From: Lojkania enalia
Taxonomy: Eukaryota; Ascomycota; Dothideomycetes; Pleosporales
NCBI GenBank assembly: GCA_010094045.1
Contig: ML986760.1
Coordinates: forward strand, 36,991 to 100,990
DNA length: 64,000 nt
Direction of reading: 5' to 3'
Below are positions 1-64,000 of this stretch, one piece after another. The notes below the pieces were generated by a model. It was not told the origin of the DNA. It worked only from the letters and a program-made list of their open reading frames with translations, and did not search any database. Position numbers and translations under genes: made by a program. Numbering within the stretch: the stretch's first letter is position 1; the number at the start of each line of letters is the position of its first letter.

Positions 1-1156
1 ATGATCGGATTTTGCATTCAACACTAGCAGCTAAGTTCGACAATATATGCATATCCCGTTCAAAGGAAGTCAGCCAAAACACTTCCCTTTAGCAGCAGAT
101 CTGAGTATATACTGCCTGCTACCCGGCTATATCAATAGCTCATGGGGCACTGGCCACGTACTACGGATCAACGCACCTGAGTAGCTGATTCCGACGCAGC
201 CATCTAAGCCACAACCGATAAACAACTCAATCAGCTAGCGGAGTCCATGTACAAGATCTTCAGCGTCTTAAACGCCAAATGGACATTCCAAGTCATATCA
301 GATGTCCGTACAAATTGTATGCAGATGATACTTTTGAGTCATACTGCCAAGCTGCTTAATTCTGGTATAGAGAAGTGTGAAAGGCTTCCTTAAAGTTCCT
401 ATGTGACACCCACTTCAATTTGAACCTCCGACCAGATTCCCTTTGGCAACTTTGGTACGTAGGGAAAGAATGGTCTCAGGATGATAAGATAACACACTGG
501 AATGAAATTCGTTATAAGCTTATGCAATCTTTTCGACTAAACAACAGGCAGGATAGCAGACCTCAGACGCACCTTGATTTTGGCAAGAATGCGTCCAATC
601 TAGAAGAGAACGCCAAGCAATACGTAAGAGCGAGAGAAGTCTAGGTTATGAACCATTTCAATACGATAATGCAATTTGAGCTCTCTTATAAAATATGTTC
701 CTATCTGCTAGCAAATGGATTGATTTTAGATAAGCATCAACCACTCGTTGTCCCTGCCATTGCCTGGTAAGCTACTTTACCACGTTCATCTAACTTCTTC
801 CCTCTTTGTACCTAATCTACGCTCTATCCTAAATGAGATATCAAACATCGAAAGAATCTTCTCATAAACTCTATTCCGAGAAACCCTAGAGGTATACAAA
901 ACGAGCAAAACAATACAACAAAACCCTGCGATACTATGAATCATTATATGGACAACACCCTCTAACTACACACTAAATGTCTCAGAGAGAAAAAATTCAT
1001 TAGAATTACTCTATACGCGTAACCGTGTTCCTCCAACGTAGCGTAGTCGGTGCTATGAACCCGATCCCCACCCTAGTTTTGGCCTAATTCCGACTCCGAG
1101 AGCCTCGGCCTTTCAAATACCCTTCTCACTTAATGCTCTCACTGACGACCATACTA
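1..1156. other. AT-rich gene-free left end, possible retroelement remnant
   Basis: This stretch is AT-rich and full of stops in all frames. The only open piece (about 420-644, +) lacks an ATG and encodes a Trp/Lys/Gln-rich peptide with a loose resemblance to the gag region of LTR retrotransposons. I see no long terminal repeats, target duplications or reverse-transcriptase motifs. It could equally be ordinary intergenic DNA downstream of the DDB1 gene, whose stop codon lies at 1157. Confidence 0.25.
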
Positions 1157-4100
1157 CTAATGTAGCCGTCTCAAAACCTCCACCATCCCCTTTACACTCT
1201 CAACATCAACGCCCAACCCTTCAACAGCCTTCCTCTGCACCTCCTCCTCGACATCCAAGAATCTCTCAATCAAATCCCCATCGACGAATCTATAAGGCTC
1301 GTCAGACTCCCTCACCGCGTTCTTATATGCGCGGTATTTGGCGAAGGGGATACCACCAGGCGAAGTGACAAGGTCTCCAAGATTAGATTGTAGGGTCATG
1401 AGGAGGTTTAGGTAGTTCGGGGTGATGAGCGCGAAGAGGTAGAGCGAGCCTTCGACCTATCCCACAATTAGTAAATCTTGCGAACACCATATGATGATGG
1501 ACAATCTTACAGTAGCCATGAACGCCCTCGGGATAACCGCGGCATCTGGCACCGTCGCGACATCAATCCTCCGAATCCTATTCACCATCTCGCCTAGCAA
1601 CATCTCCGAGCTCATTTTCAGTCTCTTCTTATCATCCTCCGTGACACCGTTCGGGTCTCTGTATAGAACTGCGAGGTTGCCTTCAGCGTCGCTTTCGAGG
1701 TATGTGTTCTCGTCTACTTCGGCCACAGCCGTGGACCAGGTAGTCTGGAAATGCCGTGCGACTTCCGTCATGGTGTCTGAAAGTCCTGTTTCACCCTTCT
1801 TATACTCAACAACGACGACGGACTTCATGAGATCGGCAATGGTTATTAGGGAGCCATTGACGAAAACATCTATCGGGGCCGTCGAGCAGCGAAATGTTGC
1901 AGTCTTGACAAGATTGGGCTTCGATTGGGTGCGGTATTTGAGATCGTAGATGACGATAGTCTTGATGAGAGCAGCGACGATTTTACCTTGGCACATTGCT
2001 AGACAGCGACATCCGCCTTTTACAGCCATCTCTGTAACAAGCTTGAGTCTCCTGTCTTCTGTAACTTCTAGTATAAGAATACGGCCACGCTCAGCGGTCG
2101 CGTTTTGATCGTCCAGGTATGCAGTGCCGACAACGAAGCGCTCGGCGTCGTCGCCAGAGCCGTCGGGCAGCTCGCATCGCATTACGCTCTCAACGAGCTC
2201 TTCTTCATTGAGCTCGTATGTGTCAAGCTCTTTGAAGAGAATTTCATCGACGAGTTTGAAGTGAGATAGGAGGATTTCCTCTCCACCTTTCAAAATTCGT
2301 TTAATCGTACCAAGTCCAAACGCCTTGAGGCTTGGTGAATATGCTATCCGTCGGACCGTCTCATCAACTTTTAGTGTCTGGACATGAGTTCTACGTTCAG
2401 CATCTACAAGCGCAATTCTAAGATCTTCCGATGTTGCAATAGCAACGGACTCGGGGTATGCTTCTGAGTCGAAGGGACATACGGTTGTGGCTTTCTCTGC
2501 TGTGACTGCAGAATATACTAGGCGGCCTTCGGAGCCATAAATTAGCGATGGATGCTCGCATGTTGCGAAGACGTTATAGAGACCGGCCCCTCTAGGTAGT
2601 GCGTGGAACGTTGCTTGTTGAGTGCCGAGCACAATGCTCCTCTTGCCGGATAACTCGTTCGTCAATGCGTTAAATGAGTAAGTAACGACATTGCCATCGG
2701 CCATGGCAATGAAGAGCGTAGGTGGTTGATCGGGAAAGATCTGAGTTAGAAGTAACGAGCGCGGCACGGAGTCTTCCGAGGGCTGAACACTCACTACTTC
2801 TTCTAACGTATCGATCGAGCATACCGAAAGCTTTGAGTTTTGCCAGAACCCGACGAAGCAGATCGGAATGTTATCAGGTGGTAGAGCAATGCAGGCAACT
2901 TGACTGTCTGCACCATATGTTTTCTCCTTCAGAACATTCAAGTTTCCATCGATGCTAAGAACGACAACGGTAACGCCACCCAAAGAAACAACGACATGAG
3001 TGCCATTCGTCGAGGCGGCGGTAATGACTTGTCCATCTGATGGCAACCATTCAGATATGACCATCCCACCGTCTAGATCTGTGGTTTGTACCCGAGAGCT
3101 TGTAACTTGCACGACGCGCCCTTGAGAAATATTCACGGCAGCAAGGGTAGTTTCTGTCATGGAAAGGCCGGCAAACCTTTCCACCTCTTCCACTTCCCCC
3201 TGGGGATCAAAATGGAATGCTCGCGATTCATTGACGAATGTTACAAGGAGCGTGTCGTCGTAAGCGGATGAGGCGTTAGATTTCAAGTTGAAAAGATTCG
3301 TGATGTGCTCGATGTCACCGAGAAGACCTACATCTTCAAGGCCAACACCACTTCGAACGCTCCTTAAACTGCCATCCTGGTAGGCACCGCTCCCAGTGAC
3401 TATTCGGGCTTGGCCCGAAGAATACTCGTTAGTCTGCCCTTCGCCAGATCGATTACCCATGTCCATGATGGTGAAGTCGAGGATCGGAGCAATGTTAGAG
3501 AAGGCTTGTACCACGTCGACCGACCCCTCGCCAATCCTCACGACCTGTGAATCGCCCTGGTGCGACCCAACGAAGACGTATCCAGCATCCAAGTATACCA
3601 ACGTAGAAGCTCGTGATGTTTCCCCGATGACATCAAGTTTCCAGCTCCGTACTTGATTCCCGTCGTTCAGCACGAGCATGAAGAGATATAGCCGGCCGTA
3701 GTCATCCGCGAATATAAATCGCTGGTCATCAACGCGCTCCCACGCAACAAATATAGTGGCCTCCTCAAGAGGTTCTGTGAGAAGCTCGCCAGTGTCGTCA
3801 CTATAGTATCCTATCGAGGTCTCCCCAAGGATGACTAGTCCGCCTACTTCTAGTCAGTATTAATCCATCCAAGGTCATCTAGGGAGCGTACACGTAGGCT
3901 CCGCAATAGGTATCAGATGGCTTGAGCCAAGCTCCAGTTCGCCCTGATAATGCTCGCCATCATCCAGCTCAATTGAGTCTCCTCCGGAGAAGGATAGTTC
4001 TCGAAGCTTCAGTCGGACGTTTGAGTGCGTGTCTTCGTAAAGGAGGGCGAGTTTGGGCTTATCATCGCTGGACCTTGGCCGGAGAAAAGCTGATGACCGA

Positions 4101-4662
4101 ACAAACATTTCGGATATCCTGGTCGGGACAGGCTCGCCAAGGTGAGCAATATCGGACTCATGTTTTCTCTTCTTTCCCCGCTGCACCAAAGGAATGACAG
4201 TTATTATGCCCTCGTAAACCTCCAATGTCATGAACCTGCCGGAGGGGTCGACATGCGCCCTCTCGCCCGTCTGGGATTCTCGCGCGGCATTGTCGGCAAC
4301 GCTTTCGAACGTCTTCTCCGTCTGGAGCTGCTTTGTCTCTGCGTTCCAGGAGAGTGTAAAGTACACGAACCGGTCTGTCCCAACGAAGAGGTGATCGGTG
4401 GGCGATAGGGCGGGTCGGAGCTTCTGGAGCATCGTAACCTTGCCGTAGATGGCTTTGGAATGCTGGAGCGATAATCCCTCTGCATTATGGGCGTAGAATT
4501 CAAGACGATTTGCTTTACTATAATACCGTTAGAAGCCTTCGCATCTCTATGCTGCTTTCTTGCTTACGCGACAACGAGGCAGTCTTCGTCCGGAGCGAGG
4601 AAGTTCAGTTTGAGAGCATGGCGAACACTGCTCGGGCGGTGGATGGGCGCAATGTACGCCAT
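1157..4662 (-). CDS. DDB1: DNA damage-binding protein 1 (CUL4 E3 ligase adaptor)
   Basis: DDB1 is the triple beta-propeller adaptor of CUL4-RING ubiquitin ligases, acting in the nucleus in UV-damage repair and substrate choice. Four exons join to 1117 residues (human 1140): 4662-4568, 4517-3892, 3843-1511 and 1456-1157, with three short introns. Recognisable segments, in DDB1 order, are an N-terminal propeller with NRLEFY and AEGL, the GETS and VFVGS.QGDSQ motifs of the MMS1-like region, ATCEHPSLIY and VCPFDSEAYPES mid-protein, and the CPSF_A C-terminus (KGGCRCLAM, MATVEGSLYLF, FVDGDLIERFLD) ending at LRRLH, which parallels human DDB1 to its last residues. The ATG at 4662 begins MAYIAPIHRPSSV. 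It is divergent from the Rpc37 gene across 282 bp. Rse1 and CPSF160 share the fold, but the length and C-terminus fit DDB1. Confidence 0.96.
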
Positions 4663-4944
4663 GTTGGTTCTGGCTCTGATTCTATTGCTGTCTCACGGCC
4701 CGGAGAAATCGAGAAGGCAGGAGTGGTGCAATGAACAATCGCCGGCGTGTTGGAGTTGGGCGGGTGTATTCCGTCATTATTCCCCGGCGCGCGGTGAACG
4801 CTTAGCTCGGGGCGCGTCGCGGGGCAACTTTTCTCAGGCCGGTCCGACTCGCCCACAACCTCTCTGCAAGCGCCAGCAATGGCTCGTAAGACAGGCCCGC
4901 AATAGAATCCAGACGTTGATAGCTTGCGCTATCGCCGACCCATC
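4663..4944. promoter_or_regulatory. Divergent promoter region of DDB1 and RPC37
   Basis: These 282 bp separate the two ATGs of a head-to-head pair and must hold both 5' leaders and promoters. No TATA box is obvious and the sequence is GC-rich, as in many fungal housekeeping promoters. No specific site is claimed. Confidence 0.5.
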
Positions 4945-6101
4945 ATGCCCGCAGCCGCAATAGTAACGATTGAAGACGACGATCCCGTCGTCAGCGAGTA
5001 CGATGTCTTCATCACCCCGGACCTCGAGCAGCAGCTATACATCCTGCAGTACATGAACCGCCCGCCGGAGCAGCCCTTCACAGAGGCTATGCGAAGCCGT
5101 CCGTCTGAAGTACGCATAAAAGAGGAATCAGGATTCATCGAGGTAGATGTCCCTCTAAACATTCACCAAAACTACAACCGACGGACTGGCGTCAAGTGGG
5201 GAGAGGCGGTCCGGAAAACAAAGGGGCTTGGCCAGAAAGCTTACGGCATAGCTGCTGGCTTCGAGAAGGTGATGCCTCGAGCTAACAATAGGCCGGGCGC
5301 TGGGTCAGAAGCACCGCCGGTGCAGACCGCCGACGAGGACGACAACATTGACGAATACGTTGCAAACTTTGAGGATGCGAACGAGAAGGGGCATGTCCTG
5401 AACACACAAACCTGGGGCGGGCAGATAATCAAAGGTGAGACAGGGAAGCCAAACTACATGGTGGGGACATTTAAAGAAAGTAGGCGCATTATATCTACCC
5501 TTCTGTGGCTCGTTCTCACCTATTATAGATGAACTGCACCTCACAAAACTTGGCGGCATCGTACAGTTACGGACGCAGTTCAACCATCTGAATGCTGTCG
5601 AGCAGCTGGACGTTATTCGCCGTAAGCGCGAAAAAGAATCCCAAGAGGGAGCAAAGCCTGCAGAGCCCAGGGCCTTTCTCCCGACCGTGAAGAGAAATGC
5701 CGGCGATACTTCAGCCGAAGTAACTCAGCAATTCATGAAAGCCGCAAGCGCAGAAAAGTGGAGCAAACTGCGATTCTACGACGAAGACGTAGGTTTTCAC
5801 CTGTCACTGGTCCCTCTATTATGCATATTAATAGAACCTTCAGTTGGACACATCGTTCGGAGCCTATGAAGATCGACTCTTTCTCAAAGACGCCCCGCAA
5901 GCTGCCAAGCTACACGCTTCTATGAACAACGCACAATTTCTCGATGCGATTAGCGCCCCCTCGACCGACAAGCATGGCAAAAAGAAGCCAGCACCCAAAC
6001 GCCACAATCACCCTGTCATTGATATTTCGGATTCTTCAGACGACGAACCAGCTTCGAATAAATCAGAGAGCCAGAAGGATACAACACAGGGTCCTTCATG
6101 A
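4945..6101 (+). CDS. RPC37: RNA polymerase III subunit Rpc37 (RPC5 / Sin-like)
   Basis: Rpc37/RPC5 is the Pol III-specific subunit that dimerises with Rpc53 and helps open the promoter, terminate and reinitiate on tRNA and 5S genes. Exons 4945-5479, 5529-5788 and 5844-6101 give 350 residues. The start DDDPVVSEYDVFITPDLEQQ matches the family start (EEDDPVVQEIDVY in human RPC5). The motif NELHLTKLGGIVQLR, built across intron 1, corresponds to GELHLTPLHGILQLR. The C-terminal third is charged and Ser/Asp-rich (ISDSSDDE), possibly a SUMO-interacting or CK2-type acidic patch. An in-frame TTG lies 21 nt upstream, but the ATG at 4945 is the first usable start. Confidence 0.93.
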
Positions 6102-6977
6102 GCCGACACTATGCCAAATTTCTCATCAGGGGAGGGACCATGAAGGAAATCAATCCCCTCGGCGCATTGGCCTCCAACACACTACAAATTCGATTTCTGG
6201 AGCCGAACTGATGTCGGAATCAGTTATTCCACCGGGCTCAGGGAGAAGTTGGCCTGAAAGGCTCAAAAGGACGAGATGATATCGATGTTAGCTATAGATT
6301 GTCGTGGTATCTTTCTTCGGCACTGGGCGGGCTCGGAGGAAAGGATACACGATCCACAGCATAGGCGTCCATGTGCTCTTATCAGCAAATTTCTGGCGAA
6401 ATCAGGGATGAATGCGAGGGCTTCTGGCGGTTGTAAACAGTTGCGTGAAAGCGCATGGGGAACAGATACTGCATTAGAATGATTCACTTCAGAGTATTGA
6501 GAATACAGAGCCTCAAGCCAGGGAATTGTCCCACGACACAATATTATAGAACCTTTCGAGTATGTCAATTGCCAGATATGACCGATATACCAAAAGAAGC
6601 ATCAGGGCTCATTGGTGAAACACGCCCAATGTAGTATAGTGGCTCACAGCATCACGTGGGCGGGAGTGCTTTTCCTCCGCTCGAACTTCTCGGGTCTTCT
6701 CGCACACGCCAAAATCCCCTCTATCCGACAATGGACTGCATTTAGCAACTCGGTGGCTGATCGGACCCATCGGACAGCGCTATCATGCCTCCAATCGTGC
6801 AGCCAAACGCTGCAGCTAGCGACCTGCGTTCCCGCAGGAGGCTCTTTCCATTGCGGCTCTAGCGACGACCTCGGCTGATTGACTGCCTCCAGGAGTGGAG
6901 ATGATCGCTCCAACGACAGCTCAACTCCAGAACTACAAACCTCAGCTCCAACGACTCTCAACTTCAGCTTATTCAAG
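6102..6977. other. Intergenic region, RPC37 3' side and HIBADH promoter
   Basis: No gene is supported over these 876 bp. Open frames on both strands are short and disagree with one another. The proximal part is probably the RPC37 3' UTR and the distal part the promoter and leader of the dehydrogenase gene. Confidence 0.5.
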
Positions 6978-8255
6978 ATGCGAGCGGTATCGGCAATGGT
7001 GCCGCCCTTGAAGCGGATGGCTCCGCTTGCAGCTCGCCAAGGTTCACGGAGGTGCTTCTCCAGTTCCCAGAGTCTTCAAGCCACCTGGGGTTTTATTGGT
7101 CTCGGGCGTATGGGTTAGTGATAAATCCCCGCTCACATGACTTTAGACGTATACTGACTTGATGCTTAGGCTTCCCCATGGCAAAGAACCTCAGAGCGAA
7201 GCTTCCCGTTGATGACGTTCTCTTTGTTCAAGACATCAACAAAGCCACAGCCAGCAAATTCCTGCAGGAGAACCCTGAGGGTGTCCGAATAGCTGAGAAC
7301 GTCCGAGAAGTTGCAGAGAAATCGGTATGTTCTCCCTGTTTCATATCTTCTGCTTTTATGATGAATTATATTGTTCTATTTATGATCTAAGTTGGGGGTT
7401 ACTCTTCCAGTAGCTCTTTTTCTGATTATCTCATACATAAAGCCAATCCTCTGATGAAAAGCAATTCCACCCCTATTTCTACAGTCATTTTGCTGCCAAT
7501 GCACTAACGTTGTAAAGGAAACCATCATTACTGTTCTTCCAGAGCCACAACATGTTGCTGGCGTCTATCACCAAATGCTAGAGCCACCTACCCTGCTCAA
7601 AGATGGCTTCTCCAACAAGGAGCGACTATTCATCGACTGCTCGACGATTGATCCTATGACTTCTAAATCGGTGGCTGACGCTGCCCACTCCTTGGGCCAG
7701 GGCAATTTCATCGACGCACCCATGTCAGGCGGTGTCGTCGGAGCCCAAGCCGGCACTCTTACCTTCATGATCGGTGCTCCTCCCGATGCTGTGGACCGAG
7801 CCACTGCGGTGCTTTCCATGATGGGTCGGAGAGTACTTCACCTAGGCGATCAAGGCTCTGGTCTCCATGGTAAACTTGCAAACAACTACCTTCTCGCACT
7901 AAACAACATCGCCACTGCTGAGGCTATGAACATGGGGATTCAATGGGGCCTTGATCCCAAAGCGCTTGCTAGTATGATCAACATCAGCACCGGCAAATGT
8001 TGGCCAAGCGAGGTCAACAACCCGGTACCCGGTGTTATTGAAGGTTCGCCGGCCAATCGGGGGTACGAGGGAGGCTTCGGAGTATCTCTTGCCAACAAAG
8101 ACTTGAAGCTTGCTATCAAAGCAGCGAAGGACGCCGGCATCAAGCTTGCATTGGGAGACCACGCCAAGTCGTTCTACGACGAAGTAGAGCAGGCTGAGAA
8201 CTGCAAAGGACGGGATTTCTCTGTCGTATACAGGCATTTGGGTGGGAAGGAGTAG
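6978..8255 (+). CDS. 3-hydroxyisobutyrate dehydrogenase, mitochondrial
   Basis: This enzyme oxidises 3-hydroxyisobutyrate to methylmalonate semialdehyde with NAD+, a step of valine breakdown in the mitochondrial matrix. Exons 6978-7113, 7170-7324 and 7518-8255 give 342 residues. Residues 1-34 are Arg/Ser-rich and lack acidic residues, as in a mitochondrial targeting peptide (RRCFSSSQS). The Rossmann motif GFIGLGRMG is at residues 38-46, split by intron 1. It is followed by DCSTIDP, the substrate loop DAPMSGGVVGAQAGTL, GKLANNYLLALNN with the catalytic-type Lys, and NKDLKLA near the C-terminus. This is the full family order. A related beta-hydroxyacid dehydrogenase acting on another small hydroxyacid is possible, but the targeting peptide and motifs favour HIBADH. 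Confidence 0.93.
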
Positions 8256-8547
8256 ATTATTTGCTTCTACTGCATTGCATAGCAAACGTTGAATTATTCC
8301 GCGCACCATCGCAAGACTCACCTTGTTTAGTTATGGTGTTCGCCAGGTGTTCCTTCATTAAGGTTGGGCCCGCCCCGCACGGAGCTTAGCCTCAGGACCT
8401 TTTGCAACGCCACGCGACTTCGTCATCGCGTGACGGGCGTATTCTTACAGCTCAAGTATCACCTCCTCTAGACCACACCACTTCCCGTTCGCAACAACCC
8501 GCATTCACAATTCAGAAGAATCGCACAACACCGATCGATCGCCCAGC

Positions 8548-9173
8548 ATGTGCGGCACCGACTGCTTCTTGATGCTTCTCAGCGTCCTGTTCCCTCCTAT
8601 CGGTGGTACGTAGCCCCCACTTCAGCCCGCAGCCCAGGCACCTGCGTTCCAACGTTCCCATTCCATTCCACATCACTACGCTGTCTCTCTCTACTCTTTG
8701 CTAATATGACACCAGTCTGGGTGAAGCGCGGCATCTGTAGCGCAGACTCCATAATCAACATCGCCCTCTGCTGTCTCGGATACCTCCCAGGCCTGCTCCA
8801 TGCCTGGTACATCATCTTGCAATACCCCGACCCCTACCAATACGAAGGGCTGCAGGACGGCGAGCGCGGGCAGGATGGCAGCGTCACCTACTACTACATC
8901 ACCCGCGCGTCGGGTCCGAGGAGGCAGGGCGGCCAGCAGGGCGGACAGCCGAATTACGGAACCGTGGGTTGCCAGCCCAGTCAGCAGTTCCCCGGTCAGC
9001 AGAGCGGCGTTGCGAATGCGTTTCCCGCTCCCCAAGTCCAAGGTGGTCAGGATGTGCAGAGGCAGGATGGTGTGGCCGGGCAGGAGGTGGGCGGTGAGAG
9101 CAGTCAGCCTGGTGGACCACCGCCCACGTATGCGGATGTGATCAAGGGAGACCACAAGGTGCAGGGCCCGTAG
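8548..9173 (+). CDS. Pmp3/UPF0057-family membrane protein, Sna4-like with PPxY
   Basis: A 171-residue protein from exons 8548-8605 and 8716-9173. Residues 1-55 form the UPF0057/Pmp3 domain: two hydrophobic segments (CFLMLLSVLFPPIGVWV and IINIALCCLGYLPGLLHAW), the first split by the intron, with the family's FPP[IV]GV motif. The remaining 115 residues form a Gly/Gln-rich cytosolic tail ending in PPPTYADVIKGDHK. The PPTY motif (residues 155-158) next to a lysine is what WW-domain ubiquitin ligases of the Rsp5 type bind. Yeast Sna3 and Sna4 combine a Pmp3 domain with such a tail and travel to the vacuole by Rsp5 action, so a Sna4-like role is likely. The Pmp3 domain itself is linked to membrane potential and cation tolerance. 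Confidence 0.85.
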
Positions 9174-10096
9174 GGGAATTACGGGAGAAAAGGAATGACT
9201 TGGAATCGATGGATAATGATATTAGAGTTGATTGTTCACCATATGATTTATACAGCGGCTGTATGAATTATGGAATGGCGTGAATGGAGTTCACGAGCGT
9301 CCCGTTTTGGGGTCTGAATTTCGGGGCTGCGGTAGCTTAGATATATGCTACGGTAATTATGTATCTGGTACAAAACAACCGATGCCGTCAATATAACGAT
9401 CTATACTCTCAGAGAATCGAACTTGCATTGCCTACACACTTACCTTGACAGCTACTCGCTTGATCGTATTGGGCAGTAGACATTGAAAGGCAACCACTTC
9501 AGCAAGGTATAACTAGGAAGGCAAAATCTGATTTCACCTCCATCCCTTTTTTTTTTTTTTTTTTTTTTAAATCAAGTGGTATCATCCCGTGAATCCTTCG
9601 TAACCCCATCACACCGACCCAGGACCATATACCGCCGAAGCATTAACCTGAAGCCCACCATTACCATTGAAGACTTTGTCAAAACGCCATAGCCTTGAAA
9701 ATTTATAGGAGCAGCCATGTTCGCCCATCCAGTTGCATCTGTAGGCTCATGCCATGACTTTTCCCCACCACCCAAGCACCGAAAACTCCTTCAGACCGAG
9801 ATGGAAATGCAGGCTCAGAGTTCTCCCATCAAACCGTCACGGAAAACTCGTTCGAGATATGAAAGAAACCAGAGAAGATATACAGCCATCATACGACGAC
9901 AACCGTGACCGAGCACCTCGAAAAATTTTCGGAACAGACCGCACGCGGACGAAAAAGCAACCATGACCTAATCCAAGCCCGACAATCCAACCAACCACAT
10001 ACATCTGAACCACCAACAAGGCAATCAAGGGAATACGGGATAGCATGGGATAATAGGGCAGATGTAGGTGCGAATATGAGTAAGGGTCAAAAGGGC
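9174..10096. other. Convergent intergenic region with 22-nt poly(T) tract
   Basis: The 3' ends of the Sna4-like gene (+) and the low-complexity gene (-) face each other here. A run of 22 T lies at 9547-9568. Small open frames around 9717-9966 have no homology I recognise and are not called. Confidence 0.5.
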
Positions 10097-12301
10097 TTAC
10101 CATTCCACAAGCTTCGTCTCGCCACAGGCATCTGCATCGCTGTCCTTAGAGTAGTTGTCGCTATTATTGTTCTTGGAGTAGGCATCGCTAAGGCTGTTTA
10201 TGCTGCCAACGGGGCCGCCGTTCATTCCAACGTTCGCACCTCCATCACTATTATCAAGAGAACCGTGGTGGCCGTTCATGCCGCAATTCGTACCACCGCT
10301 ATTGTCGCTGTTTTTGCCGCCAACGGGGTCGCCGCTCATTGTAGCCTTCACAATCCCGTTAAAGGCGTCGGGGCCCGCAGCGTTACTATCGTAGTTACCA
10401 TGTCCATGACTGGCAATCTGCGCATACGTCGGAGTCGTTGGCTTGGGCGTGCTCGGAGCTAGGGCGGTATGCTGCAACGGGGCGGACACGGGGAACCGAG
10501 GATGCGATGGAGGCTGAAAAGCGTTCTGCTTCGGCTTGTTGAACTTCCTCCTCAAATGCTTGCCTTTTCCCTTCTTGTGGCCGTTATTATAGAAGCCATT
10601 TCCATTCATGGAGCCGCTATTATTGAAGCCATTTCTATTTATGCCGTTCTTGCTATTTATGGGTTTCATACCGTTGACACTATTCATGGAGGCCATGGAT
10701 GGCGTGTATAAGGGTGGGGACTTCGCATTCTCGGCGGACGAGAAGGTGGGGTAGTGATTGACGTTACCGGCGAATAGAGAATATGCAGGTCCTACCTGCG
10801 AGGTTGGAAATCCAAAATTGTAAGACGCAGGCTGGGCTTGAGGACCCAGACACATGGTGTTTGGATAGTGGGGCTGGACTTGAGGACCTTGGTACACGAC
10901 ATTTGTGTATGCGGGCTGAGCTTGCGGCGCCTGGTACATACCGGTCATCCCGTCGTAGTTGCGTTGCGTTTGCGGGCTCAAGGTTTGAAAAAGTCCGATG
11001 AGGTTCGCTCGAGAGGCTGTCTGGTTGTGGGGCTCGTTGGTCGCTCCATTATAGGGGGCAGTCGCACTCGAAGCTCGACTATGAGTGTAGGAATTCCGAT
11101 CCTTAGGTGGATAGTGATGAGACACGGGGGTGCCTATGAAGGCGCCACGGCCCTTTGGCGAATAAGTTCCATTTCCAGGGTAAGGTAGCGGATCGTAATA
11201 CAGCTGACCCCAGATATCATTGCGAGAGTCATGGTTGTATTTGTGATTAGCATTTGCCATTTGCTTGTACAACGTATTGCTCATGTCGTCGGGTGCGCTC
11301 CAGCCCATTGAAGGACGCCGTGGAGGTGACTTGGACCGGTCCATTGGGACGAACTCTTTTGCTCCCGGATTCAGACTAGATGTACATGAAGTCAAATTTG
11401 GTCTATCGGTGATGAGTCCTAGAGTGCTATCGCCGGTGTTATAGCCTAAGACTCCGTCCTGGATGTCCAGCGTAAAATTCCTTCCCTTCCCATCCCCGTG
11501 CGCATCAGCAATGCTCTTCAAAATCGAGCCTTCAATGGCTTTAGAGTAAGCGCGGATGCCTTTGTCCGGATAATCTGCTAAGGCTTCTTGTATAGCAGGG
11601 ACGGCCTGTGACAGAAAATGTTTGCTCAAGGTGAGTTCGTGCTCTTCCGAACATCCCCAAGTGAACTTCGTATCAGCGGGAAAGATCCGAACAATGTCCA
11701 TGATGAAGGTGCGGAGAGGCTGAAACGAGTCGTATTTAAAGTCAGGAATAACGAATTCGCTAGATACAAAATCACCATGGCGAACGATGGAGACTCCCAC
11801 GTGTTTCATGCAGCCGATAAATCCACTAAGCATGTCGCAGATCCAGGCGATGACCTGGTGGATACTGGGCAGACGCGTACCAGTCATAATATTGATCCAA
11901 AGATGTTTTGGGGGGTTGCGGTGAATCCCGGAAAATGACGAAAGGCGCCGTCCATCGTAAAACTTGTGCATAGCCTGGGTATCGCATGTAAGGACTACAA
12001 CGGAACCGCCCACGACAATCAAACCATTGCAAATGCTAGGAAATCGGTGACAATCGAGATCTGAGGCGTTTGCCTCGCCATGGTCGGCAGCCTTAATTTG
12101 CGCGGAGGGAATGTAGTCAGAGAGGCTGGGGACGTATTCTTGCGCTGTGGTCCCCATAGGCACAGGGTGCGATCCACTACCTGGCTCAAAGCTAGGAGCG
12201 CTAGGATTGAAGTCGTTCTTAAGAGAGGATACGCCTGAGGTACCTTGAGACGTAGCCAATCCGGCGACTGCAGGTGCCCCGTCACCGAGAGTAATGTTCA
12301 T
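10097..12301 (-). CDS. Unknown Asn/Gly/Gln-rich low-complexity protein
   Basis: A single-exon reading frame of 734 residues from the ATG at 12301, which has a good context (CTACCATGA). The frame stays open upstream to about 12478 without another ATG. Residues 1-300 are mixed and may fold. From about 370 onward the protein is disordered: Pro/Tyr/Gln repeats of the form PQ.QP.Y (three in tandem, coding roughly 10780-10930), then Asn/Gly/Ser-rich blocks (SMNSVNGMK, NSGSMNGNGFYNNGHK), a basic patch (KKGKGKHLRRKFNKPK), and an Asn/Gly/Asp/Ser C-terminus with NSDNSGG and NSDGG repeats. The composition recalls RNA-granule or prion-like proteins, but no catalytic or RNA-binding domain is recognised. 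It may be lineage-specific. Confidence 0.7.
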   Translation of the reverse strand: MNITLGDGAPAVAGLATSQGTSGVSSLKNDFNPSAPSFEPGSGSHPVPMGTTAQEYVPSLSDYIPSAQIKAADHGEANASDLDCHRFPSICNGLIVVGGSVVVLTCDTQAMHKFYDGRRLSSFSGIHRNPPKHLWINIMTGTRLPSIHQVIAWICDMLSGFIGCMKHVGVSIVRHGDFVSSEFVIPDFKYDSFQPLRTFIMDIVRIFPADTKFTWGCSEEHELTLSKHFLSQAVPAIQEALADYPDKGIRAYSKAIEGSILKSIADAHGDGKGRNFTLDIQDGVLGYNTGDSTLGLITDRPNLTSCTSSLNPGAKEFVPMDRSKSPPRRPSMGWSAPDDMSNTLYKQMANANHKYNHDSRNDIWGQLYYDPLPYPGNGTYSPKGRGAFIGTPVSHHYPPKDRNSYTHSRASSATAPYNGATNEPHNQTASRANLIGLFQTLSPQTQRNYDGMTGMYQAPQAQPAYTNVVYQGPQVQPHYPNTMCLGPQAQPASYNFGFPTSQVGPAYSLFAGNVNHYPTFSSAENAKSPPLYTPSMASMNSVNGMKPINSKNGINRNGFNNSGSMNGNGFYNNGHKKGKGKHLRRKFNKPKQNAFQPPSHPRFPVSAPLQHTALAPSTPKPTTPTYAQIASHGHGNYDSNAAGPDAFNGIVKATMSGDPVGGKNSDNSGGTNCGMNGHHGSLDNSDGGANVGMNGGPVGSINSLSDAYSKNNNSDNYSKDSDADACGETKLVEW

Positions 12302-13407
12302 GGTAGCTAGCGATGCTTTAAAGACTGTAATAGCGACAGCTTTTGTGTTGCGAGACAGAGTTGGTATCAGCAGCAAGCACCCTTGCAGGCTACAACGGCG
12401 CACCGACGTACTGTTGCCTTTATGTTGACTTCGGAGATCGCGGGAGGCTAAAGGACGCGTACCGGGGGAGGAGAGCAACAGACCGATACTTGTCTTTTCG
12501 TAGACGAAGCGGTGTAAGCCCCTGCGGCCTTATATGTCCCAATGGCGCTCTAAGCCTGAGGATATAAAAAGTGGAGGATACTAGGAGAGTTAAATGCAAC
12601 TTGGAAGTGGGGACGGTGGGAGAGCGTACCTAGAGACGTATTTCACCTGCTATTGGTATATTTTCTGAGCTGTGCGGTCAATCGGTGGGAGGGCGGACAT
12701 GACCTTGCCAAAGTTGACAATTTTCGAGGTGGTGCTGGGCTTGCCGTGACGCTGTAGCAGAAGCAAGGAAAAGGTGGCGGAAGTGCAAACGAAGAGCGGC
12801 GGCTACGCACTAAAATACCCGTTGCATCGAGGCGTGTTGCTATGGTGAAGAAAATCAGGATGCCGCTATGGGTGAAAGATATGAAATTACAAAAATAAGG
12901 TATAACGCGACACGATAGCTAGAATGCTCACGTACTACCCTTATACTAACTTTCACCGTGGCTAAACACGCTAACAGGAACAAGTCATAATGAGATGAGT
13001 CTTGAGAATATTATCGTATTAACCAATGAACTCCAGTTGCAATTGCTTCTGCGAGATGTTGATGGTGATGGATACGCTAGTCGATTCGCCGTGTTGTTGA
13101 CGGGCCTATGACCCTTAGGAGATGCGAAGAAATCGATGCGGCCCGAATCCTCCAACTACAGGCAGGCAGGATTTGCTTCATGCTTGCATGGCATTGCTAT
13201 GGTTCCCTGGAAACACTAAAGTTGGCGTTTGCCGGTCACGGGGCGTCCATATAGAGGTATATCTTGGAAGCAAAGTATCTCCTAGTTTGTGAGTGCAGAT
13301 AACATGGCTCCGAGACAGCCGACAATGCTGTACGTGCTCCTTCAGGCGTGGCGAATCAAGGGGTGTCTTGGAATGGCCTCTACGAAATAGCTTCTCTTCC
13401 CAACCCA
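12302..13407. other. Intergenic region upstream of the low-complexity gene
   Basis: About 1.1 kb with no supported gene. It should contain the promoter of the 10097-12301 gene and the 3' UTR of the TMEM42-like gene. A TATA-like GATATAAAAAG at 12561-12571 is on the plus strand, where no gene follows, so I give it no role. Confidence 0.45.
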
Positions 13408-14122
13408 CTATTTCAATATCCCGTCCACATCACTGCTATTTTCACTGTCGCTCTTCTGAACACTATCCAGCTCCAACCCTTCTTCTCTCCTCTCATCCTC
13501 ATCCTCATCTTGAAACCGCTCAGGCTCTCCGTCCCTACTGTCGCCTTCTAACAGCGGCTCAATCCCCGTTGTAGCCTCAACACCCGCCTTATTCACTTCC
13601 TCCCTCCTTCCAATTATCACACTACCTGCGACCAGAAGAGCTGCCCCGAGCCACCACAGTCCTGGCAGCGCTTCGGAGAAGATCATGGCCCCGAGCAGCG
13701 CGGTGATCATGAAGTTGGCCGAGGTATTGATGACAGAGACACGAACAGTGGAAGATGCGAGGGTAAGGGCGCGCGTGAAGAGGCCCCACATGATAGCGTT
13801 AAAGAGAAGGTTCAGGCCGAAGAAGAGCTAGCTGTCGTTAGACTATGAAAGCAGGCGGAAGAGCCAGGCGCGTACGCCACGGATCAGAAACTCAACGATT
13901 TTGTTGGAAGGAGAGAGGCCAAATGCTGAAGCTATAGAGCTTGCCCATGAAGCTGTAAGCTCTGTCGTGGTCCTTCTGAAGCATTAACATGCTATGCGGA
14001 TAGGTAAAAATCGGGGGAGTCTGGGGAACATACAGCTTCGCGAATACGCCATTGAAGGCTGCACATGCCCCACTTGTAATAGCTAGTACGAGCCATGTGG
14101 GTTTTGGCCTTGTTGAGGACAT
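13408..14122 (-). CDS. TMEM42/EamA-like small multi-pass membrane protein
   Basis: Exons 14122-14034, 13975-13876 and 13827-13408 join to 202 residues. The N-terminal half has WLVLAITSGACAAFNGVFAKL and a Thr/Ser-rich loop. The second half carries LFFGLNLLFNAIMWGLFTRAL, then SVINTSANFMITALLGAMIFSEAL and LWWLGAALLVAGSVIIGR, the EamA/DMT pattern of a helix pair around a conserved MWG and IF.E. It resembles half-size DMT proteins such as human TMEM42, whose substrate is unknown. The last 60 residues are a cytosolic acidic tail (DEDEDERREE). A GTG 75 nt upstream is in frame, but the ATG at 14122 (MSSTRPKPTW) is the start. Confidence 0.85.
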
Positions 14123-14489
14123 TGTGTATTGTTGCAAGACGTTGCTACCAGAACGATCAGTGGCACCAGTATGTGAAGTTTGATCCGTGAAGTTCACGAC
14201 TCCCGTCAGACTTGACGTTTTAGGCTTAGTCTACTGTTTCTCTTGCTTGAAAGACGTAGTCGCAAACCCCTTCGCAATCTTCCTTAACGTTAAATTGCTA
14301 GCCGATAAATTAATACTGCTTTATAAAGCTTATAGTCGTGTAGTCAGGTACCCGCTGGACATGAGAAGTATTAACTACTAGCGAGGGGTCTTTTCAGGGC
14401 TTTTCACTATAAATATTTGGAATAGTCGAGGACGGTAAATAATTTTGATTTTCACGGACGGTCCCAAACGCAATATTATAGAGACAGCT
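14123..14489. other. Intergenic region between cnxE 3' end and TMEM42-like start
   Basis: AT-rich, 367 bp, with no coding signal. It is expected to hold the promoter of the TMEM42-like gene and the 3' UTR of the next gene, both on the minus strand. Confidence 0.45.
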
Positions 14490-16778
14490 CTACAGTACCC
14501 CCAGCTTCCCCATCAGCAGTGCATCAACTCTCTCTCCCTTCCTTGCTGGCTCCGTCCCAGCAGGCATACAAAGCAATGCATTTGCCCCCTTAAAACTACC
14601 AATCCTTGAACTCCGCTGTCCACCTGTACTAGTCGCATATAGCAAACCATCCTCCTTCGCAATCACTAGTGCTCTATGATACTCCGGCCTCTGTCTGTCC
14701 GATTTTATCTCTTCCTCTAGGCTAACCTTGATCTTGGGTAGGCCAACAGGTTTAACACCTGAAGCCTGATGCAGCGATGGCAGAACGAACAGATGAAATG
14801 TTACGACTGCAGAAGCAGGATTTCCTGGGAGTGAGAAGATGGTTTTCGCAATACGTTCGCCGGCATCGTTTTTAAAAGGAATGGTGGCGAATGTGGTTGG
14901 TTTCCCGGGCTTCATGTTCACACGACCAAAATGGATTGTGCCGCCTAGAGAGCGTTCGATGGTGGGCTTCAGGAGGTCGAGTTCGCCCATTGAGACACCG
15001 CCGCTGGTGATGATGACGTCTACTTTTCTGAGGGCGTCACGAAGTGTTTGCTCGAGTGTGCCGGGTCTAGTGCCAGTCAGTTACTCAGATGCTCGTAGAA
15101 GACGAGCTAGAGATGTACTTGTCGGATGCAATTCCCAAGTCCACCGCATCGAATCCATGACCTCGAATAGCTGTGATTAGTGTAGGTCGGTTAGTGTCTC
15201 GTACCTCTCCCAATCTCAGAGGGCCTAGTCTATCATGGTTAATGATTTCGTCCCCTGTACTCAGAATCCCGATTACAGGCTTCTTGTATATGGAAACTTC
15301 GTTTGTCCCAACTGATGCTAGCAACCCAAATTCACCTCCAATATCTGTAATGCCTTCTCCCTTTTTCATGATTGTGTCCCCTTCTTTCACATCACTACCA
15401 ACCTCACGAACGTTCTCACCTATCTTGATATCGTCCGTCAAAATCTCGATCTCTTTCTCCTCTTTCCCGTCATCCGTCTGAGACTTCAGAACTGTATCCT
15501 CTACCATCACGACGGCATCCGCTCCTGGAGGAAGCGGTGCGCCCGTAGTAATCCGCGCAATTTCTCCCTCGTTCAGTTCCTTAACTCCACCCGGTTGCGC
15601 ATGAGAGACAATCGACACGGGATAAATACCCTTCTCAAACTTTCCAGACTTTGGAATGCGAATGGCATATCCATCAACAATGCTTGCACGGAATGCCGGA
15701 ACGGACTCAGCGGCTTTGACGTCTTCAGCTAGTACAGCGCCCAGTGCCGTCTCTATAGAGACTTTCTGAACATTTGGAGCTGGCGTATGTTCCGATATAA
15801 GTTTAAGAGCATCGTCTACAGCAAGCATTGGATATGGTGAGGATCGATACCTCCGGGTTGGTCCCGCATTTGGATCGTTCGACTGTGGTCGGTCTTCTGG
15901 CCTGGTATGAGCTCTCGGAATGGTATGTCCTCCATGTCCATGGGAATGACCGTGCCCATGACTATGATGGTGGTGATGATGTCCGCCAACTGCACCTAAA
16001 CGGAGATCAGTCTATCACACCAATAGTCGACGAGAAATGATGAGCGAAATTTACCTCCATTAGGACCAGGTGCAACACCTGCATCAGCTTCAAGTTTCTT
16101 TACTCCTCCAGCGTGGAGAGGCCGCGATTCTGCACCTGCCGCTTGGATACAAGCATGCGGTAGCAGCTTGAGAACAGCTTCCAGATTCTCTTTGGCACCC
16201 TTTGGCGAACCGGGCAAGGTCAGAATAAGAGTCTTCTTACGTACACCAGCAACAGGCCTGGCCATCATCGCAACTAGAATGTCTTAGCTAAACGAGGATT
16301 ATAAAAGACAAACAAACTGACATGGAGTTACAGATAGGGAGGAGGCCAGCATTCCATGGCTATGCCACCATTAATACAGTTCAATCGATTTAAAGCTCTC
16401 CAAGTACTTACACAAGGCCGGGCGCTTGCCTATCAAGAAGAGGTGAAACAGCCTGTCCTTTCTATCAACTCATGCTCGCTAAACTGGACCTACTTCTAAA
16501 GTTTATACCTCTGGAGTCACATCTTTAGTTGCAAACCCAGTGCCTCCGCTGGATATTATCAGATTAGCTGCATCATCGCGATCTGTCCATGTCCGAATGA
16601 ACTTCTGGATCTCCAGGATGGAGTCCGGAACAATATCGGTGATGGCAACATCCCACTGGTCCTTGCCAAGACTATCGAAAACGCCCTTGATAATTGAAGT
16701 ACATTTATCTGTCGCTGGATTCTTTGATGCTGTCTCAGAGATGACCAATATAGCGGCTTTGAGTTTTGTATTGCTCAT
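14490..16778 (-). CDS. cnxE: Gephyrin-like molybdenum cofactor enzyme CnxE (MogA-MoeA fusion)
   Basis: CnxE makes the last two steps of molybdenum cofactor synthesis: adenylation of molybdopterin (G domain) and insertion of molybdate (E domain), supplying nitrate reductase and xanthine dehydrogenase. Six exons (16778-16509, 16452-16412, 16359-16322, 16273-16055, 15995-15119, 15066-14490) give 673 residues. The G domain, about 1-189, shows SSGGTGFATKDVTPEA, APGLVHGMLASSLSVTPFAM and LTLPGSPKGAKENL. A linker at 190-245 has twelve His in residues 195-213. The E domain, about 246-673, shows EDVKAAESVPAFRAS.DGYA, STGDEI, TSGGVSMGELD, KPGKPTTFA, SLPGNPASAVVTF and the family's C-terminus. The G-E order is that of mammalian gephyrin, opposite to plant Cnx1. 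Exons 2 and 3 are only 41 and 38 nt. Confidence 0.95.
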
Positions 16779-17300
16779 TTTGTATAAGGAGAAAACGTTG
16801 GTGGTGCGGAGTTAGCCGGTGCTGGTTCGAAGAAAAGGGAGCTTGGACCACGTGGATTTAAGTGGATGTTCAACGAAGTATATATCTCCTCGGGGGTCGA
16901 ACGTCAAACTCAGTGCCCGCCAGTCCAAAGAACACAGTCGAGAAAGAAAACGGAGGATTTTTCTAGTCAAGTATATTTCTGAGAGCATTTTGTATGCTCT
17001 ATCATGGCTTATGATAAGATGACTAACCCAAGGCTATCTATCCCCAGGTCAAATTGCGAATTGATATACCTAACCCTATTCGCCTATTGATTCCCTCATA
17101 ATACATGCTTTATACAAGTTTCCCCATGTACATCACACAAATTTCAAGAGCGCCACAGCTCAAGTCTCGCTATGCTACGGTTCCTCCAAACTTCGCCTTC
17201 ATCTCTGTAGCTCCTGTAGCTATTGTCGAAAAGCGGCCTTGATCTATATGATAATCTGAAACTGTTCTCGCCCCAAATGTCCTATGAGCCGACTAATTGC
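16779..17300. other. Intergenic region upstream of cnxE
   Basis: The promoter and leader of cnxE and the 3' UTR of the V-ATPase c'' gene fall here. I looked for GATA sites, as expected for nitrogen regulation, but see no convincing cluster. Confidence 0.4.
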
Positions 17301-18097
17301 CTACTCGAATTCCGGAGCATTACTCTGAATAAGAAGGCCGATAATGAGGCCGAAGAGACCAAGAATTGAGCTAAAAATCTCAATAACAAGAATCTTAACG
17401 AAGCTAGTCGAAGTCAGAAGATGAATAAGGCAAAAGTCCGGAAGACATACAGAGATGGGTCTGCAGCATCCGCCAATGCAGCACTGCTACCATTGATTCC
17501 TACAGAGACTCCGCAAACCAAATTGCACATGCCAACGGTTATACCGGCCCAGAACAGAGCATAACCTGTATAGAAATTGCGGGGGGTGTATAAATCTTCC
17601 GAGTGCACAACGTCGTTTAGCTTCGAGGAGAAGATGATGGCCATGATGACGCCGTAAATAGCTACGACTTCGCAGAAAATCACGGAGATGAGGTTCTTCG
17701 TCCGTATTCGAGGAGCCTTAACACCGCCACCGACAATAGAAACCCCAGTCGTGAAGATCCCCCTGCGCTTGGGTCAACACTCCAGTTACAAGGCTCGATG
17801 CAACTTACATACCATGCCGATCCGACGACTGACAGGCCGATGCAGAGTCCGATGCCTAAAGAGGCCCATGTATAAGGTGATGTTCTTTCGAGGAACAGGC
17901 CGACCTAGAGAGCCACTTAGCATGCATGAATATTCGAGTGCGGGAGGCGTCGTACGTTGAAAGCTTCGCCCTCGCCATTGAAAAGCATATCTGTAGATCC
18001 GTCAGTAGGGCCTGCATCCCAAAAGTCAGTAGGACTTACACAGAGCGACGATGCCGAAGGCAGCCATCGCTCCACCGGCACCGTATGTGAGAGACAT
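17301..18097 (-). CDS. VMA16: V-type ATPase c'' proteolipid subunit
   Basis: Subunit c'' of the V0 rotor, a membrane component that carries protons into vacuoles and endosomes. Exons 18097-18040, 17990-17956, 17904-17813, 17762-17451 and 17403-17301 give 199 residues (yeast Vma16 is about 213). The sequence is strongly hydrophobic with the repeated proteolipid pattern: [29 protein letters not shown], then [19 protein letters not shown], then [28 protein letters not shown] and [23 protein letters not shown]. Glu93 in [10 protein letters not shown] is the expected proton-binding carboxylate. It ends NAPEFE. It is head-to-head with the TFIIA gamma gene. Confidence 0.95.
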
Positions 18098-18350
18098 GGT
18101 GGGCGAGCGAACGAAGGTGAAGGTAGATGAGTCGTGAACGTGGTTGTTTGGAGCTTCCCTGGAGTGAAGGAAAGCGTGGAGGCTGACGATGAAGGTAGCC
18201 CGCGGCGCGGAAGAAGCCGCTAGCGCTTCCCGCATTAGTCAAGCGCGTTCACCCACCTCAGCACAAAGCCCGCTGACGACACTCCACACCTTCTCCAAAC
18301 CACCAATCCCACCCAAGTCCATACACATCGTGCAATAACAGCTTGTCGAC
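18098..18350. promoter_or_regulatory. Divergent promoter region of VMA16 and TOA2
   Basis: 253 bp between two opposed ATGs. Both are housekeeping genes and both promoters and leaders must sit here. No TATA box stands out, and the plus-strand part before TOA2 is C/A-rich. Confidence 0.45.
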
Positions 18351-18804
18351 ATGGCCGACGCTAAGTACTATGAGCTCTACCGTCGTAGCAGGTACTGGTT
18401 GTGTGCTTCGCGCAGTGGTCTCCAGAGCCCCTGCTGACAGGGTCCAGTTTGGGCGGCGCCCTCACGGATACTCTCGACCTCTTAATCACGGAGCGGCGAA
18501 TCGAGCCCCAACTCGCCATGAAGATCCTCGCCAACTTCGATAAAGCGGTTGCAGAAGTGCTGGCGGACAAAGTCAAGGCACGGCTAACGTTCAAGGTGGG
18601 CAGCGTTATACCTGCGTCAGTATCGGCGCTTGGCTTGCTAAGCTTTGCCACGTGTAGGGCCATCTCGATACCTACCGGTTCTGCGACGAAGTCTGGACTT
18701 TCATTATCAAGGATATCAACTTCAAGCTTGACAACACGAACACCGTCCACGCCGATCGTGTCAAGATCGTTAGCTGCAACACTAAGCGGCCGGGTGAAGC
18801 GTAG
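18351..18804 (+). CDS. TOA2: Transcription initiation factor IIA small (gamma) subunit
   Basis: TFIIA gamma binds TBP with Toa1 and stabilises it on Pol II promoters. Exons 18351-18391, 18448-18595 and 18658-18804 give 111 residues, the usual size. The helical N-terminus [16 protein letters not shown] leads to [23 protein letters not shown] and FDKAV. The beta-barrel half has [19 protein letters not shown] and VKIVSCNTK, all in the position known from yeast Toa2 and human GTF2A2. The central [15 protein letters not shown] is nearly diagnostic. Confidence 0.96.
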
Positions 18805-20486
18805 AGTCTCTCCCTCAGATGCTCTCTACGCCCTCTCCCGGCATATTTCCTGGCTTTGTTTTGTTGTCTAACGTAAATGCGCTAGTACACCCCGGTCTCG
18901 AAATATAGCAGCTCCTCTAGACAAGGCCCCTATAGGTGAATCCTCTAGATTTCAAATGGAGATGCACGAGCAAGTAGAGGCGTATATAGAGCATGAGGAC
19001 AAAGGGGTAAAAAATGAGATTAAGAGGGATATTAAGGAGGTTAAGAATGAGGTTAAGGAGGAGTTTGAGTGAACTAGACTATTTCGATTGCACGGCGTTC
19101 AGCTTCATGGGATGGCAATAGTATGTGTATACATTCAATGATACCTCACTGCATGGGATTGGAGTTCACGAATCGGGTCAGGAACGGCAAATGCCTTAAT
19201 TAAGTAAGAAATAGAATTACAAAGACTGTTTTGCTCTCTCTTCACATTTGGCTGAACGGCCGATATTTCATCATTTACCTTCCTTGATAATAGTGTCTTA
19301 GACATGCTTGGTGGACCCTGTCCTGCCTATATTCCCATTTCCAACCTCCATTGTCAAACCCACTTGTTACTATCAATTTCCTGCCTCAAGTCCTGTGAAT
19401 TAACTCGCCTTTTTCTTGTATTACTTAGCCCCCAATTATCTTGGGGCTGCGATTGGTCCTTGCCTTCATAATTTAATTACGAATAATCCGGCATATGAAA
19501 CTGACCCTCCCTAAATATTATCATTTACACCTACCCTCCATTCGCCCCACGAAGTTTCTAGGAGAATCTTAGGCGCTTTGCGGCGTTCTCTTCCCCTGCA
19601 TCTTAATTCGGGGAAGCGGGAAAGCCTTGAGCTTTGGCCTAGACAGGATTCCTCCCGGTTCTTACCGGGAACAACCTTTCTTGTCGCGCTCTGGGGGCGC
19701 CATAACGGTTTTAAGCGCTGACGCGCTCGGATCTATCATGACGTTCTCCGGCGTCTAATGCGGCACAGCAGAGAGCCTCCAGACGACCCCCACAAGGCAT
19801 TCACGGCACCCTTCCTTTTTTTCTTCAAATCGTCATGCGAATGTACAAGCCACGACACCTCTGTGGCTAGTGTGTGGGATTCAACTAGCACTCAAAGCCA
19901 TGCTACAAGGCGACGAGCCATCCATCAGCAACAGTTCAAGATGTGATATATCTCTCATTGGGACCCCAGGCTCAACTGACTAGGGCGCTAGTGCCCGAAT
20001 GATGGAATAGACCCGCCTGACGTCCGGCGATAATCATTTTGTCCTTAGTGGTTATAAAAGGTCAGAGCAGCATCCTAAACAGCCACAAAGGGTTATATAT
20101 CGCCTCAGAAAGAAGCCGGCTGTCATCATCCGCCGTCTTTGCCACAAACGGGCTGCAATCGGGAATATCTCATCACTGTCTGTGCCGTGATCATAATTCC
20201 TCCGGAGGGCGCCAACATAGTCACTGGATCAATCCGGCGACTATTGGAAACGCGACCCCATCCGAGATGTCTTTCCTCGGAGCTGCTGCGGCTTTGAACA
20301 TGGCTTTGAAGTAGGCTACAATGAGGGTATAAGAAGGAACCCTCGGTGAGTAACTTGACAGTTTCCACCCTCGCCAACTTCTCTCTATTCCAACGGTTCG
20401 TGCTATCTCTTAGGTTCCTTCTTATCTTTCTTTGTATACATTTGCTTTAATCGCGTCCTTCTGATTTCCACTTCTTTCCTGTCAAT
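18805..20486. other. Intergenic region before the nucleotidyltransferase-like gene
   Basis: About 1.7 kb with no supported gene apart from the possible small ORF at 18956-19072. A perfect 13-bp inverted repeat lies at 20329-20341 and 20413-20425, shortly before the next ATG, its left arm overlapping a TATAAG sequence. Confidence 0.45.
18956..19072 (+). CDS. Possible 38-residue charged small ORF
   Basis: An ATG-initiated frame of 38 codons just downstream of TOA2 encodes a peptide of mainly Glu, Lys and Val with the repeat KNE[IV]K..IKEVKNEVKEE, which would form a single amphipathic helix. The DNA repeats a GAGGTTAAG-like unit. It may be a real small protein, part of the TOA2 3' UTR, or just a purine-rich repeat. 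I do not recognise it. Confidence 0.2.
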   Translation: MEMHEQVEAYIEHEDKGVKNEIKRDIKEVKNEVKEEFE

Positions 20487-21224
20487 ATGCGCACTGAACG
20501 TCTCGCCGACGCAGCAATTGCTCTCCACCATATCCTCACTAGCGCCAACATCAAGTATGGAATATTCGGCGGATTCGCAATTGGTTGCGTAGGCGGACCT
20601 CGACAGTCCAAGAATGTCAATTGCCTTGCAGCTACTACGAAGGAGTACGCTCTCAGACTACTAGACGGCAGAGAAGGCTTCGTGGCCGTGCAAGTCCTCA
20701 AACCACGCGATGATTACGTGACATTCCTGTGGTCCGATTATCCAGAGCGTAGTGAAACCGTGCTGGTCGAGATCTTTTGCGAACAATTCGCAGGTTAGTC
20801 CAAAACCCTTGTTTTCCTGAAAGCCGCGATCTGACGGAAACTCTTAGGTGCGCAATATAGTATGCAAAACATCCGCTGCAACGCATGTCCTGTCTACGGT
20901 AGTAGACGTGGTCACGACACCATCAAATTCCTCGACCCCTTCTATCTTTTCAAGGGAATGCTTCGTGCCGCCGCATACCGCAACAAACCCCACGACGAGC
21001 AAGATCTTAGGTACCTCGAAAGCCGCTATTTTGGTTGGATTGCCGCAGGAAAAGACACGCTTAGTTTAGAAGTCGTGGGCCTTGCATTGAGGCGGTATCC
21101 GGATTTAGAGACGCTCTTTATCAGAATTGGAATTGATGTTGCGAAGGCAAAGCTCGCAGTGAGGGGTGTAAATCCTGATCGTGCGCCGGTCCTTGGTGCT
21201 GTGCAGAGAGGGCTTCTGGGCTGA
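20487..21224 (+). CDS. Nucleotidyltransferase-fold protein, probably inactive
   Basis: Exons 20487-20793 and 20848-21224 give 227 residues. Residues 5-50 follow the start of small nucleotidyltransferases: an N-terminal helix, then YGIFGGFAIGCVGGPRQS (residues 24-41), equivalent to the Gly-Gly-x-Ala and GG-x-R-x-[ST] signature. The acidic pair expected right after (K-D-[IV]-D) reads K-N-V-N here (Asn43, Asn45), so the metal-binding residues are gone. The rest has VEIFCEQFAG, FLDPFYLFKGMLRAAAYR with a DEQDLRYL helix, and a helical C-terminus, as in DUF6036/AbiEii-like proteins of fungi. The fold is inferred from motif pattern only and the substrate is unknown. Confidence 0.72.
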
Positions 21225-22797
21225 GCTATTTCTGAGGATGCATGGCTGTGTTCTTTTTCTTTCTTCCATTCACTCTTTTCTACTGAGACATTGGGGACGT
21301 GGCATTTGTATCCGGATCTAGAATACCGTACATGACTTAGCGATGAGTCGATTTCTTAATTATAGACTTGATTTTTTTATACATTAAAATGTCTCGGTTT
21401 TGATGTGTTGCAAGTAATGATGTGGAGCCGAACTTAGAAATTCTCCGAAGAGCACGATGCATTTTGACACATCATAACGTTAGCAGAACTTAGAAATAGC
21501 GGCCAAATATGATAGACAGAACAAAGGTCTCCGACCTTATGATCTGCAGATCCAATGGATCGCTCTAACGGTAGCACAGCTTCTTCACAGCGATCGAGTA
21601 GACGTCTCTTAAAGTCGAAGGAATGAAGCAACATCGCCATTCTGCGAAGCTTAAATGCGCCTCACGCCCGAAACATGCATTTACACCTTGACACGTGAAC
21701 AACCCCTGCTCAAGTTTAAAATAAGAAACACAAAGTCCATCGAAACCGTGCCTCCTCTGACTGCGGAAGAAGTGCGGGACCCGCTCCCGTCACTTTGTTT
21801 CTTGCACAATAATCCGCACAGATTATGCATGCTTGCAGGCGAACTAGATGATCGATGACACCAAGTACATGGATGGTCGCATGAAAAGCCCACCAGGACG
21901 ATCCCCGCTCGCATCACACAGGTTAATAAATATTTAATTCGGCCATCCAGCCACAAAACCGTCGTCGCCCTGTAGCAGAAGTAGAATCCAAACGACAACA
22001 CGCCATCCCGCCCTACCATTCGCTGTGGAGGTAAATTAGACGCACCAATACGATCGCCACACCTATCTAATCTCAAATTCCTCGTGTGTAGGGTAGTGAA
22101 TTGTATTGGATTGACGCGCATTGACAGCCGTGTAGATCGCCATCAACACGAACCTTAATCCAACCCCCTTGACTGGTCCACGTCGCACAGGCTACGTACC
22201 TCCCTTCCACCCACATCTGCGCTTCAAACACCCCATTTCTCAAGCCTTATGGGCCCATCATCATGCATAGCACATCCCTTCAAATCCAGACCCCACGCAC
22301 TCGGCATCATCATATCCATTCCACCTCTCACGTCCATGTTTGACGATCGGCGGCGCAGGCGAGGCTCCTGCGGCGCACACCCAGCTGCGGACTTCGCGTC
22401 TTGAGGCACTGTTTGAGGCGTCCGAGTCTTAGTGAGGGGTTGCTTGTGGTACTTTTTCGTGTCAGGCTAGAGACAGCTAGGGTGATCGATGCAGCGCATA
22501 TGTAGAGGGAGGGATACCGGGGGTGTCTTGATTTGATGCGTTTCAGCTCGCAAATGGGTATGTGGTACAAAGGCGAGGTGAATTACTATTATAATAATAC
22601 TTGTGCTTGCGCGAGGCTTGTGTGGTGTGGATGGACGATCGATCATCTGTATCCGTTCATTCTCTCTTTCTTACTTTCTTACCCTTTCTTTCTCTCGCGT
22701 CCGTTTCGTATAATCCGATTTTCTATTCCGAGTGTTACTTTTCCCATGTTTCCTTAGCTTGTCGACTACCCCAGCGTCAAGAAAGCCAGAAAAAGCC
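21225..22797. other. Intergenic region, pyrimidine-rich leader at the right end
   Basis: No gene is supported over about 1.6 kb. The last 150 bp (about 22650-22790) are C/T-rich, typical of fungal leaders upstream of strong start codons, and probably belong to the Cys-rich membrane protein gene. Open frames on the minus strand at 21681-22121 are not backed by codon pattern or motifs. Confidence 0.45.
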
Positions 22798-23726
22798 ATG
22801 ACACTCCTCTTTCTCATCCTCCTCTTCGCCCGAGGCATCCTCGCGCAAGACGCGGAAGCCGCATGCTACGGCCTCGACGGCACAAACCTAGATTCGACTT
22901 TCGGTCCTTGCAATCCCGCCGCAAACCATAGCGGGTGCTGCGCCATCCACCGACCCGCCGGCTCCGTCGACATCTGCCTCGACAACGGCCTTTGCATGGC
23001 GACCAACGACAAGTACATGGGCACGATATGGCAGAACGGGTGCACGGATCCCACGGGGCGAGATCCAGCGTGTCCTACGAACTTATGCCCGGATGGTAAG
23101 TCCCAGGCGCAAATCCATTGGGACGCAGACGAGAAACTGATACTAATGCCCGTTTGCTGGATACAGTAAGAGATAACTTTCAAGACGGGAACAGTGTCCT
23201 GGCGTGGAACATCCTGATGTGCGATTTCGGATCCTATTGCTGTCGCGCGGCGACAGATAGCAGGAATTGCTGCAACAATGCGACAGCGCCGCGCATCACG
23301 ACAGATTTCATCGGTGCCTTTCAATTCGAAACATCGACGGTTAGTGGCTCTTTGACGGCCCCGACGCCCTCGGGAACGAGCAGCAGCGTAGAGCCATCGG
23401 TCTTCGCGACCGCGGTATTCACTGGCGACCCCTTCGAATACACAATGACTCCCACATCGACATCCCCAGCCGAAGCGCAAATTTGCCCAAAAGACAAAAG
23501 CGCCATGGTCGGCGGCGCAGTAGGCGGCACACTCAGCGCCGTCATCCTCGCACTGCTCGGCACCATGTTCTGGCTCTACAAGCGCGAAAAGCGACAGCGG
23601 AAGCTGAAAGAGCACTACGAAGAGCAGTTTGGCCAGACATGGGCATACCGCCGAACCATGCTCGTCGAAAGCGAATCTCGAGTTGCCGTCAGCGATGTCG
23701 ACGAGAAGGTCCGTCCCGATACTTAG
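22798..23726 (+). CDS. Cys-rich single-pass membrane protein of unknown function
   Basis: Exons 22798-23095 and 23167-23726 give 285 residues. A signal peptide is clear (MTLLFLILLFARGILAQ, cut near 17). The ectodomain to about 212 has some fourteen Cys in CCAIH, DICLDNGLC, CPTNLCPD, CDFGSYCC and NCCNN, then a Ser/Thr/Pro-rich stalk likely to be O-glycosylated. One membrane helix (about 213-237, GGAVGGTLSAVILALLGTMFW) is followed by a basic stop-transfer KREKRQRKLK and a cytosolic tail of about 48 residues. Many filamentous ascomycetes carry such cell-surface proteins near the size of WSC or Mid2 sensors. I see no WSC domain, and the function is unknown. Confidence 0.82.
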
Positions 23727-24830
23727 GAACGGGGCTTCGTGCTCATGCTGTACAACATGTATAATATTTTGCTTTTCCGATTACTTCGTCGGGTAATGAG
23801 GCACGAGTGATGACGGATCTAATGACGGACTGGTAATGAAGATATTCGGGCCGGGGCTGTCCTTTCATGTTTTCAACGTCTTTCAGAAGCGAGAAAAAAA
23901 AAATAATATACCCGCCACATTTCTCTAATCTGAATTCCTATATCTAGCAAGTTTAAATAAAGATACGTTCCAGCTTGATTGGAACGAATCCACTTAGTCC
24001 ATATGCTTGAAAGCAAATATTCTATCCAGTATCCCTACCCTGTGAGAACCGCTCGGCGAACTGCTCCCATCCCTCTGTAGTCCGCTCCATAAAAAAAAAA
24101 AATTTTTTTTTATACATATCCCCAGCGCCCAACTCAATCACTAGCACTACTATAACACCAAAAACCATGTACTACACACCTAGTCCATGCCTTGGGGGTG
24201 GGCGTGCTGTACATCGCCGATCCACGGTCCGTGCGCAGTGGAGAAGAGAAAAGTTGCGATCTTGAGATAGGCGAGCTGCAAGATGAGTAAACTAACGTTT
24301 TCGTCACGCAAGAGCGAGTTAGCGTCGCTCTACGTGACCCAGTGCAAGACAAAACGTCTCCGGGAATTATTGAGAATCACCTTCCATTGCCAGCGTGCAG
24401 AAAGGCATCATGAAGACAAGGAACGTCAAACAAACATGGAATAGTATGGTAGATGAGATTACGGGCCGATAAACGCACAGATCGCGCGTTCGCAGACAGG
24501 CAGACACAAGTGGCGAATAGCCCCTCCTTCCACCACGCGCGATTCCAACATCATTAACACAATTAGCATTGTGGAAGAGATCGTATTGTCGAAGGATATC
24601 AGGAAAACTATGATATATCGGTCTTAACATCGACGCAGGGAGGCCTCGGCATTTAAAACATCTCCACCCTAAATCCACAGCATGCATCGCACGGCAAAGT
24701 CCGCTACACCGGCCATTCATTGCATATAGAGATACATGTTCAAAACGCGAAAATAAAAAAATTATCCCGCCAACTCCTATATTCGGCTCCTGGCCTTGAT
24801 GTTGGTTTGAACGTATGACGGCCAGGTCGT
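23727..24830. other. Convergent intergenic region with A12T9 tract
   Basis: A symmetric poly(dA:dT) tract of 12 A then 9 T is at 24091-24111. Frames at 24134-24720 on the minus strand have no recognisable content. The region lies between two convergent genes. Confidence 0.45.
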
Positions 24831-25502
24831 CTACTTCTTGGTGCTACTCCAGCCCTACGTGGAGTTAGCGTCATTCTCATTGAATCAAAGCGATACAATC
24901 AATCAGGGTGCCTTGCTACTAATCATGATTAGAAACATGCAGCATACCTTCTCCTTAAGCTTGTCCCAGTAGGCTTGGTCCCGCGAGCTGCCCTTGACAT
25001 GGCCGTCTCTTGAGTTGGGCGTCGAGTAGATGCTGCCCTTGCGGCGCTGGAATTGCGATGGCGGTACCTTGGACGCATCCCACTCCTTGCTCATGCGGCG
25101 ATCTGCGGGTGGTGACGAGGACATGCGCATATCTTCCGAGCCAGCGATATGGCCGAGCTTGTCGTCTGGGGCGAAGGGGTCTATGGAGTAGGAATTAGAC
25201 GATGTGTGCGCTGAAGGGGGAACCGGCAGAGGAGCTTTTTTGGTTGTTGTGGGGGGATGGGCCTGAGGGCTGGTGGAGGAGCTGGAGGTTCCGTACCATT
25301 GCTTGCCTCGCGTTGTGAGGCGAAGGGGTCCTTAGATTCAACAGAAGGGTTTGCAGTAGGCGTGGCATCGAGGCCTGCACAGATCAGTACTGTACACCAA
25401 ATTGGACAATTGATGAGACCGGGCTACAAAGATGTGCTTCGTAACCAGCGGCACGAGGAGCTGGACCGTAGACATACCAGAGGCAGCAGTTGTAGTGGCC
25501 AT
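24831..25502 (-). CDS. Conserved small fungal protein, unknown function
   Basis: Four exons (25502-25478, 25374-25297, 25180-24948, 24854-24831) give 119 residues; the last exon is only 24 nt. The protein is hydrophilic and probably disordered: MATTTAASGLDATPTANP, then two copies of a DPFA motif (KDPFASQRE and NDPFAPDDKLG), then RRMSKEWDASKVPPSQFQRR, GSIYSTPNSRDGH, and a C-terminus of RDQAYWDKLKEKGWSSTKK. I recall similar short sequences from other ascomycetes but know no function. The clean splice sites and intact frame over four exons support a real gene. Confidence 0.75.
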
Positions 25503-28500
25503 GTTTGGTTGGCTTCTTTGAGAGGTGAATCGAAGGTCAAAACGGGTATTAATTGTAATCTACGGGCAAAGCACAGAGACTGTAGGTATGGTGTTGAGGA
25601 CTGCGAGGTGATGTCCAGACAATGGCGGCCAGTCAGGCAGGCGGAGGGACGCAAGATATATCAAAGAGCAGATCAGGCGTCTACGATGATTTGCCCCTCA
25701 CGACGTCAAAGAGGGAAAGCGCCACCCATGGATGGCTGCTCTGCTCTACTCCTGCTCCTGCGCTTGCGCTCGCCTGGAGGGTCCATCCAAGCCCTCTACG
25801 GCCGTGACTAACCAGTCACCCGCCCTGTCTGCGCGATAAAGCTGGTGTGCCATCAGCGCTGCTTGTCGCTCATCGAGGGCAAATGCGGCAGGATAAGGCG
25901 TAGATAGGGTGCGGCATACGAAGCTATCCCGTCGAGCCAGGCGCCCTCATTGGTGCAGAGCGTCGATGTCGCAGCTCGCAACGTCCGCATTACGTCAGGC
26001 GCAGTGAACCCAGCCATTCGACGCGATGGCACCAGATGGCATCCGAGGACAGAGGGTCAGATGGGGGTGCAGGAGGGGCGGCGATTGGGCGATCAAAGAA
26101 CACTGCCTCGCTCGTCTCCAAGCCTCTGGCTGGCCTACTGCGATGCGGGGAGGAGGTGTATGCGGAAGAGCATACATGGTGAATGGTGAAGCGAGACGGC
26201 GGATTGGCTGTAGCGGGCTGAGATGGCTGAGATGTGCCAAGCCTTGGCAGGTTATGCAGTGTGGGGTGGACCCTGGCGGGCCTCGAACGACCATGACGGA
26301 GCGACCACAGACGAGCCCAGTATGGTATGGTACCGTAGTAGCTCCAGCAATAACCGCAGCCATCACTCTGGGGAACGGGAACGACAATCCTCTGACCCTC
26401 CTCGACGACCGTTGGGAGCCGCCAAAAGCCTCACCACCTGCGTGGAGTTCACCTGCCCTGCGCCTCCGCGACTCGGCGGCTGGTCACAATGCCCAAACTT
26501 CAGCTCAGTGCGCAGAGGCGTCGATCGCGAATGGAGTCGCCGGGCAGGCCTCAACACCAGGGCTCACCTCGTCTGCCTCGTTTCTATGTGCGTCAAGCCG
26601 ATGCACCTATCCAACGGGGACCGTCGTAGTCTCCCTAGCTGCATACCCTACCCTTAGCCATCACTTGGCTCGAAGCAGTTGGTGCGTATCGCAAACTCTC
26701 TCATGTCAGCAAGGACCCCCCCGCCGAATGGTCAAGCTCGCATCAAGAGATTCAGGACCAGCGGTGCGCGAAGCTTGAGCTCGTCTTGTCACTCAGCGCA
26801 ACTCGTATCTGGAGGCCTATCTCGCTCCGAGGGATCCCAATGTAGATCTGTGATGATAGGGCTCGACGATCATTGTGCAATAATGCAGTAAACCACTATG
26901 GGTATATTGAACGAACCGAATCCCGCCCGTCAACTCACAGCATCCTCAGCGCCATGACCGGGATATGTATTTTCCTAAGATGTGACGTCCCTGTTGATAA
27001 CAGAGGACGGAAATTACCGACTAAGCGCCATACTGAGCGTCCTGAGGATAATGATTTCGTTCGGTTAACAGCACGCATCACTCCTACCTATGTGCTGTCT
27101 AAACCTGCATATCCATGGATTTACCCGACCATAAAGATACTCCGAGACCTGATGCTTCAGCTGGACAATGAAAAGCAAACATACCGAGGGCAGCCACGGG
27201 CTCTTGCATAACCACTGCTATCGAGCCAACTCGAGGATAGCTTGCTCGTAATTTCTTTTGTTTAGCTCGTAAGCGAGGCCGGAAAACAACTCCTCTTCAC
27301 ATTCGCGCTTTCTTTTCATGGTTGCTACTTAGCCGCCATGTTCTTGGAAATCACTATCTGCCATTTTACATACTTCGAGGCTCAATGCTTGCGTCTTCGA
27401 AGTTAAAATGCCTTCCAACGCCCCGACATTCGTCTTGTCAAAAGAAAGACCCTTACTATTTATGACGGATGGTAAGAGCTCAATAAGCTAGCAGATCAAA
27501 CCGTAAACCAAAACCGTAAGCTCGGTCGTTTCCCTTGTACGCCCTTATGGCGGTTCGTCGTGTGGTAGATTGCAGAAGCATGAACCTATTGGTAGACCGG
27601 ACTGGCGAGCCATAGAAGCGTATTGCGCTGCGGTGCTTGATGCTAGGCTATACTCGGGGTAGTACTCCACTCCCGCTATGGAGGGTACCTGCGACTCAGT
27701 CGTTGTGGCCCATTCTTGAATACTTAAAGCCAGAGTCGAGTTAGTAAAAAAGCTTCTGGCGATTTCGTGGTCCAGTTGAACATTTCCACGGTCGAAATAT
27801 GACACTAGTCCAGCAGAAAGAGATAGTATCTTAACACTATGCGCACCTAATGCTTGATTTTCATACTTCCTTCTTAGTCGCTGGCATCTGTATATAACGT
27901 GTTCATTGATTGGCACAGGGACGGGCCTGGAATGGAGAAGAACCTCTTGCATTTCTGCCCAGGTCTCCCTCCGTTGTACCCGACCTTCGCCTTAGCATAT
28001 ACTCTGTGTAACTTAACTCTAGTACTTGTTGTGTAGCTCTCGATTTTTGATAGTGTGCATGTTGCCGTCTCCGCAGTCCTAGCTGCCATTATGGAGAGCC
28101 GACGCGTGGTGATTGGGGCGTTCAGGCGACCGAAAGGATCGACCATGAGCTGCGCGCCAATCATATCTCTCGGTGAAACGGGCATGGAATTCCGCTCCCG
28201 CTACCTATGGTAAGCCTCAAAATTAAAAAATTTCAGCCTCAAACGTCCACTTATCGATCAGGAAAGGAGTTCTGCACCCGAGAATGAAATTTATCGTCTA
28301 TACTAGGAGGTAGGCTTACATGTAGCGAGCGAGAAAAGATGTTTGACGCGTGTCCGTTGCCATTTGGCACAAATCCTGCCTCCTAGTCTTCCGCACCCCT
28401 GGCTCAATTCCATTTACATGCGGTTGATATGCATCAACGTGCTTGTACTTGATGCATTGCACCAAGCTGCGTCATCTGTTCTTCCGGAAATGTAGTATAA

Positions 28501-28670
28501 CCGTCTTTATTTAAGTTCATCTCCCGCTTGAAATAGACGGAATCAAGCACAATTCATATTCCCTTGGCAAATTCTTTTGGCACTTTCAAATTAGAGATCT
28601 ATCGTTTCGCATTCCCTAGTTCTTTTTCTTTGTGCAACTCCATTATTCTTATAAGGCTACTATATCCATC
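25503..28670. other. Gene-poor 3.2-kb stretch
   Basis: From 25.5 to 26.8 kb the DNA is relatively GC-rich and open in several frames at once, but none of the conceptual proteins has domain-like pattern. From 26.9 kb it is more AT-rich. Two overlapping minus-strand frames (28185-27874 and 27952-27545) could be remnants of one gene. The last 200 bp form the promoter of the ABCA-type pseudogene. Confidence 0.4.
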
Positions 28671-31600
28671 ATGGGGCTTCTGATCCATCAGATCTATACT
28701 TTAACCGTCAAGAATTTGCGGATATTACTATTGCGCAACTATTTATCAACACCACTCCGAGCACTTCTATTACCTATCTTGATTGTTCTACTTCTGTAAG
28801 ACATTCTTTAAATCAAGTGGGTGCAAAACTGACATGTTAAAGTTCATTTGTTCAAAACTTCCTGTTCCCCTCCTCACAATATGGGATCGGAAAATCGCGT
28901 CCCATTCGCTCTATTCCCCAAGCAGCCACTGCCTTTTCAGGAGGGCATGACCGCATCGCTTTTGTAGACAACGGTTTTATTGAAGGGGATATTAAACGGG
29001 TTATCGAATAGATTTCTTCTACATTAGACGATCTAGTCGAGACGGTCACAATTGAAAGCGAGCAAGATCTTCGCACTGAATGCGTTAGTGGTACCCGTGG
29101 TACCTCCCGCTGCATTGCTGCCGCAATCTTTCATTCCTCGCCTTCTGAAGATAATGGCGGCTCATGGAACTATACGCTTCGCGCCGGTGGTGCACTTGGA
29201 ACGAACGGTATCAATGTGGACACGGACTCGAACGATGCGCAGATCTACATCTTGCCCTTTCAGCATTCGATTGACAGCGCTATCGGCTTCATCACCTCCA
29301 ATGTAAGTCCCGATGTGTTGTCACGAGCCACTTACGAGTATCCATTCACATCCAAGACTCACCAACAATGGCAAGACGATAATCGACTACGTTTCATGAA
29401 TATGATCAAGGATATCCTAGCAACGCCGTTCTATCTTTCCGTTGCATGCATTCTATACCAGATGGCTGGATTCGTAGTAACGGAAAGAGAAATTGGAATG
29501 GCAAGGTTACTGGATACGATGATGCCAAATCGACGACGATGGCTGCCACAGGTGGCTCGAATAGTCTCACACTACATAGCGTTTGACATTCTGTACGCTC
29601 CTGGTTGGATCGTAGCCGGAGCTATTCTTGGAGCTCGATGTTTTCTAAAGACAGTAGTTCTCATCCCCATCTTGTTCAACATGCTAGCCGGACTTTCAAC
29701 CACTTCTCTAGCGATATTCGCTGGATCATTTTTCCGAAATGGGCAATTAAGGGCATCATCACAATTATTGCGGGAGCGGTTCTTGCTGTGAATGATCTCA
29801 GCCTCTAAGCATACTGGGGAGAGATCTTGGTACTGCTCGGCGCAAACGGTAGTGGCAAATCAACAACCCTAGATGCGATAGCAGGAATTAGTTCCATTTC
29901 TTCCGGCGATATTACGCTCGGCTATCGAAGTCCACATGATAGCTTTGGTTACTGCCCGCAGATGAATATTCTTTGGGATGAGTTGACTGTGGAGGAACAT
30001 GTCAAGATCTTCGATCGAATCAAATCCCTTCGTAAGGAAAAGGCAACGCAAACGGAAATAAAAGCCGTTGTAGAATCATGTGATCTTACGGAGAAAGCCC
30101 ATGGTCTCTCCAAGTCACTTTCCGGAGGCCAAAAGCGCAAGTTTCAATTGGCAATGATGTTTGCTGGAGGATCAACGGTCTGCTGTGTAGATGGGGTCTC
30201 GTCAGGCGTAGGCCCAATATCACGTCGGAAACTTTGGGATATCCTGCTTCCCGAACGTGGTCACCGTTCAATTATTCTCACAACTCATTTCCTAGATGAG
30301 GCGGATCTACTCTCGGATCGAGTTGCGATCTTATCCAACGGCTTGCTCAAAGCCACAGCAACCTCCGTGGAGTTAAAGCAAATACATGGCGGTGGATATC
30401 GCACACACGTACTCCACAAGCGAGAACCATTTTTGCCTCCTATCTACAAGGATATTCTACATTCCTAAGAGGACGGTTCGACTGTTTACTTCACCGGCTC
30501 ATCGGCGGACACATCACGATTGCTGAGGTGGCTGGAACTCAATGGTGTCCAGGATTATCAGGTCAATGGTCCGACCTTGGAAGATGTTTTCTTTAGGCTT
30601 GAGGAGAATGAAAGTGTGAGGCATGATAAACATGCATCATTCGACCCTACTAAGCCATTGCTCCTGAAAGAGGGATCGGAATCGGACGAAATCCAAGGAT
30701 TGGGCAATGCTAGAGTAATTAACATGGCTCAGCAGATAGGAGTTTTGATATTGAAACGCTTTACACTTCTGCTGCGGAATCCGGTCCCGTACATCTGCGC
30801 GTTAGCCATCCCCACTCATTGCAGCTGGATGCTCGACTCTCTTCTTGAAGGACGTCTCAATGGGTAATTGCAGCCCCGCTGAAGCCGTAGCAGCCGCCAG
30901 TAATGGAGGCTCTACGTCTGCAGAGAACTACAAACTCGTCGTAGGGCCACGTTCTCAATTATCGGAAGCAACGCTTCAGCAGATCGCCCCAAACTCCTCC
31001 GGGAGCAGTCACCATGGTCGACACGCAGCCCCAGTTTGACTTTGAAGTAGGTCAACGATTCGCCGACTTAACACCAGGCGGCTTCTTTCTGGGCGACCAA
31101 CCAACGATCGCCTGGCGCGCCGATGGTTCTCCCGTCTTCGCGCATATACTTCAGAACCTCGTAAATAATCAGCTCCTTAACATCACCGTAAACAGCAGCT
31201 ATGAGGCTCTTGGCATACCATTCGTATCCAATGCAAGCGGCTTTCTACTTTTCATCGTATGTTTTGGACTCTCCACGGCCGTCTTTCCTGCATTCATGGG
31301 GTTATACCCAACCATAGAGCGACTCCGAGGCATACGAGCGATGCACTACAGCAACGGTGTCCATGTAGTTCCTCTGTGGCTTTCATATATACTATTTGAT
31401 TTCCTCTTTATTGCTTCCATTAGCATTTTCTCTTTCACCATCCTCGCAGCATTATCACCCATCCTCTATGCTAACGAGTATTTGCTACTCATATTACTTC
31501 TCTCCGTCACTACCTCCACATTATACTCATACATCTTCTTAATAATATCAAAGTCCTAGCTCGCCACATTCACCATTGTAGCAGCAAGTCAGGCGATTAT

Positions 31601-32951
31601 GTTCCTGATCTACTTCGTTGTCTTCATAGTGGTGTCAATCAATGGGGACACGTCCAGCCAGAAATCGACTCTCAACATTGTGTACTTGGCCCTCGGACTC
31701 TTCTCGCCGGCGGTGAGTCTCTCTAGGTCGCTATTTCTCGCGTCGAACGCCTTTGGAGTGGCATGTCGAGACAAGAGACTCGCTTCTTACCCAGGAGCTA
31801 TCGACATTTATGGAGGATCGATCTTATATCTCTGCTTGCAGTCTCTCGCCTTGTTTGCTAACCTGATTTGGAGGGAATCAGGGTGGGTCATCCGACTATG
31901 GCCTAGGAGAAAAGTGAACACGATAGAGGATATCGAGCTCAATTTACCTACAGTGCTTACCTATCTAACGAGCGGTCTCCGAGCCTATGGCCTCCAAAAA
32001 CGTTTTGGAAAGCATATAGCAGTCGACGAGGTCTCTTTCGGCATTCTTCGAGGTGAATGTTTCGCCCTCGTCGGACCTAACGGCGCTGCCATATCGACCA
32101 CAATCTCCATGATCCGCGGCGACCTACGTCCAAGAAGCCGCGAGAGTGAGATAGTCATAGACGGAATATTAGCAATGAAGCATCGCTCCCAAGCCCGACC
32201 GAAGCTAGGAGTCTGTCCGCAAATCGATCCTCTAGATAACATGACTGTGAACGAACATCTTCTCTTTTACGCGAAGATCAGGGCGCTCAACAATGCGCCA
32301 CAAAATGTTAAGCGGATTATGAAGACTGTGGGGATTGAGCAGTATGCTGATCGCATTGCGACGAAGCTTTCCGGCGGTAATAAACGAAAGCTATCACTCG
32401 GTATCGCGTTGATCGGGAGTCCAAGTGTGCTGTTACTCGACGAGCCATCTTCTGGTATGGACGCAGTAAGTAAGCGGGTCATGTGGCGAACTCTGTCTTC
32501 AATAATGCCTGGTCGATCACTACTCCTAACAACACATTCCATGGAGGAAGCCAATGCCCTGACAAGCAGTGCTGGAATCATCGCCGGAAGAATGTTAGCG
32601 AGTGGGACAATAGAATACTTACGGCGTCGGTACGGTGATGCGTACTTCGTGCATCTGGTGCATATGGAAGCGCCACACACTGGGGCGGGAGAAATGGAAG
32701 AATTGAAACGCTGGGTTCAGGGTGAGTTTCCAGAGGCGAAGATTGACAGAAGGTCGTCTTACGGTCAGGTCAAATTCGAACTCCCATTTCGGGAAACTGA
32801 GGGAATAAGATCTTTGGCGGATGTTTTTGCGAGGTTGGAAGCGAAGAAGAAGAGGTTGGGTGTAGAGTACTATAGCGTTAGTACGGCTACGTTGGATCAG
32901 ATATTCTTGTCAGTTGTGGGGATGCACGCCCCTGATGAGACGTGTCAGTAG
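28671..32951 (+). pseudogene. Broken ABCA-type full-size ABC transporter
   Basis: This is the relic of a full ABC transporter of the ABCA class (TMD-NBD-TMD-NBD), which move lipids across membranes. It starts MGLLIHQIYTLTVKNLRILL with an intron at about 28798-28844. NBD1 keeps Walker A (GANGSGKST, near 29850) and signature LSGGQKRK, but Walker B ends in VDG rather than VDE. NBD2 keeps LSGGNKRK, LLLDEPSSGMD and TTHSMEEA, but its Walker A lysine codon is Ile (ATA at 32091). In-frame stops sit at 29009, 29806, 30466 and 31557. The frame changes near 29742, near 30815 and near 31000. With so many lesions it cannot give a working transporter. The last 450 codons are still open, so decay is recent or partly constrained. 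Confidence 0.9.
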
Positions 32952-34013
32952 CCTCTTTTTCCGTGTGATTTAGTTATAGATTCCTTCGTTACGGATTCCA
33001 TATTTACTATTTTTTATCTCATTTCGCCTGATTATTCTTCAGTGTTTTGTATCGATGTTCACTTTTGATGAGACGATGAACCCTTTCAATGCAGAATAAC
33101 CATAGAACCAGGCTAGCAGTCGATCTGACTGTTGGCCAACGGTGGAGCATCCACTCGCTAGCGGCGATCTCTTTCGGACTGATTTAAAATTAGATAAGAC
33201 GATTAGATCTTCCATGCACCTTTAGGAGAGTGTGCTGAGTACCTCAGACGATCTTTTCTGCATGTTTAATTTACAGGCCACTTTTTAAACATGATTCCTA
33301 TCCTTTTTCGTTGCAGAACAGGCACTACCGCACTTTCGGAAAGGATACATCTCGTATCCCTTAACAAATTTACCCGTTGTATCTCGCATTGCTCAGGTCA
33401 TCGAAAAATGTCCTCCCGTATCGGATCGGGATGCGGAATGATCATTGCGATGTAGTTTAGATTCTCGGCTTTAATTTACATATACCCATATATTCTGTTA
33501 AGTCTAAAGCATATCTAGGCGTTCCTTTCTACAGCTTTGTTTACAAAATATACTGTTGCTCATGGAGGGCAACCCGAAATAGTAGTTGGCCAAGGCATCT
33601 ATCAAACCAATTCAATAAGGCATATGAAAATATAGGCGAACAGTTCTAGTATAATACATGAACGAAGGGAGTTCCGTAATTGCAGGGCTACAGTATGAAT
33701 CAACAGCGGGAATGATCTTACGAAACCGCCACTGGAGCCGCCAAATCCCGAATAGAAGCGTGTGATTCCAATTTTGGCTCCTAGCAGTCGATTTCGCTAG
33801 GTAGTCTTCCAATTCACGAAGCCGCGTATTGATTCGCATCTTAGTTCTCGTAGAGTGCCATATAGCGCACAAGGATGGGAGAGGGGCTATCATTGGATAT
33901 TTTGCCACTGGTCATTCGCACACCTAGACGGTTTCACGAATTGTTTCCTTGGGAACGACCACTTATTCAGGCGTTGATGCAGCAAATGGTACTTGTTGCT
34001 TCGCCGCACTACT
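32952..34013. other. Intergenic region, no gene seen
   Basis: AT-rich, 1.06 kb, between the 3' ends of the ABCA pseudogene (+) and the candidate gasdermin gene (-). A 98-codon minus-strand frame at 33612-33908 begins with GTG and has no recognisable pattern. Confidence 0.45.
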
Positions 34014-34910
34014 TTATTCATTCTTGAGGTCCGCATGCTGCACAAGGTAGGTCTGGCCATCTATCTCAACCCCCTTCCTTAACAAATTTGCGATCTGGTC
34101 ATCAGATTCTTCCTCTTCATCCTCAGTATCAGTCTCTTGATTGTTAGCCCTCGCGTCAAGGCTATCCGCCAAATCTACGCTTATCATTTCATCCTCGTCA
34201 TCCCGGCTGCGTTTCTGGCCCAGAAGCGACCAACTAATATCTGTATCTAGCATTGCTTTATCGATATCCTTTCTTCTGAACCCCCAGCTCTTCCACGTTA
34301 CCTTCTTATACCCGACCGCGAATATCGTTTCTCCTTCCATCTCAAATGCTTTGATAGACTCGTTCGATAGGACCCGACCTACATTAACACTAGTGTCCAG
34401 CGCAATTCCCACGCCAGGAGCAATTGCGTCCACTGGTATCGACGCATTAGCATCAGTCGATCGCTTCCTTGTGTCGCTTCTCGTTATCTTCGGATCCATT
34501 GCTGTCTGGAGTTCTACTACGAGGTAACTTTTGCTACCAGCCTGGATTCCGTCATTCAACCACTGACGAGCCTTTTCATCTTCATAGCAGAGAGACTTGA
34601 AGATTTCTCTGGGTTGTTTGAGAACGTAGCGAATGACTTTGATCGAGCGCAGTGAGGCTTCAGTGCCATCTTCGGAAGAATGGCTTATTCCGAACAAGCG
34701 TGTCAAGGCTAGTCGGAAAGAAGATTCGCTGCTAGATGATGCAAGACCTTGGAAAGATTTTGCGGGGATCTTGAGGATTGCATCTGCCGGAAGAGTCTCT
34801 TTGGGTACGTAGGCATCCATTACTGGATTGTGTATTGATTCGACAAGGGTGCCAAGGCCTAACGCGTCCATCGGCAGGCACTCGTCAAGAAGCATCATTT
34901 GCGATGCCAT
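34014..34910 (-). CDS. Candidate fungal gasdermin (pore-forming cell-death protein)
   Basis: A single-exon gene of 298 residues from the ATG at 34910 (context AAAAATGG); an in-frame GTG 33 nt further up is not needed. Gasdermins are pore formers freed by cutting off an inhibitory C-terminal part. The segment order resembles the gasdermin N-domain: hydrophobic/amphipathic start (6-30), beta-hairpin region (65-107), a helix REIFKSLCYEDEKARQWL, then KSYLVVELQTAMDPKITRS (127-145), which parallels YVVTEVLQTQKEVEVTRT of human GSDMD in place and pattern, and AFEMEGETIFAVGYKKV (188-204). Residues 231-271 are charged, mostly acidic, and 272-298 form a short tail, like the brief inhibitory ends of fungal gasdermins. 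It is divergent from a CHAT protease gene. The assignment is inferred; an unrelated fungal protein remains possible. Confidence 0.6.
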   Translation of the reverse strand: MASQMMLLDECLPMDALGLGTLVESIHNPVMDAYVPKETLPADAILKIPAKSFQGLASSSSESSFRLALTRLFGISHSSEDGTEASLRSIKVIRYVLKQPREIFKSLCYEDEKARQWLNDGIQAGSKSYLVVELQTAMDPKITRSDTRKRSTDANASIPVDAIAPGVGIALDTSVNVGRVLSNESIKAFEMEGETIFAVGYKKVTWKSWGFRRKDIDKAMLDTDISWSLLGQKRSRDDEDEMISVDLADSLDARANNQETDTEDEEEESDDQIANLLRKGVEIDGQTYLVQHADLKNE

Positions 34911-35179
34911 TTTTGCGCTTATCAACGAAAATTGATTGCGCACGCAGTTGAGGTCGACTCAATATTATTATCGGCTTGTTACTTCTTATGCTAGGATCCG
35001 GTTCCATGGTCATCTTATACGGTGAGGCAAAAGCAACACTCGCTGTCTAGGTGCAGCCTAGGATTCGGCCCCCACCTTGGGTGCATAAATACACATCACC
35101 AAGAGGCAACTTGCCGCGCCATCCATTGAGAAACATATGCAACACCAAGCTACGGATGGAATGACTCACCTAGATAGTC
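34911..35179. promoter_or_regulatory. Shared divergent promoter of gasdermin and CHAT genes
   Basis: 269 bp lie between the two ATGs, which favours joint expression. A TATA-like CATAAAT at 35084-35090 is about 90 nt before the CHAT start. Two upstream ATGs (35137 and 35156) precede the CHAT start. The first opens a 30-codon frame that runs past 35180 to 35229. Confidence 0.5.
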
Positions 35180-38100
35180 ATGACATCCAGACAAAACGAA
35201 TTGGAGGAAGCCGCAGAGCAATTGAATAAACAGCACCTTGAACTTTGTCAAGTTTTTCGACGAACTTCAGATGTTGCGATTCTCGAGAAAGCATTAGGCT
35301 GCATCACTCAGGCAATCGAGAAGACAGCCAGTGAAGCTTTTGCATGTAGTGGTACACGTGCAGCCCATCTCACAAATCTTGGCCGATGCCAGACCTGGCT
35401 GTTCGAAGCGACGGGAAATATTGTGCATCTAGATGGATCGATCAACGCTGCCAGTCTTGCCGTCCAAACTGTCCCTGAGTCGTCACAATTGGTACCAATA
35501 TGTCATGTCAACCTCAGCAATGCGCTCGCCCAGCGTTATTTCTTCAAAGGAGTAAAAAGAACAGACGATTTCGACAAGGCTTTAGAGCAGGCTCGAATAG
35601 CGGTCGCTACTACTGAAGAGGATAGCGAGTACTTTAGTTCTGCAAGGTCAACACTAGCTTCCCGTTTGGCGGAGTATTTCAACTACATTGACCGCGACGA
35701 TAAGTACATGGATGAAGCGATCCAAATTAACACTGAATTGGTCGAGAAGACTTCTGAAAACGACGAGCTTTATGGCGTATCTGTTGTCAACCTTTCAGCG
35801 GATATCCAAGATAGATTTCGTCGATACGGAAAGATCGAAGACTTGCTTATGGCAAAGAAATATTCTACTTTCGCGATTAAGGCCTTTCCTCCCGGAAGCC
35901 AGTACCACTTGCTGGCTGTACGACGATATGCTGAGGCTGTATATGACATCGTAGACACCACAGGCGAGACAAAGGAGCTTGAAGCAGCAATTGAAGGACT
36001 GAATGCACTTGAACTTAAAACCCACAACGCCCAAGACCTGGCAAAAATACACCATGAAAAAAGTCGCCTCTACGAGATGAAGTACCGAAACTTCTCTGAT
36101 CCCAAAGACCTTGATCGATCAGTACAGTCAGCTAATGCAGCTTTAAATAACCTTTCCGACGAGAGCGGTTTCCTGGGAATTGTCTTACAGCGTCTGAGTA
36201 ACGTTTTAGCTGTTCGAGCGGAGATGCAAATGTCTTTGGAAGACATCAACGCTGCAATCGACTATGCTAGACAGAGCGCAGATGTCGTATCTGGTATTCT
36301 GGCTAGGGAAGCTGTGGCTTTGAATGCTCTAGCTAACCGATATGCAACTAAATTCGAATTGTTCGGAGGAATGCAGAATTTAAAGGACTCAATGGCATTT
36401 AGGCGACGACAATTGGAACTACTACCAGAGGATCACAAAGATCGGCCAATGAGAATGCATGCCTTAGCAATCACGTTAAGGAATTATTTTGAGCAGTACG
36501 GATCCATATTGTATCTGGACGAAAGTATAGTACTAGAGCGGAATGCAGTAGAGAGTCTACCGAAGAGTTCTCCAGAACGCCCCATGGTTCTAGACGGCCT
36601 GAGCCATTCCTTATCGGAGCGGTGCAAGATTACGGGAGATACGCACGACTTACAAGAGGCTATAACAGCATCTGAGGCTGCTGTTGACGGTCTTCCGAGT
36701 GGCCACAAAGATCGGTCGGCATTCCTAAATGGACTGAGCAATCGATTGAACTCGAGATATTCAAAATTCAAAAATAGAGATGATCTGGACAGAGCCATTA
36801 CAGCAGCAACTGAAGCCGTTTCGGCTTGTGAAGGCGGCTCTTCCAGCTATTATATCTACTTAAACACTCTTTCAAGTTGTTTACACTCCCGATTCGAGGC
36901 ATATCAAGATCCCTCCGATCTCGATAAGACTATTGAAATCGCGAGACAATGTCTACATCATACACCGATCTCAAATCCGTTCCGGATAAACGCCCTAAGC
37001 AACCTAGGCTTGAGACTACAAACAGCGTATTTTCGAGCAACCGAAGACGAAGAAAAGCTTAGATATCTAGAAGAGTCATTACATATTGCCGCGCAATGTG
37101 TTGATCAGACGCCGAAAGACCACCCAAGCCTACCTGGATTTCTATCGCAATTGGCTGGGAGACAATTATTTCTCGCCCCTCTAATGCATGGTGCAACGGA
37201 TGAAGAACTCTTAAGTCAAATGATGCTCGCAGCCTCGACGTACGAGCAAGCTTTTAATCAGACGTACGACACGCCACTGAGTAGGATACGTAACGGCGAG
37301 TTCTGTGGTTACATTTACATGGAACGAGGCAATTGGGAGAATGCGAGTAGAATGCTTATGACGAGTGTTGGCCTATTCCGTAGGGTTAGTCCATTATCAT
37401 TGAATGATAATGATCGCCAAAGGCAACTTCACGGGTTATCCGGTATATCGTCGTTAGCATGTGCATGTTTTATTGCCGTGGGAAACCCTGAGAAAGGACT
37501 AGAAGTGCTCGAGGCTGGAAGAGGAATTATGGCAAACATTGCAATGGGCTATCATACGGATTTGTCGGACCTGAGAAATGCTGATGCACAGTTGCACAAT
37601 GAATACATTGACCTCCGCAATCGACTCTCAGAACCTCTTCCAGAAATCCAAATGGGCCCATCCCATGGAGAAGATATTGTAGCAGAGCGGAACGCAGATC
37701 TTGTACAGTTTGAAGCTCTTGAATCAAAGATACGCGACTTGCCGGGCTTTGAAACATTCAATCGCAGTATGACTGCTGAAAGCCTGCGTAAATTGGCGGT
37801 CTTTGGCCCAATAGTAGCGTTTTGCACAGTTGATCAAAGATGCGATGCAATCATTGTCACCCAGGCAGGAATTGAAGCGATCCGTCTACTAGATTTGAAG
37901 AATTCAGACATCAAAGTCCAAATAAGCAATGTTGTAGGAAAGTCTCGTTTGAGTCTAATGGCACCTTCGAGGAGAGGAGTTGCAAACAAGAAAATGAGGC
38001 ACTTGCTTGAGTGGATATGGGATAAGGCAGTTCAACCCGTATTAGAACACCTCCATTTGCTCGGAGATGAAGAACTACCCCCTGAACGCAAAACACGACT

Positions 38101-38965
38101 ATGGTGGGTCACAAGTGGCCCAATGGGTCTACTCCCTCTCCATGCGGCAGGGAAGGGTTCAAAAATACCGCTACAGAATACGTATGCCCACATTATTTCT
38201 TCATACATTCCGAGTTTTGCGAGCCTTGCGTTCGCCCGCCAATGCCAGGAGAAGGTCGACGTCGCATCCCCTGCAATGGCTTTGATTACCATGCCACACA
38301 CGCCCGGTGGCCTCAACTCTTTAGCAACTGAAGATGAATCTCAAGCCATTCGCGAGGTCTTTGCCACATCCAGTCACATAAACGTTCAGCTCAGAGAACT
38401 CTGCCAGCCATCGGCAGAAGTAGTCTTTCACCACATCCGCGATAGTAACGTTGACATGCTTCACCTCGCTTGCCACGCAGAGCCCGACTTCGATGACCCA
38501 TCAAATACTGCTCTGCTCTTTGGCTCCGATCCGAATGCAACTGAGCCAGACCAGCTTCCTGTTGGCCATCTTCGGCATCTGCACACCTCGCCGCGATCCA
38601 ATCGACGACCACCTCGACTAGCCTATCTCTCAGCTTGTTGCACTGCACAACAATACGACCTTCGTCTTATTGATGAGAACATTCATCTAGCATCCGCATT
38701 CCAGCTTTGCGGGTTCCCAGCTGTAGTTGGAACTCTGTGGGAGGCGGATGATGCTGCGGCAGTTGAAATTGTGAAAGCGTTCTACAAGGAACTCTTTCGA
38801 CTTGATCGGGAATGCCGCGAGGGGCTTGTAGAGAGCCAGTCAGGATATCATGTAGCGCGTGCATTGGACTATGCCATTGGATTATATAGGCGGATGAAAA
38901 TTGGGAGGGGAAGTGCGGCAATGGATGCGTTAGCTTGGGCAGGTTTTGTGCATATCGGGGCTTAG
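35180..38965 (+). CDS. TPR-CHAT caspase-like protease
   Basis: A 1261-residue single-exon protein. Residues about 1-820 consist of degenerate tetratricopeptide-type helical repeats of roughly 45 residues, each with the pattern DLD.AI..A..AV...P......L..LS..L..R (for example near 450-600). The C-terminal 300 residues are a CHAT domain, the clan CD cysteine-protease fold of caspases and separase: TSGPMGLLPLHAAGKG, YIPSFASLAFAR, DMLHLACHAEPD with catalytic-type His1099, LAYLSACCTAQQYD with catalytic-type Cys1153, and FQLCGFPAVVGTLWEADD. Both catalytic residues are present. TPR-CHAT proteins sense and cleave partners in bacterial and fungal death systems, and the divergent candidate gasdermin is the obvious substrate. 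There is no NACHT or NB-ARC domain. The start at 35180 is the first ATG in this frame. Confidence 0.92.
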   Translation: MTSRQNELEEAAEQLNKQHLELCQVFRRTSDVAILEKALGCITQAIEKTASEAFACSGTRAAHLTNLGRCQTWLFEATGNIVHLDGSINAASLAVQTVPESSQLVPICHVNLSNALAQRYFFKGVKRTDDFDKALEQARIAVATTEEDSEYFSSARSTLASRLAEYFNYIDRDDKYMDEAIQINTELVEKTSENDELYGVSVVNLSADIQDRFRRYGKIEDLLMAKKYSTFAIKAFPPGSQYHLLAVRRYAEAVYDIVDTTGETKELEAAIEGLNALELKTHNAQDLAKIHHEKSRLYEMKYRNFSDPKDLDRSVQSANAALNNLSDESGFLGIVLQRLSNVLAVRAEMQMSLEDINAAIDYARQSADVVSGILAREAVALNALANRYATKFELFGGMQNLKDSMAFRRRQLELLPEDHKDRPMRMHALAITLRNYFEQYGSILYLDESIVLERNAVESLPKSSPERPMVLDGLSHSLSERCKITGDTHDLQEAITASEAAVDGLPSGHKDRSAFLNGLSNRLNSRYSKFKNRDDLDRAITAATEAVSACEGGSSSYYIYLNTLSSCLHSRFEAYQDPSDLDKTIEIARQCLHHTPISNPFRINALSNLGLRLQTAYFRATEDEEKLRYLEESLHIAAQCVDQTPKDHPSLPGFLSQLAGRQLFLAPLMHGATDEELLSQMMLAASTYEQAFNQTYDTPLSRIRNGEFCGYIYMERGNWENASRMLMTSVGLFRRVSPLSLNDNDRQRQLHGLSGISSLACACFIAVGNPEKGLEVLEAGRGIMANIAMGYHTDLSDLRNADAQLHNEYIDLRNRLSEPLPEIQMGPSHGEDIVAERNADLVQFEALESKIRDLPGFETFNRSMTAESLRKLAVFGPIVAFCTVDQRCDAIIVTQAGIEAIRLLDLKNSDIKVQISNVVGKSRLSLMAPSRRGVANKKMRHLLEWIWDKAVQPVLEHLHLLGDEELPPERKTRLWWVTSGPMGLLPLHAAGKGSKIPLQNTYAHIISSYIPSFASLAFARQCQEKVDVASPAMALITMPHTPGGLNSLATEDESQAIREVFATSSHINVQLRELCQPSAEVVFHHIRDSNVDMLHLACHAEPDFDDPSNTALLFGSDPNATEPDQLPVGHLRHLHTSPRSNRRPPRLAYLSACCTAQQYDLRLIDENIHLASAFQLCGFPAVVGTLWEADDAAAVEIVKAFYKELFRLDRECREGLVESQSGYHVARALDYAIGLYRRMKIGRGSAAMDALAWAGFVHIGA

Positions 38966-40223
38966 ATGTTGGCAATCTATGGTCCTTTATGACGAGCGTA
39001 CAACGGATGAATTAGACATGAAATCAGAACTCGCACGTGTTACCCAGAGGATTTTTAGGAGTATTGGCATTGACGCCTAGCCGCCTCGAAGGCGTTACAA
39101 AGCATCAGCGGTAAAAACCCTAACGACTAGTAATGCTATAATATCGTATCCCATTGCTCATACAACGACTTCACAGCTCCTATCCACGCTTTCAGCAAAC
39201 AGCGTACTACTGTGCCGGTTATACGATTACCGATCTAGCTGTCCTACAGAATGCAACTCCTTTCGTCGGGCATATACCACTTGCGCACAGCTAAAAGGCA
39301 AGTCCTGGCGCTACATACCGCCTATCCGTAAATCGTCTATCCTTACTAGTCCTCCTCCAAAACTTCGCACACTCCAGTCTCCGACACCCAAAAACCCCTC
39401 TACCTTTGCATAGATCCAAAAGCAATATGCGGAACAGACGTGCTCAACCTTCATGTACGGTCGTGCAAATAAATCATTACAAGTAGCTTATTTACCGTTG
39501 AAAAGCCTACCTACACGCACCACCTAGCCTCCCTCAAATCCCTCTCCCGCCCTTCGAAAACCCATCAACACCCACACGCCACAACGAGGACCACGGTCCC
39601 GCACCCATAACCGTCGTCAAAACACTCCTCTAGGCTGGCAGACGAACATCGCACAAACCGCACACAATTTCAACATCTTATTCACACGGAGACACACAAT
39701 CACACTTCACGACCCCAGGTCTTAAACAGAATTTCACCATCAATAACATAGAAAATAAATCTTACTCGTTCCATTTTATACTCTAAACCTCCCCCAGCCC
39801 ATCCTATCAAAAGATCGATCCGTGCTCAATTCCCCAATCCTATCGTCTACAAAAGAAATCCTAAAATACCCTTCCCATATAATCCCACATTTACGCTGGA
39901 AAAAGTGCCCAACGCCATCAATGCACCACAGGACCACTTATCCCGTCCCTGAAGCCTAGATATTCAAATAAAAAAAAAAGTATTTCCTAGGTTCGCCTTT
40001 ACAGAAACAAAATTCTTCGCATCTCTCCCGGGGTTAAACGCTGTAGGGAGACATGCAGGCGAACCACAAACAGATAAGTGGCCAAGAACGCAATATCAAT
40101 ACATAGGAAAAAAGCGCTCCCGGTGACGGAGACCGTATTCTTGATCAAGCAAAAAGCAAAACGCCAGAGAAAATGCAAGGTAGATATCCCACCAAAAGCC
40201 AGCCAACCGATTATCGTTTACAT
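38966..40223. other. Convergent intergenic region, no gene seen
   Basis: About 1.26 kb between the 3' ends of the CHAT gene (+) and SYF1 (-). All frames are cut by stops. It contains a run of about ten A near 39970. Confidence 0.5.
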
Positions 40224-42800
40224 TCATAGATCATCGTCGAGGTCGATGGCATCCGGGTTCGCGGTGTTGCTAGGCTCGGGGGGCTTGATATTGCCTCCCT
40301 CGGGCCCCGTGCTGGCTGCTACGAAGCCCTGCGGAGCCCTAGCCTGCCGTTCAAGGGCGGCCATCGCGTCCTCGCCTTCTATGTCGCCGTTGGGAGTGGC
40401 GTCGACCATGCCGTTTTGCTGGCTTCGGGCGATGGCTTGGGATGCGATGAAATTGACATCGGTGCTATAACTAGTTAACGCCTCACTCCACACGAATACT
40501 AGAAAGAGCAATACATACTTGTACTGAGCCTGAACGCTCCGCTTGATCCGAAGCATTTCCTTGAAGGTATCTTCATTGCCGTGCTGAATCTCGAATTGTT
40601 CCCATTGTTTCCAGAATTCAGGACTGATCCTCGGATCGCAGAACTGGCTTGCGTGGCCGTAGATTGCTCTTGCTCGGTCAATTTCTCCTAGCCGTCGTTC
40701 CATCTCGGCGAATTTGAGGCACATCTCCTTAGCCTCGTTGTCAGGTAGCGCCGCAATAGCGCGTTCGTAGATAGGCCGTGTCGAGGTGAGACCGAAGTTC
40801 GATGCTGATTTTGTTATGTAGAAGTTGAACATCTCCATACGATCCTCATCTGAGACAGCGCGCGTGGCTCGCTCATATATCCGCATAGCATGTCTAGCAA
40901 GGCCTCGGTCTTCCTCTAAAGCGCCGTACATGAGATACAGCACTTTGGCGAACTTTGGAGGACATCCTTCGACAGCTTGCTCAAACAGATCGCGTAGACG
41001 TTCCATCCCAATCTTCCGGTCAACAGCCTTAGTTAGGTAGAGGTTCCATAATTCGAAAGCAACGGGGTAGCTGAAGAGGTCCAACCCGCGTTCATAGACC
41101 TTGAAGCAATCTTCAAAATACTTGTTCTCTTCGAGAAGGTTGGCATAGTTGACAACAGTTTGCGGTGTTGCGATGCGAAGCTCGAATATCCTGTCATAGA
41201 CCTTCCGAGTCTCTTCAAGCGTACTGACACTCTCTACTAAGTCAACATAGAAACTCCACAACTTCCAGCTCTTGTGCACGCGTTGTTGCGGCGATAATGA
41301 CTCATCGAAGTAGTCGACGGTCGATCGTTTGGGTGCCTGTGTTGCCTTTGCCATAATCTCGACGGCTTTGTCGAAATTCTCATTACGAAGCTCCATTTCC
41401 GCCCATTCGCACCACATTTCAGCAAGCTCGGCGACAGACTTGAACGGCACTTTGACGGCCTTCTCCATGATTACGCGAGCGTTACGAAGGTCCCCCCCAT
41501 TCTCATAAAACTTAGCGTAGTTTGTCCACAATTCGTGAAACTTGCCCACAGCCTTTTTTGGGTTGACCGCGGCAATCGCATCGGTGTAAGTCTGCACGAC
41601 CTCTTTCTTGTTGTCGCCCCAAAGAGCAACTCGCTTTTCCCATTCAAGGACGTTGTGCGGGTTTTGCCGTAGCATGACATCATTGAGCAGGAATGGTCGT
41701 CGTTGCATGAGCGATTCAAACCGCACCATGCGCAAGTCGAGGTCGGCGTCAGCATCCGCGTCAACCTTGCCCTTATCCGACCGCGTTGCAGCGTCTTGCA
41801 GCTTAATTCCGATCATTGTTTCCTCGGCCTCGACGTACGTGTCGAAGACGACGGAGAAGTCCCGGACTGTCATAACCGTCGTGACACCCTCCTCGAAGAC
41901 ATCGCGGGCTTTCTCGTACTCACCCTTGTTCATCCAGTAACGGGCGAGGCCGACCCATAATATGCCTCGCTGGTCGGGGAACTTCTCAATGCCACTTCTT
42001 ATAATCTTCTCGACGTCTATGCCACTGTCATCTCCTGTCTCAATGTCCTTTGCGTGGTCGATCATCAAATCGATCATCTCCGTCCAGAACTGAAACGGTC
42101 CTTTGGCTTCCTTGCTCTTGAATTTCGGATTGTTTAATATCTCCATGTACTTCTTGACTGCTTCGGTGTATTTTCGCATGTCCTTCAGCAGCTCGATGAA
42201 CTCTTCGGCGTTTTCGGGATGGATCTGCATATATCTCCGCCAGATTCGGACTGCAGTCTCGCCGGACGCAGAGCTCGCGAATGGCCGGTAGAGAGCCCAT
42301 ATCCGACTGTGTTGCGTGAGGGGAAGGGCACGAAGGGCGCGGTCAAACGTTCTCCGGGTAGTAGTAACGAGCGGCTGCTGCATAAGGAAGTTGAGGTACA
42401 TCTCCCATATCCGCGGCATCTTGTTCAGCAGCACCAAGGCGCGCTCGAATAGGGCGTTGACCTTGACATAATGCGGTGCGTACTTCGCAGGGTTCTTCTT
42501 CTCGAGGTGCTTCGTCCGCAGCTCGAGGTAGAGCTTCCAGAGCTTGTAGGAGCGCGGCAGGGTGGTGCAGGCGCGCTCGAGAACGAAGGCCTGATCGAGG
42601 AGGCTGCCATGCGACTTCTTGTAGCTGTAATAGTCCAGCCACGGCTTCACGCTGCCGGGATTGCGTAGGATGTCTTGCTCGTAGACGACATCGGCGTCGG
42701 AAACGAGGAACAGGTCGCTGGCGCGGTCCATTTTGTCGGCGTTGCGCTTGCTAGGCCGCGAGAGGCTTGCCGTCATGGTGCGGAGGAGCTCGCCGGGCAT
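40224..42800 (-). CDS. SYF1: Pre-mRNA splicing factor Syf1 (XAB2)
   Basis: Syf1 is a HAT-repeat scaffold of the Prp19-associated (NTC) complex in the spliceosome. Exons 42800-40519 and 40464-40224 give 840 residues; the 54-nt intron has no stop and is a multiple of three, so unspliced RNA would also stay in frame. The N-terminus has DADVVYEQDILRNPGSVKPWLDYYSYKK and AFVLERACTTLPRSYKLWKLYL, the Syf1 hallmark. HAT repeats (W..Y..FE, A..[IV][FY]ERA) then run to about residue 730, for example RIWALYRPF and FELWNLYLTKAVDRKIGMERLRDLFEQA. The C-terminus is disordered and ends in IDLDDDL. A second ATG at 42776 is an alternative start. Confidence 0.96.
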   Translation of the reverse strand: MPGELLRTMTASLSRPSKRNADKMDRASDLFLVSDADVVYEQDILRNPGSVKPWLDYYSYKKSHGSLLDQAFVLERACTTLPRSYKLWKLYLELRTKHLEKKNPAKYAPHYVKVNALFERALVLLNKMPRIWEMYLNFLMQQPLVTTTRRTFDRALRALPLTQHSRIWALYRPFASSASGETAVRIWRRYMQIHPENAEEFIELLKDMRKYTEAVKKYMEILNNPKFKSKEAKGPFQFWTEMIDLMIDHAKDIETGDDSGIDVEKIIRSGIEKFPDQRGILWVGLARYWMNKGEYEKARDVFEEGVTTVMTVRDFSVVFDTYVEAEETMIGIKLQDAATRSDKGKVDADADADLDLRMVRFESLMQRRPFLLNDVMLRQNPHNVLEWEKRVALWGDNKKEVVQTYTDAIAAVNPKKAVGKFHELWTNYAKFYENGGDLRNARVIMEKAVKVPFKSVAELAEMWCEWAEMELRNENFDKAVEIMAKATQAPKRSTVDYFDESLSPQQRVHKSWKLWSFYVDLVESVSTLEETRKVYDRIFELRIATPQTVVNYANLLEENKYFEDCFKVYERGLDLFSYPVAFELWNLYLTKAVDRKIGMERLRDLFEQAVEGCPPKFAKVLYLMYGALEEDRGLARHAMRIYERATRAVSDEDRMEMFNFYITKSASNFGLTSTRPIYERAIAALPDNEAKEMCLKFAEMERRLGEIDRARAIYGHASQFCDPRISPEFWKQWEQFEIQHGNEDTFKEMLRIKRSVQAQYKYVLLFLVFVWSEALTSYSTDVNFIASQAIARSQQNGMVDATPNGDIEGEDAMAALERQARAPQGFVAASTGPEGGNIKPPEPSNTANPDAIDLDDDL

Positions 42801-43227
42801 TGTTGCGCGGGCACAGGCAGAGAGCTGCCCTCGGCGGGCAGAACCGTGATGGCGGGCGTCGATGCGGTGCAGAGCTGGCGATGAGGAACGAGAAAGATTT
42901 GGTGTGCGAGCGGGAGTTGCGGTCTGGTGCTTGCCAGCAGGCGCAGGGCGGCCGGCCAATCAGCGGCGGGCGAGAAACTGACGCAAAACAGGCGTTCCAG
43001 CGCACAGGCCCCGCTTCTGTTGGATCGCGCAGCAGCTTAGCTCCCTACCAGTACCGGGACGCCTCCGTCATACACAGACAGCCTGCCACCCGCCATCTAT
43101 CAATAGCTCTCCATCCGCTCACTGCCTCTCGACCCGCCGTCCCGAGCCGGCCCTTGCTCCCACCAGCCTTTCTTCCCACGTATTGTATTGTTGGCTTCGC
43201 AGTCCCGCCTAGGCGTCGGCAGACACA
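42801..43227. promoter_or_regulatory. Divergent promoter region of SYF1 and VMA8
   Basis: 427 bp between two opposed ATGs. The SYF1 frame stays open without an ATG into this region, probably by chance because it is GC-rich. C/T-rich stretches precede VMA8. Confidence 0.45.
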
Positions 43228-44241
43228 ATGTCAGGCAGCGGGGTAGGTGTTGCATGTTGCAGCTGGCAATCGCTCGGTATGCGGCAGAACAACACTGACA
43301 CCACCATCAGGCGAGGGAAGCAGTCTTCCCCACTCGGCAATCGCTGCAGCTTATGAAGGGGAAGCTCAAGGGCGCACAAACAGGCCACGATTTGCTGAAG
43401 CGCAAATCCGAAGCTCTCACTAAGTATGCACCCCTCTAGCTCTACACTGTGCTTTGATTCGCGTAGCTCTACTGACCGCTGCTTCTCTCTGCAGACGTTT
43501 TCGAGGTGCGACGCAACCAACATGTTTACTATCTATGCTTATGTAGCTGAAACCATCACCAGAGATAACCCGCCGCATCGATGAGGCGAAGCGCAAAATG
43601 GGCCGGGTGATGCAGATTGCTGCATTCTCCCTCGCCGAAGTCACCTATGCTGTCGGAGGTGAAATAGGTTACCAGATCCAGGAATCTGCAAAGCAGGCCC
43701 GCTTCCGCGTCCGCACCAAGCAGGAGAACGTCTCAGGTGTCTTCCTGCCCCAGTTCGAGAGCTACCAGACCGAGGGAAACAATGACTTTGGCCTGACAGG
43801 TTTAGGCAAGGGAGGTCAGCAGGTGCAAAGGTGCCGGGAGACGTATGCCAGAGCAGTCGAAACACTAGTCGAATTAGCCAGTCTTCAGACGGCCTTTGTC
43901 ATATTAGACGAAGTCATTAAAGTCGTCAACCGCCGTGTCAACGCCATGTGAGTATCGCGGAGCCTTAGCTTATAGTCCTGCCATAGCTGATAGCTGCCAG
44001 TGAACATGTCATCATCCCGCGGACAGAAAACACAATTAAATACATCAACTCGGAATTGGATGAGCTTGACCGCGAGGAATTCTACCGGCTGAAGAAGGTC
44101 TCTGGCAAGAAGCAGAGAGATGCCGCAGAACAAGAAGCAGCTAGGGAAGCCAAATCTCCAGAAAAAGAGATTGCTACGGCGGAAGCCGGCGAGTCTCGAG
44201 ATCTCTTAGGTGACGAGGATAATGAAGATGTCATCTTCTGA
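43228..44241 (+). CDS. VMA8: V-type ATPase subunit D
   Basis: Subunit D is the central rotor shaft of the V1 sector, coupling ATP hydrolysis to rotation of the proteolipid ring. Five exons give 254 residues: 43228-43242 (15 nt), 43311-43423, 43495-43505 (11 nt), 43563-43947 and 44001-44241. MSGSGAREAVFPTRQSLQLMKGKLKGAQTGHDLLKRKSEAL is the family N-terminus. KRFREITRRIDEAKRKMG is joined over the 11-nt exon, and the body ends with [36 protein letters not shown], again typical. The last 40 residues are a charged tail (EAGESRDLLGDEDNEDVIF). Vma16 of the same complex is encoded at 17301-18097. Confidence 0.96.
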
Positions 44242-44500
44242 GCCGCATCTAAGCTCAATATAGCATTTGTCATACGACTACCTTGCTCCGCTTTAGCTCT
44301 TATACGTAAGGTAAACCTAATCTCGCTCATGCCATAAGCTACACTCTTGGCTATGACGCTTTATTTCTATCATCGTGATTGATATATCTCCCTGGCAGAC
44401 AGGCCGAGGAGGGGATCTTGTCATTGAGGAATCTGCCGTGTATATTACGAATGAAATTTAGCTATGCAAAATAAACTTGCGCAAAGGCCCTGTAACAACT

Positions 44501-45400
44501 CTACTGCCTTTGGTATGTGACCTTCATTGGCTTGCCCTCTTCTCCAATCGGCATGTTTGCCGTGCTTTCCTTGGCCGTGATAGCAAACTGCTCGTCCTCG
44601 AATTCGGCAAAGGCGACGTTCCTGATCTTCACCAGGCGAACCTCCTTGAACCCTTCGAAACGCTCGAAAATACTTGTAAGAGCATCCGCATCGACATCGG
44701 CGGGGATATTTTGAAGGAAGAGCACTTTATTCGGACGCACATATTCGTCGGGAATTGCTGCGGCTCCAGTCTTGACTGGACGCGCCTTTTCAGCCGCGGT
44801 AGGCGGCTTGTTCTTGGCCTCTTTGGCCTCAAGGGCTTCCTTTTGCACTAAAACTCCAATCAGTATATGGGATGAAAACGCCAGTGATATTGGTGACCGA
44901 CATTTGTGGATCCGCCTCTGCTTCTTATGTTCCTCGAAATCTTCCTGGGTCGCTTTCCGTAAGACAGTCTCATCGCTTGGTGTCTTCGCCATAGCTACCC
45001 GGATGGCCTTGCCGTAAAGCTCGAAGCCATTCATATCCTCCACAGCATCTAGGACAGACTTCTGGCTGTCGAATACTATGAATGCCTGGCCCTTGCGCTT
45101 CAGGCTGCTCTTAGCGACGATGTCGAGGATGGTTCCATACGGTTTGAAGATGACAGACAAAGCCTCTTTCAATTCCTCGACTTTAGCGCGCTCTTCAAGG
45201 TTGTTAACCTGCAATCGTCAGCACGGCGTCACGGGGTGCAATGTGAAGGTGCTGAAACTGCGAGCAACATACATAGACACTATTACGACGAGTTAGCGAA
45301 TTCGAAGAGAGCCTAGGAATGCGTACGTTTCAATTGGGACAGGATAATCGGCCGGGTTAACCATGCCGCCACCCATCACACCCTCCATTTTGTCGACCAT
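44501..45400 (-). CDS. U1A/U2B''-type snRNP protein with two RRMs
   Basis: This protein binds stem-loops of U1 and/or U2 snRNA; fungi usually have one or two proteins of the U1A/U2B'' family. Exons 45400-45327, 45273-45279 (7 nt), 45208-44902 and 44847-44501 give 244 residues. RRM1 has RNP2 as VYVNNL, which exists only if the 7-nt exon is included, and RNP1 as KGQAFIVF, with GKAIRVAMAKTPSD after it as in U1A. RRM2 has VLFLQNIPADVD (RNP2) and RNVAFAEFED (RNP1), ending GKPMKVTYQRQ. The two-RRM layout with an Ala/Lys-rich linker is that of the family. The sequence does not tell U1A from U2B''. Confidence 0.93.
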
Positions 45401-45933
45401 GGCGGGCAACTGCTGTTTGCAAAGCTGTTGTCCCGCGGTGGGAAGTGCGGCAGTCAATCGGAAGCTTCTATGAAGGCGAAGTTCTGAGCCGCGCTAGCGC
45501 TCGCTTACGCGCGAATCACGTGTGGCGTGAAGGTGGTTGAAAAGGCAAGTGCAACCGACCGCACACAGTAGTTCCCATGATACGACCTCTAATCGCCGGT
45601 GACGATAGAGGCGAAGAGTGGCAAGGACGAATTTCCAATCTCGTGACAGAGCCTTGGAAGTTAGCAGAAGCAGTATATACATAATGATATCCTGTGTTAT
45701 GCTGCATCTAGACTCCCGTCCTTAGCTAAACTTCTGCCGCCCTTCCATTAACCTTTCGCCTTGGCTGCTCATTGTCAACCGTTTAGTATTAGTCATTCCT
45801 GCGCCGAGCTTAGATACGGCAGTAGTTAGTTGAATGCGCCTCTCCGCTATCAGCAGTCTGATTCATTACACGGTCGTTGGGACGGCAACATGGATTGTTC
45901 CTTCCATCCTTCATCGAGTTCAACACTGGCAGA
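45401..45933. promoter_or_regulatory. Divergent promoter region of the RRM gene and MFS gene
   Basis: 533 bp between opposed start codons, with short open frames of no recognisable content. The MFS frame is open upstream from about 45877 without an ATG. Confidence 0.4.
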
Positions 45934-47451
45934 ATGTCCCACACTCGTACTGCATCTCAACCTTCCACGATGTCGTGGGCCATGTTAAAGCCAACATACT
46001 CGCGTTTGCGAGATTCGAGACCTCCAATTGGCCTCAAATGGAGATCGAATACCTTCTTTATCGTTAGCACAGTCGGTGTCGGCGCTTTCGTCGATTTCTT
46101 TCTCTACGGTCTTATCGTCCCTGTTCTTCCATTCATGCTCCAGGACCGTGTTGGTACACCGGATGCAGAGATACAAAGCGCTATATCGTGGCTTTTGGCA
46201 ATATATGCTGCCGCGTCGTGTCTCGCTTCACCCGTTGCTGGAGTGCTTGCAGACAGGCTTTCGTCATCACGTCAACTTCCGTTTCTACTTGGCCTTGTTC
46301 TACTATTTCTATCAACAATTCTACTAGCAGCTGGAAAGAGCTTCTCGGTAATAGCTATTGCAAGGTTCCTCCAAGGCGCTTCCGGAGGCACCGTTTGGAC
46401 AATTGGGCTAGCCCTTCTCATCGAAACAGTGGGACAGGAAAACCTTGGGAAGGCAATTGGGTCGGTCTTTTCCTTTACCAGCGTGGCAGGTCTTTTTGCT
46501 CCTGTCATTGGTGGCCTCCTCTACGCTAAGACCGGTTACAGAGGCGTATTTGGTGTTGGAATATCCCTAGTGATCATCGATTTTGTTATGCGGCTTTTTA
46601 TGATTGAGAAAAAGGTAGCAGCCAGGTACATTTCTGATTCAGCGGCATCTCATGAAGACGGCATTGTCGACCCTGAACAACCCTCCGAATCTACGCCTCT
46701 CCTATCCGAACAATCTGATACCAACCTCAGCAACTACCGTCTGCCGGAGCCCAAACTCCGACTAACCCGTGCCTTCCCAATCCTCCTCCTTCTTCGAGAC
46801 CCAAGTCTTTTGACTGCCTTCTGGATTGGCTTCATACAGGCCTTCCTACTCGGCGCATTCGATGCTACGGTCCCACTCGTTGCCTCCACACGCTATGGGT
46901 TCAACAGTCTCAAAGCCGGACTCTTGTTCTTGCCTTTGGCTGCCTTTGATTTCTTTCTTGGACCGGTATTCGGGTGGTGCGTAGATCGCTGGGGCACGAA
47001 ACTCGTATCAATCTTCGGCTTCACATACCTTGTCCCATCTCTCATCCTACTACGTATCCCCATAGAAGCCGCAACCAATCTGCAACTCCCACATCAAATT
47101 GCACTCTACGCTTCACTCCTTGCGCTAAACGGGATTGGTCTTGCTGTCATTAATTCAACGAGTATTGTAGAGTCAGGAAATGTAGTTGAAAAGTACTGGA
47201 GGGCGAACGGGGCACTCTTTGAGGGACAGGCGCCGTACGCACAACTCTACGGAATCAACAGTATGATCTGGAGCTTTGGCCTTTCGATTGGGCCGTTGGT
47301 CAGTGGCAAGTTGAGGGAGGAGATTGGGTATGGCAATATGAATCTGATTTTGGCGATCATTTGCGGTGTCACGGCTGTGCTTGCAGCTCTGTTTGTAGGA
47401 GGCAGAGTACGTATTAGAGAGAGTGGTGATGAGCATGAGGGAGAGGAATAG
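45934..47451 (+). CDS. MFS transporter, DHA1/vesicular amine transporter-like
   Basis: A 505-residue, intronless major facilitator with about twelve membrane helices split by a loop near residues 230-270 (EDGIVDPEQPSESTPLLSEQ). Helix 1 is FIVSTVGVGAFVDFFLYGLIVPVLPFML. Motif A between helices 2 and 3 reads GVLADRLSSSRQLPFLLG. Helix 5 has the antiporter-type motif with Gly and Pro (GKAIGSVFSFTSVAGLFAPVIGGLLYAKTGYRGVF). This fits drug:H+ antiporter family 1 and the vesicular amine-type fungal homologues. The substrate cannot be read from sequence. The ATG at 45934 (MSHTRT) is the first in frame; a later Met is possible. Confidence 0.9.
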   Translation: MSHTRTASQPSTMSWAMLKPTYSRLRDSRPPIGLKWRSNTFFIVSTVGVGAFVDFFLYGLIVPVLPFMLQDRVGTPDAEIQSAISWLLAIYAAASCLASPVAGVLADRLSSSRQLPFLLGLVLLFLSTILLAAGKSFSVIAIARFLQGASGGTVWTIGLALLIETVGQENLGKAIGSVFSFTSVAGLFAPVIGGLLYAKTGYRGVFGVGISLVIIDFVMRLFMIEKKVAARYISDSAASHEDGIVDPEQPSESTPLLSEQSDTNLSNYRLPEPKLRLTRAFPILLLLRDPSLLTAFWIGFIQAFLLGAFDATVPLVASTRYGFNSLKAGLLFLPLAAFDFFLGPVFGWCVDRWGTKLVSIFGFTYLVPSLILLRIPIEAATNLQLPHQIALYASLLALNGIGLAVINSTSIVESGNVVEKYWRANGALFEGQAPYAQLYGINSMIWSFGLSIGPLVSGKLREEIGYGNMNLILAIICGVTAVLAALFVGGRVRIRESGDEHEGEE

Positions 47452-47829
47452 TGTCTGGGTTTCGCAGTTCAATATGTGGAAGAAAATTTTTGCGTAAGCG
47501 ATTATATTGTTCGAGGCAGACTAGATAGTTATCACCATGTCTGCAAGAATGTGTATAAAGAGGTGAGTTACATTATGGCAGAGCTCCTTCGCAAAAGCAT
47601 TTTCCAGACGCGAAATCCGATTGAACGGAAATCCACCCCATGTGAATTCCCAATGTGGCATTCCATTAGACTAGATTTGCCAAATTCTGAACGTACATAT
47701 CCCGATGCCGAAGTCTCGCCTACATTGAACCCCACTTCGCCATATACTCCCTTGTAAGTTTGCCGTTTTACTTTTTTTTGGTCTATTTATATAACTTAGA
47801 TTACTTAAAATAGCTATTAAATTCCCTAA
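47452..47829. other. Intergenic region between MFS gene and tRNA
   Basis: No gene seen. The frame at 47476-47757 has no recognisable pattern. A T-rich segment just before the tRNA is typical of tRNA flanks. Confidence 0.4.
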
Positions 47830-47908
47830 GGGCATGTAGCTCAGTGGTAGAGCGCCCGCTTTGCATCATGTATGCGGGAGGTCTGCGGTTCGATCCCGCA
47901 CTTGTCCA
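47830..47908 (+). tRNA. tRNA-Ala(UGC) with a 7-nt intron
   Basis: A cloverleaf can be drawn: acceptor strands GGGCATG and CTTGTCC with the G3:U70 pair that marks alanine tRNAs, D arm GCTC/GAGC, anticodon stem CCCGC/GCGGG, loop TT-TGC-A-T after removing TCATGTA, and T arm TGCGG/TTCGATC/CCGCA. Box A (TAGCTCAGTGG) and box B (GGTTCGATCC) match. The intron lies between positions 37 and 38, the standard place. One acceptor pair (6:67) is U:U. The discriminator A is followed by genomic CCA, which nuclear tRNAs do not need. Confidence 0.9.
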
Positions 47909-48399
47909 CCATATTTATTATTCTGGCCAATTTTTTGGGGGGATAAGCAGCTTTTGCGTGGCCTGTGGTGCTACAAGGGAGTGGTGCGGACGTATTGATG
48001 GATAAAGAGCGTCATTCATGGGCAGAGGATAGTGCGGCACGGATACCGAAGGCAAGTAAAATTGACGACGCAGTATTCTTATTGATATGGATAGTTTCAC
48101 TTTTGTACAGCCATAACATCAGTTCTATAGGAGCACTCATCACTGTACATAAAAAGGAAATATTAATTTAATTATTCTAATTAGTTCCATCGCCTATCTC
48201 GGGCAATTATCCTATCACTACCGTTCTGTCCCCAACTGCATCCCATTCATGAACATCACCACAGATGCCCCCTAGCTTCTACCTTACCCTCACAAGATAT
48301 AAATCCTCTTCTTCTTAGTAGCTCTCCTCTTCCGTCTCAGTCTCAGACGCATGCACGCCATTCCCAGTAGCTTTCCCCTATTCAGAACCACTCATCTCA
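47909..48399. other. Intergenic region downstream of tRNA and DCL1 3' side
   Basis: A short T run near 47931-47936 may end Pol III transcription of the tRNA. The rest is the likely 3' UTR of the Dicer gene. No coding signal. Confidence 0.4.
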
Positions 48400-51300
48400 T
48401 CATTCCGACGTTCCATCCGCCTCACCATTCTCAGACTCATAATCGCGCGTAAAAGCCAGATTAATCCTTGCCAACCTAGCCCTCAGCACTGCCATACGCT
48501 CTTCGCTCGCCTCCGTTTCCTCACTATCCTCCACTTCAGAGTCCGACTCCTCATTTTCATCCACGCAATTACATCCATACCTCTGCTTATACTCGTGCTC
48601 TAGCAGTCCTTCCAACTTATCAAGTGCAATATTCGCCGCTTTGAGCCTAGCATACCGATCACTGACACTCGTTCCATCAAAGCGGACCTCGTTGTGGATT
48701 AGCACCATGCAAATAACAGTCGACCTCGCGCCCGGGATCGCAGACTCGATCATCGGCATGCATGCAATGCGGAATTCCTTGCAGCCAAAGTTGAGATCAA
48801 TGAGTCTCCTGAGACGTGTGACCGGATGATTATTTGCAAAGTCATCGTATAGCGACATATCCATGAAGAAATGCTTCATATGGTGATCGAAAAAGCTCTG
48901 TACGACGCCAAAATCGAACTCCGAGTCCACGAACATAGCGCCCACATACGCCTCCACGACATCGGCAAGGCACTTCGGCGCCTTGGAGACGGTGGTCCAG
49001 TAGTCGACCGCTCCATCCGAGTCGGCTTCCGCGGCTGTGATTTCGGCGACGTAGTCACGGATCTGTGCACTGAGTATTGCATTATTTTGACGGAGGTAGT
49101 GGTGGAAACCGAGTTTAACGCATATCGCGGCCAAGAATTCGTTGGAGACCATTGGCATTTTGTGCTCGGTGAGCCACTGTGGGTCTTTATCAGGATATCG
49201 GTAGAAGATGTGCATGATGAAGGCCATATCTAGGAGAGAGTCGCCTAGGAACTCGAGACGTTCGTAGTTGGGAATGTTTTCCCACATGAACGCTTGCGAT
49301 GAGTGGATGAAAGCCGATCGAAGGATACGAGGATACCTGAAATGGTATGGATGCTTCTGCTCGACCTTCTCGGCAAGGTCGAGTTGAGAAGCTGTTGCTT
49401 CTGCAATTTGATAATGCGGCATTTCGTATGCAGCATAGTAATCAGACCATCTCTGCATGGTATGGTCCTCACTGTCAACCAGTACTGTGACAGCTTTAAC
49501 TGCCTGATCCCAGTTCTCCGAACTGAAGTTGTCAGGGTCATTGTGTTCCATGAAGGCGGCGCCGATGAATGCTTCGCAGACGTCGGCGACTGATTTGTCC
49601 GCCAGAGAATGTTTGATTATCTTCGGGCCATCCTGCTTATGACCTTTGCCCCAAATCATCTTGATGCCTTCCGGATACCAAGTACGACTATGTATCGTTG
49701 GCGTAAAACTGGCAAATGAAGAGGGGAAACATACCGAGAGAATGCCATCGTACGGACATATTCGTAGAGTTTATACTTATGAGCGGTTTCGAACAGGTTC
49801 TTATTGCAAAGCATAACCATGCGGCGTACATGGAACTCAAACTCATTCTCATTTGGCTGTTGGACAAAGACGGCAATTGATGTTGCCATCTTCAAAAAAC
49901 AGTCTCCCATAAACTCTAAGCGCTCATAGTTCGGACCCATGCCGCTCCTAAAGTTGATCTTCTCCTCGCCATGCTCATCTGAGTTTTCTGAGTCTTTGGT
50001 GAGGGCTTCCAAAGCAAGAGCAGGACCAATATCAAGGCCGAGGAGGGAACAGGCATCTAATGCAATGAGATAACTATCGAAGCGGTGAATAATGGCCGGT
50101 AGTACATAGCACATGGCTACAAAACATGTGGTTAGAGCGGAAATCTTCATTGGTTCCGGGCAGACTACGGTCTTCGGCTTGATCTTGACTTCCGGTTCGT
50201 CCATTTCTACTACAGCAAGGAGGTTGCGACGGAAGGGAATTTTTTCCACTTCCACAACTGGTTGGTTCTGTACCCAAACCTTTTCGGTACGAGTCTTGCT
50301 CCAAAGACTGACGGAATAATCCAATATGTTTGCCATGAATTTGTGCCGCGGGACATTCTCGGGGACAGGATCTTGAGGACGAAGATCCGGGACAACGCCG
50401 AGTGAATAAAAGCGACGTCCACCATCCCATTTATCCACAAAGTATTTATCCCTAAGGAAGTCGTTCGGCATCTCCGGCGTCCAGGGATAATCCCCTTTCC
50501 CACAGACTTCATGTACCTGCTCCCAATCGATGAGGTCGTCTGGATTCCCATCCATAGCTTTGCTGGCCTTAGCTATATCGGCTCGTATAGGTACTACCCA
50601 GTACGACATTTTTTCGTCGTCGTCTTCGAACTTCTTCGCAAAAATATCGAAGTAAATTTGCAACGTGAGCTTGGTAAGGAGTTTCAATTTCTCCCTAGTG
50701 ACCGGGAGCGCATTTAATAGTGGCATTGACATCACGTATGAAGGTCGGCCATCCTCTAGGTATATAGGAAATTTTGGCATTAACGGAGGGCAAGCTTTTG
50801 TAAGAAGCCCCAGAGGTTGATGTGGCCGATCTAGACCTACGCTAACGTCCACTACGGTAAGGTAAAGACATTCAGGCATCACACCGTAGGCAAGCTGCCA
50901 GAATTTTGGTTTGACGCGCATGAGATACTGGTCTTTCTTTTTGGCGCTGATTGCAAGCAAAGCATTCCTCATAGCTGGAAGCTGCCTCGTAATTGTGGGA
51001 AGTAGCGTAGAGTCCAATAAGCCTTTAGCTCGAAGCTGCAGACACAGTTCGAATGCGGCTGAGCACTTAGCTATAGCCTTTTTCTTGTACGGTCGTCCCC
51101 TTGCAGATGAAATTGGGGAATGCTCGGGAAGAACAACCTCGCAGATAAACATTCCGCCATTATGCGAGACTATGTAGGTCGGCTGGTAGGACATCTCGGT
51201 ATTCGCGGCCGGAAGAGATCCCACGAAGTGTGCAAGAACCGAGAGACTAGACCTATAGGTCAGCTTGGCGCCGGACTCAGGGTCGGTGTAGCTGCGGTAA

Positions 51301-53193
51301 TTCCTCTCATCTACGAGAAGGCGATCCACATCGTTCCCTGATCCGTCAATAAGTCTATCATTGGGCAATCTATTGCAGAAGTCCTTCATAATCCTCTCCG
51401 CAGACCGAGCTTCCCACACTACTGCCTTGTGTTCAAGGTTGTCTTGTTCAACCATGTGTACGTATTTTGAGTTACGGTGCCTGGCTCTGCCTCGTGACTG
51501 GACATATCCGATCATCGTATGATATAGGTCAAATCGTACGACAAGATTGCACTGAGGTATGTCTAGTCCTTCCTCCGCAACGGATGTAGAGAAAAGGCAA
51601 TTCAGTTCCCCTCTCCTGAACTTCGCCACTGTCATGACCTGATTTCGAAGCGAGACATTGAGATCGCCAATATTGGAGTTTACTCCTACAAGAATATCAG
51701 TACGTAGGTTGGGACCCCCGATCTGGGTGAAAATGAGGTTTAGGAGACGAGCAGTACTGCGTCGTTCTACGAAGACGATGCATCGGGCTTCCCCGGTCCT
51801 CGAGTAATAGAGCTGCAACCAGCGATGGAGTTCAAGGACTTTAGAGCTTAGATGTTCGGATGTTGGCGTGGGAAGGCCAAACTCATGGTTCTGGACATAT
51901 TTAGCGGCTTCTTTCAACTGGGTTATTTGCTTATCCAAGACTTCAATGGAATGATTGCTTTTCGTCACATTAAACTTTCGTTCCTGTCTCATCTCAATCT
52001 TCCGGCTTTCTTCCTCCGAAAATGCAAAGGACCAGAACATATCGGAAGCCCAGGGACCGAGTTCGGAGGCAAGTCCTTTTGACGTTCTGAAGAAATTTTG
52101 GAACACAGGGACGTCTCCGTAGCAGCCCCTCAATTCTTGATGCAAAGATGTTTCAAACGGGGCTTTCAACCTCGAATACACTACCACTTCTTCTGTAGGA
52201 CGACTTATATTGTTTTGAAGAAGGGAAAGGTCTGAAGTCGTGCAAATTTGGCAGTGTAGTAACGTTTCGAGATCCCTCGCGGCTTGTCTTACGTCCATAT
52301 TTGCATCGACAGGTGAGGCTGTCATGCCGAAGATCTGGGGCCGCTTCCAAGAGTCTGGCTCATTAAGATAGTACTCCTTTATGAGTCTCGCATATGGATG
52401 GTTGTTCTTGGCATGGTGGGCCTCATCGAAAATGAGGAGGTTCACTCTGGACATGGTGATGAATGAGTGCATTATGCACTGGACCAGAACCTCGGCCGTA
52501 CAGATGATAACCATGTTGTTGGCGAATAACTTATTCCAAGTTGACTTTTGCCAAAGAGACGCACCCATTGCACCACATATGCCTTCAACGTTGTGGTCGA
52601 GGCCGCATTTCAAGACATTAGCCTGTTGAAATACAAGGTTCACCGAATCTACCTGTTCGGTGTTAGCTTTTGATACCCTTAGGATAGACGGAACCTACAA
52701 GGAAGAATGCCGTCTTGGGCGCTTCACCCCTAGTCCTTGATTCTAGCTCTTTGTCGAGAACATGACGCAACAGCAATGTTGCAATATGCGTTTTCCCTGA
52801 TCCAGTATCAAGTACAGCAATGATGTTCTTGTCCTTTGCCCTTTCATAGAGCTCAGTCTGGTATTCTCGGGATTTGGTGATTTGCGTGCTGGTTACTTGC
52901 TTTTCAAGGATATCCTTGATGGACAGGCGGTCGTCTTTGGCCCTAGAAAGAGCTTCTTGAACCTCTTTTTCTGTTAATTGCTCAGCTCTCTTAGCCGCAT
53001 ATGCCCTGAAAATGTCATTTTGAGCTTTGCGCTTCTCGCTAGACGTAAAAGGTGAGTGCCCATGGTCTAGCTCATCATCGTGATCGGAATCTAGATTACG
53101 ACCGTCTTCGGACTCTTGGTATTCCATGTCATATGCATAACCATCTTGATAGTCGTATTGTTGTTCATCGGGTAGATCTGCGGTCAAATTCAT
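48400..53193 (-). CDS. DCL1: Dicer-like protein 1
   Basis: Dicer cuts double-stranded RNA into small RNAs for RNA silencing, defence against viruses and transposons, and in fungi also meiotic silencing. Exons 53193-52695, 52648-49735 and 49687-48400 give 1566 residues. Domains in order: a 125-residue charged N-terminus; helicase with DTGSGKT (129-135), DEAH (241-244), GMTASP, and the C-terminal half with CLFSTSVAEEGLDIPQCNLVVRFD and QSRGRARH; a Dicer-dimerisation region; RNase IIIa (NYERLEFMGDCFLKMA, SVADVCEAFIGAAF); RNase IIIb (NYERLEFLGDSLLDMAF, LADVVEAYVGAMFVDS); and a weak dsRNA-binding segment near the C-terminus before an acidic tail. No PAZ domain is obvious, as usual in fungi. The long N-terminus and LVDSVNLVFQQ after the first intron fit DCL1 rather than DCL2. 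All catalytic motifs are intact. Confidence 0.95.
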
Positions 53194-54298
53194 CTTGTTG
53201 CCAGGTATTTGGGACCCAGTTGTTAGCAGCTGAGTTGGCGTGGAGGTGGCTGAATGATTGGATTGTGATCCGTCGTGTTTTTGAAGGAGTGGGAGAATTG
53301 TCTTGCTGCACCCGTTTCTATGCTACAGCTTGAGGCGGTTCAAGAAACAGCAAACGATTTGGCTAGGGTCAGATCGCCACGGCCCGCGCGTGAGTCTCTC
53401 ACCGCCTGTTTCCAGCAATTTGGTGAGTGTCGGATTTGCTAATCATTTTGTAGTCCTACTCACCGGGGGTCAGGTAACAAGCTCGATCATTGTATGGAGC
53501 TAATGCTCCTCAGGGCCCTTGTGGCTAGGTTAGGAGCCTACGAAAAACACTTATGTGACTCTTTCGCCTCTCTCTATATATGCCATTGTGTTTTCCGAGA
53601 CAACTGTGCGGAAAGTGCGTTTTAACCTCTTATAAGCTTCCGGTGCTATTACGTTGTAAGTTCGAGACCTGTGAAGTGACAGCGAAATAATCTCATACTG
53701 TTCTAAAAGTCCGACGTGGTGAATGATCGCTCGTAAGTTTCCAATGTCAATGGCCGGCGCCAACGCGCTTTCTACTTCTAAACGTTGAACTGGATATACA
53801 GTGCATTGATTAAAGGAAGAAGCTCTCGAACGAACGACCTCGCTATATATACCAGTACAAGTGGATCATTCAATTCTCAATCATGCGATCTAGTAAACAA
53901 ACACCAACAACCTACTCCTACTAATCGACTGCGCGGGCAATTACTTAATCGGGAAACTACCCGCGAACAAGTGTAACGATTCAGTCATACACGCCTTGGA
54001 TTAAGCTAGGAGAGAGCTACACGAAGTCGCCGGGCAGAAGCCTGTAGAAGACTCACGAGTATAAGCACTATAACCAAATTCTGGGTCACTCCATGTGTGA
54101 ACGTTGTTGACATGAAAGAACGTTGACGTGATGGCGGACGACGTTGGGGAAAGATGTAAAGGAAAGACCACCCGCTGAATCATCCACGCCAACTCACGTG
54201 CCAAATTGCGCCATTCCTCATTCGTGCACGCCTTTATAACGCCTCCACCAACCCGGCCACAGCAACCCTCCAACATATCAGACATTCCTATTTTCAAA
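53194..54298. promoter_or_regulatory. Divergent upstream region of DCL1 and TAP42
   Basis: 1.1 kb between opposed start codons, holding both promoters and leaders. Small frames, for example at 53551-53763 minus, are not supported. Confidence 0.4.
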
Positions 54299-55524
54299 AT
54301 GGAAGACCAGCCAAAGAGCATCCGTGCGCTCTTCCTAGAAGCCGAACATGCCCGTGAAATGCTTTCCACATTCCCCTCCTCCAACTCGCCAACCTACCAA
54401 GAAAACCTCCACCACGCAATTGCCACATACGAAGCCTGCTTGAAGCAAAGCGAGCAAGTCTCTCTGTTCAGTCCCAATGAGACCCTGGACGATGTTTCAT
54501 CGTCTGATCTGCAGTATGTCACTCCCGCAACATGCGCCTTCCTAAAATATATGCACCCCGCCCTCATCAGTCCATTTGGGTTTCAGACCACTTACTTGGG
54601 CCTAGGTACATGGCGATTAGCTACCAACTGGCTGAATTGGTGCAGAAGCTGGCTGGGGACGTCGACGCGCGGAAAGCGAATCTGTTAAGAGCGAGGGGCT
54701 ACTATGAACGGTTTCTGAAACTGCTGGATTCGTATGATGTGCTTGGCAAGTCCGATGCGAAGCTATGGGACCAGTATCTCGAAAATAGAGATTCGTTTTC
54801 GACGGCAGCGGCGAGGGATGCTGCGGGCAGGCGCGAGGCGAAGATAGCAAGGTTTCGCGAGGAGAAGGAGTTGAAGAGGAAGCTAGAGGTAAGTTGCATG
54901 TCGCCTAGGAAATGTCCACGTGATAATTTTTGGCTAAGTTTTTTGGTGTAGTACATTCGACAGAACCCTAAATTGGCCGAGCAGGATGAGCAGGTAGTAC
55001 GGGAGTTGCATTTGACGAATCTTGCATTTATGGTACATCAAGCATTTCAATCACTAGAATCGATCGCGCAAGAGTTGAATATCATTTCACTAGCGCCTTC
55101 ACCACCCCCACAAGTACAGGGTGCTCCCACGCCGGACGGTCGTGAGGATGGGAGGGGTAGTGGTGATAATTATTCCGATCGTCTGGATGCGCAGCTACCT
55201 GGTCTCAAGTTCTCCGGACCCATTCTGAGTGCCGACGGAAAGCCATTACGGCCTTTTACTCTACTTGATACTCGCCAGAGGTTGCAACAGGGTGTCTTCA
55301 GACCTGATCACAATCTGCCTACTATGACGATCGACGAGTACCTCGAGGAGGAGAAGCGGAGGGGTGGAATCATTGAAGGAGGGGGAGAGCAGTCCGGAAT
55401 CCGACCAGAGCCCGACGAGGATGATCTTGAAAAGGCCGACGAAGAGACCATGAAAGCGCGCGCGTGGGATGAGTTCAAGGAAGATAATCCGAAGGGGTCG
55501 GGAAACACGCTGAACAGAGGATAG
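54299..55524 (+). CDS. TAP42: PP2A-associated TOR signalling protein Tap42
   Basis: Tap42 (alpha4/IGBP1 in animals) binds PP2A-type catalytic subunits downstream of TOR. Exons 54299-54513, 54606-54888 and 54952-55524 give 356 residues. The N-terminal helical domain has IRALFLEAEHAREML, a Tap42-like YQENLHHAIATYEACL, and LQYMAISYQLAELVQKL formed across intron 1. LLRARGYYERFLKLLDSYDVL and RDAAGRREAKIARFREEKELKRKLE follow. The C-terminal half has LPGLKFSGPILSADGKPLRPFTLLD.RQ, MTIDEYLEEEKRRG, and the conserved end MKARAWDEFKEDNPKGSGNTLNRG, a near-diagnostic family ending. Confidence 0.96.
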
Positions 55525-55915
55525 ATAATAGACCCAGATCACAGTATACCCTACAACCCATAAAGTAATGCCATGAAGAAAGAATATGACTTGATAACGG
55601 ACCTGATACATTGATTGTGGCGGAATACATTCAGATAATCGTGCGCACAAGACACGCTGCAGAATCCCTTCCTTAGGATACCTGTCTGATCCGTAGGTTC
55701 CGTCAACATTACCAGTTCGTGGAGCGTGCAAACCTAGGATTTGTATATAGAGAGACTGTAGAGATTTGCATTTGGAGTGATACTCTACTCATAGAACACC
55801 GTAATCGAAGACGTAAGTAACGAAAGACCCTCCGCCCCACTGCGATATATTACGATCCATCACCGCATCCACCGCCTAGCAAGCGTCTACTCCGGTGCAC
55901 TTCGTCACTTTCATC
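55525..55915. other. Convergent intergenic region TAP42 / esterase
   Basis: 391 bp between two 3' ends, with no coding signal. Both 3' UTRs should lie here. Confidence 0.45.
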
Positions 55916-56994
55916 TCAACCCTCAAGTTTGCCCGGTGCCAACTCAGGCCACCTCTCCAACATCAAATCTACTAGGCCCTTTGAGAGAATATCGTAAGAC
56001 TAATGACTTGTGTTAATGCAAGCCCGAGTCGGATCATACGTAAGGGATAGGTGTTGCACAGCAGCAGCATGAACGCGTGGGGCCTACCTTGCCATCAAGA
56101 TGCAATCCATCCGTGAAGTAACCCTCCCCGAACTCTTCTGCCTCTTCAAGGCCGCATCCAGGAAGCCTCTCCTCATCATATGCGTCCTCGTCGCCAAGTC
56201 TCTGCTGATCATCCAGCGCCGCATCGATCAACGCCTTCCAGAAATTGAGGCCCGCCACACAGCCCGTGTGCTCAAAGGACTTTGCGATTTCCATGATCTT
56301 CTCCCCATACCGCTTCTTGCTGAGGTAGGTCTGATAACCCCTGTCCTGTTTGCGGTCTTCTTTCGATAGCTTTGATACCGTAGCTGCAAACGCAGGGCCT
56401 AGGTCACCATCCTGAGGCGCCGCCCTCTTTCGGCTTTTAATATTTATTGGCGGTGGAGTGATAAGCACAATCTTCGTATCATACAACTCCTCCTTACTCA
56501 AAATCGTCTCCACAAATTCACGTATGTTAGCCTCGAACCGTGGTAGCGGTACATGAGCAGTCCACGGTGGTAAACAAGCATCATTCGCACCCAGAAATAT
56601 TGTCACTAGTAGCGTCTGCCCAGCACCCGGCTCCACCGCCTGCTCCACGAGTCTCCGGAAGTTGGGCTCGAGCAAGGTCGATGTGTAGCTAGAGAGCTGA
56701 GGGTTAGCAAGCCTTGTACGTTGCATGCAGACACGACGCCTCGGAGTCCGTTGCAAGACATAGATATACGTACCCAGCCACACCTGACGTCAATCGTTGG
56801 CATATAATAGGTTACACCACGTATTTTGTGTATTTCGCGGTGGTTGCATACATACCTTCGTTTACGATGACTGCCTTGTCCTTGTAGGCTTGCTGGAGCG
56901 CCCATCCGAAGCCGCGTGTATCTTCATCGAAGCCCCACTCAGTTAGCGAATCCCCAAACAGGACGATCTCCGGCCTCTTCTTCTTGACCCCCAT
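55916..56994 (-). CDS. SGNH/GDSL esterase, IAH1-like
   Basis: Related to yeast Iah1, which hydrolyses isoamyl acetate and other short acetate esters. Exons 56994-56856, 56783-56774 (10 nt), 56688-56088 and 55999-55916 give 277 residues. SGNH blocks are complete: block I PEIVLFGDSLTEWGF with the nucleophile Ser, Gly in NEGVAGYTSTL (which needs the 10-nt exon), block III IFLGANDA with Asn, and block V FTDGLHLDGK with Asp and His. The C-terminus SYDILSKGLVDLMLERWPEL comes from the last exon and matches the family. An insertion near residues 205-225 (DDQQRLGDEDAYDEERLPG) is acidic. There is no signal peptide, so it is probably cytosolic. Confidence 0.92.
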
Positions 56995-59686
56995 TACGGA
57001 GTATGAACAAAGCGAATTTGAGCTAGACGACGATCCGATTCCGATCCGACTGGACGCGCCCATATGCTTAGAGTTTCTATCGATCGAAATCCAGAACCAT
57101 CCAATCGCTTGGGAAAATGATGAACGATTGCAGCTCGCGTGCTCAAAAGCAACCGAAAAACCTTGACAAGCCCCCTTTGCCCAATCTCGAATCTCTATTA
57201 TGCATATAAAACGACAAGGTTGGGGAAGCAGCACGATGGAGCCTGGCAATGTCCAAATTTAGCGCGGAGCCTTGTCTAAAACAAGATAGCGCTGGATGGG
57301 AATGCGTACTATTACTGATTTGTTGTGAATAACACGTGACATCAGCACCATTCAGCCGATTCTAGAGTGCTCGCTTTATTTGCTTTACAGGGTATCCAAG
57401 GCAATTTCAATGCGTTGAAGGCTAGCGAAGAAGCGAGTCAACGGCCCAGAATGAGCCGTTGGAATAAGTGGGCAACAACGGCGCCGTCTGACGACCTTGG
57501 AAAGGAGATAGTGATAATGATAGCGGTTTAGGTCCAACGCGCAAGCTGTGAGCGCACGGCATTGATCGCGCATGTCCATGTTCTTATTTAAGATGATTTA
57601 GCGCGATGCAAGCGTCCATCTGAATTGATTGCTCAAAGAGAAATAATGACAAGACCAAGAAACTATGCATTCCTTGTCGCCACAGCGCAATAAAGTGACT
57701 AAGGAGCAAGACATGCAATAGTCGAGTTATGGGAGCGGAGCACAGAATCTCAGTCAGGAGATGGGTTGCTGCGATGCGGCAGTTACATGGTGTAACAGAT
57801 CAGGGCACCTGGCCGCCTACTCGATGGGTCGATTCTAGAGCGAAGGAAGAAGAAGGTGAGAACTGCTACCGAGTGGACGGGAACTACTGGTGTTACATTG
57901 AAACGAGGAATAAGAACGCCTCGAGGTCGTTCGAGGATATGCCTGTGGACTCTGTATCACCATCCTGATTCTTCGAGAACGCTGTGCAGCAGCAGATTGA
58001 TATGCAAGGTACAGCCTAGGCTCATATCCGAAGATACCAGACTGTCGGTATTTAAGGAAACCAGCGCTGCTCACTTCTGCAGCCAATTCGCAGCCATTCT
58101 ATGCAACGCGGCGTACTGTGTCACCCCCCTTTATGGTCAGTTGTCTAAGCACAGCCGTTCGACAGAGTGGTTGAGAATCAATAAAATCAGAGAGACAGAT
58201 GCACGTACCCGGTATGGAGAGCGCCGCTCTTCACATTGTAAGCCTAAGGCCAAGTTTGCTCCGAGGCATGGTCGACACCAGTTCCGACTTGGACAAGTAT
58301 TAGAATGCGAGTGGAGAAGAATACAGATGAATCGATAGAGGCGAGAAGTAGGTAGGGCTAAGAGACGGGCCGAGAACGATAACGGCCAGCGGCACGTTTT
58401 GGTGCGTACGTAATTCAGACAAGATAGAGAGAGAGACTGTGACAATTCAACTATTGGAAAAAAAACATGCATCAGGCGATTCTCTAGTAGCTGTGCCGCC
58501 AACCGCGAGCGTGAACTGTCCCGTTAGTCTTGCGGGTGCATGAAATATCGGGAGTGCGGGATACGGAGTGTAGGCCAAGGTGGACATGGAATGAGGGATG
58601 CGTCCCTCGGCAAGGTGTCTGGTCAAGCATAAGGCTCACCCGCGTCGCTACAGCCACTACTGTAGGTTGAATTATTGTCCCTAGCCGGAGCCGGCAGCCC
58701 TCTGCAGGTAGATATTGCTGACGGCGCAGTCAGCGCTTTGGAGCCTGGCAGCCGGGCGGAGGGCTCGTTTTCATAGGCGTAGCTGGGAAGAAATTCGAAA
58801 CAGAGCAGCGTAGCAACGGAGGTGGCAGGCGAATGAGAGAGGGGAGCCCCGTCCGACTGCAAGGTGACGGCGATCTGAGGCTGGGCGATGCCGTCGGCGG
58901 CGATGGGAGGTGGGCGAATTTTCGAATCGATTTGGTCAGGGACAGATACGACGGGTACAAGGGCTGGAAAAACAAACGATGGCAGCCCCTGATCCCTGTC
59001 GCCGCCGCCGTTAGGGTGGCTGACGCAGTGACGCCCATCCCACTGCTCGTTTGCTCGTTTGCTCGTTTGCACGTTTGCATTGGTGAGCGGGGCGAGTTCA
59101 TGACCCTGCGAAACCAGGGTACTGTGAGCGTGAGAGAGGGTACCCTGCAGAGAGTAGGTGCAGACATGCCATCGACAAGTCCGTCGTTTATTACTTTGGC
59201 GGCCGCACGGTACCAGACAGCGTGCTGCAGAGATGCGACGGTGAATGTTGCTGAGCATCACCAAGCCGCCCGCCGCCCGTCGCCCGCCACAGGATCCCCC
59301 ACGCCCGCGCCGGCTGTCACGACCTTTAGTACAGCAAGAAGCTCCCTACGTCTTGCCTTCTTCTGGAAGTCGTTCACCTCCACACTGCCTTGCCGAGCGC
59401 GTCCCTGCACCCAATACTTCACACGCGACCTCGACAGTCTCTCTCCTCTTGCGCGGCTGACGACTGCAGCCGCCAATGAGTGGTATCAGACGGCATCGTC
59501 AACTGAATCGGCCTGAGGTTGTGGTCATAATACGACAATGGCTGGGTAAGCTCGCCGCACCTTCCGCAAGCTCCTTCCCAAAGCTCTTTCCTCAGGGTCC
59601 TGCGCAGTGGCCGTTTTAGCAGCTGCGCATCCGGTTGGGAAAGAGCAACCTCTGCTACTGGTATATGTATGTAAACAGCGGCTGAC
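56995..59686. other. Long upstream region of TSC1
   Basis: About 2.7 kb with no gene I can support, though GC-rich DNA at 58.6-59.5 kb is open on both strands. An 8-bp tandem repeat (GCTCGTTT, three copies plus a fourth with one change) is at 59045-59076. A GTAAGC at 59549 and a pyrimidine-rich acceptor (CCTCCCTCCAG) ending at 59702 could frame a 5' UTR intron. Confidence 0.4.
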
Positions 59687-62600
59687 ATGCGCCCTCCCTC
59701 CAGCTCCATGAGAGAGGCAGTCAAGGCCCTCACCTCCATCTTCTCCAATGCCACCGCGCCCTACCCGCTCCCCGACGAGCTCCGCCTCACCGTGCAGGCC
59801 TTTCTCGACCGCTACGAACACATCGAGGACCACGACTCGCAGCGCTTCCATGAGGACTTGCTGTCTCTGTACATGCGCCATGTTGCGGGGAGCCCAGAGA
59901 AACATGGCGCCTTTTTGAGCGCTCTCAAGCTGGTGCGGCCGGCTCTGACTGGGGAGGCGCGGTTGAACGAATGGTGGGGGTTGGTATTACGGCCGACGAT
60001 AGAAGAGATTGGGCACAAGCGGCACGAGGTTGAAGATGCGCGCGACTTTCTGCAGAGCATCCTAGTGTTCGAGCCAGATGAGGATAAGGATGGGGAACTC
60101 GCTAAGGTATCAGGCAATTTCTTGAAGAGAATCTTGGATTCATATCTTGCAAAAACACGCATCCCATCGTCGACAGAGCACGCCGTCTCCCCGGAGGATG
60201 AGTTTGTCGCGAACGAGCTCGAGTCGATATTAGTGGCTTTTGGTAGGCGGAGGCCTAAGGTATTGCGCTTACCTCTTCCTAATCTGCCTGTTCTTTGCTC
60301 ACTTGTACAGGACTTTCTCCTTGCCCTTGACCGCCTGCTTATCCAGAAGCAATATCGGATTCAAGCTCTTAACCTTCTAAGCGCATTTGTCCGGCTACAG
60401 CCGCCCCATCTCTATTTGGTTTTGGAGACGCCTCTCATCTTGCATTTGGAGAAATGCTTACTTATTGATACCTCATCAACCGTGATTGAACTCTCTTTGA
60501 TGGTTCTAATCATGTTCTTGCCTCATATCACCGGATCCTTGACATCCGATCATCATCTGGCCAAACTGTTCCTGATCTATAGTCGGCTGTTATGCTGGGA
60601 TAAATTTGGCGCCTCAGATGACGCCAATGAAGATGACGGTGCCGCCCATGACTCTGCCGATGACCGGTCTGAAGAAGACCATGAGCAAGCCTGGGAGAAA
60701 ATCCACCAGTCAATGGACTACCCCGATACATCGCCCCCGACTCTTCTCCATTACTTTACCTTTTTGTACGGCCTATTCCCGCTCAACTTTATGAACTTCA
60801 TCAGGAAACCAAGAAAGTTCCTGAAGTCGCTCGCATTTCCAGGAGCTGATGACTTCGATATAGACCAGGATCTTATTCACAGTAGAACCGAACCCTACCG
60901 ACGAGTACATCTGTTGCATCCGAACATGTTTGCGACCACCATCGAAGATGAATTGGCTGAAAACCGATGGCTGAAGAGCGATCCTGCGGATATAGTCACA
61001 GAATGTATGGACCTCTGTGTGGCCGTTTCGCCTACCTTGGCCGATCCTGGACCACCTCCAACATCCAAGCTGCCTGACCTTCCTGCGCCTCCTGTTCAAG
61101 ATACCCCACAACCGGACTTCACCCTCGACGACGATGGAACGACCGCAAACGAGTCGGCAGTGAGCTGGAGAAATACTCAGTCTACAGTATTCGCCGCCTC
61201 AACCAATGGCCAGCCAGAAACATTTGACATCCCCCCGAAAGCAAAGTCTGTTAAATCGGCCAAGTCTTCTAAGTCTGCTTCTCCGCTATTGAAGGGCCGA
61301 GACGTTATGGACAGCCCTACTCTAGGCCCAGCAAAGGGCGAAAAGAAACAACACTTTCTCGGCGCCCCAATTGCAACCTCCCGCGGCCCAACAAATTCGC
61401 CAAGCCTAGAAAACTTCGCACAGGCTGTAACTACGGCATCGGCGTCGAACTCCCCTACACATTCGGACTTTCAGAATCAAAGCATGGCAGCTCTACAGAG
61501 AGAAGTCATGCTCTTGCGGAACGACTTGAACTTTGAGCGATACTTGAAGTTGCAGCATCTGGCTCATATTGGACAGTTGCAGAGGAAGCACATCAAAGAA
61601 GCTACAGCAGAGGCCGAAACCCAGAATTTGATTAATACAAACCGTACGCTCAAGGCTCGTCTTGCGAAATCTAATGAGTTGTACGCTCAGCTGAAGAAAG
61701 AAACTTTAACCAGCCGTAGCCAGTCAAAGAAATGGGAGAGCGAGCTTAGTCAGAAGGTCCGATCGTATAGGGAAGACCAGAAGATCTGGCAAGGGGGAGA
61801 GGAGAACTTGCGGTTTGAACTTCAGAAGACCCAGCAAGATTGCGAGCATCTGAAAAAGATGGTGGAAAAGGCGGAAGCAGAGCAGCTAAAGGCTCAACAG
61901 AGGACCCGTGCTTTGGAATTTGAACTTGAGGATTATGGGAACGTGCGACGAGAGCTTGAAGCTTTGCAAGACAAGATACTCATGTTCGAAGACCAGAGCA
62001 AGGAGCTGGATGCGCTGATCGCCGAAAGAAACGAGCTACGTAATGAGTTGGAAATCGCGAACATGAGACTGAATAGTAGAGAACGTGAGCGAGAACGATC
62101 GATCAAAGCATATGAGCGACGAATCTCGGAACTCGAATCACGTTTGCAATCGGCTGATAAGAACCCTGGTAAGCCTGGACAACTCCCGTCGTCGGTCCAG
62201 CAAATGCTCGATTCGGCGCTAGCGGCAAACAATGCGAAACTGCAGCAGATGAAGAAGACCCATTATCGTCTACTGGAACAATATACGGAGCTGGAAATGA
62301 AATATCATGATCTTGAGGGCGAGCGACAGGCAGCGCTTGGCCGCGGGGAGAAACCCAGCTATCACGAGCTTGAGAAAGAACCACTGAGTCGAAACTTCAG
62401 CATCCGCAAGAACGATGACTCCTATAGTTCAAAGTATCTACCTCCCCTTTCTTCCGACCATCCTCCCGAAGAGTACGACTACTACACCGAGTACAACTCC
62501 CCAGTATCAATGACCAATAGTCCATCCACAATTGTTCCTAGACCTGTGCGCCTCGAGTCTTTACCACAACAAAGGCAATTTAAAGAGCCCGCGAGCGCCG

Positions 62601-62938
62601 AATATGGTCCAGATTTCTCTGCGGCATATGATGCTTCACTCAATGCCCACTTCCAAAGTCCGTCTCAACCTGAAACTCTCCACTCGAGCAACAAGAGCGC
62701 ATATTCGTTCGATACCAATAGCAGCAAAGGAGAAAAGAAAGATAAGGTGAACACGAAATCGGAGGTGCGAGTCTATGGTCGAGGTGAGTTCTTGGAGTCG
62801 TCTTTGTCTTCAAAGGCAGCAGCTAACTCGACAACAGGTGGCGCGCAGAATATTGGCAAGAAAATTAAGGACAAGGAGCAGAAGAAGTTAGGACAGACCA
62901 AGACGGGCGGCTTCCGAGGCCTGAAAGGCATTATGTGA
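59687..62938 (+). CDS. TSC1: Hamartin, TSC1 (Rheb-GAP complex scaffold)
   Basis: TSC1 stabilises tuberin (TSC2), the GAP that turns off Rheb and so restrains TORC1 and amino-acid uptake. The frame is open for 1083 codons, but two segments look like introns: 60260-60310 (51 nt, GTATTG...TACAG) and 62784-62837 (54 nt, GTGAGT, branch-like CTAAC, ACAG). Removing both gives 1048 residues and a smoother match. The N-terminal alpha-solenoid (to about 470) contains YRIQALNLLSAFVRLQPPHLYLVLETPL and CLLIDTSSTVIELSLMVLIMFLPHI, which follows human TSC1 ([39 protein letters not shown]). A Ser-rich middle is followed by a long coiled coil (about 585-860, EVMLLRNDLNFERYLKLQHL), then a disordered end KKIKDKEQKKLGQTKTGG. 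The start could also be the ATG at 59708. Confidence 0.94.
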   Translation: MRPPSSSMREAVKALTSIFSNATAPYPLPDELRLTVQAFLDRYEHIEDHDSQRFHEDLLSLYMRHVAGSPEKHGAFLSALKLVRPALTGEARLNEWWGLVLRPTIEEIGHKRHEVEDARDFLQSILVFEPDEDKDGELAKVSGNFLKRILDSYLAKTRIPSSTEHAVSPEDEFVANELESILVAFGRRRPKVLRLPLPNLPVLCSLVQDFLLALDRLLIQKQYRIQALNLLSAFVRLQPPHLYLVLETPLILHLEKCLLIDTSSTVIELSLMVLIMFLPHITGSLTSDHHLAKLFLIYSRLLCWDKFGASDDANEDDGAAHDSADDRSEEDHEQAWEKIHQSMDYPDTSPPTLLHYFTFLYGLFPLNFMNFIRKPRKFLKSLAFPGADDFDIDQDLIHSRTEPYRRVHLLHPNMFATTIEDELAENRWLKSDPADIVTECMDLCVAVSPTLADPGPPPTSKLPDLPAPPVQDTPQPDFTLDDDGTTANESAVSWRNTQSTVFAASTNGQPETFDIPPKAKSVKSAKSSKSASPLLKGRDVMDSPTLGPAKGEKKQHFLGAPIATSRGPTNSPSLENFAQAVTTASASNSPTHSDFQNQSMAALQREVMLLRNDLNFERYLKLQHLAHIGQLQRKHIKEATAEAETQNLINTNRTLKARLAKSNELYAQLKKETLTSRSQSKKWESELSQKVRSYREDQKIWQGGEENLRFELQKTQQDCEHLKKMVEKAEAEQLKAQQRTRALEFELEDYGNVRRELEALQDKILMFEDQSKELDALIAERNELRNELEIANMRLNSRERERERSIKAYERRISELESRLQSADKNPGKPGQLPSSVQQMLDSALAANNAKLQQMKKTHYRLLEQYTELEMKYHDLEGERQAALGRGEKPSYHELEKEPLSRNFSIRKNDDSYSSKYLPPLSSDHPPEEYDYYTEYNSPVSMTNSPSTIVPRPVRLESLPQQRQFKEPASAEYGPDFSAAYDASLNAHFQSPSQPETLHSSNKSAYSFDTNSSKGEKKDKVNTKSEVRVYGRGEFLESSLSSKAAANSTTGGAQNIGKKIKDKEQKKLGQTKTGGFRGLKGIM

Positions 62939-64000
62939 ACGAATTGAATTCGAGATCTCACAAACGACCATCCTCGCGTACTTCATATCACTAGTCAGCT
63001 CGCGCATCTCTTTGCTAAAACTAGTCAATGCTTCGACCCCGCTCAAAAGCAATTCCTAGGGCCATAGGAGACGATACGGTAGAGGTTGCACGGATAGCCC
63101 AACGACGCCACCCTAACACACATCATTCTCTTGTCTCTTAAATGTTTCACATACAAAAGGCGCCTTACATGGGACCCTTTCGATCCTTATCATATTCTCG
63201 ACTAGATTGGGCGACCTGCAGTCGCAATGCTCACCAGTGCTCAGTTGCAGCAATTGCAGTACTACAAAAGTTCAATGTTACTGTAACGGTTACTGAGAAG
63301 ATGCGTCCTAAATAGGATGTTTTCTTGTCTTACTTCGGACACTGTACATAACACCTTTTCAGAGAGGTTGGATAAACTTTGATTTTACCGAGAGCTACCT
63401 ACTATTTCCTTTGTTCAAACGGACCGAACAACGGCGTTTAGGGTAAGAGTCTCTATGGGTCTCATGTTACGATGGTTCACGAATAGGTTGGCTACATGGC
63501 TTTGCATATCCCGGGACAGCGTTTCCCTCTGCTTGGAGCTTACTGGGACCTGTCTTTTCTGTTTTCTATGCTGCTATTCGCTGTGTATATATGGCACTAA
63601 GCTCCCCTTGTATCATAAGAGCTAGCTTGTAACTCGTACTGTCTAAACAATAAAAAAAAGGAGTTATCAGACTACGGTCAAATCATGATTGAAAGAAGCT
63701 TGGAATGCTGTGTGAAGTAGCTTGCAGTCACATGTGAAGTGAGAAAATAGTACAACTGGGCATGTTTCACGATGATTGAAGTCTTGGGCTCCCCCGGCCA
63801 ACCGGTATCGCAGCCGATGTGTTCTTATGTTTCATGTTATTAACCGCCTAAGATTCTTGCTTGAAGTATGGCCCCACAGATCCCTATGAAACACGACAAC
63901 TGATAATATTCACTTGTACTCATGGCACACTACCATATCAACACTACATACATACATGCCTATTTACCTACCTACCCATGTCCTGCTATCACAAACCCCC
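62939..64000. other. Right end, no gene seen
   Basis: Follows the TSC1 stop codon. The sequence is stop-rich in all frames and contains a short A run at about 63650-63659. The first part is probably the TSC1 3' UTR. No tRNA or coding pattern is recognised. Confidence 0.45.

Follow-up and report, generated by a model that had tools for sequence, protein, structure and literature searches.

The window analysed here, a 64-kb stretch of DNA (C183:36991-100990) from a 58.1-Mb assembly of 400 contigs, carries two divergent genes that most probably (roughly four chances in five) constitute a regulated-cell-death module, where the sensor-protease P0002 would cut the gasdermin P0001 and the N-terminal domain of the latter would make pores. 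The interpretation of this locus in an initial annotation, a two-gene death switch, is supported. In favour of it are the CHAT domain of P0002 with its invariant His/Cys pair, the predicted fold of P0001, the pairing of such genes across species and within the same genome, and a precedent described in reviews, while weighing against it are sequence profiles that miss P0001, low pLDDT and TM-scores, a cropped model, relatives without partner and the lone genes on contigs C16 and C135. We infer that the TPR-like repeats of P0002 receive a signal that would switch on its C-terminal CHAT cysteine protease, which in turn would cut P0001 in or before an acidic C-terminal tail. Loss of this tail would free the N-terminal domain for acidic-lipid binding, oligomerisation and the formation of cell-killing pores, a step deduced from the fold prediction and by comparison with gasdermins already studied. 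Both ORFs are uninterrupted and divergent with 269 bp between them, in full accordance with the initial annotation, and the locus is composed as follows:

34014..34910, minus strand: P0001, gasdermin-like protein, 298 aa, uninterrupted ORF
34218..34910, minus strand: predicted pore-forming domain (gasdermin N-terminal type), residues 1-231, from the AF2 model and VIA alignments
34476..34532, minus strand: KSYLVVELQTAMDPKITRS, residues 127-145, predicted beta-hairpin in the model
34269..34307, minus strand: conserved basic segment KKVTWKSWGFRRK, residues 202-214, from the family alignment
34017..34217, minus strand: acidic C-terminal tail, residues 232-298, from net charge
34041..34085, minus strand: conserved end motif LLRKGVEIDGQTYLV, residues 276-290, after a variable acidic linker, from the family alignment
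34911..35179, no strand: intergenic region of 269 bp between the divergent genes, from coordinates
35180..38965, plus strand: P0002, CHAT protease/sensor protein, 1261 aa, uninterrupted ORF
35282..37081, plus strand: TPR-like tandem repeats of ~45 residues, residues ~35-634, from self-alignment and motif positions
38003..38962, plus strand: CHAT cysteine-protease domain, residues 942-1261, PF12770
38474..38476, plus strand: presumed catalytic His1099 (ACHAEP)
38636..38638, plus strand: presumed catalytic Cys1153 (YLSACCTA)

The intergenic region presumably serves as a shared promoter, and its RNA fold is ordinary (z -0.84).

The larger protein, P0002, is supported as coding by 13 aligned relatives with identities of 39-62%, and its CHAT domain matches PF12770 with an E-value of 1.3e-31 and 110.5 bits (curated cut-off 24). 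His1099 and Cys1153, already pointed out in the initial annotation, are both present and invariant in 14 of 14 aligned sequences, and we take them to be the catalytic pair of the domain. The first 680 residues show a strong 45-residue period, the self-alignment score peaking at lags of 45 and 90 (mean score at lag 45 of 0.03 vs. -0.47, the highest best-lag score of 200 shuffles). Twelve repeat units, spaced 44-49 residues apart, stay in register from residue 131 to residue 630, one earlier unit starts at residue 35 and another, set by eye, near residue 83, and the protein probably carries 14 units in all. The designation “TPR-CHAT” stands for the CHAT part and for repeats that are TPR-like in their period, but the name TPR itself finds a single, sub-threshold Pfam match on P0002; TPR annotations are present in some of its close relatives (P0021, P0028, P0030). 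No NACHT, NB-ARC or STAND NTPase was reported in P0002 by the profile search (limit E 10, with filters that drop most matches above ~0.1), consistent with the earlier statement that the protease protein has no NLR sensor domain, and no solved structure was matched by sequence at E <= 0.01. Residues 971-1203 also weakly match the model of Csx29, the TPR-CHAT protein of Craspase (E 5.5e-7, 28.8 bits, cut-off 300). Csx29 is likewise a repeat-plus-CHAT protease, but it works as part of a complex that includes an RNA-guided nuclease, and the protein it cuts is Csx30, given as the Craspase substrate in PMC11106740.

The smaller protein, P0001, has 17 relatives in support of its coding status (identity 46-70%, with 67-99% of its length covered), and those with names come from Polyplosphaeria, Viridothelium, Trypethelium, Lophiotrema, Delphinella, and Glonium, all of which we take to be Dothideomycetes. 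Its ATG start is supported as well, being located in the same column in 11 of 15 aligned relatives and later in 4 of 15. A gasdermin fold is supported by the full-length AF2 model (mean pLDDT 59, best-placed blocks 75-87), for which fungal, bacterial and animal gasdermins rank above every other fold. The best 20 rows in Foldseek consist entirely of gasdermin or RCD-1 entries, including one GSDMB complex, and the best 23 rows in VIA are gasdermins or gasdermin-containing complexes, with alignments that begin around residues 1-10 and end at ~225-235 in most rows. The closest structural match is RCD-1, the best match reaching TM-scores no higher than 0.39 (query) and 0.52 (target). Another model, restricted to residues 1-235 and made from a slightly different alignment, was worse than the full-length one (pLDDT 43) and gave no match at E <= 0.001, with RCD-1 still on top (E 0.14); because of this confidence of 43, its long strands were not taken for the pore form. 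The structure prediction recommended in the initial annotation thus recovered the gasdermin N-terminal pore-forming fold in the full-length predicted model and was indecisive for the cropped one, and the strand/turn noted there, KSYLVVELQTAMDPKITRS, falls on a predicted strand-turn-strand (E128-138, E141-153).

Sequence searches, on the other hand, gave no match to known gasdermins. Gasdermin models were absent from the profile matches up to E 1 of all 16 family members, PF04598 (gasdermin family) had no match with E <= 1 anywhere in this genome, and PADLOC and NCBIfam searches gave no gasdermin match. Neither P0001 (best E 0.37) nor its family profile (best E 0.29) matched any solved structure significantly. 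Distant relatives were also sought with an alignment that took in three paralogues; the 7999 candidates scored, the upper limit of that search, yielded one new protein (P0140, by eye similar to the C42 paralogue described below) and no protein named gasdermin, so no direct sequence link from P0001 to RCD-1 or HET-Q1 was established. RCD-1 itself is termed a distant homologue in a review (PMC10989679). As curated profiles miss the P0001 branch, profile-based counts of fungal gasdermins may be too low. The failure of every sequence model to detect a gasdermin in P0001, together with the Csx29 match in the CHAT part of P0002 and the indecisive cropped model, would also suit a beta-rich CHAT substrate outside the gasdermins that, like Csx30 of Craspase, signals after cleavage without pores. 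We consider this very unlikely given that gasdermins outrank all other folds for the full-length model.

If P0001 is a gasdermin, as we favour, its C-terminal region (residues 232-298) is the candidate for both inhibition and cleavage. Residues 236-298 have a net charge of -17, and the ~60 residues after residue 235 carry -15 to -26 in 15 of the 16 members of the family, P0001 included, while the part preceding the tail has a net charge of 0 to +7. An end motif, (D/G)(G/D)(Q/M)x(F/Y)(L/I), most commonly DGQTYL, lies 10-15 residues from the end, again in 15 of 16 members; the exception is P0016 with a short tail of net charge -3 and no motif. Upstream of the tail, K203, W206, K207, S208, and W209 in the basic segment KKVTWKSWGFRRK are invariant in all 16 members. 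The tails of the paralogues at C298, C128, and C42, delimited by eye at 36-42 residues, have charges of -12 to -15. By analogy, the acidic tail would fit the short C-terminal segment of ~5 kDa that a protease is described to take off HET-Q1 (PMC12881547). HET-Q1 of Podospora anserina is reported to be of similar size (278 aa) with a short C-terminal part removed by a protease (PMC10989679), but its partner HET-Q2 is a subtilisin-like serine protease and het-Q1/het-Q2 are idiomorphs according to the review account (PMC12881547).

Pairing of the two genes is conserved beyond this genome. Contigs of exactly equal size were taken as the same contig, irrespective of gene orientation and distance, and 11 of the 17 relatives of P0001 were eligible, the other six being on contigs <4.7 kb that are too short for both genes. 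Seven of the 11 were matched in this way to a relative of P0002 (best 120 of 942), five of them also agreeing in species name; one pair of relatives sits on a single contig of 7934 bases, and the locus tags of another pair are consecutive (Q9165_008763/008764). For the remaining four (P0008, P0014, P0015, P0019) no CHAT partner was found among the best 120 of 942 protease relatives, a restriction by which their partners may be undercounted. Seen from the protease side, seven of the 13 aligned P0002 relatives have a gasdermin partner by the equal-contig test and six have none. Moreover, divergence is correlated across eight gasdermin/CHAT pairs (r 0.91, a value reached in 4 of 5000 permutations), a pattern that shared descent alone could give too. 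The initial annotation had staked its reading on relatives of P0001 occurring beside proteases, and they share a contig with a CHAT relative, by the equal-contig test, in these seven eligible cases and sit directly beside CHAT genes in the case of two paralogues of the same genome; at the locus itself the protease gene is adjacent, 269 bp away and well within 10 kb. Alternatively, P0001 might be a gasdermin without proteolytic activation by its neighbour that kills on contact of divergent variants, with the CHAT protein acting on another substrate or as inhibitor. The closest fold would suit this, as RCD-1-1/RCD-1-2 of Neurospora crassa are described as being without an inhibitory domain at the C-terminus and as killing only if the two variants meet (PMC11760362), but P0001 has a conserved tail of ~60 residues and its conserved partner is a CHAT protein in which the His/Cys pair is invariant, which makes contact killing an unlikely option here.

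Six places in the genome match P0001 at E <= 10, namely the window, C298 (2.7e-15), C128 (1.4e-8), C16 (0.007), C42 (0.03), and C135 (1.4). With a paralogue-free profile searched against selected loci and the window (E-values for 2000 sequences), the five places outside the window reached 1.2e-31 (C298), 4.6e-20 (C128), 1.8e-4 (C16), 0.003 (C135), and 0.006 (C42). The gasdermin-like genes on C128 and C42 are each divergent from a CHAT gene with ~0.37 and ~0.31 kb between the first ATGs (hand-counted), though the assignment of the C42 gene is weak, coming from low similarity (E 0.03) plus context. Both partners have CHAT first, followed by AAA/STAND-type matches, all under curated cut-offs, and this domain order is opposite to that of P0002. 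Coincidental neighbourhood was rejected, as ~0.004 cases would be expected by chance (5 P0001 relatives, 7 other CHAT matches, within 3 kb) vs. two found, of which the C42 match is weak by itself. The genome holds eight CHAT matches, three of them paired divergently with a gasdermin-like gene, and no gasdermin-like ORF was present in the 8-10 kb examined around the CHAT loci on C51, C30, C186, C36, and C131. Likewise, neither CHAT nor S8 protease matches were found anywhere on the contigs of the weak relatives C16 (L017:4468-5511) and C135 (L019:4764-5561), which perhaps belong to a related family under another control. The contig of C298 also has no CHAT or S8 protease match, and its gasdermin-like gene lies 0.6 kb from the contig end. 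The CHAT frame on C131 runs open to the first base of its contig. Both genes are situated at contig ends (L015:1-1463 for C298, L024:1-1677 for C131) and might conceivably be the two parts of a single split pair. An ORF with a HET domain (PF06985, E 1.3e-24; L018:3228-3947, minus strand) was observed a short way downstream of the gasdermin-like gene on C42, and a three-gene incompatibility cluster of gasdermin-like, CHAT and HET genes is possible there.

The putative sensors beside these related candidate executioners differ in one genome, with repeats and CHAT at the window and CHAT and NTPase-type matches at C128 and C42. A tentative extension, which we judge as possible but rather doubtful, is a divergent branch of fungal gasdermins that would be held off by the acidic tail mimicking acidic phospholipid on a basic lipid-binding face until CHAT removes the tail, the executioner family being wired divergently to different sensors within one genome. 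If true, one could trace how sensors are exchanged while the executioner stays constant. The signals detected by fungal death sensors are called an open question in a review (PMC12881547), and differently built sensors next to related executioners offer a natural comparison for addressing it, while the acidic tail points to a mode of inhibition that can be tested.

Gasdermin/CHAT pairs are already known in fungi, and P0001/P0002 adds one more conserved pair. One review puts the number of gasdermin genes in 400 fungal genomes at ~1900 and, drawing on the protease study, has ~80% of gasdermin genes clustered with protease genes (~63% with S8 and 19% with CHAT proteases, the CHAT ones being partly NLR-like; PMC10197012), and another gives CHAT as ~17% among gasdermin-clustered proteases (PMC10989679). 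The nearest precedent is a two-gene cluster in P. anserina (Clave et al. 2022, via reviews PMC12881547 and PMC10197012), which by review description likewise combines a gasdermin gene with one that encodes a CHAT protease carrying TPRs, reported as the activator. Bacterial gasdermins with nearby protease genes differ in being bacterial and in their structural match, which is weaker than that of RCD-1. Among the matches listed by literature searches, none dealt, by title or opening of the abstract, with this gasdermin subfamily or with acidic-tail inhibition of gasdermins. The added interest of the present pair lies in a gasdermin branch missed by profiles, in an acidic tail that is conserved and in the several types of sensor within one genome. 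Sublethal pores, e.g. for secretion, named as a role to explore for such clusters (PMC12881547), would be a highly improbable outcome for this pair, since the studied fungal gasdermins RCD-1 and HET-Q1 are reported to cause cell death (PMC12881547, PMC10989679).

The surroundings of the pair were initially described as gene-poor, which is not borne out: an ABC-transporter ORF stops at position 32951 of the window and a Syf1 splicing-factor ORF follows at 40224-42959, so the flanks are not markedly depleted in genes. Further away, the window contains an RSE1/DDB1/CPSF1-family protein (1457-3679, minus strand), a Dicer-like gene in two ORFs (48400-52643, minus strand) with helicase, Dicer dimerisation and RNase III domains, and a hamartin (TSC1)-like protein (59687-62938, plus strand; PF04388, E 1.1e-12).
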